A stretch of DNA of 64,000 nucleotides from Bacteroidales bacterium (GTDB lineage: Bacteria; Bacteroidota; Bacteroidia; Bacteroidales; VadinHA17), in assembly GCA_020201035.1 (NCBI GenBank), contig JAIVHO010000031.1:124001-188000 (forward strand), given 5' to 3'. The number at the start of each line of letters is the position of its first letter. Position 1 is the stretch's first letter. The notes beneath the pieces were generated by a model. The model was not told where the DNA came from and ran no database searches. It was given only the letters and a program-made list of their open reading frames with translations. This document shows positions 1-64,000 of the stretch, piece after piece. The position numbers and the translations under genes were made by a program.

Positions 1-1
1 C

Positions 2-421
2 ATCTTTGCTGACAATATCCACAATTTCCAGTACCTGATTACAGCAGATTCGGTATGCTACTATGTAAAGGCATCAGAAGGGTTCAACCCTTATTTCACA
101 GGTGCTGAAAGCGTTTCGCCAACTGTCTGCCTGGGATCCCCTGTAAAAATTTTTGCACCCACAGCATTCACCCCTGACGGAAACGGCCTGAACGAACTAT
201 TCAGCCCCGTGCTCTCATTTACTCCTTCAGTCTACAGGCTGATAATACGGGATAAACGAGGTGCACTTATTTTTGAATCCTCTGATCACATGGAGTCATG
301 GAACGGTACTGTTGGCGGACAAAGGCTACCTGAAGATATCTTTTTCTGGTTTCTTGAAGCAACAACCCCTGACGGTGCAATAATTAACAGACATGGGACG
401 GTAACAATCATCCACAACTGA
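2..421 (+). CDS. T9SS type-B sorted secreted protein, C-terminal part (5' end outside window)
   Basis: The reading frame is open from base 2 to the TGA at 419-421, so this is the last ~139 residues of a larger protein whose start lies upstream. The segment PTAFTPDGNGLNELFSP, followed by a Y-x-L-x-I-x-D-x-x-G stretch and a WNGT motif, is the hallmark of the gliding-motility-associated C-terminal domain (type-B T9SS sorting signal). That domain directs proteins across the outer membrane in Bacteroidota. The upstream residues contain YYVKASEG, which resembles the end of an Ig/fibronectin-like module. Function of the missing N-terminal part cannot be judged. A second type-B protein lies at 48830-51457. 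Confidence 0.85.
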   Translation: MFADNIHNFQYLITADSVCYYVKASEGFNPYFTGAESVSPTVCLGSPVKIFAPTAFTPDGNGLNELFSPVLSFTPSVYRLIIRDKRGALIFESSDHMESWNGTVGGQRLPEDIFFWFLEATTPDGAIINRHGTVTIIHN

Positions 422-456
422 AAATCGGGTCGTGAACAATGTGCCTTAATAATCGC

Positions 457-464
457 TATATTTG
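457..464 (+). promoter_or_regulatory. Bacteroidota -7 element upstream of rel
   Basis: TATATTTG matches the Bacteroidota -7 consensus TAnnTTTG exactly and lies 19 bp before the rel start codon. That implies a very short leader. No clear TTTG -33 box is visible at the usual distance. Confidence 0.5.
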
Positions 465-483
465 CAATTAGCGTTTTGAGTAT

Positions 484-2721
484 ATGGCGAAGAAAGATCT
501 TTTTACGGGAGAGGACATTGCGCTGATCAACCAGGAATTCGGTGACCTTATTGATAATCTTGTCAGATGTAATTCACCTGAGGACATCGACCTGATCACC
601 AGAGCATTCAATCTGGCCAACAAGTCACATATGAATATGAGGCGTCGGTCAGGGGAACCCTATATTATACATCCGATCGAAGTTGCCAAGATAGTAAACA
701 GGGAGATTGGCCTTGGAGCCAAATCCATTGCGGCAGCTCTCCTGCACGATGTTGTAGAGGATACCGAATATACGCTCGAAGATATCAATAAGCTGTTCGG
801 TGAAAGGATAACCTCCATAATAGATGGTCTGACAAAAATTTCCGGCACATATAACAACGAAAACAACTCCCTACAGGCAGAAAATTTCAGGAAAATGTTA
901 CTTACGCTCTCGGATGATCTGAGGGTTATACTTATCAAGACGGCTGACAGGTTGCATAATATGAGGACCCTTGATTCGCTGCCTGAAAGAAAAAAGATGA
1001 AGGTGGCAGGTGAAACTATCTATCTTTATGCTCCACTTGCTCACCGTCTTGGCCTCTTTGCAATAAAAACCGAACTGGAAGACCTGAGCCTTAAATACCG
1101 GCATCCCAGAATCTACGATGAGATTGCCCGTAAGATGAAACATGGAGAGAAGAAGAACCAGCTTATCATCAACCGGTTTTCCCTTCCTATCATTGAAAAG
1201 CTGGAAGCAGAAAAGATCTCATTCGACATAAACGGCAGACCAAAGTCTATTTACTCTGTCTGGAAAAAGATGCAGACAAAGAATGTTCCTTTTGAGGAGA
1301 TTTATGACATCCTTGCCGTAAGGATAGTATTTGATCCCGCTGAGAATATCTCTGAAAAATCTACATGCTGGAACATCTACTCCCTTATAACGGATATCTA
1401 CATGCCCAAGCCCGACAGGCTGAGGGACTGGATTTCAAGACCCAAGGCAAACGGATATGAAGCCCTCCATCTCACGGTAATGGGTCCGCACGGCAGGTGG
1501 GTTGAGGTACAGATACGAAGCAGACGGATGGATGAGTTTGCCGAGAGGGGTTATGCAGCCCACTGGAAATATAAAGGTGATACTGCCCAGGAAAACGAGC
1601 TGGACAAATGGATAAAAAAGATACGGGAGATGCTGGAAAACCCGAATCAGGATCCAATTGAGTTTCTGGATGAGTTCAAGATGAATCTCTTCTCTTCTGA
1701 AATCATGGTATTTACACCTAAGGGCAACATTATTACCCTCCCCAAGGGGGCCACAGCCCTTGATCTGGCATATGAAATTCATACAGAGATCGGAAATACA
1801 GCCATCGGTGCAAAGGTAAACTACAGGCTGATGCCTCTCTCCACTCCTCTGCAGAGTGGTGACCAGGTGGAAATTATTACAAGTGATAAATCCAAGCCTA
1901 CCTCCGACTGGCTCAACTATGTTACACTGGCAAAAGCCAAATCCTCTATAAGGCACTCGCTTAAAAAGGATAGTGATTACTTTGCCGGCAGGGGAAGGGA
2001 ACTTCTCACCCTTCAGCTCAGCAATGAGAATCTTCCGGAAGATGAGGAGACCATGGAAAGGCTTAATGACCACTATGAAGCGGAGTCAAAAGATGAACTC
2101 TTTACCAAGATAGGATCCGGGGCCATTATCCTTGACAACCTGCGTAAGATAGTCAAAAAAGGTGCCACCAGCAGGCTTATGAAATACTGGGATCTGAAGA
2201 TATCATCATCCGGCAAAAATCCTGCTCCGGATAAAGCCACGCCTCCTGCTATTGATAAAAAAGTACCGTTTCTTCTTCGTGAAAATATTGACAACGAAAA
2301 ACGATCCTACGAAATAGCCAGCTGCTGTAACCCAATACCAGGGGACGAAGTTGTGGGTTATCTTGCATCAGACAACAGGTTGATTATACATAAACCAAAA
2401 TGTCAGGTTGCCATAAGACTGATGTCAAATGAGGGTCACAACCTTGTTGCTGTAAAATGGACAATTCATAAACTGGTATCCTTTCTGGCAAGAATAAACA
2501 TCAATGGTATTGACCGTATTGGAATAATAAATGATGTTACAAAAATTATCTCCGAGGAGCTGAGCGTAAATATGAGAAACATTAATGTCTCAGTTAATGA
2601 GGGTATCTTCGAAGGAACAATTGATCTGTATGTTCACCACACCAGAGACCTTAACAACCTTATACTTGTACTCTCGAACATTAAAGGTGTTGAGCGTGTT
2701 AAAAGAGTTGAGGAATTCTGA
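484..2721 (+). CDS. Bifunctional (p)ppGpp synthetase/hydrolase, RelA/SpoT family
   Basis: Long Rel protein (745 aa) that makes and degrades (p)ppGpp in the stringent response. Domains in order: an N-terminal HD hydrolase domain (HIHP-like segment near residue 62 and the HDVVEDT motif with H88-D89), the nucleotidyltransferase synthetase domain (RPKSIYSVWKKM near residue 250, then the EVQIRSRRMDEFAERGYAAHWKYK block), a TGS domain (MVFTPKGNIITLPKGATALDLAYEIH, here broken as MVFTPKGN and LPKGATALDLAYEIH), a zinc-finger-like CC segment (ASCCNPIPGD) and a C-terminal ACT domain. Both catalytic motifs look intact, so it should be bifunctional. It is the only Rel-type gene in the window. Confidence 0.95.
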   Translation: MAKKDLFTGEDIALINQEFGDLIDNLVRCNSPEDIDLITRAFNLANKSHMNMRRRSGEPYIIHPIEVAKIVNREIGLGAKSIAAALLHDVVEDTEYTLEDINKLFGERITSIIDGLTKISGTYNNENNSLQAENFRKMLLTLSDDLRVILIKTADRLHNMRTLDSLPERKKMKVAGETIYLYAPLAHRLGLFAIKTELEDLSLKYRHPRIYDEIARKMKHGEKKNQLIINRFSLPIIEKLEAEKISFDINGRPKSIYSVWKKMQTKNVPFEEIYDILAVRIVFDPAENISEKSTCWNIYSLITDIYMPKPDRLRDWISRPKANGYEALHLTVMGPHGRWVEVQIRSRRMDEFAERGYAAHWKYKGDTAQENELDKWIKKIREMLENPNQDPIEFLDEFKMNLFSSEIMVFTPKGNIITLPKGATALDLAYEIHTEIGNTAIGAKVNYRLMPLSTPLQSGDQVEIITSDKSKPTSDWLNYVTLAKAKSSIRHSLKKDSDYFAGRGRELLTLQLSNENLPEDEETMERLNDHYEAESKDELFTKIGSGAIILDNLRKIVKKGATSRLMKYWDLKISSSGKNPAPDKATPPAIDKKVPFLLRENIDNEKRSYEIASCCNPIPGDEVVGYLASDNRLIIHKPKCQVAIRLMSNEGHNLVAVKWTIHKLVSFLARININGIDRIGIINDVTKIISEELSVNMRNINVSVNEGIFEGTIDLYVHHTRDLNNLILVLSNIKGVERVKRVEEF

Positions 2722-2728
2722 TCAGTAG

Positions 2729-2755
2729 ATAGCTTTCCCTCTTAAGGAAAGCTAT
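2729..2755 (+). terminator. Perfect 10-bp hairpin after rel
   Basis: ATAGCTTTCC and GGAAAGCTAT form a perfect 10-bp stem around a 7-nt loop, starting 8 bp after the rel stop. There is no uninterrupted U-tract after it (ATGATACAG follows), so it may be an imperfect terminator or an mRNA 3'-stabilising stem rather than a classical intrinsic terminator. Confidence 0.45.
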
Positions 2756-2828
2756 ATGATACAGTAAGGGACTTATTATTTTGGTAGAATCTAAAAATGA
2801 ACTAATTTTATTTAAAATTATCCCTGTT

Positions 2829-3275
2829 ATGATAAGCGATGAAACCCGTAAAACGGTAAAACAGATTTTCACAGATTACCTGGAAAAAAAGGGTCACAGG
2901 AAGACCCCCGAAAGATTCGCTATCCTTGATGAAATATATTCAAGAACCGGCCATTTTGATATAGAGTCTCTGTATATTTTTATGAAGAATAAGAATTACA
3001 GGGTAAGCAGGGCAACACTTTACAATACAATAGAGTTGCTGCTCGACTGCAACCTTGTGATTAAGCATCAGTTTGGTAAAAATATAGCTCAATTTGAAAG
3101 AGCATACCAGTGCGGTCAGCATGATCATCTTATTGATACAGAAAGCGGAAAAGTAATAGAGTTCTGCGATCCCAGAATACATGAAATCATTGATACCGCA
3201 TGTGAACTAAACAACTTCAGACCTCTTTACCACAGCCTTTATATTTACGGGGTCAGCAAGGATAAAAAAGAGTAG
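2829..3275 (+). CDS. Fur-family transcriptional regulator
   Basis: Ferric-uptake-regulator fold protein of 148 aa. The winged-helix DNA-binding half is clear ([22 protein letters not shown], here [15 protein letters not shown] and [19 protein letters not shown]), followed by a dimerisation half with [15 protein letters not shown]. The open frame extends upstream to a TTG at 2781, but the ATG at 2829 gives the normal family N-terminus and is preferred. Family members act as metal-dependent repressors of iron, zinc or peroxide genes. The CxxC pair that holds structural zinc in many Fur proteins is replaced by DTES here, and there is no C-terminal CxxC. Which metal it senses cannot be told. Confidence 0.88.
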
Positions 3276-3314
3276 ATGATTAAAACGGGTAAACCAGCCC
3301 AGTATACCTTTAGT

Positions 3315-4523
3315 ATGTCCCTTAAAAACAAGCTGATCATTATAATGATGCTGGCAGCCTTTTCTGCCTGCAAAAAGGAGGAGTTCAATGATCTTGTGCT
3401 CACCTCCCATAAACTGGTACGTTCCTATTACAGTGGTAATATAGGTGCATCGTTAAATATATACTCAACCCTCTATCCCGAAATTGCAGATATTGTTTCT
3501 GAAGTTGAGTTCAGTGTGAAAGTTTACACTATTGAGTACCGTACCCAATTTGAAGGTAAAGAAGTAATTGCATCTGGCCTGGTAAGTGTCCCTGATGCTT
3601 CCGGTTCATTCCCTTTGATAAGCTTTCAGAACGGAACCAACAGCTGTCACTCCAATGCACCATCAGTAAGTTACTCCTCCCAGCTCTATTCACTGCTTAA
3701 TATGATGTCATCAAACGGCTACATAATTGCAATGACAGATTATCTTGGATTCGGGTCTAGTGATAATATGCTACACCCTTATTACCATAAAGAGTCCACT
3801 ACAGGGGTGGTTTCGGATATGATCCTGGCCGTTGATGAACTGGTGAACAATCATCTGAAACCTGATCACAACGGAGATCTTTTCCTGATGGGATACTCCC
3901 AGGGTGGATGGGCTACCATGGCATCGCTGTATTCTATGGGGAGTGAGCCACCGGCTTCAATGTCCATGGTGGCAGCATCCTGTGGTGCCGGAGCATATTT
4001 CCTGACTGATTACGCACGTACAGTTCTGGAAAGCGAAACATTCCCAAACCCATTCTATTTTCCGTATTTCATTGAAGGAAGAAGAGAAAACGCACTTATG
4101 GATATATCACTCCCTCTCTGTTTTAACGAACCATATGCCTCATCCATTCCTGCTCTTTTTAACGGCACATTGTGTAATAACGAGATCAATGAAAATCTGA
4201 CAGAATCAATTCCGGGACTCTTTACCCAGAACATCATTACAAATTTTTCAACCGGTACTGAATTTGCATCTCTCAGAACTGAGCTTGAAGAGGCTTCCGT
4301 TACACCATGGAATACAGACATACCTGTCCTGCTTGCACACAGTAACGGAGATGAGAGTGTTCACTACGCACAGTCCCTGCAGATGATGGAGGGACTGATT
4401 ACTGCCGGCACCAGTGAGGAATTAATCAATTTTTTAACCTTTGAAGGCTTGCTGCATAACGAGGCCATCCTGCCATGGGGTATAGCCAGCATAATCTGGT
4501 TTAACAGTTTCAGTTCCCGCTGA
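3315..4523 (+). CDS. Alpha/beta-hydrolase lipoprotein (secreted esterase/lipase-like)
   Basis: The start at the ATG of 3315 gives a short lipoprotein signal (MSLKNKLIIIMMLAAFSAC) with Cys as the expected lipidation site. The ATG at 3276, directly after the preceding stop, would put 13 extra residues in front. The 402-aa product has the nucleophile elbow GYSQGGWA, a later Asp in HSNGDESVHYA and a His in LLHNEAILPW, a plausible Ser-Asp-His triad. It resembles the secretory lipase/prolyl-oligopeptidase-like superfamily. Substrate unknown. It follows the fur-like gene without a gap, so co-transcription and possible metal control are conceivable but unproven. Confidence 0.75.
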   Translation: MSLKNKLIIIMMLAAFSACKKEEFNDLVLTSHKLVRSYYSGNIGASLNIYSTLYPEIADIVSEVEFSVKVYTIEYRTQFEGKEVIASGLVSVPDASGSFPLISFQNGTNSCHSNAPSVSYSSQLYSLLNMMSSNGYIIAMTDYLGFGSSDNMLHPYYHKESTTGVVSDMILAVDELVNNHLKPDHNGDLFLMGYSQGGWATMASLYSMGSEPPASMSMVAASCGAGAYFLTDYARTVLESETFPNPFYFPYFIEGRRENALMDISLPLCFNEPYASSIPALFNGTLCNNEINENLTESIPGLFTQNIITNFSTGTEFASLRTELEEASVTPWNTDIPVLLAHSNGDESVHYAQSLQMMEGLITAGTSEELINFLTFEGLLHNEAILPWGIASIIWFNSFSSR

Positions 4524-4616
4524 AATTAAATCTCCCTGCAACTATCGTGCATACCAGGCTGCAATAATCATGTTCCAGCCGGGAATCTCCACGCAGTAAT
4601 CTCCGGTAATCATTTT

Positions 4617-4992
4617 ATGCCACCCGGCTACCATAATCCTATTCTGCCAAACATATCATACCACTTATTGACCAGAATCATATTCCTACAATCAGTAGTG
4701 TCCACTAAAAAATATTACGGAGTGTGGATTAAATATATTCATTCTTATTATCAATTGATTACAATGCTTAACGAGTTTGTTTTTCGGAAATTGAAATTCA
4801 AATCGTGGACATATATTTTCAGTATATATATCGCATAAATTCAATTTGTTATGGAGATTTATCGTTGTTTTTATTGGACACTAATGTCCTACAATCTATA
4901 ATGACACTTATTGACCAGAGTCATATTCCAACAATATATCATGCCACTTATTGACCAGAGTCATATTCCTATAATATGTCATGCCACTTATT
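4617..4992. repeat. 40-bp tandem repeat array, interrupted by a MITE-like insertion
   Basis: Units with the core CCACTTATTGACCAGAGTCA occur at 4901-4940 and 4941-4980 with exact 40-bp spacing, and a partial unit starts at 4981. A further unit starts at 4658 and becomes exactly 40 bp long once the insertion at 4693-4886 and its duplicated target are removed. A more diverged 41-bp unit precedes it (4617-4657), and looser echoes may continue on both sides. There is no coding potential in the array. The role is unknown. Confidence 0.75.
4693..4886. mobile_element. 194-bp MITE-like element with terminal inverted repeats and 9-bp target duplication
   Basis: The ends are CAGTAGTGTCCACTAAAAA and, read inward on the other strand, CATTAGTGTCCAATAAAAA, matching at 17 of 19 positions. 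The element is flanked by TCCTACAAT at 4684-4692 and again at 4887-4895, a 9-bp direct repeat (10 bp if the next C is counted) as expected for a target-site duplication. The interior is very AT-rich and encodes no transposase, so mobility would need an IS in trans. The transposase family is not identified from the sequence alone. Confidence 0.75.
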
Positions 4993-5201
4993 TGCCGGCA
5001 ACCATCTCCTGGAAATCATTTCCCTGCAACCAATCCGTTTCATTCATGGATCATCCCTGCCATCTATTGAACCAGATTATATCAGGTACTGAGAACATAC
5101 TGAACAAAAGAGAACAGATTAGAAAGAGAGAAGGGATATGTTTCAGAATTAACTCTTTTTTCGTATTTTTCGGATTCTTTCGGACAAGATAAAAACCGTT
5201 T
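4993..5201. other. Intergenic region upstream of purA
   Basis: Non-coding stretch between the repeat array and purA. The first half contains weak echoes of the repeat (CCTGCAAC/CCTGCC segments). No convincing gene is present. A near-consensus TATTTTTC lies near 5163 and could be the purA -7 box, but this is weak. Confidence 0.4.
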
Positions 5202-6476
5202 ATGACAAAGATTGATATATTACTCGGCCTTCAGTGGGGAGATGAAGGCAAGGGAAAGATTGTGGATGCACTAACCCCTGATTATAACGCTGTTGCAAGG
5301 TTCCAGGGAGGACCAAATGCAGGTCATACACTTGAATTCAATAACCAGAAATATATTCTGCATACTATTCCTTCAGGAATATTTCATACTGATAAACTGA
5401 ATATTATTGGCAATGGTGTTGTTCTGGATCCCTCAGTTTTTCTGGAAGAGGTAAATACCTTAAGGCCGGTACTTCCTGATATTGAAAGGAACCTGGTAAT
5501 ATCATCAAGGGCTCACCTTATACTCCCGACACACAGATTGCTGGATGCTGCATATGAAAAAGTGAAGGGAGTGATGAAGATAGGATCAACTCTTAAGGGT
5601 ATAGGACCGGCATATACTGATAAAACAGCAAGGCTTGGTTTAAGGATTGGGGATATTCTGAGGGATGATTTCAGGGATCTCTATTATTCTAAAAAAAGTG
5701 ACCACTTCAAAATCCTTGAGTCTCTGAGTTTCACAATAGATGAAGATTTTGAACAGATGGAAACAGAATGGTTCGATGGAATAGAGCTGCTCAAAAGATT
5801 CAGGATTGAAAATAGTGAATACCTTATCAACGGACTATCTGCGAAGGGATCTAAAATACTTGCCGAGGGAGCCCAGGGAACCATGCTGGATATTGATTTC
5901 GGATCATATCCATTTGTAACATCCTCCAATACTGTTTCAGCAGGTGCCTGCAGCGGCATGGGTATTGCGCCCGGTTTAATCGGTGAGGTTTACGGAATAT
6001 TCAAAGCCTACTGCACCAGAGTAGGAAGCGGCCCCTTCCCTACCGAGCAGATAAACACTACAGGTGAAAGACTGAGAATGCAGGGTCATGAGTTTGGAGC
6101 TACTACAGGGAGGCCGCGCAGGTGCGGATGGCTTGACCTGCCAGCACTTAAATACTCAATAATGATTAACGGAGTCACAAGGCTCTTTATGACAAAGTCC
6201 GATGTAATGAGCGGGTTTGAGACTATCAGGGTTTGCAGAAAGTACCGTATAAACGGAATTGAAACAGACCAGCTGCCGTATGATCACAGCATGGAAATTG
6301 AACCGGTATATACAAACTACCCTGGCTGGTCAGAGGATATCAGCAAGCTAAAATCATACGATGAGCTTCCCGAAAATCTCAAATCATATATTGGTATTAT
6401 TGAAAAAGAGACCGGGGTACCCGTGGCCATAGTATCGGTAGGCCCGGACCGCAGCGAAACTATCTACAGGGATTAA
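5202..6476 (+). CDS. purA: Adenylosuccinate synthetase
   Basis: First committed step of AMP synthesis: IMP plus aspartate plus GTP gives adenylosuccinate. The N-terminus carries the diagnostic GLQWGDEGKGKIVD nucleotide loop with the catalytic Asp. Further family blocks are NAGHT near residue 39, GSTLKGIGPAYTDK near residue 127, EGAQGTMLDIDFGSYPFVTSS near residue 222 and TTGRPRRCGWLDL near residue 301. At 424 aa the length is normal for the family. The ATG at 5202 gives the standard start. Its 3' end overlaps the convergent SPOR gene by 4 bp. Confidence 0.97.
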   Translation: MTKIDILLGLQWGDEGKGKIVDALTPDYNAVARFQGGPNAGHTLEFNNQKYILHTIPSGIFHTDKLNIIGNGVVLDPSVFLEEVNTLRPVLPDIERNLVISSRAHLILPTHRLLDAAYEKVKGVMKIGSTLKGIGPAYTDKTARLGLRIGDILRDDFRDLYYSKKSDHFKILESLSFTIDEDFEQMETEWFDGIELLKRFRIENSEYLINGLSAKGSKILAEGAQGTMLDIDFGSYPFVTSSNTVSAGACSGMGIAPGLIGEVYGIFKAYCTRVGSGPFPTEQINTTGERLRMQGHEFGATTGRPRRCGWLDLPALKYSIMINGVTRLFMTKSDVMSGFETIRVCRKYRINGIETDQLPYDHSMEIEPVYTNYPGWSEDISKLKSYDELPENLKSYIGIIEKETGVPVAIVSVGPDRSETIYRD

Positions 6477-6949
6477 TCCTGAACAAAAAGCCACGCCTGA
6501 AATTCAACTGTATCCTGAAACCTTTCCAGTCGGGCCAAAGCCCTGGAAAATGATTCATGCACCTCTGCGGCAACAAGGTTAAAAAGACCCTGTGAATCAG
6601 GAATGATAACAGGATCATAACCCATTGAACGATAGAGACTCTTATGATCTTCAGCAAATTCAGGTGTAAGAAAACTTCCTACAATAATATGGTACCGGTG
6701 ACGCGCCTCCCATTCAGCCATCTCCTGCTCAACCATCATAATTGAGTCGAGACGGGCCTGTTCAATCTGCTTCATCCTTTCAACCAGTGTATGAAGTGAA
6801 TCAGCAACTCTGATACTGTCCTGCCGTGCCTTCAACTCAGCCATTACAGCATCATTTTTCTTCTTTCCAAACCATCCTTTTTCCCTGAAAAAGTTACAGG
6901 AGGATAGCGAAAACAGAATTATCAGCAGTGTTACAACAATGTTTCTCAT
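6473..6949 (-). CDS. SPOR-domain lipoprotein
   Basis: A 158-aa protein with a lipoprotein signal (LFSLSSC, lipidated Cys near residue 18), a charged helical or coiled-coil linker rich in E, R, Q and D (residues ~35-85), and a C-terminal SPOR-like fold starting at YHIIVGSF with the typical later YDPVII and LFNLVAAEV strands. SPOR domains bind denuded glycan strands of peptidoglycan, so a role at the cell wall or division site is likely. It is convergent with purA and has its own strong promoter. Confidence 0.78.
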   Translation of the reverse strand: MRNIVVTLLIILFSLSSCNFFREKGWFGKKKNDAVMAELKARQDSIRVADSLHTLVERMKQIEQARLDSIMMVEQEMAEWEARHRYHIIVGSFLTPEFAEDHKSLYRSMGYDPVIIPDSQGLFNLVAAEVHESFSRALARLERFQDTVEFQAWLFVQD

Positions 6950-6995
6950 ATCCCGGGCATTATAATTAGTAATCTGATTATATAGTAAATATATA

Positions 6996-7027
6996 CAAAA
7001 ATAAACAATTATTAAGATACTCTCAAA
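6996..7027 (-). promoter_or_regulatory. Bacteroidota promoter for the SPOR lipoprotein gene
   Basis: On the minus strand TTTG (7024-7027) is separated by exactly 20 bp from TATTTTTG (6996-7003). This is a full match to the Bacteroidota -33/-7 promoter form and lies about 46 bp upstream of the start codon. Confidence 0.6.
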
Positions 7028-7421
7028 TGCAGATATCTTCGCTTTTGCTGATTATTCAACTTACCTTTCGGTTTTGATGGATTGGGTTATAAGACTTTCG
7101 TTTAAAACAGTAGTTTGTGAAAATGCCAAAAAGGAGCTCCCTCCTCACTTCAATTGAAATAATTATATATCTTTATTTCCCTTAAACAGCTTTGACATCT
7201 GATATGTATCCCGGTATTTTACCGGTAATAACAGTATAATAAAAACCACGAAGATACCTTAAAGGATTAGTATCTGATTACCAACCTGCAACAGGGATGA
7301 ACCTGTTAGTATAAAAATAACAAACAGAGGAGACAACCAGAGTTCTGAAAGTAGTAAAGAGATCAGGCCTTAAATAGTTTGTATCTTCCTGATCACATCA
7401 ATTATTAAAAATCTTAAACAG
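7028..7421. other. Intergenic region upstream of the acyl-CoA ligase gene
   Basis: About 390 bp with no supported gene. It holds a small hairpin (CCGGTATTTTACCGG near 7211) and a near-consensus TAGTTTG box close to 7376, one base short of TAnnTTTG, which may promote the ligase gene. Nothing else is recognisable. Confidence 0.35.
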
Positions 7422-9335
7422 ATGAAATCAATAGTTCAGTTTTTTGAGGAGAATGTAGCCAGATATTCAACCAATGTTTATCTATGGGAGAAGCCCAATG
7501 ACAAGTATGAAGGAACCACCTATGAAACAACCCGTCAGCAGGTTCATGAATTTGCCGCCGGTCTTCATAAAATGGGCATAAAGGAAGGAGACAGGCTTGG
7601 CCTTCTTTCAGAGGGATGCAATAACTGGGTTATAGGTGAACTTGGTATGCTTTTCCTGGGTGCTGTGAATGTCCCACTCTCTGTTAAGCTTAATGCCGAC
7701 GAGGTAAAATTCAGACTGAACCATTCAGAAGCGAGGTTTATACTGGTATCTGCCATCCAGACTCCAAAACTAAAGGAGGTACTTGACGAGTGTAAAACCA
7801 TTGAAAAAATAATCTATTTTAATAAGCGGGAAGAGTACGCTGAAAATGAGATTCATTTTAATGAAATAAGGAAGATAGGAGCATCATGGCTGGCTGAGCA
7901 GGGAAACATGGAACTGTTTGAATCAATTTACAACAGTATAAAACCGGATCATTTTGCCAATATCTGCTACACCTCAGGAACCACTGCTGATCCCAAAGGG
8001 ATAATCCTGACACATGGCAACTACATTACCAATGTATACCAGGCCTACAGTCTGATTGATATTCCACCTTTCTTTAAAACCCTGCTCTTTTTACCATGGG
8101 ACCACTCCTTTGCCCATACAACCGGAATCTTTGCCTTTATGGGTAAAGGGGCCAGTATTGCATCGGTCAAAACCGGCAAAACCCCTCTGGAATCACTCCG
8201 TAACCTCCCTGCCTGTCTGAAGGAGATAAGGCCAAATATACTAATGAGTGCACCTGCCGTATCAAAAAATTTCCGAAAGAATATCGAAAAGGGTATTAAC
8301 GAAAAGGGTAAAATGACAGCCCTGCTGTTTAAGATGGGACTGAAAATTGCTTATGCATATAATCAGGAGGGATTCAACAGGGGGAAGGGATTAAGAAGAT
8401 TGTACGCCCCCCTGTATAAGCTTTTTGACAAACTCATTTTCAGCAAGATACAGGACTTCTTCGGAGGTGAGCTGGAGTACTTTGTAGGAGGAGCAGCACT
8501 TCTTGATATGGAGCTGCAAAAATTTTTCTACGCAATAGGAGCCCCGGTATTCCAGGGTTATGGATTGTCCGAAGCATCACCCGTAATATCAGCCAATGCC
8601 AAACATAAACATAAGCTGGGATCATCGGGTTGTCCGGTAAGTAATATGGAGCTTAAGATATGTGATGAAGAAGGAAATACCCTGCCTGATGGGGAGAAGG
8701 GTGAAATAGTTATTAAAGGTGGTAACGTTATGCATGGTTACTGGAAGAATGAAGCCGCAACACGTGAAACTATCCGTGACGGTTGGTTGCACACCGGTGA
8801 TCTGGGTTATGTAGACGGTGATGGCTTCCTGTACGTCCTTGGCAGATTCAAGAGTCTGCTGATCTCTGATGACGGGGAAAAATACAGTCCTGAGAGTATT
8901 GAAGAAGCAATAATGGAACATTCAAAATATATTGATCAGTGTATTCTTTTCAATAACCAGAAACCATATACTGTGGCACTTATTGTTCCCAACCAGCATG
9001 CACTGAAATCATATCTCGAGGAGAAAAGGCTTACTGCCGCTTCCGAGGCAGGACAGAGAGCTATTCTTACCCTTATAGAGAATGAAATTAATGAGTACCG
9101 CACCAACGGTAAATACGGTAGGATGTTTCCACAACGCTGGCTGCCAGCTGCCCTTGGAATCCTTCACGAGGGATTCTCTGAAGAGAATGGCCTTGTGAAT
9201 GCAACCATGAAGGTTATCAGGGGAAAGGTTACAGATAAGTACTCTGACCTGATAAACTTTCTGTATACACCCGCTGCCAAGGTTGTAACCAACGAGATAA
9301 ACATTGAAGCAGTGGAAAAGATGAAGCTGGGATAA
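7422..9335 (+). CDS. AMP-dependent long-chain acyl-CoA synthetase
   Basis: A 637-aa ANL-superfamily enzyme that activates a fatty acid with ATP to an acyl-adenylate and then loads CoA. The P-loop motif YTSGTTADPKGIILTHGN sits near residue 185. The A5 motif GYGLSEASPV lies near residue 380, the A7 motif WLHTGDLGYVDGDGFLYVLGR near residue 450, and a C-terminal domain with a lysine-containing end (NATMKVIRGKV). The long C-terminal region (~100 aa after A8) is typical of long-chain FadD/FAA-type ligases in Bacteroidota. The exact chain length cannot be inferred. It ends at a strong terminator. Confidence 0.88.
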   Translation: MKSIVQFFEENVARYSTNVYLWEKPNDKYEGTTYETTRQQVHEFAAGLHKMGIKEGDRLGLLSEGCNNWVIGELGMLFLGAVNVPLSVKLNADEVKFRLNHSEARFILVSAIQTPKLKEVLDECKTIEKIIYFNKREEYAENEIHFNEIRKIGASWLAEQGNMELFESIYNSIKPDHFANICYTSGTTADPKGIILTHGNYITNVYQAYSLIDIPPFFKTLLFLPWDHSFAHTTGIFAFMGKGASIASVKTGKTPLESLRNLPACLKEIRPNILMSAPAVSKNFRKNIEKGINEKGKMTALLFKMGLKIAYAYNQEGFNRGKGLRRLYAPLYKLFDKLIFSKIQDFFGGELEYFVGGAALLDMELQKFFYAIGAPVFQGYGLSEASPVISANAKHKHKLGSSGCPVSNMELKICDEEGNTLPDGEKGEIVIKGGNVMHGYWKNEAATRETIRDGWLHTGDLGYVDGDGFLYVLGRFKSLLISDDGEKYSPESIEEAIMEHSKYIDQCILFNNQKPYTVALIVPNQHALKSYLEEKRLTAASEAGQRAILTLIENEINEYRTNGKYGRMFPQRWLPAALGILHEGFSEENGLVNATMKVIRGKVTDKYSDLINFLYTPAAKVVTNEINIEAVEKMKLG

Positions 9336-9360
9336 AATTCAGATCCGGGTATAATGAAAA

Positions 9361-9389
9361 CAGGGGGCAGTTGCCCCCTGTCTGTTTTA
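9361..9389. terminator. Bidirectional intrinsic terminator between acyl-CoA ligase and HD-like gene
   Basis: CAGGGGGCA-GT-TGCCCCCTG forms a perfect 9-bp GC-rich stem, with a T-rich tract after it on the plus strand and an A-rich tract before it. It can therefore serve the two convergent genes. Confidence 0.8.
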
Positions 9390-9398
9390 TCATTACTC

Positions 9399-9950
9399 TC
9401 AGACTATCAGCCGGCTCTTAAATGGAAGAAAGGTCATAAAATCGGCATGATGAACGATATATGCTTCAACCGTTCGTTTTATGTGGTCTCCCTCCCCTGC
9501 ATGAGCTGCAATTATATGGCACACCCCGGGCGGACAACCGCACTCTTCGGCCAGTGACACACCCGAGAATGGATGCCTGAGATATTTACCGTATGATCCC
9601 TGCACGGCATTACCATTCCCGTCAAGTTCATATTCAAGTAATTTGCCAACATCTGCAAGGATTGCTCCGGCAAGTAATACATCCATATCTACCGGCATCT
9701 CTGAGCCAAAGAAACTGATCATTTTTTCTCCGCTCTCCCTTGCTACATGAACCACGCATCTCTTGTGATCCATAAAGCTGACCTTCAGATCAGGCCCGCA
9801 CAACAGTGTAAAAGGGATACGGTTCAGGTCATCCGCCGATAATACACTCCTTTCAAGCGCAATTTCCCATGTGTGGGCAACCTTCTCCCTTAACTCCTCA
9901 TCCTGGATCCATTCTATCTCAGGCCACAGGGCAAATATTTCTCTCTCCAT
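9399..9950 (-). CDS. HD-domain-like protein (degenerate metal site)
   Basis: A 183-aa protein with the arrangement of an HD phosphohydrolase: His in CVVHVARE, then AGAILADVGKLLEYE where the HD doublet would be, then RHPFSGVSLAEECG, IIAAHAGEGD and VEAYIVHHADF. The usual HD pair reads AD here, so one metal ligand is missing, although later His and Asp residues remain. It starts 2 bp after the isocitrate/isopropylmalate dehydrogenase stop codon, so the two are translated from one message. Substrate unknown. Either a catalytically altered HD enzyme or a binding protein is possible. Confidence 0.65.
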   Translation of the reverse strand: MEREIFALWPEIEWIQDEELREKVAHTWEIALERSVLSADDLNRIPFTLLCGPDLKVSFMDHKRCVVHVARESGEKMISFFGSEMPVDMDVLLAGAILADVGKLLEYELDGNGNAVQGSYGKYLRHPFSGVSLAEECGCPPGVCHIIAAHAGEGDHIKRTVEAYIVHHADFMTFLPFKSRLIV

Positions 9951-9952
9951 AG

Positions 9953-11155
9953 CTACTCCTTCCCCAGTTTTGCTATTATTGCATCTGCCATCTGCTCCGT
10001 GGTGGCAGCTCCCCTGGAAATTACATCGGGCCGCCCTGTCATTTTCATCATGTCATAGGTGCGCACCTTCCCCTCTTCAATAACGGTTGCGACAGCCCCA
10101 CGCACCCGGGCAGCAATTGCACCCTCTCCTATATAGTCCAGCATCATAGATGCCGATTCAATCATAGCTACCGGGTTGACAATTGAAACCTCATAATCTG
10201 CATATTTTGGGGCCGAACCATGGGTTGGCTCAAAAACGGCTACTCCTTCATCTGACATTTGCGCCGAGCAGGCAAAACCGAGACCACCGATAAGACCGGC
10301 AAAAGCATCGGAAACAATATCCCCAAACATATTTCCTGCAACTATTACACCGTAATCCTCAGGGTTTTTCGTAAGCCACATCATCTGCGCATCTATATTG
10401 GTATTCCAGAGCTGAATCTCCGGGAAGTCATTTTGCTGAATCTGTTTGGCAATCATCAGCATCATACCTGAGGTCTCCCTGATAACATTGGGTTTCTCAC
10501 AAACAGTTACACTCTTATAGCTATACTTCCTGGCATACTCAAATGCCGCCCTGACAATCCGTTCTGTTGCACGTCGACTGAAGATCCTTGTTGAGACAGC
10601 TAACTCCTCAACAGGGACCTTGCCAAAATTCTTCACAAATTTGGGATGGGTCATCAGAGCATCATACACCTGTTTGGGTGGATTTGACCACTCAACACCG
10701 CCATAAAGCCCTTCAGTATTCTGTCTGAAGATAGCAACATCAACAAATGGTTCATCCACAGTGCTATCAACTCCCCTTTTGATAAAATTAAGAGGATTCC
10801 CTTTATAGGTACGGCACGGCCGGATACAGATATCAAGATTAAAATGCTGTCGCAGTCCAACAATGGGACTGGCATAGATAAATCCCTTGTCCCTTAACGA
10901 GGGATCAAGCTCAGCGGCAGCCTCGTCCTTGGGCTTTGATGTAATAGCGCCAAAAAGGGCAATCTTATGCTCGGAGATCAGATCAATAGTCCTTTGCGGC
11001 AGCGGGTTTCCCTCACTGCACCAGTATTCCCAGCCGATATCTCCGTGGACATATTCTGCCTCAAATCCGGCTGCCTTTATTACCCTTATTGCCTGCTCCA
11101 GGACAACACTGCCAATCCCGTCACCGGGCATTGTTACAATCTTTCTTTTACTCAT
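9953..11155 (-). CDS. Isocitrate/isopropylmalate dehydrogenase family enzyme
   Basis: A 400-aa beta-decarboxylating dehydrogenase. Visible features are the N-terminal MPGDGIG, the phosphate-loop region around SLRDKGFIYASPIVGLRQHFNLDICIRP (here RQHFNLDICIRP), the NTEGLYGGVEW segment, the metal-binding DIVSDAFAGLIGG and the C-terminal cofactor motif FEPTHGSAPKYA. The THGSAP loop followed by a tail without obvious NADP-specific residues suggests NAD use. Possible substrates are isocitrate, homoisocitrate or a related malate. It is not linked to leucine genes, so isocitrate dehydrogenase is the likelier reading. The HD-like gene follows it directly. Confidence 0.75.
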   Translation of the reverse strand: MSKRKIVTMPGDGIGSVVLEQAIRVIKAAGFEAEYVHGDIGWEYWCSEGNPLPQRTIDLISEHKIALFGAITSKPKDEAAAELDPSLRDKGFIYASPIVGLRQHFNLDICIRPCRTYKGNPLNFIKRGVDSTVDEPFVDVAIFRQNTEGLYGGVEWSNPPKQVYDALMTHPKFVKNFGKVPVEELAVSTRIFSRRATERIVRAAFEYARKYSYKSVTVCEKPNVIRETSGMMLMIAKQIQQNDFPEIQLWNTNIDAQMMWLTKNPEDYGVIVAGNMFGDIVSDAFAGLIGGLGFACSAQMSDEGVAVFEPTHGSAPKYADYEVSIVNPVAMIESASMMLDYIGEGAIAARVRGAVATVIEEGKVRTYDMMKMTGRPDVISRGAATTEQMADAIIAKLGKE

Positions 11156-11268
11156 ATCAGTTTATATGTTTAAGTTATTGTCGCCATCATGAGGGTAAAA
11201 ATATAAAATATTTATTCAGTTAAAAGAAGATTTGTCCTGATTTATCCTCACTTAAGAGTTATCTTTAC

Positions 11269-11291
11269 AACTGCATACTATTTATGCAGTT
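11269..11291. promoter_or_regulatory. Perfect palindrome at the pepD promoter (candidate operator)
   Basis: AACTGCATA-CTATT-TATGCAGTT is a perfect 9-bp inverted repeat with a 5-bp centre. It begins 2 bp after a near-consensus -7 box TATCTTTA (11260-11267), so it would cover the transcription start of pepD. That position suits a repressor site, but it could also act as an RNA hairpin. The protein is unknown. Confidence 0.45.
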
Positions 11292-11315
11292 AATACATTA
11301 AAAACAGGTTAGGTC

Positions 11316-12776
11316 ATGAATATCGGTCACCTTGAGCCTGCCGGGCTGTGGAGCTATTTTGAAGAGATATGCCGCATACCCAGGCTCTCGAAGAAAGAAG
11401 GTAAAATTATTGAGTTTCTGGAAGGTTTTGCAGCTGATCATAATCTTGAATGCAAACGAGACAAGACAGGTAACATTCTGATCAGAAAACCGGCATCTCC
11501 CGGACTGGAAAATTTAAAGCCGGTGGTGCTGCAGAGCCATATGGATATGGTTGGAGAGAAAGATAGCGATACTCTGCACAACTGGGATAAAGATCCGATA
11601 ACTCCTGTTATAAAGGGTGACTGGGTTAAAGCAGTTAAAACAACACTGGGTGCTGATGACGGTATCGGAATTGCTGCGCAACTGCTTATACTGTCTGATA
11701 CTGAGATTAAAACAGGTCCTGTTGAATGTCTCTTCACCGTTGATGAGGAATCGGGCATGACGGGTGCAAAAAACATACAACCAGGTTTCTTTAACAGTCG
11801 CATACTTATAAATCTGGATTCGGAGGATGAAGGGGAACTCTTTATTGGCTGCTCAGGCGGTATTGATACCATTGCAACAATGACCTTTTCAGAGGAAAAG
11901 TCAGAAAAGGGAATGGATGCTCTATCCCTGTCACTTACCGGACTTTCGGGCGGGCATTCAGGAGATGAGATCCACAGGGGATTTGGAAACTCGGTAAAGA
12001 TAATGAACCGCCTGCTTCTTGATATTGACAGCATGTTCGGAATCCGAATCTCAACTTTTAACGGTGGAAATCTGCGCAACGCTATCCCCAGAGAGGCATT
12101 TGCAACCATCACATTCAATGCAGATCTGAAAGATAAGATTATTGATCACACCAACGAATTTGGGAAAAAGATCTCTTCCGAATACAGAGTAAGTGACCCC
12201 TCACTTACCCTGACTGTTGGCAACGCTCCCCTCCCCGGAACGGTTGTGGACAGAAGCCGTCAGGAAAAAATGAATATGGCGCTTGAAAAATGTCCCCACG
12301 GAGTTATTGCCTGGTCTGAAACAATGGAAGATCTTGTTGAGACATCAACCAACCTTGCATCAATCAAATTTGCGAAGGATAACACTATCCGGATTGTAAC
12401 CAGTCAGCGTAGCTCTTCAGACAGTGCAAAAGAGGAGTTATCCACACGTATTGAGAGAATATTCAGGGAATCAGGAGCTGAAGTTTACCACCCTGATGGT
12501 TATCCCGGGTGGCAACCCGACACAAATTCTGAGATTCTGAGAATCACAAAGGAATCATACCTGCATAATTTCGGCAGTGAACCAGTGGTAAGAGCAATTC
12601 ATGCCGGACTGGAATGCGGATTGTTCCTGGAGAAGTTTCCCGGCCTTGACATGATATCATTCGGACCCACAATAAAAGGAGCCCATACACCTGAGGAGCG
12701 AATAAGTATTAAATCAACTGTCAGATTCTGGACTCTTTTAACTGACCTCCTGACCCGTATTCCTGCAGAGAACTAG
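11316..12776 (+). CDS. pepD: Aminoacyl-histidine dipeptidase (M20 peptidase)
   Basis: A 486-aa cytosolic metallopeptidase of the PepD/carnosinase-like M20C group. The first metal motif is [10 protein letters not shown] near residue 71, the second is [13 protein letters not shown] near residue 107, the catalytic Glu pair lies in [11 protein letters not shown] near residue 139, and the C-terminal [13 protein letters not shown] block supplies the final His. A dimerisation domain lies between ([10 protein letters not shown]). It probably hydrolyses Xaa-His dipeptides and other dipeptides. A palindrome overlaps its promoter. The 3' end overlaps the rubredoxin stop by 4 bp. Confidence 0.93.
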
Positions 12777-12937
12777 ATCTCAAACGGTTCAAACTCTCCC
12801 TTTCCTGCCCCGCAAAGCGGACAGTGCCATGATTCAGGAAGCTCTTCAAACGTAGTACCCGCCTCAATACCATTGTCAGGGTCTCCTTCGGCGGGATTAT
12901 ACATATACCCGCATACATTGCATTTGTAAATATCCAT
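12773..12937 (-). CDS. Rubredoxin
   Basis: A 54-aa iron protein with the two expected CxxC motifs (YKCNVCGY and CPLCGA) and the WHCPLCG context that holds one Fe(SCys)4. The ATG at 12937 gives [11 protein letters not shown], the usual start. An upstream ATG at 12988 would run into the citF gene and is rejected. Rubredoxins carry single electrons in anaerobes, often for rubrerythrin-type oxygen and peroxide defence. It is the last gene of the minus-strand citF cluster, 10 bp after citF, so probably co-transcribed. Its partner is not in the window. Confidence 0.93.
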
Positions 12938-12947
12938 TCGGCTAATA

Positions 12948-14510
12948 TTAAGATTTATTTCCTGTTCTGACCTTACGAACAACATCAAGTACAGTACCGT
13001 CCACCCACTTTATTGCAGCGATAACTTTCTCATCAAGCTCTGCAGCAGCCGGTCGGCCACATATCTGCTCTGCTTCCATCTTCAGCTCTTCAATTCTCTT
13101 TATCGGAAGTCCGGAGCCCTTAACCGCTTCAAGCAGATCTTTTCTGAGAGGGTTAATTGCTATTCCACGCTCTGTAACAATAACATCTATTAACTCCCCG
13201 GGGCCGCACAGGGTAGTAACCGAATCAATTATCACCGGTATCCGGTCCCTGAAAAGGGGAAGAGGAAGAATTACTGTTTTTGAGAACAGGCAATTCTGCC
13301 AACCACCTATTCCATGCAACAGGTACCCATCAGAGTGAGTTACAACATTTGCATTAAAACTGACATCTACCTCAGTGGCACCAAGTATCACTATGTCAAC
13401 CATCCCGGCAAAGTTCCCCTTGCCATGATAATTATAACTTGTAAACGGGCTTGTCCATACATGACCGGGGTTTCTGGCCATTGACTTAACTCCATCCAGA
13501 TCAAATGTCTGCCCATCAAGAATATAATCAACAAGGCCCTCTTCCAGCATTGAAACAAGATACTTATTGCTTCCGCCACGTGCAAATCGCGCCTTTACGC
13601 CCCGTTCCCTCATTATTTTTCCAAAGTAGTCAGAGACCGCAAGCGAGGTACCTCCTGCCCCGGTCTGAAAAGAGAATCCGTCTCGGATCAGTCCGGCCGC
13701 ATCACAGAAACGAGCCGTTAGTTCAGCCAGCAAAAGCCGGTCAGGACTGCGGGTAATCTCCGTTGTTCCGGAAATTATCCTTTCAGGAACTCCAATTTTA
13801 TCAACCTCCACGGTAACATCTACATAATTCCCCTGTATCTGCCATGGAACACACGGAAAGTCAACCATATTATCCGTTACCACAATCACCCTGTCGGCAT
13901 ACTGGGAATCAGCCAGAGCAAATCCCAGAAGTCCGCATGCAGATGGTCCCTCAAGTCCGTTTGCGTTACCAAAGGGGTCAGATGAGGGAGCACCGATAAC
14001 TGCAATATCTATATGTACCTCACCATCCTGTACAGCCTGATATCGTCCACCGTGCGACCTCAGAACACCCATTCCCTTCATTCCGCCTTCTGAGGCAAAC
14101 TTCCCCAGAGGCCCGTTCATACTACCTTCAATATGGTGTATGATTCCCTCCTTCATATAATCTGTAAAGTGCTCATGACATGGAAATGATGCAGAAGGGA
14201 ACCACACCAGATCCCTGACACCCATCTCTTTGGCAGCGGCAAACACCATATCAGCCACAAGGTCTCCGTTTCTAAAATGGTGATGGGTAGAAATTGTCAT
14301 CCCATCCCTGAGTCCGCACTTCTCAAGAGCCTCTCTTATACTTCCTGCCCTCTTATCACCATCAGAAGGATAATCTGCACATGAAGCCACCGGGGGTGCA
14401 TACTTTCTGCCCGCCGGACGATACTTTCCTACTCCCTGAAAAGGTACTGCCGCACTGCCGTTGATATCTGTCACCACACTGCGACCGGCACTATTCTTAA
14501 CCATTTCCAT
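12948..14510 (-). CDS. citF: Citrate lyase alpha subunit (citrate:acyl-carrier-protein transferase)
   Basis: A 520-aa CitF. It transfers the citryl group onto the acyl carrier protein of citrate lyase while releasing acetate. Family blocks are [11 protein letters not shown] near residue 74, [12 protein letters not shown] and [15 protein letters not shown] near residue 183, a [11 protein letters not shown] segment near residue 292, and a C-terminal region ending in the [10 protein letters not shown] block. It lies 8 bp after the fused citD-citE gene. With that gene it gives all three structural parts of the lyase. The ligase and prosthetic-group genes citC, citX and citG are absent from the window. 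Confidence 0.92.
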
Positions 14511-14518
14511 AACCGTAT

Positions 14519-15754
14519 CTATTTTTCAGGATGAATACTATCACTCTCAATGTCCCATCCGGCTTCTATCAAGCCCATTTTACCAGCGAGATCAATAACC
14601 CTGAGTGCCCTGTTGACAACCGGGGGATCTATCATTTTAGATCCAAGCGAGACCACACCAAGACCTTTAACCTCTGCTTCCCTGAATGCCAGTACAATCC
14701 TCTTTGCCTTTTCTATCTCAGCAATATCCGGTGCAAATGCCTTCTTTATCACAGGAATCTGTCTTGGATGAATGCACCCCATTCCCTCAAAGCCCAGTGA
14801 TTTTGACCTTAGGACATTCTCCCGGAGTCCTTCCATATCAGCCACATCGGAAAATACCGAATCAATAGGCTGAATGCCGGCAGCCTTTGATGCATTTACT
14901 ATCCTCAGCCTGGCATAAAATGACTCGTCACCCCCGGAGGTTCTCGGAACACCCAGATCGGCGGTATAATCCTCAAGCCCAATAGCCATGGCAACCACAC
15001 TCCTTGTGGCTGTGGCAATTTCATAAGCCATTTCCACACCCCGGGCACTCTCAATAATTGGCATCATATAAACCTCGTTAACCAATCCTGAATCTGATTT
15101 AATTTTCTCTATACGTTTCTCAACGTCAATCAGGTAATCAGGGCTCTCACATTTAGGAACCAGAATAAGATGAACATTATGGGGTACAACGTAGTCAAGA
15201 TCCTGCAGACCCATATCACCCTGGTTAATCCTGACCATTCTCTCAGCACCGTAAAACCTAACCTGCCTCAATGCATTCCTCACCACCAGCCTGGCCTCCT
15301 GCTTCCTGGTTACCGCTACCGAATCTTCCAGATCCAGGATAATACCGTCAGGGGCATGTAACCCGGCATTCAGCATCATTGCAGGGGTATTTCCCGGCAG
15401 GTACAACCTGCTGAACCGGAACCTGTCCCGTGATGATTTGCCCAGATTTTCCATGATCATCTCAGGAAGGTACTCCTTTGATGAACCAGTAGCTGCCCTT
15501 ATGGCTGCCTCCATCCGGGCAGCTATAACAAAATCGAGTGCTCCTGAATCTTCTATTTCAACAGTGGCATTCTCTATCCCGTAAAATTGGAAAATATGAT
15601 GGCAGAGTGACCTGATTGTGTCACCATACATTGAAGCAACCTTTGAATTGAGGTTTATAGATAAACCACCGGAGGAAAATAACTGAAGCCTGATTTCGCA
15701 ATCGGACCGAACACCCGCTCCTGTATTTCCCTTTACAGTAACTGCCTCTTTCAT
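14519..15754 (-). CDS. Fused citrate lyase acyl carrier protein (CitD) and beta subunit (CitE)
   Basis: A 411-aa protein whose first ~90 residues match CitD: a Ser at position 17 (GVRSDCEIRL) is in the place of the prosthetic-group Ser, followed by LNSKVASMYGD and DSGALDFVIAARMEAAIRA. From ~residue 110 it is a CitE/HpcH-type aldolase barrel: RSRLYLPGNTPAM-like start (here FSRLYLPGNTPAM), DGIILDLEDSVA, RINQGD, LVPKCESPDYL, PIIESARGVEMAYEIA, GLEDYTADLG and GCIHPRQIPV. CitE cleaves citryl-ACP to acetyl-ACP and oxaloacetate. CitD and CitE are normally separate, so the fusion keeps carrier and lyase on one chain. Confidence 0.88.
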   Translation of the reverse strand: MKEAVTVKGNTGAGVRSDCEIRLQLFSSGGLSINLNSKVASMYGDTIRSLCHHIFQFYGIENATVEIEDSGALDFVIAARMEAAIRAATGSSKEYLPEMIMENLGKSSRDRFRFSRLYLPGNTPAMMLNAGLHAPDGIILDLEDSVAVTRKQEARLVVRNALRQVRFYGAERMVRINQGDMGLQDLDYVVPHNVHLILVPKCESPDYLIDVEKRIEKIKSDSGLVNEVYMMPIIESARGVEMAYEIATATRSVVAMAIGLEDYTADLGVPRTSGGDESFYARLRIVNASKAAGIQPIDSVFSDVADMEGLRENVLRSKSLGFEGMGCIHPRQIPVIKKAFAPDIAEIEKAKRIVLAFREAEVKGLGVVSLGSKMIDPPVVNRALRVIDLAGKMGLIEAGWDIESDSIHPEK

Positions 15755-15871
15755 ATCAGAATTTATTATTATGATTCCATTTCCAGCATTCCTGTACGGA
15801 TCCGGTCACTATTTTTGTCCGGAACATCTTCCTGAATGCTGTCTTATACAAACCTAATAATCAGCCTTCAA

Positions 15872-17212
15872 TTATCCAAGGAAGCTCAGTAAAATACCGG
15901 CAGCCACAGCCGATCCTATAACCCCTGATACATTGGGAGTCATAGCATGCATAAGAAGATGATTTGTAGGATCAGATTTCAATCCCTCAAGCTGCACAAC
16001 CCTGGCGCTGTCAGGCACTGCTGAAACTCCGGCCGCACCTATCAAAGGATTGATCCTGTTGTCCCCCCGGAGGAACAGGTTCATAAACTTTGCAAACAAT
16101 AATCCTCCTGCTGTAGCAATAACAAATGATATTGCTCCCAGTACAAATATCATCAGTGAGTCGGGAGTCAGAAACACATCAGCCTGAGTTGAAGCACCAA
16201 CCGTAAGTCCAAGGAGTATTGTTACAATGTCAATAAGAGAATTTCTGGCTGTATCAGCAAGTCGTTTTGTAACACCGGACTCCTTTAGAATATTGCCGAA
16301 AAACAGCATGCCCAGAAGAGGCAGGGAACTGGGTGATATAAATGCTGTAAGCAACAAACCTATTATCGGAAACAGTATCTTTTCAAGCCTTGAAACACTC
16401 CTCGGTGGTTTCATCCGTATCAACCTCTCCTTTTTTGTTACAAGAAGACGCATTATAGGAGGCTGTATTACCGGTACAAGTGCCATATATGAGTAAGCAG
16501 CTATTGCAATAGGGCCTATTAGATTTTTTACCGTGGTACCATCAGGAAGCAGATTGATCCCATTGGCTAGTCTGGATGAGAGGAAGATTGCGGTAGGACC
16601 ATCGGCTCCGCCAATTATACCTATTGCACCAGCTTCAGGTGGAGCAAAACCAAGAAGCAGAGCACCTATAAAGGTCAGGAATATCCCAATCTGTGCAGCC
16701 GCTCCAAGAAGCATAAGGCGGGGATTGGACAGCAGGGAAGAGAAATCGGTCATTGCCCCTATTCCCAGGAAAATAAGTGGAGGATAAATCCCTTTTAATA
16801 CCCCGAAATAGAGGTAGTTCATCACGCTGCCTTCCTGGTATATTCCCAGCTGAAGGTTGTATCCCCCATCCTGAAAGAACGGAATATTTCCGATAAGGAT
16901 ACCTGTGCCTATGGGGATAAGCAGTAACGGCTCATAATCGTACCTGATAGCAAGAAATATAAAAAAAAGCCCGACAGCAAGCATAATAAGATTACCCTTT
17001 GTGGCATTTCTGAATCCTGAAAACTCCCAGAATTTTCTCAACCCTGAAATAGCTTTATCCCCATTCTCATCATGTGCATCCTGGTATTGATAAAATGTAG
17101 CTTCAACCTTTGCACTATTACTCTTATCTGCTTCCTTTTCAGGCTTGACAAAGGCAGTCCATATAACTGAGAGGAGTGTGAGTACAGCTATTACGGTAAT
17201 AAATCTTTTCAT
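15872..17212 (-). CDS. mmdB: Na+-translocating decarboxylase, beta subunit
   Basis: A 446-aa integral membrane protein of the OadB/MmdB/GcdB family. It carries carboxybiotin decarboxylation and couples it to Na+ export. After an N-terminal signal-like helix and a hydrophilic stretch (~residues 25-60) come many hydrophobic helices with the family motifs GGADGPTAIFLSS near residue 205 and GAAGVSAVPDSARV near residue 390. The ATG at 17212 is chosen over the upstream in-frame TTG. It starts 2 bp after the biotin-carrier stop. Adjacent MmdA-type alpha subunit and epimerase point to methylmalonyl-CoA rather than oxaloacetate as substrate. Confidence 0.92.
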   Translation of the reverse strand: MKRFITVIAVLTLLSVIWTAFVKPEKEADKSNSAKVEATFYQYQDAHDENGDKAISGLRKFWEFSGFRNATKGNLIMLAVGLFFIFLAIRYDYEPLLLIPIGTGILIGNIPFFQDGGYNLQLGIYQEGSVMNYLYFGVLKGIYPPLIFLGIGAMTDFSSLLSNPRLMLLGAAAQIGIFLTFIGALLLGFAPPEAGAIGIIGGADGPTAIFLSSRLANGINLLPDGTTVKNLIGPIAIAAYSYMALVPVIQPPIMRLLVTKKERLIRMKPPRSVSRLEKILFPIIGLLLTAFISPSSLPLLGMLFFGNILKESGVTKRLADTARNSLIDIVTILLGLTVGASTQADVFLTPDSLMIFVLGAISFVIATAGGLLFAKFMNLFLRGDNRINPLIGAAGVSAVPDSARVVQLEGLKSDPTNHLLMHAMTPNVSGVIGSAVAAGILLSFLG

Positions 17213-17214
17213 AA

Positions 17215-17634
17215 TCAATTAATTTCTAACATCACCTCATCCTGAAGCACAGACTGCCCCGGGGCTACCTTAATAGCAGTTATCACACCATCTGTATCAG
17301 ACTTGATCTCATTTTCCATCTTCATGGCTTCCATAACCAGCAGCTTCTGTCCGCGTGTAACCTTATCTCCCTGGCTTACATTAATCTGGATTATAACTCC
17401 GGGTAGTGGCGACTTAACCGTAATTCTGGCTCCTCCCTCTGTCTTTTCAATTTTCTTGTGCGGCTCCCTTGCTACCGGTCTTACCAGAGTAGGTGTTTTA
17501 ACCTGTTTCACCTGTTGATGAACCTCCACCATATATGGAGTACCATTGACCTCTATCTTGGCAAGATCACCGTCAAAATCTATAATATCAACCTCATATG
17601 AGTTACCGCTGATTGTGAACTTATAATTTTTCAT
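17215..17634 (-). CDS. mmdC: Biotin carboxyl carrier subunit of the Na+-pumping decarboxylase
   Basis: A 139-aa protein with a C-terminal biotinyl/lipoyl domain. The biotin attachment site is the Lys in MEAMKMENE, at residue 105. A proline/charged linker (residues ~45-70) separates this from an N-terminal domain (MKNYKFTISGNSYEVDI) that probably docks to partners. It moves the carboxyl group from the alpha to the beta subunit. It sits between the small membrane subunit and mmdB. Confidence 0.92.
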   Translation of the reverse strand: MKNYKFTISGNSYEVDIIDFDGDLAKIEVNGTPYMVEVHQQVKQVKTPTLVRPVAREPHKKIEKTEGGARITVKSPLPGVIIQINVSQGDKVTRGQKLLVMEAMKMENEIKSDTDGVITAIKVAPGQSVLQDEVMLEIN

Positions 17635-17702
17635 TGCTGGTCTGTTTCCTTGTTTTTCTGTTACTACATTTCCCTAAAGCCACTAAGTCTTTTAAACCTG
17701 TG

Positions 17703-18080
17703 TCACCTCTGATTATGAAGGTTTCTCATATTATAAATTTTAGAGCTCCATGGTGAATATGTCCTGGATACCTTGCGGATAGTAATTACATTACTCTCAT
17801 AATCATGCTGTTCATTAAAATAGAGGAAAATAGCAGTTGCTATCGCAGCATTAACCTCCCCTGACATCTCTCCCCGTTCAGACTCATCTATTGCCCTGCC
17901 TTCACGTGCAGCTCTTCGGTAGAGCTTGAGCCGGAGCACAAACGGCAATAAATACCGGAATACAAAATAAAGGATAATCAGCGAAGCAAATACCACACCG
18001 TATCCTACCAGAACTATAACTCCCGTACTACTGTCGAGGGAGAATAGAAAGGGCCACATGTTCCATAGAGATAATATCAT
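17703..18080 (-). CDS. mmdD: Small membrane subunit of Na+-pumping decarboxylase (OadG/MmdD family)
   Basis: A 125-aa protein with one strong transmembrane helix near residues 20-48 (VIVLVGYGVVFASLIILYFVF region), then a cytosolic tail. The GEVNAAIATAIFLYFNEQHDYESNVITI block is characteristic of OadG-family subunits that hold the complex together. It lies 12 bp downstream of mmdA and ~68 bp upstream of the biotin carrier. Confidence 0.85.
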   Translation of the reverse strand: MILSLWNMWPFLFSLDSSTGVIVLVGYGVVFASLIILYFVFRYLLPFVLRLKLYRRAAREGRAIDESERGEMSGEVNAAIATAIFLYFNEQHDYESNVITIRKVSRTYSPWSSKIYNMRNLHNQR

Positions 18081-18092
18081 AATCCCGTACTC

Positions 18093-19652
18093 TTAAAGTG
18101 GTATATTACTATGCTTCTTCATGGGTGAGAAATCCTTTTTGGTAGCCAGTGACCTGAGAGCCCTTATAACCCTGAACCGTGTATTTCTTGGTTCAATCAC
18201 ATCATCAAGGAAGCCATATCTTGCTGCCTCATATGGATTGGCAAATTTGTCCCTGTACTCATCCTCCTTCTGCTTTGTATACCTGGCGCGTTCATCCGCA
18301 TCCTCAATCAGGCTGATATTCTTACCCTCGAGCACTTCAATGGCACCTGCGGGCCCCATTACTGCAATCTCGGCCGAGGGCCATGCATAGTTAATATCGC
18401 CCCTGAGCTGCTTTGAAGACATTACACAATGGGCCCCTCCGTATGATTTTCTCAGGGTCACTGTTATCTTGGGCACTGTTGCTTCACCGTATGCAAACAT
18501 CAGTTTTGCACCATGAATAATTATACCGCCGTACTCCTGAGCACTTCCAGGAAGAAAACCGGGCACATCCACCAGGGTAACAATTGGTATATTGAAAGCA
18601 TCACAGAACCTTACGAAACGGGCAGCTTTCCTTGAAGCTTCAATATCAAGAACACCGGCAAGGAAACTTGGCTGATTGGCCACTATACCAACCGGCATTC
18701 CGTCAAACTTGGAAAATCCCACTACAATATTCCTTGCATAGTTTGCATGTATCTCAAGAAACTCCTCATTATCAACTATCTTGTATATAACATCCTTTAT
18801 ATTATATGGCTGATTGGCACTCTCCGGAATAATTTCATTAAGGTCATCTTCAAGCCTGTCGATAGGATCATTACATTCTGTTACCGGGGGATCCTCAAGA
18901 TTGTTCTGGGGGAGATAACTAAGCAGCTTCCTGATAAGGAGTAACCCTTCCTCTTCATCTTCTGCAACAAACTGGGCAACACCCGACTTGGTTGAATGAA
19001 CCGATGCTCCACCCAGGTCCTCTATTGAGATGTCTTCACCCGTAACTGTCTTTGTAACCTTAGGACCGGTAACAAACATGTAGCTGCTATCCTGACTCAT
19101 CACAATAAAATCGGTCAGAGCCGGCGAGTAAACTGCACCACCTGCACACGGGCCAAAGATCGCAGATATCTGTGGAATGACTCCTGATGCAAGGATATTG
19201 CGTTCAAAGATCTCTGCATAACCTGCCAGGCTCCTAACACCCTCCTGTATCCTTGCCCCACCGGAATCATTAATTCCTATCACAGGAGCACCAACCTTCA
19301 TTGCCTGATCCATAACCTTGCAAATCTTCATTGCAAAAGTCTCCGAAAGTGACCCTCCAAATACTGTAAAATCCTGGGAGAATACATAAACCACTCTCCC
19401 GTCAATTGTTCCATGGCCGGTAACTACACCGTCTGAAAGATACTTCTGATCACCCAGACCAAAATCTTCTGTCCTGTGAGTCACAAACATATCAAACTCT
19501 TCGAAACTACCCTCATCAAGAAGTATCTCTATTCTCTCTCTTGCGGTAAGTTTTCCCTTTCGGTGCTGAGCCTCGATCCGTTTCTCACCGCCACCCAGTT
19601 TAGCTTTTTCCCTGAGTTCAATTAGCTCCTTTATTTTATCCTGCCTCTTCAT
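18093..19652 (-). CDS. mmdA: Methylmalonyl-CoA decarboxylase alpha subunit (carboxyltransferase)
   Basis: A 519-aa acyl-CoA carboxyltransferase of the MmdA/PccB group. It moves the carboxyl from methylmalonyl-CoA to biotin. Motifs: an N-terminal crotonase-like half with [21 protein letters not shown] and the oxyanion-loop [15 protein letters not shown] near residue 130, and a C-terminal half with [20 protein letters not shown] near residue 366 and the GGAHCVMSS loop. It has no biotin-carboxylase partner nearby. With MmdB, MmdC and MmdD it forms the Na+-exporting enzyme, although similar subunits serve propionyl-CoA carboxylase. Confidence 0.93.
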
Positions 19653-19666
19653 AATTAATGCTTCAA

Positions 19667-20083
19667 CTATTCCTTACTGGACCTGTTTTCACACAGTTCT
19701 GTCAATACACCAAAAGTTGATTTGGGATGAAGAAAAGCGATATCAAGCCCCTCAGCACCCTTTCGTGAGCAACTGTCTATAAGTCTGACTCCCGCCGCTT
19801 CCGCCTCTTTCAGTCGTTCCGCAATATCTGATACTGCAAATGCAATATGATGAACCCCCTCACCTCTCTTCTCAATAAACTTACCAATAGGTCCTTCAGG
19901 ATCTGTTGACTCAAGCAGTTCAATCTTTGTCTGCCCTACCCTGAAAAAGGCTGTCTTTACTTTTTGATCCGCAACATTCTCAATGTTATAACACTTCAGA
20001 CCAAAGACCTTTTCATAAAAAGGAACCGCTTCGTCAAGACTCTTTACAGCAATTCCAATATGTTCAATATGTGTTGGTTCCAT
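19667..20083 (-). CDS. mce: Methylmalonyl-CoA epimerase
   Basis: A 138-aa vicinal-oxygen-chelate protein that interconverts (R)- and (S)-methylmalonyl-CoA. The metal-site pattern is visible: [20 protein letters not shown]-like start ([17 protein letters not shown]), [16 protein letters not shown] and TELCE at the end. The ATG at 20083 gives [13 protein letters not shown]. An upstream in-frame ATG at 20152 would include a promoter-like stretch and is rejected. It is the first gene of the operon and lies 14 bp before mmdA. Confidence 0.93.
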
Positions 20084-20107
20084 ATTATTATTATTTATAA
20101 TAAAAAA

Positions 20108-20140
20108 CAAAATTACTCTATTTAGCATTACAGCCAACAA
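20108..20140 (-). promoter_or_regulatory. Promoter of the mce-mmd(-cit) operon
   Basis: On the minus strand TTGTTGG (20134-20140) is followed after a 19-bp spacer by TAATTTTG (20108-20115), matching the Bacteroidota promoter form. The start codon of mce follows ~25 bp further on. Confidence 0.55.
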
Positions 20141-20213
20141 GATAAATGTCATATTTTTCAGTCATTTTTTTATAATCTGCTCTGCAAAAATGACCCTGAA
20201 GAAAATTATCGAA

Positions 20214-20247
20214 CAAAAAGAGGAAAAGCAACTGGCCTGACGGCCAG
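20214..20247 (-). terminator. Intrinsic terminator of the polyferredoxin/DUF362 unit
   Basis: CTGGCC-TGAC-GGCCAG (20232-20247) forms a perfect 6-bp stem immediately after the polyferredoxin stop. On the minus strand a T-rich run (TTGCTTTTCCTCTTTTTG) follows. It separates this unit from the mce operon downstream. Confidence 0.65.
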
Positions 20248-20250
20248 CTA

Positions 20251-21924
20251 TCAGAAGGGGAATTCTTCAAGCACCTTATCGTCTAATGTGCCGGTTTCAG
20301 GTTTTTTAGCATCCAGATGAACAGGATTACCATTCACATATATCGCTTTGAAGGGGACGGTAGGACAGGCATATTCGCATGCTCCGCAACCTATGCAGAT
20401 ATCTTCCTCAACCTCCGGAATAACAAGGTTATCAATAAAAGGAATCATCTTTACTGCCTTGGTTGGGCAGTGCTCTGAACACGCTCCGCAATCCGTTTTT
20501 TCTGTCTCAACGATACAGTTCTCCTTAATAAACTTAACCTTACCTATCTGTGTAAGTTTTTTTGCTTCAAGTATCAGTGGCATTAAAGCACCGGTCGGAC
20601 AAACATCTATGCACACCGTGCATTCAAAATTGCAGAAGCCCTTGTGATAATCCATAACCGGCTGCATTATCCCATCCAGTCCATAAGACCTGAATGAAGG
20701 TCTTAATACGGAAGTAGGACAGGCACTTACACATAATGAGCAGGCGGTGCAGTAGTCGTTAAAATGTTCCTGCCCTATACCACCGGGAGGGCATACAGGA
20801 TATTCCCTGTTTTCACGAACAGTTGAAGCCTTAGTTGGTACCGGTGCGTCCTGACCGTTAGCCAAAGAGGTAAAGGTCGCGGACAATATCAGTGAATTAA
20901 AAATAAAGTTTCTTTTGCCATTGTCTACAGACTCCTCATTTATAGACTCCCCAATACCTGATTGCCCGGCCTGAACAGGTTTCTTAATTTGCTCCGGTTC
21001 CCCTGCTGCCGCAACTTTACGCCTGCCTTTTGAATTCTCCTCCTCTGAGCCGTCAACCATCTTTCCTGATCGTCTTATCCCAAAAGATATTGCATTATCG
21101 TTGCAGGAGTCAATGCAATTAAAGCAGGTAACGCACCTGGTGACATCAATGGACTCATGTAAAAAATCTATGCAGGATGATTTGCATGCAACAGCGCATC
21201 TTCCGCATCTTGTACAACTGCTGCTGTCTATCCTGATACCGAAGATGGATACCTTTGAGATCAACCCCAGGAAGGTTCCAACCGGACAAACGGTGTTACA
21301 ATATAACCTGCCGTGCCTGTATGCCATATATCCTGTAAGTCCGAGAAAAAACAGGGGCAGTATAAATGCCGCTGCAGTGATTCCCTTCAGCTGAATTGTG
21401 TAAAGAGTATAGATATCAAACCGGGTCAGAATTGAGGCCAGAAGGTTATTGCCCTGTACCACAGCCGGTTTAAGAAAATAGGTCATCATCCTGCCGAATA
21501 TACTGTACGGATCCAGAATGGTAACCATCAGCACTGATCCGGCAAGAGCCACAATAACCGTAATCGCAAGAAGAGAGTATCTGGTTATGGTATATGGAAT
21601 GGCAAACCTGAATTTTCTGTTCTTCCTGTTAATGATCCCTGCAATCCTGTTTACAATATCCTGAAAGATGCCGAGCGGACAAAGAAAAGAGCAGTAAGAC
21701 CTGCCGGTAAAAACCGTTAGTGCAAGAACCACTAGAAATCCACTTGCCAGAAGTGAAGGAAGGTTGATAAATTTAAGAAGTGAAGGCAGAAACTGAATAT
21801 ACAGAATACCTGTAACCCAGCTTTCAGGAATCATGTGCCTTATATCAAGAAACACAAAAGCAACTGAAATAATCAGCAGAGAAGCGAAGACAACCCTGAA
21901 TTTCCTAAGAGCAGAAGACTTCAT
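20251..21924 (-). CDS. NapH-like membrane polyferredoxin fused to a second ferredoxin module
   Basis: A 557-aa protein. Residues 1-~215 are NapH-like: four to five hydrophobic helices with two CxxxCP motifs (YCSFLCPLG near 78, YCNTVCPVG near 209). Two [4Fe-4S] ferredoxin sites follow (CTRCGRCAVACKSSC near 237 and CVTCFNCIDSC near 264). A polar linker leads to KRNFIFNSLILSATF near 338, which resembles a decayed Tat/secretion signal. After it come four more cluster motifs (CTACSLCVSACP, CTVCIDVCP, CGACSEHCP, CIGCGACEYACP). This looks like a NapH and NapG-type fusion. It follows the Tat-exported DUF362 gene by 8 bp. Confidence 0.82.
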   Translation of the reverse strand: MKSSALRKFRVVFASLLIISVAFVFLDIRHMIPESWVTGILYIQFLPSLLKFINLPSLLASGFLVVLALTVFTGRSYCSFLCPLGIFQDIVNRIAGIINRKNRKFRFAIPYTITRYSLLAITVIVALAGSVLMVTILDPYSIFGRMMTYFLKPAVVQGNNLLASILTRFDIYTLYTIQLKGITAAAFILPLFFLGLTGYMAYRHGRLYCNTVCPVGTFLGLISKVSIFGIRIDSSSCTRCGRCAVACKSSCIDFLHESIDVTRCVTCFNCIDSCNDNAISFGIRRSGKMVDGSEEENSKGRRKVAAAGEPEQIKKPVQAGQSGIGESINEESVDNGKRNFIFNSLILSATFTSLANGQDAPVPTKASTVRENREYPVCPPGGIGQEHFNDYCTACSLCVSACPTSVLRPSFRSYGLDGIMQPVMDYHKGFCNFECTVCIDVCPTGALMPLILEAKKLTQIGKVKFIKENCIVETEKTDCGACSEHCPTKAVKMIPFIDNLVIPEVEEDICIGCGACEYACPTVPFKAIYVNGNPVHLDAKKPETGTLDDKVLEEFPF

Positions 21925-21932
21925 GTAACCCC

Positions 21933-22853
21933 TTACATTGCAATTTTATGAATATTCATTGAGTCTATCTCCATGGATCCCACGCCCATCTGATGGGCGA
22001 TCGGAATATGATCCACCCTTTCGGGATCAAGTCCCAGCAACCGGGCCGCAGCAGTATCCGCAGCAACCATATCTGTTGATATAAGCTGTGCCTTCATAGT
22101 CTGGACATCTGCCATGGATACTCCCCTTGGACCATTCTTTGTCATAACCGAATAGCAATCAATTATATTCAGATGAGGCTTATAATCAGACATTCCGTAA
22201 TCAGCAATACACTGATGAAGATTATTGGTATGCCAGAACCGCCTGTCCCAGACAACACCCATCATATTTTTCAATGAGGCTGTCATCTTGGCTGAACTGT
22301 GAACCTTAAGAATCGGCACATTTATAAAAACATCACTCTCCAGTATCAGCTCATGCACCTTGGCCTTTTTCAGAACCCTGGCTCCGGGTATTGAAATCTC
22401 CTGGTAGTAGTTTTCCGTATTTCCGGGAACAACCTTGGCACCTGCATCCCTGGCCATCTTCTCAATCATTGAGGTCTTATAGCATTTTACCCAGTCGTCG
22501 CAGGTATTGTCAAAAACATATACCTCCCCTGCTCCTGCTCTTAAAGCATGTTCAACTATCCTCTTGATAAGGGCGGGATTAGTGTTGGCTGCCTTCTCAG
22601 GCACCACATCCCAGCCAATATTTGGCTTTATCACAACCTTCTGTCCCTTCTTCACAAAAGCACTCATTCCACCAAGTGCACTTATACCCTTATCAAACAT
22701 TGCTGCAGCTTCACCACCACGGATCGCAACCATATCATAAGCAGCAGGTGAAGGTACCCCACCCATAACTCGCCCATATCCACCTATGGTACAGGCTGCC
22801 CCGGCTACAACACCTGCAGCCGCTGACTTAAGTAAAAAATCCCTTCGCTTCAT
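21933..22853 (-). CDS. Tat-exported DUF362 protein
   Basis: A 306-aa protein beginning MKRRDFLLKSAAAGVVAGAA, a clear twin-arginine signal. The body is of the DUF362 type: VVIKPNIGWD near residue 70, then PALIKRIVEHALRAGAGEVYVFDNT (AGEVYVFDNT) and a VHELILESDVFINVPILKVHSSAKMT region (INVPILKVH). DUF362 proteins often occur beside ferredoxin-like proteins, and their chemistry is poorly known. Co-transcription with the polyferredoxin (8-bp gap) suggests a periplasmic redox pair. Tat export implies that it folds, possibly with a cofactor, before export. Confidence 0.85.
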   Translation of the reverse strand: MKRRDFLLKSAAAGVVAGAACTIGGYGRVMGGVPSPAAYDMVAIRGGEAAAMFDKGISALGGMSAFVKKGQKVVIKPNIGWDVVPEKAANTNPALIKRIVEHALRAGAGEVYVFDNTCDDWVKCYKTSMIEKMARDAGAKVVPGNTENYYQEISIPGARVLKKAKVHELILESDVFINVPILKVHSSAKMTASLKNMMGVVWDRRFWHTNNLHQCIADYGMSDYKPHLNIIDCYSVMTKNGPRGVSMADVQTMKAQLISTDMVAADTAAARLLGLDPERVDHIPIAHQMGVGSMEIDSMNIHKIAM

Positions 22854-23007
22854 AATATTCCTTTCTTTATTATTATCCCTTTATAAATCGTGTGCAAAAT
22901 ACAATTTTAAATCCTAAATTAATATGCTAAGTATTATATTAGCACCGGTTTTATAACAGATTATTAACCTTTCTGCATCATTAATTGTGCAAAAAAACAG
23001 AGATAAC

Positions 23008-24186
23008 ATGAAGATTTTATATTACGAATGCTTTTCCGGTATCAGCGGCGACATGAACCTGGGAGCAATGATTGACATTGGAGTGGAGGAGTTGTACCTC
23101 AGGAATGAACTTTCACGACTTAATCTTAAAGGCTGGGAGCTTGCTGTTGAAAAGGAGAAGAGACACGGTATTACCGGAACAAAGGTTACAGTTATTCCCA
23201 CCAGGGAAGAACACCATCACCGTCATCCCGGCGATATCGAAAAAATTATTGAAGAGAGTACTCTTTCCGGTAATGTTAAAAGGATTGCGTCTGCAATATT
23301 CAGGGAGGTGGCTCTGGCTGAATCAAAGGTGCATGATATCCCCTACGAATCGGTTCACTTTCATGAAGTAGGAGCTGTTGACTCCATTATAGATATAGTT
23401 GGTGCAGCCATATGTTATGACAGGCTTGGTATTGATAAAGTACACATATCAACTCTTGAGCTGGGAGGAGGAATGGTAAAGTGTGCCCACGGGGTACTAC
23501 CCGTGCCGGCCCCCGCAACAATTGAAATAGTAAGGGGCCTGCCTGTGATTACCGGTGGTGTCAGTTTTGAGGCAACCACCCCTACGGGTGCAGCAATTGT
23601 AAAAGCCCTCGGAACCTCATTTGGCGCTGCCCCCGGTTTAATTATTGAGAAAACAGGTTATGGCATCGGCCAGAAAGAGGGAATTGAGCGGCCGAATATG
23701 CTAAGGGTTTCTGTTGCTGAAACGGTTGAAACAGCCAAATATAAGGATGATGCGTTTATTGCAGAGTGCAATATTGATGATATGAACCCAGAATGGTATG
23801 AATATATTACCGGTCTCCTTTTTAAAGCGGGAGCATCAGATGTGTGGCTTACCCCAATAATAATGAAACGAAACCGCCCGGCAACAAAACTCTCACTCCT
23901 TTGTGCAGGCGATAAACTGGATATACTAAAAAATATTATTCTCAGGGAATCCACAACGGTTGGATTAAGAATCATCGCTGCAGGCAAGGTTGCGCTGGAG
24001 AGATCCATAGAAGTGATTGACACACCTATGGGAAAATTCAGAATAAAGGTATCCCGGCTTGACGGGAAGGTGGCAACGGCTAAAGCTGAATTCAGTGATT
24101 GCAGTGATGCAGCCACCAGAAACAATATTCCTCTAAAGGATGTTTACCGGTATATTGACCATGAAACATCAAAATTGTATGATTGA
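23008..24186 (+). CDS. larC: Nickel-pincer cofactor nickel insertase LarC
   Basis: A 392-aa LarC. It inserts Ni into the pyridinium-3,5-bisthiocarboxylate mononucleotide cofactor. The ATG at 23008 gives the canonical MKILYYECFSGISGDMN, while the upstream GTG at 22987 is less likely. Visible features are the EEHHHRHPGDIEKII His-rich segment near residue 68, HFHEVGAVDSIIDIVGAA near 115, the EATTPTGAAI block and the C-terminal EFRIKVSRLDGKVATAKAE-like part (FRIKVSRLDGKVATAKAE). In lactobacilli larC carries a programmed frameshift, but here it is a single uninterrupted frame. larE overlaps its end by 8 bp. Confidence 0.92.
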   Translation: MKILYYECFSGISGDMNLGAMIDIGVEELYLRNELSRLNLKGWELAVEKEKRHGITGTKVTVIPTREEHHHRHPGDIEKIIEESTLSGNVKRIASAIFREVALAESKVHDIPYESVHFHEVGAVDSIIDIVGAAICYDRLGIDKVHISTLELGGGMVKCAHGVLPVPAPATIEIVRGLPVITGGVSFEATTPTGAAIVKALGTSFGAAPGLIIEKTGYGIGQKEGIERPNMLRVSVAETVETAKYKDDAFIAECNIDDMNPEWYEYITGLLFKAGASDVWLTPIIMKRNRPATKLSLLCAGDKLDILKNIILRESTTVGLRIIAAGKVALERSIEVIDTPMGKFRIKVSRLDGKVATAKAEFSDCSDAATRNNIPLKDVYRYIDHETSKLYD

Positions 24187-24967
24187 AGATAAACTGCACC
24201 ATTTCAGGAGTCTCTTTAATAAAGCAGAGATAGTAACACTTGCCTTTTCCGGAGGTGTTGACAGCACACTTCTGCTCTATCTGCTGAGGCATGAAACCAG
24301 CGCTGCTGTAAAGGCTGTAACGGTAAAAACACCATATATTCCCGAATGGGAACTGGCTGAAGCAATTGAAATTTGCCGTGAGACAGATACAGAACATGCT
24401 GTAATCCGCCTGGATATTCCGGATATTCTGATTAACAATCCTGCCGACAGGTGCTACCTTTGCAAAAAGGAGCTCTTCTCATGGATCATCGATGAAGCTG
24501 CAAAAAGGGGACCCGGGATTATCGTTGACGGCACCAATAGTGATGATACAGGCTTACACAGGCCGGGGCTAAAGGCACTTGAAGAGTTAAAGATATTGAG
24601 TCCCTTAAGAGATTCAGGATTTACCAAGGGCGAAATCCGGGAGTTACTCAGAAAATATAAGCCTGATATGGCTGATAAACCAGCATATTCATGCCTTATG
24701 ACAAGACTGCCATACAATACCCGGGTAACCAGAAATGTTCTGGAGATAATTGAAAATGGCGAGCAGTACATTCACTCACTGGGGTTTCCAGGTACAAGAT
24801 TAAGAGTACATGGAGATATTGCAAGGATCGAAACCAGTCTTAAAAATTTGCCGGAGATTTTATCCGAACCCGTAAGACAATCAATTACGGAAAAAATCAG
24901 ATCACTGGGAGTTCGATATGTAACAATTGATCTTGAAGGGTACCGGACGGGAAGTATGGACACATAA
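24179..24967 (+). CDS. larE: Sulfur transferase LarE (nickel-pincer cofactor)
   Basis: A 262-aa PP-loop ATPase that adds sulfur to the pyridinium dicarboxylate precursor. The loop SGGVDST lies at residues 24-30. There is a CYLC pair near residue 95 (DRCYLCKKELF) and a Cys in KPAYSCLMTRLPY near residue 170, the position of the sacrificial Cys in the characterised enzyme. The ATG at 24179 overlaps the larC stop and is favoured over two upstream in-frame ATGs. The three cysteines could alternatively hold an iron-sulfur cluster, as reported for some LarE proteins. Confidence 0.9.
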   Translation: MIEDKLHHFRSLFNKAEIVTLAFSGGVDSTLLLYLLRHETSAAVKAVTVKTPYIPEWELAEAIEICRETDTEHAVIRLDIPDILINNPADRCYLCKKELFSWIIDEAAKRGPGIIVDGTNSDDTGLHRPGLKALEELKILSPLRDSGFTKGEIRELLRKYKPDMADKPAYSCLMTRLPYNTRVTRNVLEIIENGEQYIHSLGFPGTRLRVHGDIARIETSLKNLPEILSEPVRQSITEKIRSLGVRYVTIDLEGYRTGSMDT

Positions 24968-25073
24968 GACGACGTATCTAAAAATTTTGATAATAAAATA
25001 GCAGGCTATATATGGCAAAGCCTTTGTTCAGTAAATAGAGTATAAAAAATCAGAGCAATAAAAAATCCAACCT

Positions 25074-25820
25074 ATGAAGAAGAGTGATCTTGAGAAGTTA
25101 TTGAATGATGTTAAAGATAGACAGATAACACCAGAAGAAGCTGTTGAAAAGCTTAAGATACTTCCTTTCAGCGATCTGGGATATGCAAGAATTGACCACC
25201 ACCGGGAGCTCAGGACAGGATATCCGGAAATTGTGTTCTGTCAGGGTAAAAGCATTGATCAGGTAAAAGGTATTTTTGCCCACATCAACTCAACAGGACA
25301 ACAGGTGATTGGAACAAGAGCCACAGAAGAGATGTACATTGAGGTTGAAAAGTCTGTCCCTGGAGTAAAATGGTATTCTGAGGCAAGAATTATCAGTAAG
25401 ACTGATCCAAATACTGTTTTAACTGAAACCTCTGTCGCTGTTGTAACTGCAGGCACCTCTGATATACCTGTTGCTGAGGAAGCTGCCGTAACGGCTGAAC
25501 TGCTGGGAAACAGGGTTGTAAGGATTTACGATGCAGGAGTAGCCGGCATCCACCGGCTATTTGACAAACTTGAGGTGATAAGAAGTTGTAAGGTAATTAT
25601 TGTTATTGCGGGCATGGAGGGTGCGCTGGCAAGTGTTGTGGGAGGACTGGTTGACAAACCGGTAATTGCTGTCCCCACCTCTGTTGGTTACGGGGCCAAT
25701 TTCGGTGGGGTTTCAGCCCTGCTGGCAATGCTTACAAGCTGTGCTGCCGGTGTCAGTGTAGTCAATATTGATAATGGATTTGGTGCCGGATATAATGCAA
25801 GCATAATCAATAAACTCTGA
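25074..25820 (+). CDS. larB: Nickel-pincer cofactor carboxylase LarB
   Basis: A 248-aa LarB, related to AIR carboxylase PurE. It carboxylates and hydrolyses nicotinate adenine dinucleotide to begin the nickel-pincer cofactor. Motifs: an N-terminal helical part (LEKLLNDVKDRQITPEEAVEKLK region), RTGYPEIVFCQGK near residue 46, VVTAGTSDIPVAEEA near residue 126 and the PurE-like GMEGALASVVGGL, VPTSVGYGANFGG and GFGAGYNA at the C-terminus. It completes the larC-larE-larB set. The gap to larE is ~106 bp. Confidence 0.93.
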   Translation: MKKSDLEKLLNDVKDRQITPEEAVEKLKILPFSDLGYARIDHHRELRTGYPEIVFCQGKSIDQVKGIFAHINSTGQQVIGTRATEEMYIEVEKSVPGVKWYSEARIISKTDPNTVLTETSVAVVTAGTSDIPVAEEAAVTAELLGNRVVRIYDAGVAGIHRLFDKLEVIRSCKVIIVIAGMEGALASVVGGLVDKPVIAVPTSVGYGANFGGVSALLAMLTSCAAGVSVVNIDNGFGAGYNASIINKL

Positions 25821-25836
25821 GAGCAGGTTTATCCGG

Positions 25837-26475
25837 ATGAAGAAGCTGATCCTTTCAACTGCCTACTTTCCGCCTGTCAGCTACTTAAAAGCTATGGCAG
25901 GAGCCGACAGGGTATATATTGAATACCATGAAAACTATCTTAAGCAGACCTACAGGAACAGATGCCAAATCCCGGCTTCCAATGGAATACTCTCTCTTAC
26001 AGTTCCGGTAAAAGAGGGCAGTTTTCATAAAACAGCTGTCCGGGATTTACAGATTGACTACTCCGGGGAATGGGTAAGAACCCATCTCAGGGCCCTTAAG
26101 GCAGCGTACAATTCATCAGCATTCTATGAATTTTATATCGATGAAATAAGCACCATTCTGAATTCAGGTAACCGCTACCTTTTGGATATGAATATGGAGC
26201 TTCTGCTGAAGATGTGTGAGATGACCGGAGTGGAGGCAGAAATCTCATATACAGATCAATTTGTGCATTCATACACAGATATGGTAGATTTCAGAGAAAC
26301 CATCACACCGGGCAACAGGAAAAAAAACAGTGCACGTGATGAAACTCCTTACTTTCAGGTATTTTCTGATAAACTCGGCTTTATTCCGGATATGAGCATT
26401 CTTGATCTGCTGTTTAATATGGGTCCTGAATCATGGTCGCTGCTCAGAACCGGAACCCAACTGTTGCTGAGATAA
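25837..26475 (+). CDS. WbqC-like family protein
   Basis: A 212-aa protein of the WbqC family (ILSTAYFPPVSYLKAMAGAD near residue 5, YRNRCQIPASNGILSLTVPV and SGEWVRTHLRALKAAYNSSAFYEFY). These segments, quoted in parts (AYFPPVSYLKAM, NRCQIPASNG, RALKAAYNSSAFYEFY), are conserved. Biochemical role is unproven in the family, and an O-antigen or cofactor-attachment link is only suggested by names. In many Bacteroidota it lies beside signal peptidase, but here it follows larB by 16 bp. Its 3' end overlaps a convergent barrel gene by 32 bp. Confidence 0.78.
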   Translation: MKKLILSTAYFPPVSYLKAMAGADRVYIEYHENYLKQTYRNRCQIPASNGILSLTVPVKEGSFHKTAVRDLQIDYSGEWVRTHLRALKAAYNSSAFYEFYIDEISTILNSGNRYLLDMNMELLLKMCEMTGVEAEISYTDQFVHSYTDMVDFRETITPGNRKKNSARDETPYFQVFSDKLGFIPDMSILDLLFNMGPESWSLLRTGTQLLLR

Positions 26476-27925
26476 TACTGTTATTGTTGGTGATGGTTGC
26501 AGGTTCAAGATCATAGTAGCCATACATAAAGTATTTCTGACTATTCACGCGCATAGCATATGAAAGATCAAAATAGAAGTTACTCTGCCTGAATCCGAGT
26601 CCGGCCGAATAGACCGAATAGCTGTTATCCTCATTGGCTTCTCCCGTGAAAAATCCACTGCCATAAAATCCGTATCCACCTCTCACGTACAACATTGAGT
26701 TAACCCTTAATTCACCTCCAAGTCTGAAATTGTGTGCAGGGGCAAATACTGTCTTGATATCACTATTCTCTACATCATATGTATAATCATCCGAGGCCTT
26801 TGATAATCGGGCTGTACTGTAATCCACATACTCATAATCAGCACTTACCAGTCCCACTTTCCCAATTTGCAGTGAAGCACCGGCATTTAACCTCAAAGGA
26901 GTTGTTAGTGTATAGGAGAATGTAAAGGGATCATTTGCAGCATCATAAAGCCCGTAATCATCGTTTGCAATCATTGAATCATAATAGTACTCATTCAGCT
27001 TGTAAACTGTTGGTGAATGGAACGCCAGACCAACTCTTACAGTGGAGACAGGTCTGTATACCACTCCCAGCTTAATGGCATATCCCGTTCCCTCGGTAGA
27101 GACAAAGTCCGTATAGGTAAAGTCACGGAATATTGGGATTGAGTTATTATCATCCGATTCAAGATGAGAATAGGTTGATTCATTGTTTATCTTGCTTATT
27201 CCCAGAGTAAAGCCAAAATAGAATTTATCATTTATATTACCGGCACCTGAGAATGAGTGTTCTGCCGCATACCCCTCCTTACTGATTATCCGCCTGACAC
27301 CTTGCCCGTAGACTGAATTGGCACTGTTTCCATATTCAGAGAAGATAGTGGCGTACTGCGTTCCGCCTGTACCCGGAACAGTGTCTATTACATATGTCTG
27401 AAATGCCAGCCATTCTGCGTTGCCAAGATAATCAGGTGTTGTGTTACCCCCATCGTTAGCCAGGGCATTCCAGTAATCCGCCATTGAACTGGTTGTGCCG
27501 GTACCACGTATAAGTGTATTCTGATTATAATTATTTGTCCGGTTATAGGAGTACCCCAGATTAAACCCCCTGAGACCGTCACGGTCCCTTACTATCAGGG
27601 GCATTACTGCACCAAACTGACCAATACCAAAGTTATATGCGTTATCCTCAGCTGTTGTTCCGTTAAAAACTGATGAGGAGTTTGAGAAGTACATCTGAGG
27701 GGTAAAACTTATCTCTGTAGCCCTGAAGAGACCCAGTCCGGCCGGATTAAGCTGCAAAACCGACAGATCACCTCCCAAAGATGTGAATGCGGCTCCCATT
27801 GCCTGAAATCTGGCGGTGCCACCATAATAGTAACGGGAATAGAGAAATGCTTCATCTATTGTCTGGCTGTTAACCGTCAGTGCGGTTATCAGGACAGTTA
27901 TTGAAAGGAATATTCGCTTCATCAT
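26444..27925 (-). CDS. Outer-membrane beta-barrel protein (OmpP1/FadL-like)
   Basis: A 493-aa protein with a signal peptide (MMKRIFLSITVLITALTVNSQ, in two overlapping parts MKRIFLSITV and LITALTVNSQ). The mature start FLYSRYYYGGTARFQAMGAAFTSLGGDLSVLQLNPAGLGLF has the N-terminal NPAG pattern of FadL/TodX barrels (MGAAFTSLGGD, LNPAGLGLF). Many alternating aromatic strands and the C-terminal TVGFRF* follow. The ATG at 27925 is preferred over 27949. The physiological substrate is unknown, and hydrophobic compounds are typical for the family. Confidence 0.82.
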   Translation of the reverse strand: MMKRIFLSITVLITALTVNSQTIDEAFLYSRYYYGGTARFQAMGAAFTSLGGDLSVLQLNPAGLGLFRATEISFTPQMYFSNSSSVFNGTTAEDNAYNFGIGQFGAVMPLIVRDRDGLRGFNLGYSYNRTNNYNQNTLIRGTGTTSSMADYWNALANDGGNTTPDYLGNAEWLAFQTYVIDTVPGTGGTQYATIFSEYGNSANSVYGQGVRRIISKEGYAAEHSFSGAGNINDKFYFGFTLGISKINNESTYSHLESDDNNSIPIFRDFTYTDFVSTEGTGYAIKLGVVYRPVSTVRVGLAFHSPTVYKLNEYYYDSMIANDDYGLYDAANDPFTFSYTLTTPLRLNAGASLQIGKVGLVSADYEYVDYSTARLSKASDDYTYDVENSDIKTVFAPAHNFRLGGELRVNSMLYVRGGYGFYGSGFFTGEANEDNSYSVYSAGLGFRQSNFYFDLSYAMRVNSQKYFMYGYYDLEPATITNNNSIISATVGFRF

Positions 27926-28053
27926 TTTAACTTTTATATTCAATGACACTAATGAACTTCGTGATTTGATAATAGCTATTATTTATAAGTGTGGCTTTCA
28001 TTCATAAATACGAATGATGTACTCCAACTCTTTACAATATGTTAATCAGAACT

Positions 28054-29427
28054 TTACCTCTTCCCTGTCCTTCCAGTAGATGAAGAGGTGCTTCGGCTGG
28101 TACTGGTGGTAGATCTGCTACTGCTACTGACGCTACCTGACGATACAGACCGTGAACTTCCTGTACTAATGGAGGATGATCTGCCGGTGACGGATCTTGA
28201 CCCGGAGCTGACGCCTGAAGAGCTCCTTACCGGAGTCGTTGATGTAGACCTCATTGCAGGAATTCTGGATCCTGTGCTGGTGCTTCTGTTAACCGATGAT
28301 CCTCTGTTTACAGAATTGTTTCTGTTTACGGATGAGCTCCTGCTAACCGGATTTGTCCGAATAATAGCAGAATTACGATTGTTGTTATTTATTGTACTTC
28401 TGCTGTTATTGTTAATTGTGCTCCTGCTGTTATTGCTGTTATTATATGCAGGCCTGGTTGTCATTCTGGGATTTGTGTATGTAGGATTATAGCTTCTCTG
28501 TGTCTGGTTATAGACAGGCTTATCAATGCTACGTGATCCCGTTTGTACACTCTCCCTGGTGCGGGTAGAAGCCGCAGACCTCTGAGCTTCAGATCTCCTT
28601 ACATCAGGATCCTGAGTAACAACTCCCCTGCTCCTGTCGGTTATGGTTCCTGTTGTTGCAGTTGACCTGCTGTCACTTCTTCTTTCACTGACACCGGTCA
28701 ACGAACTCCTGTCAGCAGTTGCTCTGGTTCCGGAAGAGTAGCTGTCACCCCTGGTCTTACTGGATGTACTAACAGCATTACCTCTGGTAAGAGTACTATA
28801 TGACCTTCTGCTTGCAATCCTTGAAGATCCGAATTCAGAAGAAGGATAGCCGGTGCTTCCGGGGTAATATCCGTAGTATGGTGAATAACCGTAAAAGGAT
28901 GAATAATAGGGATCATAGAAGTATGAGTTCCATGAGTAGTAACTGTATGGTGAATAGAAACGCGATGGAGAATAGTACCATGGGGACCCCATTCCATAGT
29001 AAAAACTCATGGAAGGATAACCGAATCCGTATGAATAACCAAAATTATTGAATCCCCATCCTCCGTAATATGGATCACGCCAGTATGGATCAAAATAGTT
29101 GCCGTAAAAACGATTCAGATATGAAGAGTATCCTGAGCCGTAATTATAGTCAAAGACACTACGGTCATAATCGCCGTAATATGCAATATCATCATCGTAC
29201 CCAACGGCATCAATATAATCTTCTGCCACCAGTGTATCAACCCCATAGATGCTCTCCAGTTCATCACCCGACGCATATATACCCGGATTTGTCTGAACAT
29301 CCGTATATACTGCTCTGTCGGACGGAACAAAATAAAGATCATCATACTCCCCGCTCATATAGAGACTTGATGAACAAGACGACAGTATGAACAGTGCAAT
29401 AACGACTATGTAAATATAAGTTTTCAT
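28054..29427 (-). CDS. Low-complexity lipoprotein, Tyr/Gly-rich then Ser/Arg/Thr-rich
   Basis: A 457-aa lipoprotein (signal MKTYIYIVVIALFILSSC, lipidated Cys near 18). Residues ~90-200 are packed with Tyr, Gly, Ser, Trp and Phe (e.g. YYGGWGFNNFGYSYGFGYP). Residues ~200-457 are Ser/Thr/Arg/Asn-rich and strongly basic, with quasi-repeats such as RSTINNN and SVNRNN. The adjacent upstream gene shares the same composition plan, so the two are likely paralogues. No catalytic motif is visible. A surface-exposed structural or adhesive role is a guess. Confidence 0.6.
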   Translation of the reverse strand: MKTYIYIVVIALFILSSCSSSLYMSGEYDDLYFVPSDRAVYTDVQTNPGIYASGDELESIYGVDTLVAEDYIDAVGYDDDIAYYGDYDRSVFDYNYGSGYSSYLNRFYGNYFDPYWRDPYYGGWGFNNFGYSYGFGYPSMSFYYGMGSPWYYSPSRFYSPYSYYSWNSYFYDPYYSSFYGYSPYYGYYPGSTGYPSSEFGSSRIASRRSYSTLTRGNAVSTSSKTRGDSYSSGTRATADRSSLTGVSERRSDSRSTATTGTITDRSRGVVTQDPDVRRSEAQRSAASTRTRESVQTGSRSIDKPVYNQTQRSYNPTYTNPRMTTRPAYNNSNNSRSTINNNSRSTINNNNRNSAIIRTNPVSRSSSVNRNNSVNRGSSVNRSTSTGSRIPAMRSTSTTPVRSSSGVSSGSRSVTGRSSSISTGSSRSVSSGSVSSSSRSTTSTSRSTSSSTGRTGKR

Positions 29428-29560
29428 TTTGACCTCCGATGATTATTTAATTCACTTGTAAATAGTCCAAAAATCATACCAAAAAATAGCTGGCCTTTTT
29501 GATACGTGGGCCTCTGAAGACAAATTTAAGATTATTTGGCGAACCTCAGGCAAAAAGAAG

Positions 29561-29596
29561 AAAAAAGAGCAGGCGATTCACACCTGCCCTTTTTAA
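29561..29596 (-). terminator. Intrinsic terminator after the repeat-protein gene
   Basis: AAAAAGAGCAGG (29562-29573) pairs with CCTGCCCTTTTT (29583-29594) with one mismatch, around a 9-nt loop. On the minus strand the stem ends in a T-rich tract, placed 12 bp after the 29608 stop. Confidence 0.6.
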
Positions 29597-29607
29597 TTAT
29601 CTTCTGT

Positions 29608-30819
29608 TTACCTGTTGCCACCGTTCTTGCTTCGGCTTGTGGTCCTGGTAGTTCCGGACTTATTCGTGGAACGTGTACTTCCTGACTCCGATTTCACAGC
29701 TTTGTTTATATTTGATTGCCTTACAGTTGAAGAAACCGCCCTGCCGGTGCTCCTGCTGGTGGTGTTCCTTGCAGGTGCAGCAACCTTTTTACCGGCATTG
29801 GAATTACTTCTGGTAACACTGTTCGTCTGCCTGTTTGTATTGACGCTACTTCTTGTGGCGGTATTTACCTGCCTGCCGGTATTTACGCTGCTGCGTGCCG
29901 GTGTGGTAACCTGCCTGTTTGTGTTGACACTACTTCTTGTAGGGGTATTTACCTGCCTGCCGGTATTTACACTGCTGCGTGCCGGTGTGGTAACCTGCCT
30001 GTTTGTGTTGCCGATATTCTGCCTGCTATTATCAGTCCGGGCCACTGTTCCGGAACTGTTCCGGGCATTTGAACGATCAGTTACTACTGCCTGGTTCCTC
30101 CTGCTGAGATTATTATTAACAGCTTGCCTGTCAATTGCACTTCTGCTGTTACCTGCCGTTACCACTGACCCCCTGTTATCGGGACGCACAGCCGACGTTC
30201 TGCTAACTGTATTGTAAGTTGTCCTGCGGGCATTCGGCACATTATACATTGGGTAGTTTTTGGAGGAATAACCGTGGTTATAGTTGTTGTGGTTGTTATA
30301 CCTGTAGTACCTGTCATTGTAAGCGTACCTGTTATTGTGATAATTAGTGTAATAATAGTTGTTTATATTGTAGCGGTACTTGTATTTGATTTTAACAGAA
30401 TAGTATGCCGGACCAGACCAGTAGGACCATCCCGGGTTGTAACCCCAGTAATAGTCAACAGGATAGTAGTTATCCCATCCGCCGTAGTAGGAAGGGTAGT
30501 ATGCCGGATAGCCGAAGCTGTATCCGTAACCAAATCCACCACCTGCATAGATGCTTACACCCCAGGTATAGGGCTGATTTGTATACCACCATGCCTCCGT
30601 ATATACGGGTGAGTAGAATGTAAATGCGGTATAGGAGCTGTGAAAACGCTTTATCCGGGAAGCATAATGGAAATCATAATTAACGTGATACGCTGTTACG
30701 CCAACATGTTTTCCCGGGATATTACCGGCGGCTTCAGCCATTACCCGGTCAGCCCCTTTAGCTGTTACGGTTGCTGCAATCATTATTGCTGCGATACCTA
30801 TGTAATATTTTGCTTTCAT
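29608..30819 (-). CDS. Secreted Tyr/Gly-rich and 14-residue-repeat protein
   Basis: A 403-aa protein with a cleavable signal (MKAKYYIGIAAIMIAATVTA). The front half (residues ~50-190) is Tyr/Gly/Asn-rich with almost no charged residues, then very Tyr/Asn-rich (YNINNYYYTNYHNNRY). The back half contains 14-residue repeats of the type RQVTTPARSSVNTG, arranged in alternating pairs. Overall it is basic and low complexity like its downstream neighbour. Function unknown. A matrix or surface-binding protein is one inference. The repeat DNA is described separately. Confidence 0.6.
   Translation of the reverse strand: MKAKYYIGIAAIMIAATVTAKGADRVMAEAAGNIPGKHVGVTAYHVNYDFHYASRIKRFHSSYTAFTFYSPVYTEAWWYTNQPYTWGVSIYAGGGFGYGYSFGYPAYYPSYYGGWDNYYPVDYYWGYNPGWSYWSGPAYYSVKIKYKYRYNINNYYYTNYHNNRYAYNDRYYRYNNHNNYNHGYSSKNYPMYNVPNARRTTYNTVSRTSAVRPDNRGSVVTAGNSRSAIDRQAVNNNLSRRNQAVVTDRSNARNSSGTVARTDNSRQNIGNTNRQVTTPARSSVNTGRQVNTPTRSSVNTNRQVTTPARSSVNTGRQVNTATRSSVNTNRQTNSVTRSNSNAGKKVAAPARNTTSRSTGRAVSSTVRQSNINKAVKSESGSTRSTNKSGTTRTTSRSKNGGNR
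29827..30010 (-). repeat. 42-bp in-gene tandem repeat with an 84-bp higher-order unit
   Basis: Units of exactly 42 bp start at 29827, 29869, 29911 and 29953, with a partial fifth from 29995. Alternate units are most alike, giving an 84-bp period. Each unit encodes 14 residues, so copy number can change without frameshift. Confidence 0.85.
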
Positions 30820-30894
30820 GACATCCTCCCGCTTTTAATTTATGACTAAGTTTGCTTTCTTTGCATTTCCGTTTTTAACTTTTCCTTAACGGTT

Positions 30895-30902
30895 TACTTT
30901 TG
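30895..30902 (+). promoter_or_regulatory. Bacteroidota -7 element upstream of proS
   Basis: TACTTTTG matches TAnnTTTG and lies 26 bp before the proS start. A -33 box is not obvious. Confidence 0.45.
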
Positions 30903-30928
30903 AATTTACAAATTCCATACCAAACAAA

Positions 30929-32401
30929 ATGGCAGATTTTTTAACAAAGAGGGAGGACAACTACTCACAATGGTATAACGATCTGGTTATCAAAGCAGAC
31001 CTTGCTGAAAACTCAGCAGTAAGAGGGTGCATGGTGATCAAACCTTATGGTTATGCCTTGTGGGAAAAGATACAGGCGCAGCTCGACAAGATGTTCAAGG
31101 CCACAGGTCATGTAAATGCTTACTTTCCCCTTTTTATACCAAAATCATTTTTCAGCAAAGAGGCGGATCATGTTGAGGGATTTGCCAAGGAGTGTGCAGT
31201 GGTTACTCACTACAGGCTGAAAAATGATCCTGACGGGAAAGGTGTAATAGTGGATCCCGATGCCAAACTGGAGGAGGAACTGATAGTTCGGCCTACATCT
31301 GAAACCATTATATGGAATACATATAAGAACTGGATTCAGTCATATCGTGACCTCCCCATACTTATAAACCAGTGGGCCAATGTAGTAAGGTGGGAAATGA
31401 GGACGCGCCTCTTTCTCAGAACATCAGAGTTTCTCTGGCAGGAGGGTCATACAGCCCATGCAACTAAAAAGGAAGCAGAAGAGGAGACAAGGCTGATTAT
31501 TGACCTCTATTCTGATTTTGCCCAGAACTATATGGGAATTCCCGTGCTTAAAGGAACTAAATCGGAATCTGAAAAATTTGCAGGAGCTATCGAAACATAT
31601 GCCATAGAGGCTCTGATGCAGGACGGGAAGGCTCTTCAGGCTGGTACATCACATTTTCTGGGTCAGAATTTCGCCAGGGCATTTGATGTTCAGTTCCTCG
31701 ACAAAACCAGCAAACTGGAATATGTATGGTCAACCTCATGGGGAGTCTCTACCCGCTTAATAGGAGCTATAATAATGGCACATGCCGACAATAACGGACT
31801 GGTATTACCTCCCAACCTTGCTCCCATACAGGTGGTTATTATACCTATATATAAAGGCAACAGTGAACTGGAATCTATTAACTCAGCTGCCCTGGAGATA
31901 AAGGCTGAACTCGAAACAAAAGGGATCAGCGTTAAATATGACAACCGCGATACCCATAAGCCGGGATATAAATTTGCTGAATATGAATTAAAGGGTGTTC
32001 CGGTCCGACTGGCACTGGGATCGCGTGATATAGCCGGAGGTACAATTGAACTGGCACGAAGGGATACCCTTACAAAAGAGATTGTACCAAGAGAAAGTAT
32101 TGGATCCAGAATAGAAGACCTTCTTAAAGAAATACAGATTAATATTTTCAACAGGGCCCTGCAGTTCAGGGATGATAATATTTACCGTGTCGACACCCGG
32201 GAGCAGTTTCTTGAACAGGTTGAAAAGGGAGGATTTATTCTTGCTCACTGGGATGGCACTGCTGAAACAGAAGAGAAAATTAAACAGGAGACAAAAGCAA
32301 CCATCAGGGTCATTCCGCTCGATTCCCCTGAAGAGGAGGGTAAATGCGTATGGTCAGGTAACCCATCAGTTCGCAGGGTGGTATTCGCACGAGCCTATTA
32401 A
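30929..32401 (+). CDS. proS: Prolyl-tRNA synthetase (short, archaeal/eukaryotic-like type)
   Basis: A 490-aa class II aminoacyl-tRNA synthetase for tRNA-Pro. The class II motif 2 reads [24 protein letters not shown] ([19 protein letters not shown]) and motif 1 lies upstream around [16 protein letters not shown]. The anticodon-binding fold near residues 300-400 contains [24 protein letters not shown] (partly quoted). The C-terminal zinc-binding-like tail is present, with GKCVWSG and the terminal VVFARAY*. The absence of an editing insertion and the ~490 aa length mark the archaeal-like form common in Bacteroidota. Confidence 0.95.
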
Positions 32402-32459
32402 ACTATTGCTTTTTTTCTCTAACTTAGTCGGGTATTGAACTTTTGGCAAACAGCTACAT

Positions 32460-33152
32460 ATGGAGAGTAACGATAAAAAAGGCATGATTGTAACCACCCT
32501 GAGAGAGAAGGCGGTTCTTAAACAGAAGGTTTATGACAACACCCTCGATCAGTTTGACCGAACACGCAAAATCCTTGCTGCCATGGCCAGAGAGATAAAC
32601 AGTGATCTCATGGATGCAGACAAAAGAGTAAGGATGGATTTTAAGGAGAGGGGTAAATTTGACGTTCTGCTTAAGGTTGCGGGTGATATCCTTGTTTTCA
32701 GCATGCACTCCAACGTATTTGAATTTGATCGTAACCATCCGGTCTGGAAAATTCCCTATGTCAATAAGAATCCTAAAAACTCATATTGCGGGGTAATCAA
32801 TATCTATAACTTTCTTGCTGACTCCTTTAAGTATAACAGGCTTGAAGATCTGGGCTACCTGATTGCCAGGGTTTTTATCAATCATGAAAACCAGTATTTC
32901 GTAGAAGGAAAAAGACAGATGGGAATGATATTCTCAAATTTCGGAGGTGAAGAGTTGTCAAGGGATGCACTGAAAAAGATTCTGTACACGGCTATTCAGT
33001 ACTCTCTTGAATTTGATCTTCTCGCACCACCATATGATAATGTTAAAATAGCTTCGGTTGGACAGGTAGAGGCAAAGATTCAATACTCCCGAATGGCTAC
33101 CGGCAAAAGACTGGGATTTCAGTTTAACTCTGATGATGTTATGCCTGAATAG
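32460..33152 (+). CDS. Conserved protein of unknown function (230 aa)
   Basis: I do not recognise the family. The protein is soluble-looking, with no signal peptide or membrane helix. The N-terminus is helical and charged (LREKAVLKQKVYDNTLDQFDRTRKILAAMAREI region). The middle has FDVLLKVAGDILVFSMHSNVFEF and NSYCGVINIYNFLADSFKYNR (parts of it), then mixed alpha/beta. It starts 58 bp after proS and overlaps the start of the next barrel gene, so translational coupling is possible. Conservation in Bacteroidota is my impression, not tested. Confidence 0.6.
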   Translation: MESNDKKGMIVTTLREKAVLKQKVYDNTLDQFDRTRKILAAMAREINSDLMDADKRVRMDFKERGKFDVLLKVAGDILVFSMHSNVFEFDRNHPVWKIPYVNKNPKNSYCGVINIYNFLADSFKYNRLEDLGYLIARVFINHENQYFVEGKRQMGMIFSNFGGEELSRDALKKILYTAIQYSLEFDLLAPPYDNVKIASVGQVEAKIQYSRMATGKRLGFQFNSDDVMPE

Positions 33153-35133
33153 TATAACAGATGGAGATCAACAGCTGAAGAGGCACTCCGTAAACGCTTC
33201 CCCCCGGGCAGCGAAAAGCAATATGTTTCTGCTGCTGGTGCTGATTCTGGCTTTCCCTGTAAACACAACCTTAAAATCACAGGATGCCTCAAAAATTACC
33301 CTGCCCCTCAAGGTGCGAAAAGGATCATATATAATGATGGATGACTCCCTTCGCTACTTTTCCCGTGACACCGTGATTTATGTTAACAGCTATCACCTGG
33401 AGAGTGAGTATGATCCCGACAACCGCACAAAAATCTTTTACGATTCACTCCGGACAAGAGCATCCCGTCATACCCTTACAAAAAGGCTTCACGATCTGGT
33501 GGTTGTATCACCCTCTTCAGGGAGTGGTTCCGGATCAACAAGATCAGGAAGTGAATATTTTGATGACCGCAGTGGTGACACTATCAGAAGAATAACCATT
33601 GAACGATTGAGTCCTTTCGGCCGAAGTGTTAACCAACCGGCAGAAGAAGAGAAAGAAGCATCAGATAATTTTCTCAACAGGACACACAAAAATACAAGAG
33701 AGTTTATCATTAAGAATTACCTCCTGTTCAATGAAGGGGAACAGATTTCCCCCCTTTTGATATCAGAGAGTGAGCGACTGTTGCGCCGACTTCCCTTTAT
33801 TGATGATGCACGGATAATCATCCTGCCTGTATCACCGGGGAAATCAGATATTCATATTATTACCAAAGATGTCTACTCATTGGGACTAAGCGTATCATTT
33901 AACGGACTTAAAGCCGGACGTGTCGACATATTTGAACGTAACCTCTTTGGTCTCGGTCATGAACTTACATTCTCTGTTCCCTATAATTACGATAAAGATT
34001 ATCCCCCCGGCACCGGTGCATCTTACAAAGCCCACAATATCAGCAAATCACTTATTGATGCTACCATCTCATATTACAATGCATTTGAAAGAAAGTACTG
34101 GGATGCCACTCTCGCAAGGGAGTTTCTAACAGCGTCCACAAAATATGCAGGGGGATTATCGGTTCGCGAAACTTATACAAGTGAGAATCTTGACACACTG
34201 CCCAAAGCAGAGCCGCTTGAATTCAATAAGTTTGACGCCTGGGCCGGACGCTCTTTCCTGATAGGTGATGATGATATCACCCGGGCAGTCATTGCCTTCA
34301 GATATCAAAACAATAATGTATTCAGAAGACCTGTTATTTCAGATAACTCATACCGTGCACTGCAGAAATACAAGCTATATCTTGCTACATTATCCATATC
34401 CACCCAGCAGTTTTATAAAACAAGACTGATCTATAATTACGGTAGAAGTGAAGATATTCCGTACGGCGGGCTGCTGCAGATCGGCTACGGGAAGGAATTT
34501 AATGAATTTAAAACCAGAGACTACTACTCGCTGGAGTTCTCCTACGGTCAATTCAACACCGGTTTCGGATATATATACACACGGGGCATTATCTCCGGAT
34601 TTACCAATCAGTCTGTTACTGAGCAGGGATTATTGAAGCTGGAAATGGATTATATATCAAACCTCTCACTCTGGGGAAGATATAAAAACAGGGTGTTTGC
34701 ATCCGCAGAATATACTACCGGATTCGCACGTTATGATGATGAATATCTTCCTATTGGTGAAAAACAGGGTATCACAGGATTCAGAAATGACTCTGTCAGG
34801 GCCGCGGAGAGACTGACCATGTCACTCGAAGCAATAACTTTCAGCCCTATAAATATATATGGTTTCAAACTGATGTTTTTCGGATATGCTGATGGCGCTC
34901 TTTACAGGGATAAAGCTGTCGAAAAAGGGATGAACGGCTTTATCACAGGAATTGGCGCAGGACTGAGGATACGTAATGACAACCTGGTGTTTAATACCAT
35001 TGAGATCAGGGTTGGATGGTTTCCTGTCTACCCACCCTACTCCAGAATTGAAAATATTTCTGTCTTTGGTGAGAAGCTTTTGAGACCACCCGGATTTAAT
35101 CCTGATGCTCCCGCCATTTACCCATACAGATAA
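33133..35133 (+). CDS. BamA/TamA-like outer-membrane protein (POTRA plus barrel)
   Basis: A protein of up to 666 aa. The hydrophobic signal segment MFLLLVLILAFPVNTTLKSQ begins at an internal ATG (33223), while the frame begins at 33133 and overlaps the preceding gene by 20 bp. Which start is used is open. Residues ~195-290 look like a POTRA domain (KNYLLFNEGEQISPLLISESERLLRRLPFIDDARI, parts). From there to the end it is beta-barrel-like with aromatic strands. It resembles Omp85-family surface antigen proteins in Bacteroidota. The substrate may be an outer-membrane protein or lipid. Confidence 0.68.
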   Translation: MMLCLNSITDGDQQLKRHSVNASPRAAKSNMFLLLVLILAFPVNTTLKSQDASKITLPLKVRKGSYIMMDDSLRYFSRDTVIYVNSYHLESEYDPDNRTKIFYDSLRTRASRHTLTKRLHDLVVVSPSSGSGSGSTRSGSEYFDDRSGDTIRRITIERLSPFGRSVNQPAEEEKEASDNFLNRTHKNTREFIIKNYLLFNEGEQISPLLISESERLLRRLPFIDDARIIILPVSPGKSDIHIITKDVYSLGLSVSFNGLKAGRVDIFERNLFGLGHELTFSVPYNYDKDYPPGTGASYKAHNISKSLIDATISYYNAFERKYWDATLAREFLTASTKYAGGLSVRETYTSENLDTLPKAEPLEFNKFDAWAGRSFLIGDDDITRAVIAFRYQNNNVFRRPVISDNSYRALQKYKLYLATLSISTQQFYKTRLIYNYGRSEDIPYGGLLQIGYGKEFNEFKTRDYYSLEFSYGQFNTGFGYIYTRGIISGFTNQSVTEQGLLKLEMDYISNLSLWGRYKNRVFASAEYTTGFARYDDEYLPIGEKQGITGFRNDSVRAAERLTMSLEAITFSPINIYGFKLMFFGYADGALYRDKAVEKGMNGFITGIGAGLRIRNDNLVFNTIEIRVGWFPVYPPYSRIENISVFGEKLLRPPGFNPDAPAIYPYR

Positions 35134-35188
35134 ATTGTGATACTTCTTTTTTAATTTTGTACAGATTAAAGTCCCGGCATAAAAAAAA

Positions 35189-36526
35189 ATGATTAAACAG
35201 CTGAATGACTATATCACCGCCAGAAATATTCCCGATAACCGCAACCCGGTAATTGTTGGAGTGAGCGGGGGAATTGACTCCATGGTACTGTTACATCTTA
35301 TGCAATTGTCAGGATACCAGATCACTGCCGCTCACTGCAACTTCTCACTCAGAGGGAAAGAGTCTGATGGCGATCAGCAGTTTGTTACCGAAAAATGTGC
35401 CCGGGCAGCCATCCCTCTGAGAACAGTACGCTTTGATACCTCTGAGTATGCCAGAGAGATGGGTATTTCGATACAGATGGCAGCGCGTGATCTCAGGTTC
35501 ATCTGGTTCAGGAAACTGGCAAATGAACTTGATATCAGCTATATTGCCCTTGCACATAACCGGAATGATATTGCGGAAACCCTGCTTATAAACATGTTGC
35601 GTGGTACAGGCCTGGCCGGCCTAACGGGAATAAGACCTGTTAATGGCAATATCATCAGACCACTGCTGTTTGCAACCAGAGATATGATCGAAAACTACGC
35701 AACGGATAACAATATCCTTTTCAGGGAAGATTCATCTAACAGCGATACAAAATATATCAGGAACAGGATCCGGCATATTGTGTTGCCGGCAATGGAGGAG
35801 ATAAGCGATGGAACGGTCAGCAGGCTGGCAGAGACTGCAGAACGGTTGACAGGCAGCTATGATATACTCTTATCTGAAACCGGAAAAAAATATGATCAGA
35901 TTTTTTCACAAAGAGATAAATTAATTTATGCATCCAGAATTGAATTGTTAAGTCTGGAACCTCTTGAAACATATATTTTTGAACTCTTCAGGCGGTTTGG
36001 CATATCATCCCAACAGATTAATGGAGTGATTAACCTTCTTAAATCACCATCCGGTAAGGTTATCAACACTTCCTCTCACAGGATACTGGCCGACAGAAAA
36101 AATATCATTATAAAACCCCGCTATGAAAATGAGGCTGAGCAGATGGTAGTAGAAAGTGAGGAGGCGCTGCTCTCAGTGACCAGTCACTTTAAGGCTGAGA
36201 AAGTGGAGCCAGCCTACTTTAATCCTTCATCCGATTCATCTGTTGCATGGATAGATGCTGATAAGATAAAGTATCCGCTAAGTATCAGAAGATGGATCCC
36301 TGGCGATACATTCCAGCCTTTTGGCATGGGAGGCAGATCAAAAAAGGTAAGTGATTTACTGACTGACCATAAGCTTTCACTCTTCCAAAAAGAGAAAGTC
36401 TCTCTTCTTGTCTCCGGAGGTGAGGTTGTATGGGTTATCGGTATAAGGGCAGATTACCGCTACCGGATAACAGCAGAAACAACCTCACTGATTAAGCTGA
36501 CCTCCCGGAGCAGAATTATCATTTAA
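35189..36526 (+). CDS. tilS: tRNA(Ile)-lysidine synthetase
   Basis: A 445-aa enzyme that converts the wobble C34 of tRNA-Ile(CAU) to lysidine so that AUA is read as Ile. The PP-loop SGGIDSMVLLHLM lies near residue 27, and the ALAHNRNDIAETLLINMLRGTGLAGL block near residue 122 is typical (AHNRNDIAETLLINMLRGTG). The C-terminal TilS domain appears as the RRWIPGDTFQPFGMGGRSKKVSDLLTDHK segment near residue 370 (WIPGDTFQPFGM, KKVSDLL). It is convergent with the aro operon's tyrA. Confidence 0.95.
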   Translation: MIKQLNDYITARNIPDNRNPVIVGVSGGIDSMVLLHLMQLSGYQITAAHCNFSLRGKESDGDQQFVTEKCARAAIPLRTVRFDTSEYAREMGISIQMAARDLRFIWFRKLANELDISYIALAHNRNDIAETLLINMLRGTGLAGLTGIRPVNGNIIRPLLFATRDMIENYATDNNILFREDSSNSDTKYIRNRIRHIVLPAMEEISDGTVSRLAETAERLTGSYDILLSETGKKYDQIFSQRDKLIYASRIELLSLEPLETYIFELFRRFGISSQQINGVINLLKSPSGKVINTSSHRILADRKNIIIKPRYENEAEQMVVESEEALLSVTSHFKAEKVEPAYFNPSSDSSVAWIDADKIKYPLSIRRWIPGDTFQPFGMGGRSKKVSDLLTDHKLSLFQKEKVSLLVSGGEVVWVIGIRADYRYRITAETTSLIKLTSRSRIII

Positions 36527-36553
36527 TTTCCACCTGGATCCGGGGCGGATCAA

Positions 36554-37351
36554 TCATAAAGGAGCATCCACCCTGCCCATATTACTGCGCAGGCTGCTGA
36601 ACAGTTCATGCAGAGCCTCTTCATCACCCTCTTCAATCATCCCGATCAGTTCCTTGAGCTTATCCATTATCTGGTGCAGTTTCTCTGCTGACCATGGATT
36701 AAGTAGGATCCCGCTGAGCAGGTAGTTATCCTCCGACAGCAAACCTCTTGCTATGTCAAGATGTCTCCTGAAGGTTGTACCCGGAACCTCAAGTCGGTCC
36801 ATGCAGGCTGAAAAGACAATAGTGGAACTGAAAGGAACCGAAAGCGAGTAGGCAATCACCCTGTCATGCTCCTCAAAGGAGTAATCAAAGATGGAGAGTT
36901 TCAGCCGGTTGTAAAAATCTCTGAAAAATCGATTTCCTTCAGGGTCTGATTCCTTTATTATTATCGCATTGTAACCCGCCAGATCCCTTATATTACCGAA
37001 TGTTGGACCAAACATGGGATGCGTTGAAACAAACCTCATCCCACACTCATTGTAGTATTTTGCCAGTCCGTTTTTTACAGAAGCAATATCACTGATAATT
37101 GTTCCCTGCTCCAGATACGGCATAATGGAGTTAAAAGCCCTTACAGTATCCTTTAAGCCGGTAGCATTGATAACCAGATCAGGATTAAATGACTTTATCT
37201 CCTCCACGCTCATAAAACGATGTGTATTGTAAAGATATTTCAGTTTCTCCCTGTCAGTATCATACACCCCCACCTCATAATCAAGGCAAAGTGTTTCTGC
37301 AAGCCATGATCCCATCCTTCCCGCACCTGTAATAAGCACCTTGTCAACCAT
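36554..37351 (-). CDS. tyrA: Prephenate dehydrogenase
   Basis: A 265-aa NAD(P)-binding enzyme of tyrosine synthesis: prephenate gives 4-hydroxyphenylpyruvate. The start MVDKVLITGAGRMGSWLAETL has the GxGxMG nucleotide-binding loop, and the FVSTHPMFGPTFGN segment near residue 107 holds the THPMFGP catalytic motif. A dimerisation region follows, with a short C-terminus. It overlaps the aroC stop by 8 bp and is the last gene of the aromatic operon. Confidence 0.92.
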   Translation of the reverse strand: MVDKVLITGAGRMGSWLAETLCLDYEVGVYDTDREKLKYLYNTHRFMSVEEIKSFNPDLVINATGLKDTVRAFNSIMPYLEQGTIISDIASVKNGLAKYYNECGMRFVSTHPMFGPTFGNIRDLAGYNAIIIKESDPEGNRFFRDFYNRLKLSIFDYSFEEHDRVIAYSLSVPFSSTIVFSACMDRLEVPGTTFRRHLDIARGLLSEDNYLLSGILLNPWSAEKLHQIMDKLKELIGMIEEGDEEALHELFSSLRSNMGRVDAPL

Positions 37352-38345
37352 TTTTGCGTAAATTAGAGTGTATACCCCTGTTCAACAGCATCAGGTCAGC
37401 AAGTGCAATTGCTACTGCCGACTCAACTATTACCGGCATTCTCAATGCAATACATGCATCATGCCTCCCCTCAACAATAAGGGTTTCAACTCTTCCTGAT
37501 TCCATATTAAGACTTTGCTGAGGTCTGGAAATACTACTGGTAGGTTTTACTGCCACCCTGAAAACAATCTCATTCCCGTTTGTTATGCCTCCGTTGATGC
37601 CACCAGCATTATTTGTAGATGTCTCACCTCCCGGTCCGGTAATCATATCATTATGCTCTGAACCTCTCATTGAGGCAGACCTGAAACCCGATCCAAACTC
37701 AATTCCCTTTATCGCAGGTATTGAAAAGATTATCTGACTGATAGCTGACTCAGCCGACCAGAAAAAAGGTTCTCCCAGTGAAGCAGGCATCTCCCGTACC
37801 CGACATTCAATCACGCCTCCTACAGAATCACCTTCCTCCAGAGCCATTGAAACAGCTGCATCGATATCTGTGTTACCACCTGCACTCAGAAGCACTGCCT
37901 CAGGTATGGCAGGGGCAATTATCCTTTTAGCAAGGGTACCTGCCACTACTATTCCCCATGTTAAACGGCCCGAGAAATGCCCCCCACCACGCCTGTCGCC
38001 ATACCCCCCGTACTTCATCTCAACAATCATATCAGCATGCCCAGGCCGGGGATGATTCTTCAGTTTATCATAATCCCCGGAACGTGAAAATGTGTTGGTT
38101 GTCAGAACCACCACAGGAGCTCCGGTAGTATATCCATCCAGCACCCCGCTTATTATCTCAGGCCTGTCATACTCTTTCCTGGGGGTAGTTCCCTTTGCCC
38201 CGCTTCTTCGGCGGTCAAGATCAGACTCTATCTCCTCAGGGTCAACCTTTATTCCGGGCGGACACCCATCTATCATTACTCCCACTGCAGCACCGTGTGA
38301 CTCACCAAATATTGATATCCTGAAAAGCTGCCCGAATGTATTCAT
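37344..38345 (-). CDS. aroC: Chorismate synthase
   Basis: A 333-aa enzyme using reduced FMN to convert EPSP to chorismate. It has the canonical FGESHG near residue 13, the DRRRSGAKGTTPRKE block, GHADMIVEMKYGGYGDRRGGGHFSGR near residue 95 (partly quoted) and RPQQSLNMESG near residue 282. It is slightly shorter than typical (~350-360 aa). A 17-bp sequence (38361-38377) upstream of its start is also present before the aminotransferase gene. Confidence 0.95.
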   Translation of the reverse strand: MNTFGQLFRISIFGESHGAAVGVMIDGCPPGIKVDPEEIESDLDRRRSGAKGTTPRKEYDRPEIISGVLDGYTTGAPVVVLTTNTFSRSGDYDKLKNHPRPGHADMIVEMKYGGYGDRRGGGHFSGRLTWGIVVAGTLAKRIIAPAIPEAVLLSAGGNTDIDAAVSMALEEGDSVGGVIECRVREMPASLGEPFFWSAESAISQIIFSIPAIKGIEFGSGFRSASMRGSEHNDMITGPGGETSTNNAGGINGGITNGNEIVFRVAVKPTSSISRPQQSLNMESGRVETLIVEGRHDACIALRMPVIVESAVAIALADLMLLNRGIHSNLRKNG

Positions 38346-38360
38346 ATTCTGTAGTTTATA

Positions 38361-38377
38361 TAATTTGAAATAGTCTT
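38361..38377 (-). repeat. 17-bp repeat upstream of aroC (copy 1)
   Basis: TAATTTGAAATAGTCTT (plus strand) occurs here and, identical, at 43206-43222. Both copies lie 15-35 bp upstream of start codons in the aromatic operon. A shared internal regulatory site is possible. Confidence 0.45.
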
Positions 38378-38392
38378 ATCATGTTCGTTTCA

Positions 38393-38522
38393 TTACACTT
38401 TTTCCTCAAAACTTTTACTTATCCCTACAGTCACATTTTCTATCATATTTTTCACTGACAATTTTCTGTCAAAATTTTCCGATCTATTCTCCTGCCAACT
38501 TTTCCCCCGTCATATTTTCTCA
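38393..38522. repeat. Degenerate ~13-bp tandem repeat between aroC and aroA
   Basis: About ten imperfect units of the form TCAnATTTTCtnn start near 38393, 38406, 38419, 38431, 38443, 38456, 38469, 38482, 38495 and 38510, spacing 12-15 bp and mostly 13. The array runs into the aroA stop codon. No role is known. Confidence 0.55.
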
Positions 38523-39781
38523 TCACCGATAAGATTAACCTCCATACCACATTGTCTTATATCATCAAAAAAACCGGGATAGGATTTTGCAACGGCATCA
38601 TACCCTGACAGAGTAACTCCGTTAAGCGAGGAAGCTGCAGCTACAGACAGTGCCATTGATATCCGGTGATCACCATGAGATTCACACCTGCCCCCCTTGA
38701 CCCTGCTGCCCCCCTTAACAATCAGGGATGTGCCTCTATTGGTAATCTCGAATCCTAACTTTCTGAACTCCCTTTCCAGAGCCTCTCCCCTGTCGCTCTC
38801 CTTTATCCTGAGTCTTTCTGTTCCGGTGATTACTGAGACTCCCTGACAGCCGGTGGCCAGAGCAACCAGTGGAGGAGCCAGGTCAGGAGCACCAGACACA
38901 TCAACAGTGAATCCCTTCAAGGGTACGGGCTTAACAATAACCGAATCATCTGTGGTAACGATATCCGAGCCAGCCAGTTTGAGGGAATCAATTATCTGCC
39001 TGTCGGGTTGAAAAGAGGCTCCTCTCAGGTTAGTAACTTCAATCCCCCTTCCCAGTGCACCGGCTACCAGCAGAAATGCCGCTCCGCTCCAGTCACCCTC
39101 AATCGTAAAGTCGGTATTACTGTATCTCTGTTTCCCGGGAATATAAAAATCACGATAATTATCATTCTCAACGGTAACGCCGAAATGCTTCATTACCTCT
39201 ATGGTTATATCAATATATGATCTGCTTGAAAGGGAATCAACTGTAAGGTATGAACTCACTTCTGCCAGCGGAAGTGCCATAAGAAGACCCGTCAGAAACT
39301 GTGAGCTTGACGTTCCGTCGAGAAATGCCCTCCCCCCACTGAGGGGGCCCTTAACCCGAAGGGGCAGGAACCCGTTATTACTCTCTGCCATGGCACCACA
39401 GCCAGTAAGGTATTTAACCACCTCACCCATTGGACGCTTCAGCACGGTTCCCGTGCCGTTAATTGTTATCCATCCGCTGTACGTAGCAGCAACTGCCGAG
39501 AAGAGGCGTACGCCAAGCCCGGATTCACCGGCATCCAGAGAGGCAGATAACGGGGTTAACCCACCTGTTATCAGCACCCGGCTATCCTCCCGGGCAACAG
39601 TGGCTCCAAGAGCCTGCGCCATACCGATGGCAGCCAGCGAATCATTACACAGCGAGGGTATGAACAGGGTGGAAGTTCCTTTTGCCATCAGTGCTGCAGC
39701 AACTGCCCGCTGCATTACGCTTTTGGATGGAGGAGCCTGAACAGAGGCTCCGGTAAACGATCCTGATATTTCTAATTCCAC
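38510..39781 (-). CDS. aroA: 3-phosphoshikimate 1-carboxyvinyltransferase (EPSP synthase)
   Basis: A 423-aa enzyme that condenses shikimate-3-phosphate with PEP. Motifs: PPSKSVMQRAVAAALM near residue 17, DAGESGLGVRLFSAVA near 81, a SSQFLTGLLMALPLA segment near 158, and the C-terminal KESDRGEALEREF and SHGDHRISMALSVAA. It starts 1 bp after the aroB stop codon. It competes for the same PEP pool handled by PpdK, PckA and Pyk elsewhere in the window. Confidence 0.95.
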   Translation of the reverse strand: MELEISGSFTGASVQAPPSKSVMQRAVAAALMAKGTSTLFIPSLCNDSLAAIGMAQALGATVAREDSRVLITGGLTPLSASLDAGESGLGVRLFSAVAATYSGWITINGTGTVLKRPMGEVVKYLTGCGAMAESNNGFLPLRVKGPLSGGRAFLDGTSSSQFLTGLLMALPLAEVSSYLTVDSLSSRSYIDITIEVMKHFGVTVENDNYRDFYIPGKQRYSNTDFTIEGDWSGAAFLLVAGALGRGIEVTNLRGASFQPDRQIIDSLKLAGSDIVTTDDSVIVKPVPLKGFTVDVSGAPDLAPPLVALATGCQGVSVITGTERLRIKESDRGEALEREFRKLGFEITNRGTSLIVKGGSRVKGGRCESHGDHRISMALSVAAASSLNGVTLSGYDAVAKSYPGFFDDIRQCGMEVNLIGDEKI

Positions 39782-39782
39782 C

Positions 39783-40817
39783 TTAGTACCCCTTCTTTTT
39801 TAACCAACCGTTAATAACTTCGAGTGGCACCTTTTCAATCACCGCCTCACCTATTCCCTTAAGAAAAACAAAACTTATATCCTTCATTGCTCTCTTCTTA
39901 TCTAAAAACACCAGACCTGATATTTTGCCCTCCGCGACGTCAAGCGGAGGCAATAAGTCCATCTGTTCAAGTAATTTCTCTATGCGCTCCCGCTCATCGT
40001 AACTAAGGTAACCCATCTCTTCAGAGACCAATGCAGCAAAAGCTATTCCATGTGCCACTGCAACACCATGGGGAAGTCCGGTTGCCGCTTCAATGGCATG
40101 TCCTGCAGTATGTCCAAGGTTAAGAAGCCGTCTTTTACCCCCCTCCTTCTCATCCATCTCAACAATGGCAGTTTTAATTTTTATACACTCAGGAATAACA
40201 GACTCACAAAAATCATTTTCCGGGGAACTCCCGCTAACATATCTTTCTTCAAGGCGCAAAAAAATGTCCCTGTTCCCGATAAGTCCGTACTTGACTACCT
40301 CGCCAAGTCCTGATCTGTATTCATTAAGCGGTAAGGTTGAAAGAAAAAGAGGATCGCATATTACAAACTCCGGCTGGCGGAATGTACCCGCTATATTCTT
40401 TATCCCTCCGGCATTAACTCCGTTTTTTCCTCCTATTCCGGCATCAACCTGAGCGAGAAGTGTTGTTGACACAAATGCACAATCGATACCCCGCATAAAG
40501 AGAGAGGCCACTAATCCCGTAAGGTCACTGACCATTCCGCCTCCTATACCCACCAACAGTGAATTTCTGTCGGCACCAAGCCCTGCCAGCCTGACTATCA
40601 GCTCTGAAGTCATCTGAAAGGATTTTGACTTTTCACCCGCCTCAACCACCAGAACCGGAAAGTCAGGAAATTTATCCTTATAGAGCGAATTAACATTGGA
40701 ATCTGTTATAATAAATGTATTACCAGGATAACAGAGCCGGGACAGCAGGCTCTCCCATCCTCCACCAAAATATATCTCGCAGATACCACTCTCTACCCTG
40801 AGTCTGATTTTCTCCAT
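39783..40817 (-). CDS. aroB: 3-dehydroquinate synthase
   Basis: A 344-aa NAD- and metal-dependent enzyme that cyclises DAHP to 3-dehydroquinate. Motifs: DSNVNSLY near residue 39, the nucleotide-binding GGGMVSDLTGLVASLFMRG near 93 (quoted to 19 residues), KNGVNAGGIKNIAGTFRQP near residue 133 and RRLLNLGHTAGHAIEAATG with the metal-binding His pair near 228. It is 40 bp downstream of the DAHP synthase fusion and is followed by aroA. Confidence 0.95.
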   Translation of the reverse strand: MEKIRLRVESGICEIYFGGGWESLLSRLCYPGNTFIITDSNVNSLYKDKFPDFPVLVVEAGEKSKSFQMTSELIVRLAGLGADRNSLLVGIGGGMVSDLTGLVASLFMRGIDCAFVSTTLLAQVDAGIGGKNGVNAGGIKNIAGTFRQPEFVICDPLFLSTLPLNEYRSGLGEVVKYGLIGNRDIFLRLEERYVSGSSPENDFCESVIPECIKIKTAIVEMDEKEGGKRRLLNLGHTAGHAIEAATGLPHGVAVAHGIAFAALVSEEMGYLSYDERERIEKLLEQMDLLPPLDVAEGKISGLVFLDKKRAMKDISFVFLKGIGEAVIEKVPLEVINGWLKKKGY

Positions 40818-40857
40818 CTTTTCTTTTTTTATGCTTAAAGGTATTAAAAGCGTCAGA

Positions 40858-41937
40858 CTAATTCATAACCTTGTTCTGCAAGTTGATAGATTCCTGGTGA
40901 ATCTGTCTGAACATCTCAATGATAAATGAATCACTTAAGCCCAGTAATCTTGATTTACGAAGTCTTGCATCGAGAAGATCAGCCCACCTTGAAGTCTGCA
41001 GAATTGTAATATTCTGACGCTTCTTATATTCTCCTATCTTCTCTGATACCGACATTCTGCTTTTCATTATTCTCAGCAGTTCTTCATCCCAGGCATCTAT
41101 CTGTCTTCTCAGTTCGAGAAGTATCTCTGTCCCTTCTGTTTCCAGGGCATCTGACTGCCTGCAGACCAGTTTATCGAGCAGCAGTTTAAGATCTGATGGG
41201 GTAAGTTGCTGATTTTTATCGCTCAGTGCTGAATCAGGATCTATATGGGACTCTATAAAAAGTCCTTCAAAATCAAGATCCATAGCTGTCTGGGCCACTG
41301 AAAACAGAAGCTCCCTGTTGCCACATATATGACTGGGATCAGTTATTACCGGCAGTTCAGGAAACCTTCTCTTAAGCTCAACAGGGATCTCCCATTGAGG
41401 CATATTCCTGTAGGGAGACTCCCCGTAATGACTGAACCCCCTGTGAACAGCAGCTAACCTTGATATTCCTGCTTTGTTCAGTCTTTCCAGTGCACCAACC
41501 CATAACTCAATATCCGGGTTTACCGGATTCTTCACAAAAACAGGAATATCAATTCCCCTCAGGGCTTCAGCCAACTCCTGGATGGCAAAAGGGTTTGCAG
41601 TTGTTCTGGCGCCTATCCATAGTATATCAATATCATACTTCAGTGCTTCACGTATATGCCATACATTGGCTACCTCTGTAGCTGTTAACATCCCGGTCTC
41701 CTCCTTTACCCTTCTGAGCCAGGGAAGTGCAACTGAGCCCATTCCTTCAAACCCTCCCGGCCTGGTGCGTGGTTTCCATATCCCTGCCCTGAAAACATCT
41801 ACCCCCATCCGGCTCAGTTCTGTGGCAGTGGAGATCACCTGTTCTTCACTTTCGGCACTGCATGGCCCAGAGACAATCAGTGGTTTATTCTGCTTGTCAA
41901 AAAGCGGCTCCTTATGCAGATTAAGACTCTCCTTCAT
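40858..41937 (-). CDS. Bifunctional DAHP synthase / chorismate mutase
   Basis: A 359-aa fusion. Residues 1-~255 are a type I-beta DAHP synthase (VSGPCSAESEEQV near 22, KPRTRPGGFEGMG near 55, IDILWIGARTTANPF near 98, ITDPSHICG near 195). Residues ~265-355 are an AroQ-type chorismate mutase (LRRQIDAWDEELLRIMKSR). It catalyses the first pathway step and the chorismate to prephenate branch. Regulation by the branch products is plausible by analogy but not shown here. Confidence 0.93.
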   Translation of the reverse strand: MKESLNLHKEPLFDKQNKPLIVSGPCSAESEEQVISTATELSRMGVDVFRAGIWKPRTRPGGFEGMGSVALPWLRRVKEETGMLTATEVANVWHIREALKYDIDILWIGARTTANPFAIQELAEALRGIDIPVFVKNPVNPDIELWVGALERLNKAGISRLAAVHRGFSHYGESPYRNMPQWEIPVELKRRFPELPVITDPSHICGNRELLFSVAQTAMDLDFEGLFIESHIDPDSALSDKNQQLTPSDLKLLLDKLVCRQSDALETEGTEILLELRRQIDAWDEELLRIMKSRMSVSEKIGEYKKRQNITILQTSRWADLLDARLRKSRLLGLSDSFIIEMFRQIHQESINLQNKVMN

Positions 41938-41969
41938 AATAATTATTTTAAATGTTATCTGTTCAGTTT

Positions 41970-43175
41970 TTATATCCCGGAAAGGAGGGTTACATTTTCC
42001 TTTACCGATTCACCTTCCTGCCGGGCATTAACCCTGGCAACTGCTTCTTCTATCTTCTCAACCGGATTACATAATGAGATCCTGACATATCCTTTCCCGT
42101 TTGCACCAAAAACAGCTCCCGGGGTAATGAACAGTGCGAAACGGTCAAGCAGGTAATCAGAAAAATCCATTGAACATGTATGACCGTCAGGTATACGGGC
42201 CCATACAAACATGCCCGTCTGACCATCCTCAAAGCGGCATCCCAGACTATCCAGCAGTGCATAAACTGTTTCTCTCCTCTCCCGGTACATCCTGTTCAGT
42301 TCCAGAGTCCAGCTGTCGGGTAGCTTCAGGGCAGCGATTGCTGCTCTCTGCAGAGGAAGAAACATGCCTGAATCCATATTGCTCTTCACCCGGAGTATGT
42401 AGTCAATATACTCCTTACTACCCCCAACCATTCCTATTCTCCAGCCTGCCATACTATGAGATTTACTCAGTGAATTAAGTTCCAGGGCTGTTTCCATGGA
42501 ACCCTCTGATTCCATAATACTCAACGGGTGATCATTTAATATCTGGCCATAGGGATTATCATTAACTATCAGTATATTATTCCTTCTGCCAAAATCAACC
42601 AGCTTATCAAAGAGCTCCCGTGAAGCCCTCTTCCCGGTTGGCATATTAGGGAAATTAACCCACATCAGCTTCACCCCCTCCACTCCCGTTTTCTCAATAT
42701 GTTCGGGATCAGGCATCCATCCATTCTCACTGGTAAGATCATAGTATATGCACCTGGCCGAGCAGAGTCTGGCTGCTGCTGCATAGGCAGGATAACCCGG
42801 ATCGGGAACCAGAACACCATCTCCCCTGTTCAGGAAGGCCATGCTGATATGCATAATTCCCTCCTTGGAACCCAGCAGAGGAAGTATCTCACTTTCCGGA
42901 TCAAAGGAGACATTATAACGCATCTTATACCACTCTCCAAATGCCTCCCTTAGCTCCCTGACACCCCTGTAAGGCTGATAGTTGTGTGACCCTGGCAGAT
43001 AAATGGATTCAACCGCATTATTAATAACCTCCGGGGCAGGAGGTGTATCCGGACTTCCAATACCCAGGTTTATGACATCAATACCTCTCTTCTCCATTTG
43101 CCTGATCTGATCAAGCCTGGCAGAAAAATAGTACTCACTCACCCTGCTTATTCTCTCTGATGGTTTTACACTCAT
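41970..43175 (-). CDS. Class I/II aminotransferase of the aromatic operon
   Basis: A 401-aa PLP enzyme (start at 43175: MSVKPSERISRVSEYYF). It has NLGIGSPDTPPAPEV near residue 36, the SLSKSHSMAGWRIGMVGG lysine motif near 230 and a C-terminal substrate-binding Arg in YVRISLCNP. Its position as first structural gene after the aromatic leader suggests that it transaminates phenylpyruvate and 4-hydroxyphenylpyruvate, though family resemblance alone would also allow aspartate or LL-diaminopimelate. No prephenate dehydratase gene accompanies it in the window. Confidence 0.82.
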   Translation of the reverse strand: MSVKPSERISRVSEYYFSARLDQIRQMEKRGIDVINLGIGSPDTPPAPEVINNAVESIYLPGSHNYQPYRGVRELREAFGEWYKMRYNVSFDPESEILPLLGSKEGIMHISMAFLNRGDGVLVPDPGYPAYAAAARLCSARCIYYDLTSENGWMPDPEHIEKTGVEGVKLMWVNFPNMPTGKRASRELFDKLVDFGRRNNILIVNDNPYGQILNDHPLSIMESEGSMETALELNSLSKSHSMAGWRIGMVGGSKEYIDYILRVKSNMDSGMFLPLQRAAIAALKLPDSWTLELNRMYRERRETVYALLDSLGCRFEDGQTGMFVWARIPDGHTCSMDFSDYLLDRFALFITPGAVFGANGKGYVRISLCNPVEKIEEAVARVNARQEGESVKENVTLLSGI

Positions 43176-43205
43176 AATGATTATCCTTTTTTGGTAAATA
43201 CCCGT

Positions 43206-43222
43206 TAATTTGAAATAGTCTT
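43206..43222 (-). repeat. 17-bp repeat upstream of the aminotransferase (copy 2)
   Basis: Identical to 38361-38377. It lies ~31 bp before the aminotransferase start and downstream of the second attenuator terminator. Confidence 0.45.
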
Positions 43223-43284
43223 TTACTGTTATCAATATTTTTTAGTCATTGGAAATCTTCCGGGGATTAAATCGTCATAATAAT

Positions 43285-43404
43285 TCAAAAAAAAATCCCG
43301 ATATAACCGGGATCTGCTTTCAGTGGTCCACAGACCAGTTGCAGGAGATCCCGTAAGGTTCCCGGATAATAACCGCAATAAAAATTTCTTCCTTTAAATT
43401 CCAT
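43285..43404 (-). CDS. Candidate second leader peptide of the aro operon (39 codons)
   Basis: ATG at 43404, TGA at 43285-43287. The beginning is MEFKGRNFYCGYYPG, with Phe and Tyr codons clustered at positions 3, 8, 9, 12 and 13. The frame stays open through the second terminator hairpin (ending PGYIGIFF) and stops just after it. Translation to the end would melt that hairpin. It is weaker evidence than leader 1: it is long and could be chance. Confidence 0.4.
   Translation of the reverse strand: MEFKGRNFYCGYYPGTLRDLLQLVCGPLKADPGYIGIFF
43287..43313 (-). terminator. Second attenuator terminator (aro leader)
   Basis: Read on the minus strand: ATCCCG, a 7-nt loop, CGGGAT, then a run of Ts (plus-strand A-tract 43287-43295). 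Perfect 6-bp stem. It lies ~110 bp before the aminotransferase start, so it must be read through for expression. Confidence 0.75.
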
Positions 43405-43410
43405 AGTGCC

Positions 43411-43439
43411 AAAAAAAAAGGCCCCGTAACAACGGGACC
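43411..43439 (-). terminator. First attenuator terminator (aro leader)
   Basis: On the minus strand GGTCCCGT-TGTT-ACGGGGCC followed by nine Ts: 8-bp stem with one G-T pair. It starts ~30 bp after the stop of leader peptide 1, the normal layout of a translation-coupled attenuator. Confidence 0.82.
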
Positions 43440-43470
43440 ATCCAATATTATAATGCATATAATCCCTCTT

Positions 43471-43527
43471 CTAACTCTTGCGGAAGTAGTAATAGAATCC
43501 GTAAAATATGTTCTGAAGAGCAATCAT
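43471..43527 (-). CDS. Aromatic leader peptide (attenuator peptide), MIALQNIFYGFYYYFRKS
   Basis: An 18-codon ORF with seven aromatic residues clustered at positions 8-15 (F,Y,G,F,Y,Y,Y,F). It sits directly after a promoter and directly before an intrinsic terminator, upstream of the aromatic biosynthesis operon. This is the classic layout of ribosome-mediated attenuation: when Phe/Tyr-tRNA is scarce the ribosome stalls and an antiterminator can form. The antiterminator pairing has not been computed. Too short for ordinary ORF calling. Confidence 0.78.
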   Translation of the reverse strand: MIALQNIFYGFYYYFRKS

Positions 43528-43544
43528 GCTGTTTATTTATGCGA

Positions 43545-43575
43545 CAAATGTAGTATATATATTTATTTGAGCAAG
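43545..43575 (-). promoter_or_regulatory. Promoter of the aromatic operon leader
   Basis: Minus-strand CTTG (43572-43575) followed after 19 bp by TACATTTG (43545-43552), a good Bacteroidota -33/-7 pair. The expected start is ~10 bp upstream of the leader-peptide ATG. It overlaps, divergently, a candidate nth promoter. Confidence 0.6.
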
Positions 43576-43595
43576 GGATTGGATAAATATCTTTA
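43566..43595 (+). promoter_or_regulatory. Candidate nth promoter
   Basis: TTTG (43566-43569), 18-bp spacer, TATCTTTA (43588-43595), one base from consensus. It lies ~50 bp before the nth start and is divergent to the aro promoter. Confidence 0.4.
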
Positions 43596-43647
43596 CTTTT
43601 ATTCACATTTTTTAATAGATTACTTTTAATATTTAACCAACACAGAG

Positions 43648-44292
43648 ATGGACCGGAGTGAGATTTACAGGAGAACTATTGAATATTTCCAGAAAGAAAT
43701 GCCGGTAGCAGAGACTGAACTGGTTTTCAGGAACCCCTATGAGTTAATGGTTGCAGTAATATTGTCAGCTCAGTGTACTGATAAAAGGGTAAATGAGATA
43801 ACCCCGGCACTTTTCATGAGGTTCCCCTCCGCAGAGAGCCTTGCTGATGCTGTACCTGAGGAGATCTTTCCCTATATCCGTAGCTGCTCTTACCCCAACA
43901 ATAAGTCGAAACATCTTTATGGAATGGCGTCAGCGCTTGTTAACAATTTCGGAGGAGTGGTTCCCTCTGACGTTGATGAATTGCAGAAACTTCCCGGAAT
44001 AGGAAGAAAAAGCGCCAATGTTATTGCAAGTGTGGTTTTTAATAAGCCTGCAATGGCCGTTGACACACATGTTTTCAGGGTATCTGCAAGAATCGGGCTG
44101 ACTAAAGGAGCCCGTACACCACTGGAGGCCGAAAGGCAGCTGGTATCACAAATTCCTGAAAACCTTATACCGTTGGCGCATCACTGGCTGATACTACATG
44201 GCAGGTATATATGCAAAGCCCGCAACCCCGGATGTGACAAGTGTGGCCTCTCTGATTTCTGCCACTATTTTAATGCCCAAAAAAAGGAATGA
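43648..44292 (+). CDS. nth: Endonuclease III
   Basis: A 214-aa DNA glycosylase/AP lyase of base-excision repair acting on oxidised pyrimidines. The helix-hairpin-helix LPGIGRKSANVIASV near residue 115 includes the catalytic Lys (position ~120). The catalytic Asp lies in AVDTHVFRVSARIG near 138. The C-terminal cluster-binding cysteines follow the C-x6-C-x2-C-x5-C spacing (CKARNPGCDKCGLSDFC). It is divergent from the aromatic operon leader. Confidence 0.95.
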   Translation: MDRSEIYRRTIEYFQKEMPVAETELVFRNPYELMVAVILSAQCTDKRVNEITPALFMRFPSAESLADAVPEEIFPYIRSCSYPNNKSKHLYGMASALVNNFGGVVPSDVDELQKLPGIGRKSANVIASVVFNKPAMAVDTHVFRVSARIGLTKGARTPLEAERQLVSQIPENLIPLAHHWLILHGRYICKARNPGCDKCGLSDFCHYFNAQKKE

Positions 44293-44357
44293 TAACTGTT
44301 AAATAAAAGTAAATAGATTATTTTTACCCCTAATTCTGTTTTGAGCCTGTAAAATCA

Positions 44358-47300
44358 ATGGATGAGAAACTGACATACGAAGAGCTTCTTAAGCGCTATT
44401 CAGATCAAAAAGCAAAAATTAATGATCTGCAACGAAAGAAGGAAGCACTGGAAGCATCAAGAGAGCTAAAATCAAGGGTTGCTGAGGTTTTCAGATCCAT
44501 CCCAAGAATGATGGCAATATCCGATATGACCACAGGCAGGTATATTGATGCAAATGAGACCTTCCTGACTACATTGGGATATAAAAGAGAAGAGCTGATA
44601 GACAAGACATCAGAAGATATTAACCTGTTTGCGGAGCTTGTACAGAGTGATAAGTTTTTAAAGAAACTGGCCCGACTTAAAAAAGTACAAAACTTCCCTG
44701 TAAAGCTCAGATGCAGCAATGGAGAGGAGAAAAAATTTCTTTTTTCAGCAGAGACCGTCTTCTTTGGTGATGATAAATATCTGCTGACAACTTTTACCGG
44801 GCTCTCTGCCGGAGAAACGGAATCTGAATCAGAATCACGCAAACCTGAAAATATAAGAGCACTTACTCAATATCTGAGTAGTTTTATAGCTACTGTTTCA
44901 GTGGAGGAGTCCGGAGACATAATTGTAAGATCAATCAACACAGACTCTGATATTTTCAGGGATATTGATCCTGACCTTGTTTTAAACAGAGAACTCAATA
45001 ATACAGAGATACCGTTCCACGATAAGATCTCCGAACTTGTAACAACAGTAATCCTTACCAAAGCACCCGCAAGAATTGCACTTTCGCATAAGGATACCAG
45101 GGCCGAATGGCAACTGATTGGAATAAAAATCACATCAACAGATATTATAATTATCAGGGAGCCTGATAAGGCTCAAGGTTTAAAGGAGAGGGAGCTTGTT
45201 ATTCAGGCAGGTCTCTTCCGGAAGTTTGCTGATATTATTCCTGAAATCGTGTTTGAATTCAATCCGCTGGGCCGTATTACCTATGCCAGTTCAAACGGGC
45301 TAAGGAGATTGGGCTACACAAAGGATGATCTTAGGAAAGGGTTCTCAATACTGCAGTTACTGAAACCAGGAATGGCCGAAGTTGTTATCAGGAATTTAAA
45401 GGAAGTGAATGCTCAAAACGGTACATCCCGGAATGAATATGAGATAGTTGCCAGAGATGGAACTCATATCTCTGTTCTTGTTCAGATATCTGCCAGGCTT
45501 AACAATAATAATAAGATTACCGGCTTCAGTGGAGTGGCTACCGACCTTACTGACAGAAAGCTGATTGAGAATGAAATCATAAGGGAGAGGAATCACCTCG
45601 ATACCCTCTTTGAATCGGCTCCTGAATCCATAGTCCACACATCTCTTGACGGTACTATCTACAAGATCAACACAGAATTCACAAGAACATTCGGATATTC
45701 GGCTGAAGAAGCAACAGGCAAAAATATAAACGATCTGATAGTGCCCCCGGAACTTGAAAAGGAGGCTGATCTTTTTACATCCAGAGCGGCAGCAAACGAA
45801 ACAATCTCGGCCGAAACAACCAGAAGAACCAGGAATGGTGAGGATATTTTTGTAAGCCTCCTTGTTAAACCTGTCAGCTTCGGGGATTCTACAACTTCAC
45901 TCTTCTCCATCTACCGGAATATTTCCAATACAAGAAAGGATGCTGTAATACGTAATGTTCTCCTTAATATTTCCAATGCAGCACTGGTACAGACAGAATT
46001 CAGTGATCTTTTCGCACTTATAAAAACCGAACTCGGGACAGTCTGGGATACAAAAAACTTCTACATTGTTCTTTATAAACCGGAGACCCATGCTCTTACT
46101 CTCCCCTTCTACACCGACGAAAAGGATCACTTTACTGATATTCCTGCAAAAGGAACATTAACAGGCTGGCTACTGCAGAAGCGTGAGCCGGTACTGTTAA
46201 AGGTTTCTGATATTGATACTCTTGAAATGAATGGAGACATCGGACTTGTAGGAACTCCCTGCCAGGTATGGCTCGGTGTGCCGCTTATCGTTGAAAACGA
46301 TATTATAGGGGCAATGGTTCTGCAAGACTATGAAAATCAGGATGCGTTTACCCAGGATGACCTCAGGCTTCTGGCATTGATAGGCAATCAGGTCGCCCTG
46401 GCTATCCACAGGAAAAATATGATGAATAACCTGATTGCAGAAAGATCCAGAGCCGAGGAAGCTGCCCTTATCAAGCAACAGTTTACCTCAACCATGAGTC
46501 ACGAAATCAGGACTCCCCTTAATGAGGTAATAGGAATAACCAACCTTTTGTTACAGGGACAGCCCAGGGATGACCAGATGGAGTTTCTTAAGACTCTTCA
46601 GTTCTCTGCCAACCACCTGCTGACACTTGTAAATGATGTGCTTGACTATAATAAGATAGAGTCAGGCATGATAAACTTCGAAAAAACTAAATTCAACCTT
46701 CACACCCTGCTCGAAGAGTTGAAGAGAACCTACGCATTCAGGACTGACCAGAAGGGACTTGAATTTATTTTCAATATCGGGGATGATGTACCGAAAGAGA
46801 TTATCGGGGATCAGCTAAGATTAAACCAGGCACTTACAAACCTCCTCTCCAATGCTATAAAATTTACATCTGACGGCTTTGTGGAACTGGCAGTAAGAAA
46901 GGTTTCAGGAAATCCCAGACAGGTCAATCTTGAATTTGCAATACGGGATTCAGGAATTGGCATTGCTCATGACAGGCAGGAAATGATTTTCGAAAGTTAC
47001 ACTCAGGCAACGGATGATACAACCCGTAAGTTCGGGGGTACCGGACTGGGATTATCTATTGTCAGAAAACTTGTGGAATTGATGGGTGACCGGGTCTGGG
47101 TGGAGAGTGAGCCGGGTGAGGGGTCAACATTCTTTCTGGAGCTTTCCTTTCAGCTACCCGACAAACAGGAGGAGGGAGAAACAACAGAGAGTGACGAGCC
47201 TGATGGTGGCTACACATACGATAAACTGGCAGGAAAAAGGATTCTTATAGCTGAAGACAATAAGATCAATTTTTTTGTCGCGAATAAATTCCTTGTAAAA

Positions 47301-47600
47301 TGGGGGGCTATTGTTACCCATGCTGAAAACGGGAAGGATGCTCTCTCCCTGATTGAGCAGAATAGCTTTGACCTTGTGCTGATGGATCTGCATATGCCGG
47401 AAATGGATGGAATTGAAGCTACCCGGCTAATAAGGGAATCGGCACAGAAAGAGATCCGCACATTACCTGTTGTGGCTCTTACCGCAGCCATAATGTCAGA
47501 GCATCAGGACAAAATCGAAGGTCTCAATATAAACGATTATATTCTCAAACCATTTAAGCCTCAGGAGCTGTATGATAAAATTGTGAGGCACGTCAAATAG
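44358..47600 (+). CDS. Hybrid sensor histidine kinase with PAS and GAF domains
   Basis: A 1080-aa cytosolic-looking kinase. After a short coiled coil (residues 1-45), one PAS-like domain (~45-155), a variable region, two further PAS domains (~285-395 and ~405-515, with FSGVATDLTDRKLIE-type ends), a GAF domain (~530-690), HisKA with STMSHEIRTPL (phospho-His715), HATPase with GTGLGLSIVRKLVELMG and a C-terminal receiver with MDLHMPEMDG (phospho-Asp1010). No transmembrane helix is evident. The phosphoryl output partner is not encoded next to it. The signal is unknown. Confidence 0.93.
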   Translation: MDEKLTYEELLKRYSDQKAKINDLQRKKEALEASRELKSRVAEVFRSIPRMMAISDMTTGRYIDANETFLTTLGYKREELIDKTSEDINLFAELVQSDKFLKKLARLKKVQNFPVKLRCSNGEEKKFLFSAETVFFGDDKYLLTTFTGLSAGETESESESRKPENIRALTQYLSSFIATVSVEESGDIIVRSINTDSDIFRDIDPDLVLNRELNNTEIPFHDKISELVTTVILTKAPARIALSHKDTRAEWQLIGIKITSTDIIIIREPDKAQGLKERELVIQAGLFRKFADIIPEIVFEFNPLGRITYASSNGLRRLGYTKDDLRKGFSILQLLKPGMAEVVIRNLKEVNAQNGTSRNEYEIVARDGTHISVLVQISARLNNNNKITGFSGVATDLTDRKLIENEIIRERNHLDTLFESAPESIVHTSLDGTIYKINTEFTRTFGYSAEEATGKNINDLIVPPELEKEADLFTSRAAANETISAETTRRTRNGEDIFVSLLVKPVSFGDSTTSLFSIYRNISNTRKDAVIRNVLLNISNAALVQTEFSDLFALIKTELGTVWDTKNFYIVLYKPETHALTLPFYTDEKDHFTDIPAKGTLTGWLLQKREPVLLKVSDIDTLEMNGDIGLVGTPCQVWLGVPLIVENDIIGAMVLQDYENQDAFTQDDLRLLALIGNQVALAIHRKNMMNNLIAERSRAEEAALIKQQFTSTMSHEIRTPLNEVIGITNLLLQGQPRDDQMEFLKTLQFSANHLLTLVNDVLDYNKIESGMINFEKTKFNLHTLLEELKRTYAFRTDQKGLEFIFNIGDDVPKEIIGDQLRLNQALTNLLSNAIKFTSDGFVELAVRKVSGNPRQVNLEFAIRDSGIGIAHDRQEMIFESYTQATDDTTRKFGGTGLGLSIVRKLVELMGDRVWVESEPGEGSTFFLELSFQLPDKQEEGETTESDEPDGGYTYDKLAGKRILIAEDNKINFFVANKFLVKWGAIVTHAENGKDALSLIEQNSFDLVLMDLHMPEMDGIEATRLIRESAQKEIRTLPVVALTAAIMSEHQDKIEGLNINDYILKPFKPQELYDKIVRHVK

Positions 47601-47617
47601 ATATTACCGCTAAAGAA

Positions 47618-48829
47618 TTATTTTCCCATACAATGCCTGTTAATAAGAGCTGATGCTTTTCGGTTACCATACCTTAAGGCCATTTTCAGGTCATGGCAGG
47701 CTTCGTCAATTCGCTTCTCATAAATCAGAACCAGGGCCTTATTGTACCACACATCTCCGTTAAGGGGATCCAGATCCAGGGACATTGAATAGTCAGATCC
47801 GGCAAATTCATAACTCCCTGATTTCAGGTAGAGATCACCCCGCTCAGCAAATGCGGCGGCATCACCACGATTATTATCAATATTCCGGGAAAGATAACGG
47901 AGAGCATCCGGATAGTTTCCTGAGGAGCCGGCAAGTGATGCTGCCATTGAGAGCAGATCCTTATTTTCAGGATAGTATTGCAGGAGGTCAGTTGAAATTT
48001 TGTAGGCACGATCACTGTCCCCTGTCATTTTTAATCCCCCTGCCAGCGAAATCCTGAATTCAAGATTATCAGGAAAGAGAGACGCAGCCTCACCGGAGGC
48101 CCTGATCACACCAGGATAGTCACCCTTCATACCAAGGGATTTAATATAAAGACTCCACACTCTGAATTTCCCCTTATCACTGTTCAGGGATTCCCGCAGA
48201 AAGGATGAAGCCTCATCGTAATTGCCGGCAGAAAATGCAAGCACTCCGTTGATATAATCAACCGCGGGGTCATCCGAGTACAATCCTTTAAAGGATAATG
48301 CAACATCAGCGGCCTCAGTCAGCCTTCCTCTGGATACAAGATACTCTACCTCCTCAACACCCTTCTCCAGAGAGTTGTACCACTCTTTATGCCATAGCCT
48401 GACCCAGGGTCTGCTCTCATCAATCCGCAGAAAAAACTGATCCATCATCAGTTCCCTTTCGGGTCTTCTACATGATGAGGAGAGATGCTGCTCAAGGTGA
48501 TATACAGCCGTTTCCGGGTCACCTTTTGCTGCATATACCCGGGCCAGACCAAGCTGGCCTGAACCATCCATCAACCGGTCCGCCTTCACAAAATAACCCA
48601 ATGCCAGAGAATAATCTTCTCCCCGGAGAGCGGCCTCTCCACACATCAGTATTGCCCTGTAGTCATCCCTGTCACCTGATTCAGCTACCTCTATAACACT
48701 CCCATACATACCCCTGTCAAGCAACGACTTAACCTTTAGAAGGTAGTTATCAATCTCCTGTGATTCTGATATAATAGGAAAAATCAGAAACAGGCTAATC
48801 ATCACGAAGCGGTCCAAAAATTTATTCAT
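47618..48829 (-). CDS. TPR-repeat protein with signal peptide
   Basis: A 403-aa protein beginning with MNKFLDRFVMISLFLIFPII, a secretion signal. The rest is helical and consists of tetratricopeptide-like repeats, e.g. ALRYLSRNIDNNRGDAAAFAERGDLYLKSGSYEFAGSDYSMSLDLDP (AFAERGDLYLKSGSYEFAG). It starts immediately after the T9SS protein's stop codon, as the third gene of an operon. Probably periplasmic scaffolding. Whether it serves the neighbouring secreted protein is a guess. Confidence 0.75.
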   Translation of the reverse strand: MNKFLDRFVMISLFLIFPIISESQEIDNYLLKVKSLLDRGMYGSVIEVAESGDRDDYRAILMCGEAALRGEDYSLALGYFVKADRLMDGSGQLGLARVYAAKGDPETAVYHLEQHLSSSCRRPERELMMDQFFLRIDESRPWVRLWHKEWYNSLEKGVEEVEYLVSRGRLTEAADVALSFKGLYSDDPAVDYINGVLAFSAGNYDEASSFLRESLNSDKGKFRVWSLYIKSLGMKGDYPGVIRASGEAASLFPDNLEFRISLAGGLKMTGDSDRAYKISTDLLQYYPENKDLLSMAASLAGSSGNYPDALRYLSRNIDNNRGDAAAFAERGDLYLKSGSYEFAGSDYSMSLDLDPLNGDVWYNKALVLIYEKRIDEACHDLKMALRYGNRKASALINRHCMGK

Positions 48830-51457
48830 CTAATATTCAATTATAACCGGTTCTGCTCCTTTTTCCGTGATAAGGTGTATAAACCCTGAAAGGCTGAATG
48901 TCTCCAGTCCTGTAATTCTCCTTTCAAATACATCGCACTGGTAAAAATAGACTCCAGGCTGAACTACCTGACCCTTATAGGTTCCGTTCCAGTTAATTTC
49001 AGGATCCTCAGTCCTGAATAGTAAAGTTCCACTTCGGTTAAAGAGTCTGAAATCGACCTTTTCAACCTGCCCGGTAGTTTTGGCCAAAAGAATGTCATTT
49101 CTGCCATCCATATTGGGCGTAAACACATTGGGTATCTCATAGTAGTTACATGAATCTATACATATCAACGGAGAGAGAAGGCTCTCGTTTCCTGCCGAAT
49201 CAAGAGCGGAGATGGCATAGCACCCGGCAACTGCTTCCCCCGGGACAAACTGATGCGTATAGTTCATCACACTGCGGTTATCAATCTGTGCAAGAAGGGA
49301 AAGATCCTCCTCAAACTTGCCCTTGAAAAAAATATTGTATCCTGCAATATCACCAAAACAGTCAGGATCATTAACCATCCAGAAAAGATAATTATACAGG
49401 GAATCGCAGTTTGTTGAAACGGAAAGATCAGGAGTACACGGCGGTTCATTATCAAAGGGAACAACACATGACTCCTGTGAATAATTGACCAGGGAGTCTG
49501 GTAACCCCGGCGCTGAATAGGCTCCCAGACTTCTTACCATGTAACAATACTCATTCTGATTCATCACTTCCCTGTCGATATATTCAGGAACAACAGATGA
49601 ACCGATTGAATCAAACTGTGAAGTCAGCGTGTTATACCTGTAGATATCATACCTGCTGTTAATCCATGGTACGTTCCTGTTAATTGTAATAATCGCTTTT
49701 CTATCGCCCGGATCAGTTGTAATAAATGTTGAGGATGCAATTCCCGGCTCCCCAATCAGAAACCTGTTGCCAGGTGCATTATTAAACAACTCTACTCTGT
49801 AGGTATAACCCAGCTCCAGCGTGTTAACTGGTGTATCGGTATATGTAGTGTCATTCAGATCAGCTGTTGTGAATGTTCCTATAACCTGAAAATCTGACCC
49901 TGAAACATCAACGGCACGGGAAATAACATATTCATAGGGTCCTGTGGCAGGAATTGTATCAAGCTGATCAGGCTTTTTCCAGGCAATATAGATCTCCCCG
50001 GCATTCAGGTCTGTTGATATCACACTTACATTAGTTATTACAGGCACTCCTGTAACAAGAGAAGCCCTCACTTCATCAGACACCTTCGATTCAGCCTGAC
50101 CGGGATATACTGCAACAATCCTGTATGCATAATCTACACCGTTATCCAGCCCCTCGCCCCTGTTTGTGTCAACAAATGTGGTGGCATCCGCTCCTTCCGC
50201 AAAACCAACCTTTTCAAATCCCAGTGAAGATGGTATACCATTTGTGCATGAATCAGGCTCAAAGAAGGTGGCACCTTCCCTGCGATATATATTAAACCCC
50301 TCAATATAGTCGCTCTCATAGCCCGCCCAGTTGATCCTTATATATTTACCCTGCGGAATAGCTTCTGTGAGATCGGGGGCAGGACCGAGCACCTTTATCC
50401 TGAAGTTATCAAGGTCAAACAGTTCAATATCCGGATTATTATCTTCAGATTTAATGAGTATATCATAAGGCATATCCCTTACTGTCTCGTGACAGGTTAT
50501 CCACATAAATGAATAGACTGAGAGGCCTGCCACTCCTGAAATACTGTCAAATGTGGCAATACAGGGAACCGAGTTATATATTCCCGATGTAGATATCATT
50601 GTTATCAAATCCCCGTCAGCATCAATGGATTCAACCTGAAACATCACCGTATCGCCAGCTTCAACACAGTAGTCCCTCAGGGCTCCGTTTTCGGGAGGAG
50701 TGTTATCGGTTTCGTATACCTCAATCTGCATATCACGCACCACGGAACCAATTCTTATACCGTAACGCCATTCATTTATCTCCATTGCAACATTATACTG
50801 CCCAATGGTCGTGGGAGAATCCCAAACCAGGTCCCCCGAGATGGAGTCAACATAGAACGCTTTTGTTGCCGGAGGGTAAGTATAGTTCTCAATAGGCTTA
50901 CCATCCTCCCGGGTGCAAACAGTAAGTTTATAGGAGAGTGAATCGCCGTTCCTGTCAAAAGCGCCCGGATTATGAATAAATTTGTACCCCACTGCTGCCT
51001 TGTCATACGGAGGGTTAAGCAAAACAGGAGTATCATTCTGACCCAGAGACGGGTTTACCATAAGAACGGTAGATATTGAAAAGACGACATTTACGGAGTT
51101 TGGTATATTCAGTATACCATAGTTCCTGTTCGGATCCTGGACAACAATCCTGTAGACCCCCGGGCCGGGGAATGTATGCCGTGTTACGTAAACATTCTTC
51201 TTATAATAGTTAGGCAGGTTTGTTATGCTCACCCTGGGGGCAATTGAGGTGCTGTTATCACCCCACTCCACATCCAGCTGATTCCGGTCAGCCAGGCTAA
51301 GTACATATGTGAACGTAGTAATTGTAATCTCATAAGTCAGATCTGAAATCTGAACATATGTAATCTCTCCGGCCCTGTTATGAGTGCCATAAAGGGATAA
51401 CCCCGTTGCCACCATGAAGAGGGCAGATCCAACGAGTTTATTAATCATACCTCTCAT
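48830..51457 (-). CDS. T9SS type-B surface protein with Ig/fibronectin-like modules
   Basis: An 875-aa protein with an N-terminal signal (MRGMINKLVGSALFMVATGLS) and mature start THNRAGEITYVQI. The middle contains several beta-sandwich modules, including fibronectin-type segments (GFNIYRREG, YAYRIVAVYPG, VLILGYTYRVELF-like). The C-terminus has NVFTPNMDGRNDILLAKT and the WNGTYKGQVVQPGVYFYQC block: type-B T9SS sorting domain. Many members are annotated as gliding-motility-associated, but that does not establish motility. Upstream by 2 bp is a DUF6702-like gene, downstream a TPR protein. Confidence 0.85.
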   Translation of the reverse strand: MRGMINKLVGSALFMVATGLSLYGTHNRAGEITYVQISDLTYEITITTFTYVLSLADRNQLDVEWGDNSTSIAPRVSITNLPNYYKKNVYVTRHTFPGPGVYRIVVQDPNRNYGILNIPNSVNVVFSISTVLMVNPSLGQNDTPVLLNPPYDKAAVGYKFIHNPGAFDRNGDSLSYKLTVCTREDGKPIENYTYPPATKAFYVDSISGDLVWDSPTTIGQYNVAMEINEWRYGIRIGSVVRDMQIEVYETDNTPPENGALRDYCVEAGDTVMFQVESIDADGDLITMISTSGIYNSVPCIATFDSISGVAGLSVYSFMWITCHETVRDMPYDILIKSEDNNPDIELFDLDNFRIKVLGPAPDLTEAIPQGKYIRINWAGYESDYIEGFNIYRREGATFFEPDSCTNGIPSSLGFEKVGFAEGADATTFVDTNRGEGLDNGVDYAYRIVAVYPGQAESKVSDEVRASLVTGVPVITNVSVISTDLNAGEIYIAWKKPDQLDTIPATGPYEYVISRAVDVSGSDFQVIGTFTTADLNDTTYTDTPVNTLELGYTYRVELFNNAPGNRFLIGEPGIASSTFITTDPGDRKAIITINRNVPWINSRYDIYRYNTLTSQFDSIGSSVVPEYIDREVMNQNEYCYMVRSLGAYSAPGLPDSLVNYSQESCVVPFDNEPPCTPDLSVSTNCDSLYNYLFWMVNDPDCFGDIAGYNIFFKGKFEEDLSLLAQIDNRSVMNYTHQFVPGEAVAGCYAISALDSAGNESLLSPLICIDSCNYYEIPNVFTPNMDGRNDILLAKTTGQVEKVDFRLFNRSGTLLFRTEDPEINWNGTYKGQVVQPGVYFYQCDVFERRITGLETFSLSGFIHLITEKGAEPVIIEY

Positions 51458-51459
51458 AA

Positions 51460-51954
51460 TTAACTCTCTCCTTTCAGGTCAAGTAACATTTCTGAAAAAT
51501 TATCAGGGGTAAATCTGAAAGCCTTCTCATTTTCCGCATCCTTAAAGATAAAAAGATTTACCTGATCCGGATAAAGACCGGTCATTATCCTGTTATCAAC
51601 AGCAAGTGAAGTTACCTCTGCATCTGGATCAACCATCATCCTTATAACTGTCTCCAGTTCAAGAATCTCAACCTCCCTGAGCTTACCAATTGCCGTATCC
51701 CCGTTAATAATCAGTTTAAAATTGTCATTAACATACCTTTCATACCACAGATCGGGACCATGAAAACGATGATCCGCAAAAAAGTTCTCATCCGGCTGAT
51801 AGAGTCGCCACAAATCAAGAGCAAGATCATCAGAATATAACCTTACAACCACTTCATAACCATCATCTTCGGCCATCCGGGTTACGCTTGACATGGAGAT
51901 GTGAACCGGATGAATAAAGATTGCCGCAACCAGAATTATTATTGGTTTAATCAT
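51460..51954 (-). CDS. DUF6702-like periplasmic protein
   Basis: A 164-aa protein with a signal peptide (MIKPIIILVAAIFIHPVHIS). The HPVHISMSSV start of the mature part and the VVRLYSDDLALDLWR segment resemble the DUF6702 family of Bacteroidota. The rest is a beta-rich domain ending in DNFSEMLLDLKGES. It is the first gene of a compact operon with the T9SS protein and the TPR protein. Biochemical function is unknown. Confidence 0.65.
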   Translation of the reverse strand: MIKPIIILVAAIFIHPVHISMSSVTRMAEDDGYEVVVRLYSDDLALDLWRLYQPDENFFADHRFHGPDLWYERYVNDNFKLIINGDTAIGKLREVEILELETVIRMMVDPDAEVTSLAVDNRIMTGLYPDQVNLFIFKDAENEKAFRFTPDNFSEMLLDLKGES

Positions 51955-52016
51955 AACTTAATCCTGTTAGGACTATCAAAAATCAGACCATTGAACATTG
52001 AGAGTGAACGTCATAT

Positions 52017-53438
52017 TTACCCTACTCTTTCACGCAGGTATTCAACCGAGCCTACCTCAATATATGATGACCCGGTACCCCTTGAAAAGTTCCCGGCTAT
52101 AACAACTATTTTATCATTGTCATCCAGATCGTGATTGGTGGTAAGGTTTTCAAGAGCAATCTTCAGAAACTTATCTGATGTTTTATGTTTCTCCTGCAAT
52201 GAGGCGTAAACACCATATGAGAGAGCAAGTTCTCTCATTGTCCGGGAACTGTAACACTGGGCTATTATCAGGTTAATTCCCCTGAAGGCACTCATATTCC
52301 TGACCGTCCTGCCTCTTACCGTATCACAGACAATACACCTGGCTCCAATCCGTGTAGCTGTTTTAACAGCCACTTTTGAAAGATATGCCGATACTTCCCC
52401 TGTCAGGTTACCGGCCGGTATATCCAGAAAGTCAATCTTGTTTTTTTCTACTTCCAGTGCCACCTTTTTCATTATCTCAACCGATTCAACCGGGTAGAGT
52501 CCATAGGCTGTTTCACCGCTGAGCATAATGGCATCGGTCTGAGAGTAAATACTGCTGGCAATATCATTGACCTCGGCACGGGTGGGTCTGGGATGTTCTA
52601 TCATTGAGTGCAGCATCTGGGTTGCAACAATTACCGGTTTACGCTTTTTTATGCACTTATTGATTATCTTCCTCTGTATTGTCGGTATTCGTTCATACGG
52701 AATCTCTACTGCCAGATCACCGCGGGCAACCATAGCACCGTATACATTGTCCAGAATTTCATCAATATTATCAACTCCCTGCTGATTTTCAATCTTGGCA
52801 ATAATTTTCACATTACTTTTATGCCGGTCCAGAATCTCCTGGATATCCTGCACATCACGGGCCGATCTCACAAATGAATGTGCGATAAAATCAATATCGT
52901 TTTCAATTGCAAACTCAATATATGCATGGTCCTTTTCACTGATTGAGGGCAGATTCATCCTTACGTTAGGCACATTAACACTCTTCCTTGACCCCAGCGG
53001 ACCGTCGTTCATCACCTCGCACTGAAGAGTACTCCCATCCTTTCTCAGTACCTTCATCTCAATTACCCCATCATCAATAAGGATCATAGACCCTTCAGGT
53101 ACATCATCAGCAAAACCGGGGTAATTAACAGCCATACAGGATTCTGTTGTAACAGAATCCGGATCACCGACAACCATTATCTCCTGACCCTTCTTCAGCA
53201 GAATCCCCTGATCACTGATAGTTGATCTGACCTCAGGCCCCTTGGTATCAAGTATAAAAGGAATCTTTTCAGACACCCTTTTCACGTTTTCAATCACCAT
53301 CCTCGTCCCCTCAATATCCTGATGTGCGGTATTGATCCGTACCACATCCATTCCGGCCTTGTAGAGTGCCTCAATAAATACCGGTTCACACCTTTTGTCA
53401 GAGATGGTGGCTACCACCTTAGTCCTTTTTCTGTTCAT
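52017..53438 (-). CDS. pyk: Pyruvate kinase
   Basis: A 473-aa enzyme converting PEP and ADP to pyruvate and ATP. The start at 53438 (MNRKRTKVVATISDKR) is chosen: the frame is open back to 53609 but that part overlaps aroQ. Motifs: VVRINTAHQD near residue 33, FILDTKGPEVR near 70, the catalytic IIAKIENQQGVDNIDEI near residue 215 and GDLAVEIPYERIP near residue 241, with MLSGETAYG near 305. The C-terminal regulatory domain is present. It starts 4 bp after the aroQ stop, so the two are probably co-transcribed. Confidence 0.95.
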   Translation of the reverse strand: MNRKRTKVVATISDKRCEPVFIEALYKAGMDVVRINTAHQDIEGTRMVIENVKRVSEKIPFILDTKGPEVRSTISDQGILLKKGQEIMVVGDPDSVTTESCMAVNYPGFADDVPEGSMILIDDGVIEMKVLRKDGSTLQCEVMNDGPLGSRKSVNVPNVRMNLPSISEKDHAYIEFAIENDIDFIAHSFVRSARDVQDIQEILDRHKSNVKIIAKIENQQGVDNIDEILDNVYGAMVARGDLAVEIPYERIPTIQRKIINKCIKKRKPVIVATQMLHSMIEHPRPTRAEVNDIASSIYSQTDAIMLSGETAYGLYPVESVEIMKKVALEVEKNKIDFLDIPAGNLTGEVSAYLSKVAVKTATRIGARCIVCDTVRGRTVRNMSAFRGINLIIAQCYSSRTMRELALSYGVYASLQEKHKTSDKFLKIALENLTTNHDLDDNDKIVVIAGNFSRGTGSSYIEVGSVEYLRERVG

Positions 53439-53442
53439 AATC

Positions 53443-53874
53443 TTAATTACTGTCTTTAGAATTACTGAAATATTCCGCTGCCAGCCTGTAGCCGGCAAGT
53501 CCAAAACCAAAAAGAGAGCCCCTGCAGGCCGGAGCAATAAGAGATATATGCCTGTAATCCTCCCGGGCAAGAATATTGGAAATATGCACCTCCACAACCG
53601 GCACATCAATTGCCTTCACGGCATCACCTATTGCCACCGATGTGTGCGTGTAACCTCCTGCATTCATTATCACTCCATCGCATTCGGAGGCTGCCTTATG
53701 AAGATAATTTACCAGTTCACCTTCAATATTTGACTGAAAGTAGGAAAACCGGATATCAGGAAACCACACACCCAGTTTTTCAAGATAATCCTCAAAACTC
53801 TCTCCACCATAAATATCCTTCTCACGGCTACCCAGAAGGTTCAGATTTGGCCCGTTGATTATTGCTACTCTCAT
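53443..53874 (-). CDS. aroQ: Type II 3-dehydroquinate dehydratase
   Basis: A 143-aa enzyme converting 3-dehydroquinate to 3-dehydroshikimate. The NGPNLNLLGSREKDIYG motif near residue 7 holds the catalytic Arg and the Tyr near residue 23, with NAGGYTHTSVAIGDAV near 71 and VEVHISNI near 95. It is outside the attenuated aro operon and instead precedes pyk by 4 bp. Confidence 0.95.
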   Translation of the reverse strand: MRVAIINGPNLNLLGSREKDIYGGESFEDYLEKLGVWFPDIRFSYFQSNIEGELVNYLHKAASECDGVIMNAGGYTHTSVAIGDAVKAIDVPVVEVHISNILAREDYRHISLIAPACRGSLFGFGLAGYRLAAEYFSNSKDSN

Positions 53875-54000
53875 AATGATGTGAAATTCATATTTGCAAC
53901 TTCGTTGCTCCCCTCCGGACTTTTACCATCCGACTCCTGTGGAATAACTGATTAATTAATCCCTGTTTTGATCCTCAAGGTGTTTTAAGGAAGCCGGAAA

Positions 54001-54008
54001 CAAAGATA
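54001..54008 (-). promoter_or_regulatory. Candidate aroQ-pyk -7 element
   Basis: Minus-strand TATCTTTG matches TAnnTTTG. It lies 127 bp upstream of the aroQ start. No well-placed -33 box (a TTTG occurs 27 bp further upstream, longer than usual). Confidence 0.4.
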
Positions 54009-54206
54009 GTAAATTCATTTAATGGCATTACCCTGCAAAGAAAATCATTCTGATCCGGACCCTATGTACCATACTCCTATCCCGGGATATTGAAGCGGAC
54101 TCCTGCAGCAGTAGCCTTAAGCGGGCTTTGGGTTTCTGCCCCGAATCCCGGATCCATGGGGCTGTGCAGCTGTGCAGGGTAGCTGTACCGGACTCCACTG
54201 TTGAGT

Positions 54207-54238
54207 TTTGAAGATCAGTCCTAAAATCAATATATTTA
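54207..54238 (+). promoter_or_regulatory. Candidate promoter for the recombinase gene
   Basis: TTTG (54207-54210), 20-bp spacer, TATATTTA (54231-54238), one mismatch to consensus. The start codon is 136 bp further on. The leader contains a CCGGA/TCCGG hairpin near 54300. Confidence 0.42.
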
Positions 54239-54374
54239 CACTAAGGTATAATCTGCTGATTTAGGACGCTAACTTTCCAGATTACTTAACCTGACGCAAC
54301 CGGATATGATTTTCCGGTGACAGAAAGCTGAGAGGGAATAACTCAATACAAACCAAATAATATTCAACACGCTG

Positions 54375-55286
54375 ATGAACAACAAATGGTCTGAGACAGC
54401 AGAGGAGTTCAAATATTATCTTACAATAGAGAGATCTCTGTCTGAAAATACCATTTTAGCATATATCAGGGATATAACACATTTTGCCGGATTTATGGCT
54501 GAGCACTACCCATCCGCTGATCCGGCCGATACAACTGCAGACCATATCCGTCATTTTCTTAAGGAGCTTAAATCGAGCAAACAGAGATCTGTCTCCCGAT
54601 GGGTATCAGGTATCAGAAGTTATTTCAGCTACATGGAGACCGAGGGTAAAATAAGTGAAAACCCGGTGGCTCTGATTGATTCGCCACGGGCCGGGATGAT
54701 CCTTCCTGATGTCCTTACAATAGAAGAGATAGACCGTATTGAGGCTGAAATTGATCTCTCCACCCCATCGGGCCACAGGAACAGGGCAATTATTGAGACC
54801 CTCTACGGCTGTGGTCTCAGGGTTTCTGAACTGGTGAACCTCAGGATCACAGATCTTCATTTTAAAGAGGGATATATCTCAGTGACAGGAAAGGGAGACA
54901 AACAGCGACTGGTACCGGTTAACAATAATACAATCAGCGAGATATCCTTTTATATGTCCGTAAGAAACAGTATGCCGGTTATTAAGGATCCAAATATACT
55001 TTTCCTGAACCGGCGGGGCAGCAGACTCACCAGGGAAATGATATTTATAATAATCAAGGATCTTACCCGAAAAGCCGGAATCACAAAGATAGTATCCCCG
55101 CACACGTTCAGGCACTCGTTTGCAACCCACCTTGTGCAGGCAGGTGCAGATCTGAGGGCTGTACAGGAGATGCTGGGACATGAATCTATTATCACCACTG
55201 AAATATATACTCATATTGACAGGGTATACCTTCGCGAGGAGATTCTCGAGCATCATCCGAGAGGCATCAGGCACCGGGAAAAATAG
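54375..55286 (+). CDS. Tyrosine recombinase of the XerC/XerD type
   Basis: A 303-aa site-specific recombinase with an N-terminal SAM-like core-binding domain (residues ~1-90, LTIERSLSENTILAYIRDI) and a C-terminal catalytic domain. The catalytic Arg lies in LYGCGLRVSELVNLR near 145, then HTFRHSFATHLVQAGADLRA near residue 242 (HxxR), the LGHESI His and the nucleophile Tyr in TEIYTHID near 278. Length and lack of neighbouring att-like repeats or integron genes fit chromosome dimer resolution, not a phage integrase. XerC or XerD cannot be separated by eye. Confidence 0.9.
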   Translation: MNNKWSETAEEFKYYLTIERSLSENTILAYIRDITHFAGFMAEHYPSADPADTTADHIRHFLKELKSSKQRSVSRWVSGIRSYFSYMETEGKISENPVALIDSPRAGMILPDVLTIEEIDRIEAEIDLSTPSGHRNRAIIETLYGCGLRVSELVNLRITDLHFKEGYISVTGKGDKQRLVPVNNNTISEISFYMSVRNSMPVIKDPNILFLNRRGSRLTREMIFIIIKDLTRKAGITKIVSPHTFRHSFATHLVQAGADLRAVQEMLGHESIITTEIYTHIDRVYLREEILEHHPRGIRHREK

Positions 55287-55404
55287 CGCTCCTGCCGGAT
55301 CAGAGATGATATCTGTCACTAATTAAGATATGCAAATTTTGTGTTCTTAATTTTGAACAATTTCACTGCTATATCTATTATACAGCTATTAGACTATAAA
55401 TAAA

Positions 55405-55815
55405 ATGGAATACCTGAAGGATTTTGGTCGTGAAGCACTCCTTATTATGACTGAAATGGGACCCTGGCTGATGCTCGGATTCATTTTTGCGGGAATTCTA
55501 TACCTTCTCTTTCCGAAAAAAAGGGTTAAACAGTATATGGGGAGAAACAGCAGAGGAGCCGTTGTTAATGCATCGCTGCTGGGTATTCCGCTTCCTCTGT
55601 GCAGCTGCGGTGTTATCCCGACCGGATTATCATTTTACCGTAACGGTGCATCAAGGGGATCAACCGTATCTTTTCTTATTTCAACCCCTCAGACAGGTGT
55701 TGACTCGGCCCTTGCCGATCTGTTAACCGGAAAACTTACAATTAAGGGTAAATCCTTTGACACTGATCAGTTAAAAAAAGAGATCGGATTACTTGGATAC
55801 AGGGTTATATCCTGA
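55405..55815 (+). pseudogene. Internally deleted metal-efflux permease remnant (SO_0444-like)
   Basis: A 136-aa ORF. Residues 1-~102 match the start of SO_0444-type permeases (LMLGFIFAGILYLLFPKK, then GIPLPLCSCGVIPTG, FLISTPQTGVDS). The remaining ~34 residues (LTGKLTIKGKSFDTDQLKKE) look like the C-terminal half of a heavy-metal-associated domain, which these permeases carry at their far end. Hence roughly the middle two-thirds (several membrane helices and the CxxC part of the HMA) seem to have been lost by an in-frame deletion. Function is unlikely unless the small protein was repurposed. Confidence 0.65.
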
Positions 55816-55912
55816 AACTTCCTCCTAACCTATACTTCCAATTCAATCAGGTAACCAGCCGGTTCAGCTGCAATCTGATTCAAAATCTCTATGAAAATAT
55901 GGAGATTTTTAC

Positions 55913-55920
55913 TAAATTTG
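55913..55920 (+). promoter_or_regulatory. Bacteroidota -7 element upstream of ppdK
   Basis: TAAATTTG matches TAnnTTTG exactly and lies 52 bp before the start codon. No clear -33 box at the expected position. Confidence 0.5.
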
Positions 55921-55972
55921 CGGCTTGTTAAAATCAGGCGATTATCAATTTATGAATATAAAATAATTTTCT

Positions 55973-58687
55973 ATGTCTAACGTAAAAAGAGTGTATACTT
56001 TTGGCGACAAGAGGGCTGAAGGTAAAGCAGAGATGAAGAATCTCCTTGGAGGGAAGGGGGCCAACCTGGCTGAAATGAACCTTATAGGAGTGCCGGTACC
56101 CCCGGGATTTACCATTACTACCGATGTTTGTACAGAGTATAATAATCTGGGAAGTGAAAAAATGATCGGTCTGCTTAAGGCTGAAGTGGCAGAGGCTATA
56201 AAAAATATTGAGAAGATAATGGGAACTAGCTTCGGCAGCAAGGAAAACCCCTGTCTTCTGTCGGTCCGCTCAGGCGCAAGAGCCTCAATGCCTGGTATGA
56301 TGGATACTGTTCTTAACCTTGGAATGAATGATGAATCTGTTGTCGGGCTTGCTGCACGTACCGGAAACGAAAGGTTTGCATGGGACTCATACCGCAGATT
56401 TGTTCAGATGTTCGGAGATGTGGTTCTTGGCATGAAACCTGAGTCCAAAGAGGATACTGATCCGTTTGAGCTGATAATTGAAGAGGTTAAGCTTGAGAAG
56501 AATGTCCACAATGATACCGATCTTGATGCTGAGGATCTGAAATCTCTGGTAGCAAAATTTAAAAAGGCTGTCAAGGATAAGACAGGCAGGGATTTTCCTG
56601 CTGACCCGTGGGAGCAGCTCTGGGGATCAATCGGTTCCGTATTTGACAGCTGGATGAATCCAAGGGCTAAATATTACAGACAACTGAATCAGATACCAGA
56701 AGAGTGGGGAACTGCAGTAAATGTACAGGCAATGGTATTCGGTAATATGGGATCCAACTCCGGAACAGGAGTAGCCTTTACCCGTGATGCAGGTACAGGT
56801 GAAAACATCTTTAACGGTGAATATCTTATTGATGCACAGGGTGAAGATGTTGTTGCAGGAGTTCGTACTCCCCGCCAGATAACACTCGAAGGATCAAAAA
56901 GATGGGCTGTGCTGGCCGGAATAGAAGAGGACGAGCGGCGTGATGATTTCCCGTCTCTTGAAGAGGTTATGCCTCAGGTTTATCAGGAGTTGTTTACTAC
57001 ACAGAAAAAACTTGAAAACCACTACAGTGACATGCAGGATCTTGAGTTTACCATCCAGGATGGCAAACTATGGCTGCTGCAGACACGTAACGGTAAACGT
57101 ACAGGTGCCGCAATGGTCAAGATAGCCATGGACCTTCTGAAAGAGGGCAGTATTGATGAAAAGACTGCTCTACTCCGCCAGGAACCCAATAAACTGGATG
57201 AGCTGCTTCACCCTGTATTTGAAAAGGGAGCAATAAGCAAGGCCGTGGTACTGGCAAAAGGGCTGCCAGCTTCACCAGGTGCTGCAACCGGACAGATAGT
57301 TTTCTTTGCCGATGAAGCAGACCGTTTTACCAACTCAATACTTGTAAGAACTGAAACATCTCCTGAAGATCTTGAAGGGATGAATATTGCACGCGGAATT
57401 CTTACCGCAAGGGGAGGAATGACTTCTCATGCTGCCGTTGTGGCACGCGGAATGGGTAAATGTTGTGTATCAGGTGCTGGTACTATCCAGATAGATTACA
57501 GAAACCGCACAATGAAGGCTGACGGACGCATCTTTAAGGAGGGCGACTGGCTCTCTCTCAACGGCTCAACCGGTGAAGTATATGAAGGTAAGATAGCTAC
57601 CATTGATCCTGTTATGGGTGGCGACTTTGGTGAGATCATGGAACTATCGGAAAAGTACACCCGTATGGATGTCCGTACCAATGCTGATACACCAAACGAC
57701 TCCATTATTGCCCGTAATTTCGGAGCAAAAGGTATTGGCCTCTGCCGTACAGAACATATGTTCTTTGAAGGTGAAAGAATCAGGGCTATGAGGGAGATGA
57801 TCCTCTCCAATAATGAGAAGGAACGCCGTAAGGCACTCGAAAAACTGCTGCCTTTTCAGCGGGCCGACTTCGAAGGAATTCTGGAGGCAATGGCCGGTTT
57901 TGGTGTTACAATCAGGTTACTCGATCCCCCGCTTCATGAATTTGTTCCCCATGAGGAGGAGAATCAGGCTGAAATGGCCAAAGAGATGGGTATCTCTGTT
58001 GAAGAGGTAAAGGCCAAGGTTAATTCGCTTCATGAGTTCAACCCAATGCTCGGTCATCGTGGCTGCAGGCTCGGAAACACCTATCCTGAGATTACAGAGA
58101 TGCAGGCAAGGGCAATCATTGAGGCTGCATGCAACCTGAAGAAAAAGGGTATTGATGCAAAACCTGAAATTATGGTACCCCTGATTGGCACCGTTAAGGA
58201 GTTTAAACTGCAGGAAGAGATTATCAGGGAGGTTGCTGAAAAGGTATTTGAAGAGAAGGGTGTCAGGGTTGATTACCTCGTTGGAACGATGATAGAGATC
58301 CCAAGGGCAGCACTTACCGCTGATGATATAGCTAAAGTGGCTGAGTTCTTCTCCTTCGGAACAAATGACCTTACCCAGATGACATTCGGATATTCAAGGG
58401 ATGACGCCGGAACATTCCTGCCGGTGTACCTCAAAAAAGGCATTCTTAAGAATGACCCCTTTCAGATCCTGGACCAGGAGGGTGTAGGTCAGCTGGTAAG
58501 AATGGGTACAGACAGGGGACGGTCGGAACGACCGGATCTCAAGGTTGGAATTTGCGGAGAGCACGGAGGAGAACCATCCTCAGTGGAATTCTGTAATTCG
58601 GTTGGAATGAATTATGTAAGCTGCTCACCCTACAGGGTACCGATCGCACGGCTGGCAGCTGCCCAGGCTAATATTAAGCAGGCCTGA
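55973..58687 (+). CDS. ppdK: Pyruvate, phosphate dikinase
   Basis: A 904-aa enzyme interconverting pyruvate plus ATP plus Pi and PEP plus AMP plus PPi. The N-terminal ATP-binding domain has GGKGANLAEM near residue 22 and SVRSGARASMPGMMDTVLN near residue 97. The swivelling domain has the phospho-His motif GGMTSHAAVVARGMGKCC near 480. The C-terminal PEP/pyruvate barrel has GLCRTEHMFF, LRHGCR-like and GTNDLTQMTFGYSRDD near 800. All parts are intact and the length is normal. Its PPi dependence suits anaerobic glycolysis or gluconeogenesis. Confidence 0.96.
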   Translation: MSNVKRVYTFGDKRAEGKAEMKNLLGGKGANLAEMNLIGVPVPPGFTITTDVCTEYNNLGSEKMIGLLKAEVAEAIKNIEKIMGTSFGSKENPCLLSVRSGARASMPGMMDTVLNLGMNDESVVGLAARTGNERFAWDSYRRFVQMFGDVVLGMKPESKEDTDPFELIIEEVKLEKNVHNDTDLDAEDLKSLVAKFKKAVKDKTGRDFPADPWEQLWGSIGSVFDSWMNPRAKYYRQLNQIPEEWGTAVNVQAMVFGNMGSNSGTGVAFTRDAGTGENIFNGEYLIDAQGEDVVAGVRTPRQITLEGSKRWAVLAGIEEDERRDDFPSLEEVMPQVYQELFTTQKKLENHYSDMQDLEFTIQDGKLWLLQTRNGKRTGAAMVKIAMDLLKEGSIDEKTALLRQEPNKLDELLHPVFEKGAISKAVVLAKGLPASPGAATGQIVFFADEADRFTNSILVRTETSPEDLEGMNIARGILTARGGMTSHAAVVARGMGKCCVSGAGTIQIDYRNRTMKADGRIFKEGDWLSLNGSTGEVYEGKIATIDPVMGGDFGEIMELSEKYTRMDVRTNADTPNDSIIARNFGAKGIGLCRTEHMFFEGERIRAMREMILSNNEKERRKALEKLLPFQRADFEGILEAMAGFGVTIRLLDPPLHEFVPHEEENQAEMAKEMGISVEEVKAKVNSLHEFNPMLGHRGCRLGNTYPEITEMQARAIIEAACNLKKKGIDAKPEIMVPLIGTVKEFKLQEEIIREVAEKVFEEKGVRVDYLVGTMIEIPRAALTADDIAKVAEFFSFGTNDLTQMTFGYSRDDAGTFLPVYLKKGILKNDPFQILDQEGVGQLVRMGTDRGRSERPDLKVGICGEHGGEPSSVEFCNSVGMNYVSCSPYRVPIARLAAAQANIKQA

Positions 58688-58712
58688 GATATATCAGGCT
58701 TACAGATAAAAG

Positions 58713-58739
58713 AAGCCTCCTTTCACGGGGGCTTTTTTA
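58713..58739 (+). terminator. Intrinsic terminator of ppdK
   Basis: AAGCCTCC-loop-GGGGGCTT (one G-T pair) followed by a run of Ts, 26 bp after the ppdK stop. Confidence 0.8.
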
Positions 58740-58755
58740 TTTACCTGCCTTTTTT

Positions 58756-59355
58756 CTACTTCGCCTCTTTAACAAAGAATTCAAAATCAAGGGTTATGAT
58801 ATCCGATATCAGTTTATCACCCAGATTATCAAAAAACTTACCTGATCCAAATCTTACATCATAAAGTGACCTGTCAAATTCGAGCATGCCCGTAAAACGA
58901 TAATCATCACCAACCGCTGACATCTCCGAGGCAACCTCTGCCGGATGGCTCTTGCCTTTAATCTTCAGATCACCACGCAAATGCACCCTGCCATCCTTAA
59001 GCTCTGATGAGGTTATTGTAAAATGAGCCTCAGGATAATCAGCCACACTGAAAAAATCATCAGATTTCAGGTGTCCGATAAGACGCTCTTTCATGCTCTC
59101 CGAATCAAGATCCAGATTAACCATGGATGTCATATCCACAACAACCTCTCCCCTGACAGGAAGGCCTGCCTCAAGATACAATGTACCACTCTTAACCTCA
59201 ATGGTTCCGTTATGCGCTTTGCCAACGCCCTTTCCTTCCCACTTTACCAGTGTCTTTTCACGGTCTGCATTATACTCCTGTGATAACAGGGTAGCAGCTG
59301 ATGCGAACAAAACTATTGCAGAAGCAAACAGACCTTTAAATAACTTCCTTTTCAT
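58756..59355 (-). CDS. YceI-like lipocalin-fold periplasmic protein
   Basis: A 199-aa protein (start at 59355, MKRKLFKGLFASAIVLFASA signal peptide). The mature part has a YceI-like beta-barrel pattern: VKWEGKGVGKAHNGTIEVKSG, MTSMVNLDLDSESMKERLIGHLKSDDFFSVADYPEAHF (in pieces) and LKIKGKSHPAEVASEM. YceI proteins bind long isoprenoids and are exported. The function here is unknown. It is convergent with ppdK. Confidence 0.8.
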   Translation of the reverse strand: MKRKLFKGLFASAIVLFASAATLLSQEYNADREKTLVKWEGKGVGKAHNGTIEVKSGTLYLEAGLPVRGEVVVDMTSMVNLDLDSESMKERLIGHLKSDDFFSVADYPEAHFTITSSELKDGRVHLRGDLKIKGKSHPAEVASEMSAVGDDYRFTGMLEFDRSLYDVRFGSGKFFDNLGDKLISDIITLDFEFFVKEAK

Positions 59356-59551
59356 ACTTTTAAAATTTTCATGTTTATTGTAACTATTATTATCTCCTTT
59401 TAAAAAATGTGATCCCAAGCTCAGAGCTTTAAGCCTCTCCGCATGGATACCGCTGATCTCAGATTACTATACAAATTCCTGTTTTTTGTTTTTTTTGCTA
59501 TCTTACCTTCGTAACAAATAAAACTCCTCTATAAGACAATTTTTATGACTA

Positions 59552-59583
59552 TTTGTTTAAATATATACGGCCAGATATCTTAT
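59552..59583 (+). promoter_or_regulatory. Candidate pckA promoter (weak)
   Basis: TTTG (59552-59555), 20-bp spacer, TATCTTAT (59576-59583), two mismatches to the -7 consensus. It lies ~70 bp before pckA. Confidence 0.3.
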
Positions 59584-59653
59584 TAAATACTGTTTTACAG
59601 TTAATTAATATTATTACTTTTATATCCCGGTTCAACTCAAAACACACAAAGCA

Positions 59654-61273
59654 ATGACACTTAAAGAGCAATTAAAATCTTACGGCATTACAGATGCCAT
59701 TGAAATCATTCACAATCCTTCTTACGAAGTATTGTACAGGGAAGAAACAAATCACGATCTCGAAGGGTTTGAAAAAGGCACCGTAACAGATACAGGTGCG
59801 GTAGCCGTTGATACCGGAATCTATACCGGCCGGTCTCCAAAGGACAAGTATATTGTATATGATGACACAACAAAAGATACCGTATGGTGGAAATCTGATA
59901 AAGCTACTGTATCTGACAATAAACCTATCAACGGGGAAGTATGGGAACACTGCTACAAGCTGGCTTCTGACCAGCTTACGGGTAAAAAACTCTTCGTTGT
60001 CGACTGCTTTGCAGGGGCAAACGAAAGTACACGCCTTAATGTGCGGTTTATTATGGAAGTTGCCTGGCAGGCCCATTTTGTGAAAAATATGTTTATCAGG
60101 CCTGATGATAAGGAACTGGCAGAATTTAAACCTGATTTTGTTGCTCTCACAGCCTCCAAAACAGATAATCCTGACTTCCGCGAAATGGGACTCAACTCAT
60201 CAACCTTTGTCCTTTTTAATATGACCGAAAGAATGGCGGTAATAGGAGGATCATGGTACGGCGGAGAGATGAAGAAGGGTATCTTCTCGGTAATGAACTA
60301 CTACCTTCCTCTGAAAAATATTGCAGCAATGCACTGCTCGGCCAATGTTGGGAATAAAGGTGATGTAGCAATCTTCTTCGGGCTGTCAGGTACCGGCAAA
60401 ACAACCCTTTCCACTGATCCGGACCGGGCTCTTATCGGAGACGATGAGCATGGCTGGGATGATGATGGCATCTTCAATTTTGAGGGAGGATGCTATGCTA
60501 AATGCATCAGACTGAGCAAAGAGAATGAACCTGATATCTATAATGCCATTAAGAGGGATGCCCTGCTTGAGAATGTTGTTGTGCGTGACGATGGATCAAT
60601 AGATTTTGACGACGATAGTAAAACAGAGAATACAAGAGTATCCTATCCCATATATCATATCAACAACATTGTAAAGCCGGTTTCCAAGGCAGGTCATGCC
60701 GGTAAGGTGATCTTTCTTACAGCAGACGCGTTTGGCGTGTTGCCTCCGGTTGCAAGGCTGTCGGCCGGACAAACAGGATACTATTTTGTGAGTGGCTACA
60801 CGGCAAAGGTAGCCGGAACAGAGCTTGGCATAAAGGAACCTGTACCATCATTTTCTGCCTGCTTCGGTGCTGCCTTTCTTCTTCTTGATCCGGCCATATA
60901 TGCACGCGAACTGATCAGAAAGATGGATATGCATAATGCTGATGCATGGCTTGTAAACACCGGCTGGATGGGAGGCCCTTACGGCAAGGGCGAACGTATC
61001 AGCATAAGGGCCACCAGAAATATCATCAACTCTATTCTGGATGGATCAATTAAACAGAACAGATTTATAACCTTGCCGGTTTTTAACCTTGATATACCCG
61101 TTGAACTTGAAGGTGTTGACAAAAAGATACTTAATCCGGCACTTGCATGGGATTCGGAATCTGACTGGCACAGTGCAGCAATTGATCTCGGGAAAAAGTT
61201 TAGGAATAACTTCAGCAAATTTACATATAATGATGAACTGAGCAGGATGGAAAAATACGGTCCGGCGATTTAG
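59654..61273 (+). CDS. pckA: Phosphoenolpyruvate carboxykinase (ATP)
   Basis: A 539-aa enzyme that interconverts oxaloacetate plus ATP and PEP plus CO2 plus ADP. Motifs: [11 protein letters not shown] near residue 57, the kinase-1a loop [11 protein letters not shown] at about 243-253, [21 protein letters not shown] (parts) near 265 and the C-terminal [12 protein letters not shown]. In Bacteroidota it often works in the carboxylating direction to form oxaloacetate in succinate/propionate fermentation, which would connect with the mmd operon here. Confidence 0.96.
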
Positions 61274-61309
61274 AAACGAGATTAACAGGGTACTTATAAT
61301 TTAAAAAAA

Positions 61310-61987
61310 ATGTCAGGTATAGAGATTATTGCCGTATGCCTTACAGCATACGGGCTGGGGTCAATAGCCACTGCTGTGTGGGCAGGAAAAATATTTCACG
61401 GGATAGATGTCAGGGATTACGGCAGCGGAAATGCCGGCGCTACAAATACCATAAGGGTACTGGGATGGTATACCGGTATTCCGGTACTTATTATTGATAT
61501 AGCAAAAGGTGCAGTGGCTGCTAATCTGCCTGTTATACTGAATGTTGGAGGACCGGGATCCGAGGAACAGATAAATCTTCAGATCGTTGCCGGACTGATA
61601 GCCATTATCGGGCATGTTATTCCGGTCTTCTCCGATTTCAAGGGCGGTAAAGGTGTAGCTACAACTTTCGGGGTTCTTCTGGCCCTTGCACCCATTGTTA
61701 CCCTGGCCAGTCTGGGTGCATTTATGGGGGTACTCCTTATTACCGGTTATGTATCCGCCAGCTCAGTGATGGCCGGACTCCTGTTTCCGGTTATTTTGCA
61801 TATCTTCTTTGACTCACCATCGTCAGTCTTTACAGCATTCTCAATCCTGATAGCTTTTGCCATTGTGGTCACCCACCAGAACAATATTAAGAGGCTCCTT
61901 AAAGGCCAGGAAAACCGCTTTATATGGAAGAACCGACAGGATAGAAGAGAGAAGAGAGCCCAGCGAAGAGAGGAGCGGTCTATCTGA
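61310..61987 (+). CDS. plsY: Glycerol-3-phosphate acyltransferase PlsY
   Basis: A 225-aa membrane protein that acylates glycerol-3-phosphate with acyl-phosphate, the first step of phosphatidic acid synthesis. Motifs: YGSGNAGATNTIRVLG near residue 38, FKGGKGVATTFG near 106 and the VVTHQNNIKRLLKGQENRF block near 186. Five or so hydrophobic helices, then a basic C-terminal tail (RREKRAQRREERS). It overlaps the convergent aminotransferase end by 8 bp. Confidence 0.93.
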   Translation: MSGIEIIAVCLTAYGLGSIATAVWAGKIFHGIDVRDYGSGNAGATNTIRVLGWYTGIPVLIIDIAKGAVAANLPVILNVGGPGSEEQINLQIVAGLIAIIGHVIPVFSDFKGGKGVATTFGVLLALAPIVTLASLGAFMGVLLITGYVSASSVMAGLLFPVILHIFFDSPSSVFTAFSILIAFAIVVTHQNNIKRLLKGQENRFIWKNRQDRREKRAQRREERSI

Positions 61988-63173
61988 GAAGTGCCAGTGC
62001 CTCCTTTATGCGCCTTACCGCCTCAATAAGTTCTTCCTCTGATGTGGCATATGATAGCCTCAGACAATCGGGTGCCCCGAATCCCTCACCGCCTACCACT
62101 GCAACATGAGCCTTTTCAAGAAGATACATGGCCAGAGATGCTGAATCAGTAACCTTTCTATCACCATCACTCTTGCCAAAATACCAGTTAACCTCAGGGA
62201 AAAGATAAAAAGCGCCCTGCGGCAGCCGTACCCTGAACCCTTCAATTTCTGATACCAGCTTGTAGACAAGGTCTCGCCTCTTTTTAAATGCGTCCCTCAT
62301 TACCTCTTTGGAATTTGTCTTTGATTGTACTGCAGCCAGCGCAGCTCTCTGGGAGATGGACGATACTCCTGATGTAAACTGCCCCTGCAGCTTGTTCACT
62401 GCCTTCGCAATCCACAGAGGAGCTCCTATATAGCCTATGCGCCATCCGGTCATGGCATATCCCTTGGATACACCGTTAAGTGTTATTGTACGGTCATAAA
62501 TAAAATCGAACTGAGCCATACTCTCATGCTTCCCGGTAAAAATAATATGCTCATATATCTCATCTGAGATAATAAACACCCCCTCATGTCTTTTAATAAC
62601 TTCTGCTATTGCCTTCATCTGCTCACCGGTATAAACCATTCCGGTGGGATTGGATGGTGAATTGAATATCAAAAGACGCGTTTTGTCAGTTATTGCTTCC
62701 TCCAGCTGTGCAGGTGTCACCTTAAAATCATTATCTATGGAAGTGCTAATCACAACAGGTTTACCTTCCGCCAGGATAATCTGGTCGTAATAACTGACCC
62801 AGTAGGGAGCCAGAATAATAACTTCATCGCCGGGATTTACAATTGAGAGAATCACGTTTATCAGGCTGTGCTTGCCTCCTCCCGAAACGATAATCTGGTC
62901 GGGCGAATAGTCAAGTCCATTCTCTTCCCTGAACTTAACCGAGATAGCTTCCCTCAGATCTGCATATCCGGGAACCGGGGGATATGATGTATAGTTATCG
63001 TCAATCGCCTTCTTAGCTGCCTCCTTTATATCATCCGGAGTATGAAAGTCGGGTTCACCAATACTGAGATTAATAACATCAATACCTGAAGCTTTCATTT
63101 CACGACTCTTCTGAGCCATAGCGAGGGTCTGGGAGACTGATAATGATTTTATCCTGTCTGATAAATATTCCAT
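61980..63173 (-). CDS. Aspartate-type aminotransferase (class I)
   Basis: A 397-aa PLP enzyme. Conserved parts: NLSIGEPDFHTPDDIKEAAKKAI (NLSIGEPDFHTP) near residue 35, NSPSNPTGMVY near 168, SKGYAMTGWRIGYIGAP with the PLP-Lys near 234 and a C-terminal Arg in LRLSYA. It is most like the bacterial AspB group, transferring amino groups between aspartate and 2-oxoglutarate, but also able to handle aromatic acids in some species. Confidence 0.88.
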   Translation of the reverse strand: MEYLSDRIKSLSVSQTLAMAQKSREMKASGIDVINLSIGEPDFHTPDDIKEAAKKAIDDNYTSYPPVPGYADLREAISVKFREENGLDYSPDQIIVSGGGKHSLINVILSIVNPGDEVIILAPYWVSYYDQIILAEGKPVVISTSIDNDFKVTPAQLEEAITDKTRLLIFNSPSNPTGMVYTGEQMKAIAEVIKRHEGVFIISDEIYEHIIFTGKHESMAQFDFIYDRTITLNGVSKGYAMTGWRIGYIGAPLWIAKAVNKLQGQFTSGVSSISQRAALAAVQSKTNSKEVMRDAFKKRRDLVYKLVSEIEGFRVRLPQGAFYLFPEVNWYFGKSDGDRKVTDSASLAMYLLEKAHVAVVGGEGFGAPDCLRLSYATSEEELIEAVRRIKEALALLR

Positions 63174-63198
63174 GTTGACTGGTTTTATAATTAAAGAC

Positions 63199-63206
63199 CA
63201 AATTTA
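63199..63206 (-). promoter_or_regulatory. Bacteroidota -7 element for the aspartate aminotransferase gene
   Basis: Minus-strand TAAATTTG, an exact TAnnTTTG match, 25 bp before the start codon. No good -33 box found. Confidence 0.45.
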
Positions 63207-63269
63207 TAATTTTCAACGGTATTATTAAATGATATCTTAACTCTTTAATATTTTTCCGTTATCATTACA

Positions 63270-63300
63270 TTGGTGATGTTACATAAAAAGTTTAGGTTTG
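63270..63300 (+). promoter_or_regulatory. Promoter upstream of the unknown membrane-anchored gene
   Basis: TTG (63270-63272), 20-bp spacer, TAGGTTTG (63293-63300): good Bacteroidota -33/-7 pair, 24 bp before the start codon. Confidence 0.55.
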
Positions 63301-63324
63301 TGTTAGAATCATTAAGAGAGAAAG

Positions 63325-63846
63325 ATGGAAATTGCAAAAGAGATACTGCTTGTAACCCTGCCAGCCCTGTTTGTTCTTCTGACGGCATGGATTATCCTGC
63401 GAAAAACTGTTGAATCAGACCGGGACAAAAGGAGACAGGAAGTTATTCTGCAGAATGCACGTACAATTACACCTGTCAGGTTGCAGGCATATGAAAGACT
63501 GACCCTGCTCCTTGAACGGATTTCCATGGAGTCGCTGGTCATGAGAAACTATAAACCCGGGATGGACAGCAAGCAACTCCACACCGAACTTCTTAACAGC
63601 ATCCGGTCTGAATATGATCACAACCTCTCACAACAGATATATATCACCCCGGCCGCATGGGAGGTGATTAAAACTGCTAAAACAAATACAATAAGGTTTA
63701 TAAACACTTCAACAGAAAAGATTCCACCTAATGCCTCGGGTGCCGATCTGAGCAGGTTCCTCCTCGAGTCTGTTTCAGAGCTCGAAAAAGAACCTGCACA
63801 GGTGGCTGTTGAGTATCTGAAAAAAGAGGTTTCCTCCGTTATGTAA
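63325..63846 (+). CDS. Membrane-anchored protein of unknown function (173 aa)
   Basis: One N-terminal transmembrane helix (IAKEILLVTLPALFVLLTAWII region) and a soluble helical domain with RLQAYERLTLLLERISMESLVMR (RLQAYERLTLLLERIS) near 55 and AAWEVIKTAKTNTIRFIN near residue 112. I do not recognise an annotated function. The arrangement resembles small conserved Bacteroidota proteins of the DUF7935 kind, stated tentatively. It has its own promoter and is convergent with htpG. Confidence 0.6.
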   Translation: MEIAKEILLVTLPALFVLLTAWIILRKTVESDRDKRRQEVILQNARTITPVRLQAYERLTLLLERISMESLVMRNYKPGMDSKQLHTELLNSIRSEYDHNLSQQIYITPAAWEVIKTAKTNTIRFINTSTEKIPPNASGADLSRFLLESVSELEKEPAQVAVEYLKKEVSSVM

Positions 63847-64000
63847 CTATAACAGGGAGATACTTCTCTGGACAAATTTACTAAGATCCTCTCCTTTAAG
63901 CATATTGTTGGCCAGCAGGGCCAGATCAATAAGCTGCTTAACCACAGGCTGGCCTGATGCAAACTTTGCTATCTCTTCACGCTTCTTATCTTGCAGTTTA
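63847..64000 (-). CDS. htpG: Chaperone HtpG (Hsp90), C-terminal end (5' part outside window)
   Basis: On the minus strand an open frame of 50 codons ends at TAG (63847-63849). It reads ...VVKQLIDLALLANNMLKGED then LSKFVQRSISLL, closely matching the HtpG/Hsp90 C-terminal dimerisation end (LIDLALLANNxLKGEALxxFI). The gene starts beyond the right edge of the window. Confidence 0.82.
   Translation of the reverse strand, partial: KLQDKKREEIAKFASGQPVVKQLIDLALLANNMLKGEDLSKFVQRSISLL

Follow-up and report, generated by a model that had tools for sequence, protein, structure and literature searches.

We analysed a 64,000-nucleotide stretch of a Bacteroidales genome (contig JAIVHO010000031.1; hereafter the window), in which an aromatic amino acid operon lies on the minus strand behind a leader region (Table 1). 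From the aminotransferase gene through DAHP synthase/chorismate mutase, aroB, aroA and aroC to tyrA, the genes are those listed in a preliminary description of this DNA. The intergenic gaps of the operon are short, the exception being 164 nt upstream of aroC, and no convincing minus-strand terminator was found between its genes from the aminotransferase to tyrA. The pheA gene (prephenate dehydratase), which is the first gene in most relatives, is absent from the window operon. The endonuclease III gene (nth, 43648-44292, plus strand) is divergent from the leader promoter.

Table 1. Leader features and operon genes in the window (positions count from the first letter of the window)
Feature	Position	Strand	Basis or remark
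-33 element TTG	43572..43574	minus	Bacteroidota-type promoter, 19 nt 5' of the -7 box
-7 element TACATTTG (TAnnTTTG)	43545..43552	minus	read from sequence
Leader peptide gene 1, MIALQNIFYGFYYYFRKS	43471..43527	minus	ATG at 43527, stop at 43471; sequence, shuffles, homologous position in relatives
Antiterminator strand of module 1, AGGGATTA	43460..43467	minus	folding; partner is GGTCCC of terminator 1
Intrinsic terminator 1, GGTCCCGTTGTTACGGGGCC	43420..43439	minus	sequence; then nine Ts, 43419-43411
Leader peptide gene 2, MEFKGRNFYCGYYPGTLRDLLQLVCGPLKADPGYIGIFF (begins MEFKGRNFYCGYYPG..., MEFKGRNFYCGYYPGTLRDLLQ...)	43285..43404	minus	ATG at 43404; sequence, relatives
Antiterminator strand of module 2, CGGGATCT	43346..43353	minus	folding; partner AGATCCCG at 43315-43308
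Intrinsic terminator 2	43293..43315	minus	sequence; nine-T run at 43295-43287
Aminotransferase, first structural gene	41970..43175	minus	gene reading
DAHP synthase / chorismate mutase fusion	40858..41937	minus	gene reading
aroB, 3-dehydroquinate synthase	39783..40817	minus	gene reading
aroA, EPSP synthase	38510..39781	minus	gene reading
aroC, chorismate synthase	37344..38345	minus	gene reading
tyrA, prephenate dehydrogenase	36554..37351	minus	gene reading

In the first module, the promoter, the 18-codon ORF and the terminator with its nine Ts are all present on the minus strand where the preliminary description had put them. Its count of seven aromatic residues in eight positions is also correct, as codons 8-15 of leader 1 hold three Phe and four Tyr. 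We saw no Shine-Dalgarno sequence where the leader begins. Among 3000 dinucleotide-preserving shuffles of the region, none had a terminator behind an ORF with seven or more Phe/Tyr in 10 codons; the arrangement of leader and terminator is more than chance. The earlier account of a single attenuator has to be corrected, since a second module had been overlooked between terminator 1 and the aminotransferase gene, and the two stand in series. Leader 2 has two Phe and three Tyr in codons 3-13, and its frame continues through terminator 2, which no in-frame stop precedes, a departure from the classical layout. With a ribosome placed on Tyr13, CGGGATCT is left free, and its predicted pairing to the 5' arm of terminator 2 (AGATCCCG) gives a fold of -22 kcal/mol.

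About 300 loci were gathered through the aminotransferase from genomes of the organism's own family, order and phylum and from named genomes. In a scan of the 260 regions preceding the first gene, a strict cut-off (seven or more aromatic codons in 10, and a terminator no further than 120 nt away) left 184 with a Phe/Tyr leader and its terminator, compared with none of 1300 dinucleotide shuffles and none of the 260 opposite strands. The distinct modules collected, 231 in number, come from Bacteroidales, Flavobacteriales, Cytophagales, Chitinophagales, Sphingobacteriales and Saprospirales. At about 25 of 200 joint-operon loci the leader went undetected, in part from detection limits. Across the 231 modules the aromatic codons are restricted to one frame, that of the ORF, with 1793 of them there and 518 and 594 in the two others; both synonymous codons are in use for Phe and for Tyr, and 226 of the 231 leader ORFs start with ATG. 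A TAnnTTTG box is located within 100 nt 5' of the leader start at 155 of 209 loci, compared with 18 of 209 for the opposite strand, and TTG lies 17-26 nt 5' of the box in 125 of the 155 relatives having one. The preliminary description had named a lack of conservation in relatives as grounds for abandoning the attenuator; leader, terminator and antiterminator are instead kept throughout the phylum, and the sequence gives no sign of its second ground, transcripts beginning 3' of the leader. Flavobacteriales leaders, among them L125, L139, L160, L170 and L186, repeatedly have a lone Trp codon that precedes the aromatic run by a few codons, and 59 of the 231 leaders contain a Trp codon, perhaps because DAHP synthase also serves tryptophan.

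We calculated, module by module, how probable it is that the 5' arm of the terminator is already paired upstream, using the RNA outside the ribosome footprint; the folding is an equilibrium calculation, with the timing of transcription and translation outside the model. The mean probability of sequestration is 0.79 for a ribosome on the middle aromatic codon and 0.20 for one at the stop codon; of 227 modules, 226 switch as expected. When the spacer is shuffled, the corresponding values are 0.49 and 0.38. Module 1 of the window gives about 0.8 with the ribosome at codons 8-15 and 0.32-0.34 at Ser18 or the stop. The antiterminator strand ends at about the stop codon and the terminator starts at a median of 33 nt beyond it; the modelled geometry of the leaders is of the classical pheA/trp type. 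The mean antiterminator energy is -11.8 kcal/mol for native pairs and -8.1 kcal/mol when the strands are swapped among relatives. The native antiterminator/terminator pair is better than the swapped ones in 208 of 230 cases across very different sequences (for example, AAGUCGGUU/AACCGACUU in L110 and GGAAGGUC/GGCCUUCC in L179), indicating that the antiterminator covaries with the terminator. The antiterminator fold, which had only been inferred, is therefore now backed both by ribosome-masked folding and by covariation. The leaders thus possess the parts by which a ribosome-mediated attenuator is recognised, namely a codon-enriched ORF, an intrinsic terminator and a mutually exclusive antiterminator.

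Tandem modules exist at about 20 loci, including Chitinophaga (L179, L185), and a TAnnTTTG box between the modules was absent from all 18 loci examined. In L105 and L106, the second leader likewise stays in frame through its own terminator, with no stop before it. The second module of the window is likely to be a working attenuator. We do not put this higher because leader 2 is weaker than most of the family (five aromatics in 13 codons), because its frame passes through its own terminator and because a chance ORF as rich was obtained in 10 of 2000 shuffles. The same features favour the alternative that module 1 alone is a working attenuator, ORF 2 being fortuitous and terminator 2 serving to stop leakage or being otherwise controlled. 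However, in the nearest relative found (L032, aminotransferase 59% identical) both modules, MAYIYNTFYFFYFSRGE and MRRLNTFYYYYFFITIRDYHS, are strong and follow each other in this order, antiterminator 2 of the window is strong and rightly placed, and tandem modules recur at the other loci, so that we consider this alternative unlikely.

The codon content of the leaders follows the gene content of the operons. The Tyr fraction is 0.44 in joint operons, 0.67 in operons without pheA, most of which have DAHP synthase, and 1.00 in operons of aminotransferase and tyrA, compared with 0.09 for pheA alone, a small class for which the detection cut-off was slightly looser. When independent pairs were chosen on the aminotransferase tree, the higher Tyr fraction was found in the pheA-less member in 12 of 12 informative pairs, with one tie (p=0.0005). 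In the Cytophagales (Pseudarcicella, Arcicella, Flectobacillus, Siphonobacter), the operon consists of the aminotransferase and tyrA only, tyrA being seen at four of seven loci with contig ends cutting some of the rest, and the seven leaders contain 39 Tyr and no Phe codons. In the genus g120, pheA was found in none of four genomes (G119, G131, G141, G147) and the two leader regions recovered (L036, L033) are nearly pure Tyr. It is possible that members of this genus are Phe auxotrophs. The Tyr fraction was 0.77 for operons of genomes without any pheA match and 0.62 for those of genomes having pheA elsewhere, a difference that is not significant (p=0.17).

In the genome of the window (G000), pheA exists alone on another contig, preceded by the leader MIDNSCIFTGFFFFIKAG, which has five Phe and no Tyr, and by a terminator. 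This leader may have arisen by duplication of the operon leader: when Phe and Tyr are equated, the operon leader of the same genome is its best match of 230 as a peptide but ranks only sixth as DNA. Split pheA genes in two related genomes, both of one genus, have the leaders MNLSRFFGFFFFGTG and MNLSRFFGFSFFGTG, and those in three further genomes have MYFDFVFGFLFCFPKS, MRRNSFRFFFFFAFFFC... and MITVNTIRFFFYFKMEA. Six solo pheA genes lack a leader. Judging from the upstream sequence, five of them are directly behind an apparent leuB and one is behind an apparent chorismate mutase domain; as all six sit behind other genes, no leader is expected there. In one related lineage (L091-L094, L102), pheA lacks a separate leader and comes directly after an apparent leuB (3-isopropylmalate dehydrogenase), and phenylalanine synthesis in this lineage may be under the control of the leucine operon. 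As controls from the genome of the window, trpE is preceded by MDFTINTNWWWLREIIDP and then a terminator (L320, G000:C61), and hisG by MNFYALHHHHHYTCREASRR and then a terminator (L321, G000:C23). With these Trp and His leaders, the organism therefore appears to use leader-peptide logic in general. Ketol-acid reductoisomerase (KARI_C) was not found in this genome, the assembly of which is 94% complete, and branched-chain amino acid synthesis may be missing from it.

Two other accounts of the leaders were weighed. The terminated leader might be a small RNA, or the peptide a small protein, acting in trans, the terminator being merely a 3' end. Attenuated leaders by nature end as short RNAs, and the peTrpL leader peptide of Sinorhizobium, reported to have a role in trans (PMC7298713), provides a precedent. 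However, the peptide sequence shows no conservation beyond the aromatic run, the leader composition tracks the operon content, and the antiterminator is conserved and covarying, all of which make this account very improbable. Rfam searches, run with loose and with curated thresholds, returned nothing over the window leader but chance matches below threshold; the T-box model, with its specifier loop and antiterminator, is unmatched by the leaders, and neither Bacteroid-trp nor other described leader RNAs of Rfam match over them at the gathering score. That the leader is a riboswitch or T-box binding tRNA or the amino acid directly, with the ORF incidental, is hardly credible, as the T-boxes used by tyrosine genes of other bacteria (PMC1262725) are outweighed by Rfam scores that are all below cut-off over the leaders and nowhere near threshold in the window, by the confinement of Phe/Tyr codons to one frame and by the prevalence of ATG starts.

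Attenuation by a Phe/Tyr leader, as first proposed for this locus, is thus supported by the phylum-wide conservation, the fold switch and the codon content that tracks operon content. We consider it highly likely that two ribosome-mediated transcription attenuators in series govern the operon from the aminotransferase to tyrA, and the Phe/Tyr-packed peptide genes very probably act as starvation sensors. A single transcript would start from the TAnnTTTG promoter. With ample charged tRNA-Phe and tRNA-Tyr, the ribosome would reach the end of leader 1 and cover GGGAUU, upon which terminator 1 would form and transcription would stop. A shortage of either charged tRNA would stall the ribosome at codons 8-15, and the free GGGAUU would pair with GGUCCC. 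With GGUCCC captured, RNA polymerase would continue into module 2, where leader 2 would repeat the decision. Both gates would have to be passed, from which less leak and a steeper response are to be expected, the two modules presumably acting multiplicatively. Which amino acids are sensed would follow from the products of the operon, and pheA, which appears to have moved out, has its Phe-only leader in the same genome.

In a wider sense, one rewritable leader family probably reads Phe, Tyr or both across the Bacteroidota. Its codons would have been retargeted time and again when operons were split or pheA was lost, and in some lineages a doubling into two same-signal attenuators in series would sharpen the switch. 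Bacteroidota dominate gut and soil, and few regulators of amino acid synthesis are known in them; here, a legible sensor of Phe and Tyr supply would stand in front of their shikimate operon. As the leader codons record the product of the operon, specificity and auxotrophy can be predicted from a leader, as in the genus without pheA whose leaders are almost pure Tyr. The operon splits can be regarded as natural experiments in which single T/A changes in the second position of codons rewrite a regulatory code. The tandem form raises a testable question about the steepness of the switch.

The kind of attenuator is already known from pheL, trpL and hisL. The E. coli pheA leader (pheL) has a short ORF rich in codons of the product, a three-way choice of RNA structures and an intrinsic terminator, and it senses Phe only. 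The leaders described here share the short ORF of product codons, the three-way choice and the intrinsic terminator. Unlike pheL, those of the joint operons, which cover the path from shikimate to tyrosine, have both Phe and Tyr codons, and the window locus has two serial modules and a Bacteroidota promoter and shows no Shine-Dalgarno sequence at the start of the leader. The trp and his attenuators, including Bacteroid-trp of Rfam (RF01692), follow the same logic with other amino acids and belong to a different RNA family. Two short ORFs in series within one leader are also found in Salmonella mgtCBR, where the tandem attenuators sense different signals, ATP and Pro (PMC3641672), whereas both modules here are Phe/Tyr-coded and each has its own intrinsic terminator.

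Within the Bacteroidota, leader-like small ORFs are known in Bacteroides thetaiotaomicron (PMC7366714). The preliminary description was aware of no description of leaders for both Phe and Tyr over such an operon in the phylum. As a correction, a putative attenuator of the pheA-hisHb-aroAIbeta-aroQ-tyrA operon of B. thetaiotaomicron was already tabulated in 2005 (Song et al. 2005, PMC1173090, Table 7). That entry, drawn from a structure-prediction database, concerns the same type of operon and a predicted terminator/antiterminator; as tabulated, it comes without a leader peptide, an amino acid or codon specificity, tandem modules or an operon-splitting test. For Flavobacterium psychrophilum, a member of the same phylum, clues of leader-peptide attenuation before amino acid operons have been given (PMC9723704), and the main text names neither Phe nor Tyr and no such element. 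The literature searched, with the surveys of Vitreschak 2004 and Lopatovskaya 2010 lying outside it, yielded no paper on leader-peptide attenuation with tyrosine codons and no description of Tyr-only or dual Phe and Tyr leader attenuators or of same-signal tandems. Compared with these systems, what appears to be new, as judged from the sequences, is the phylum-wide occurrence of putative dual Phe/Tyr and Tyr-only leaders that seem to have been retargeted as operon content changed and that occur in duplicate in some lineages.
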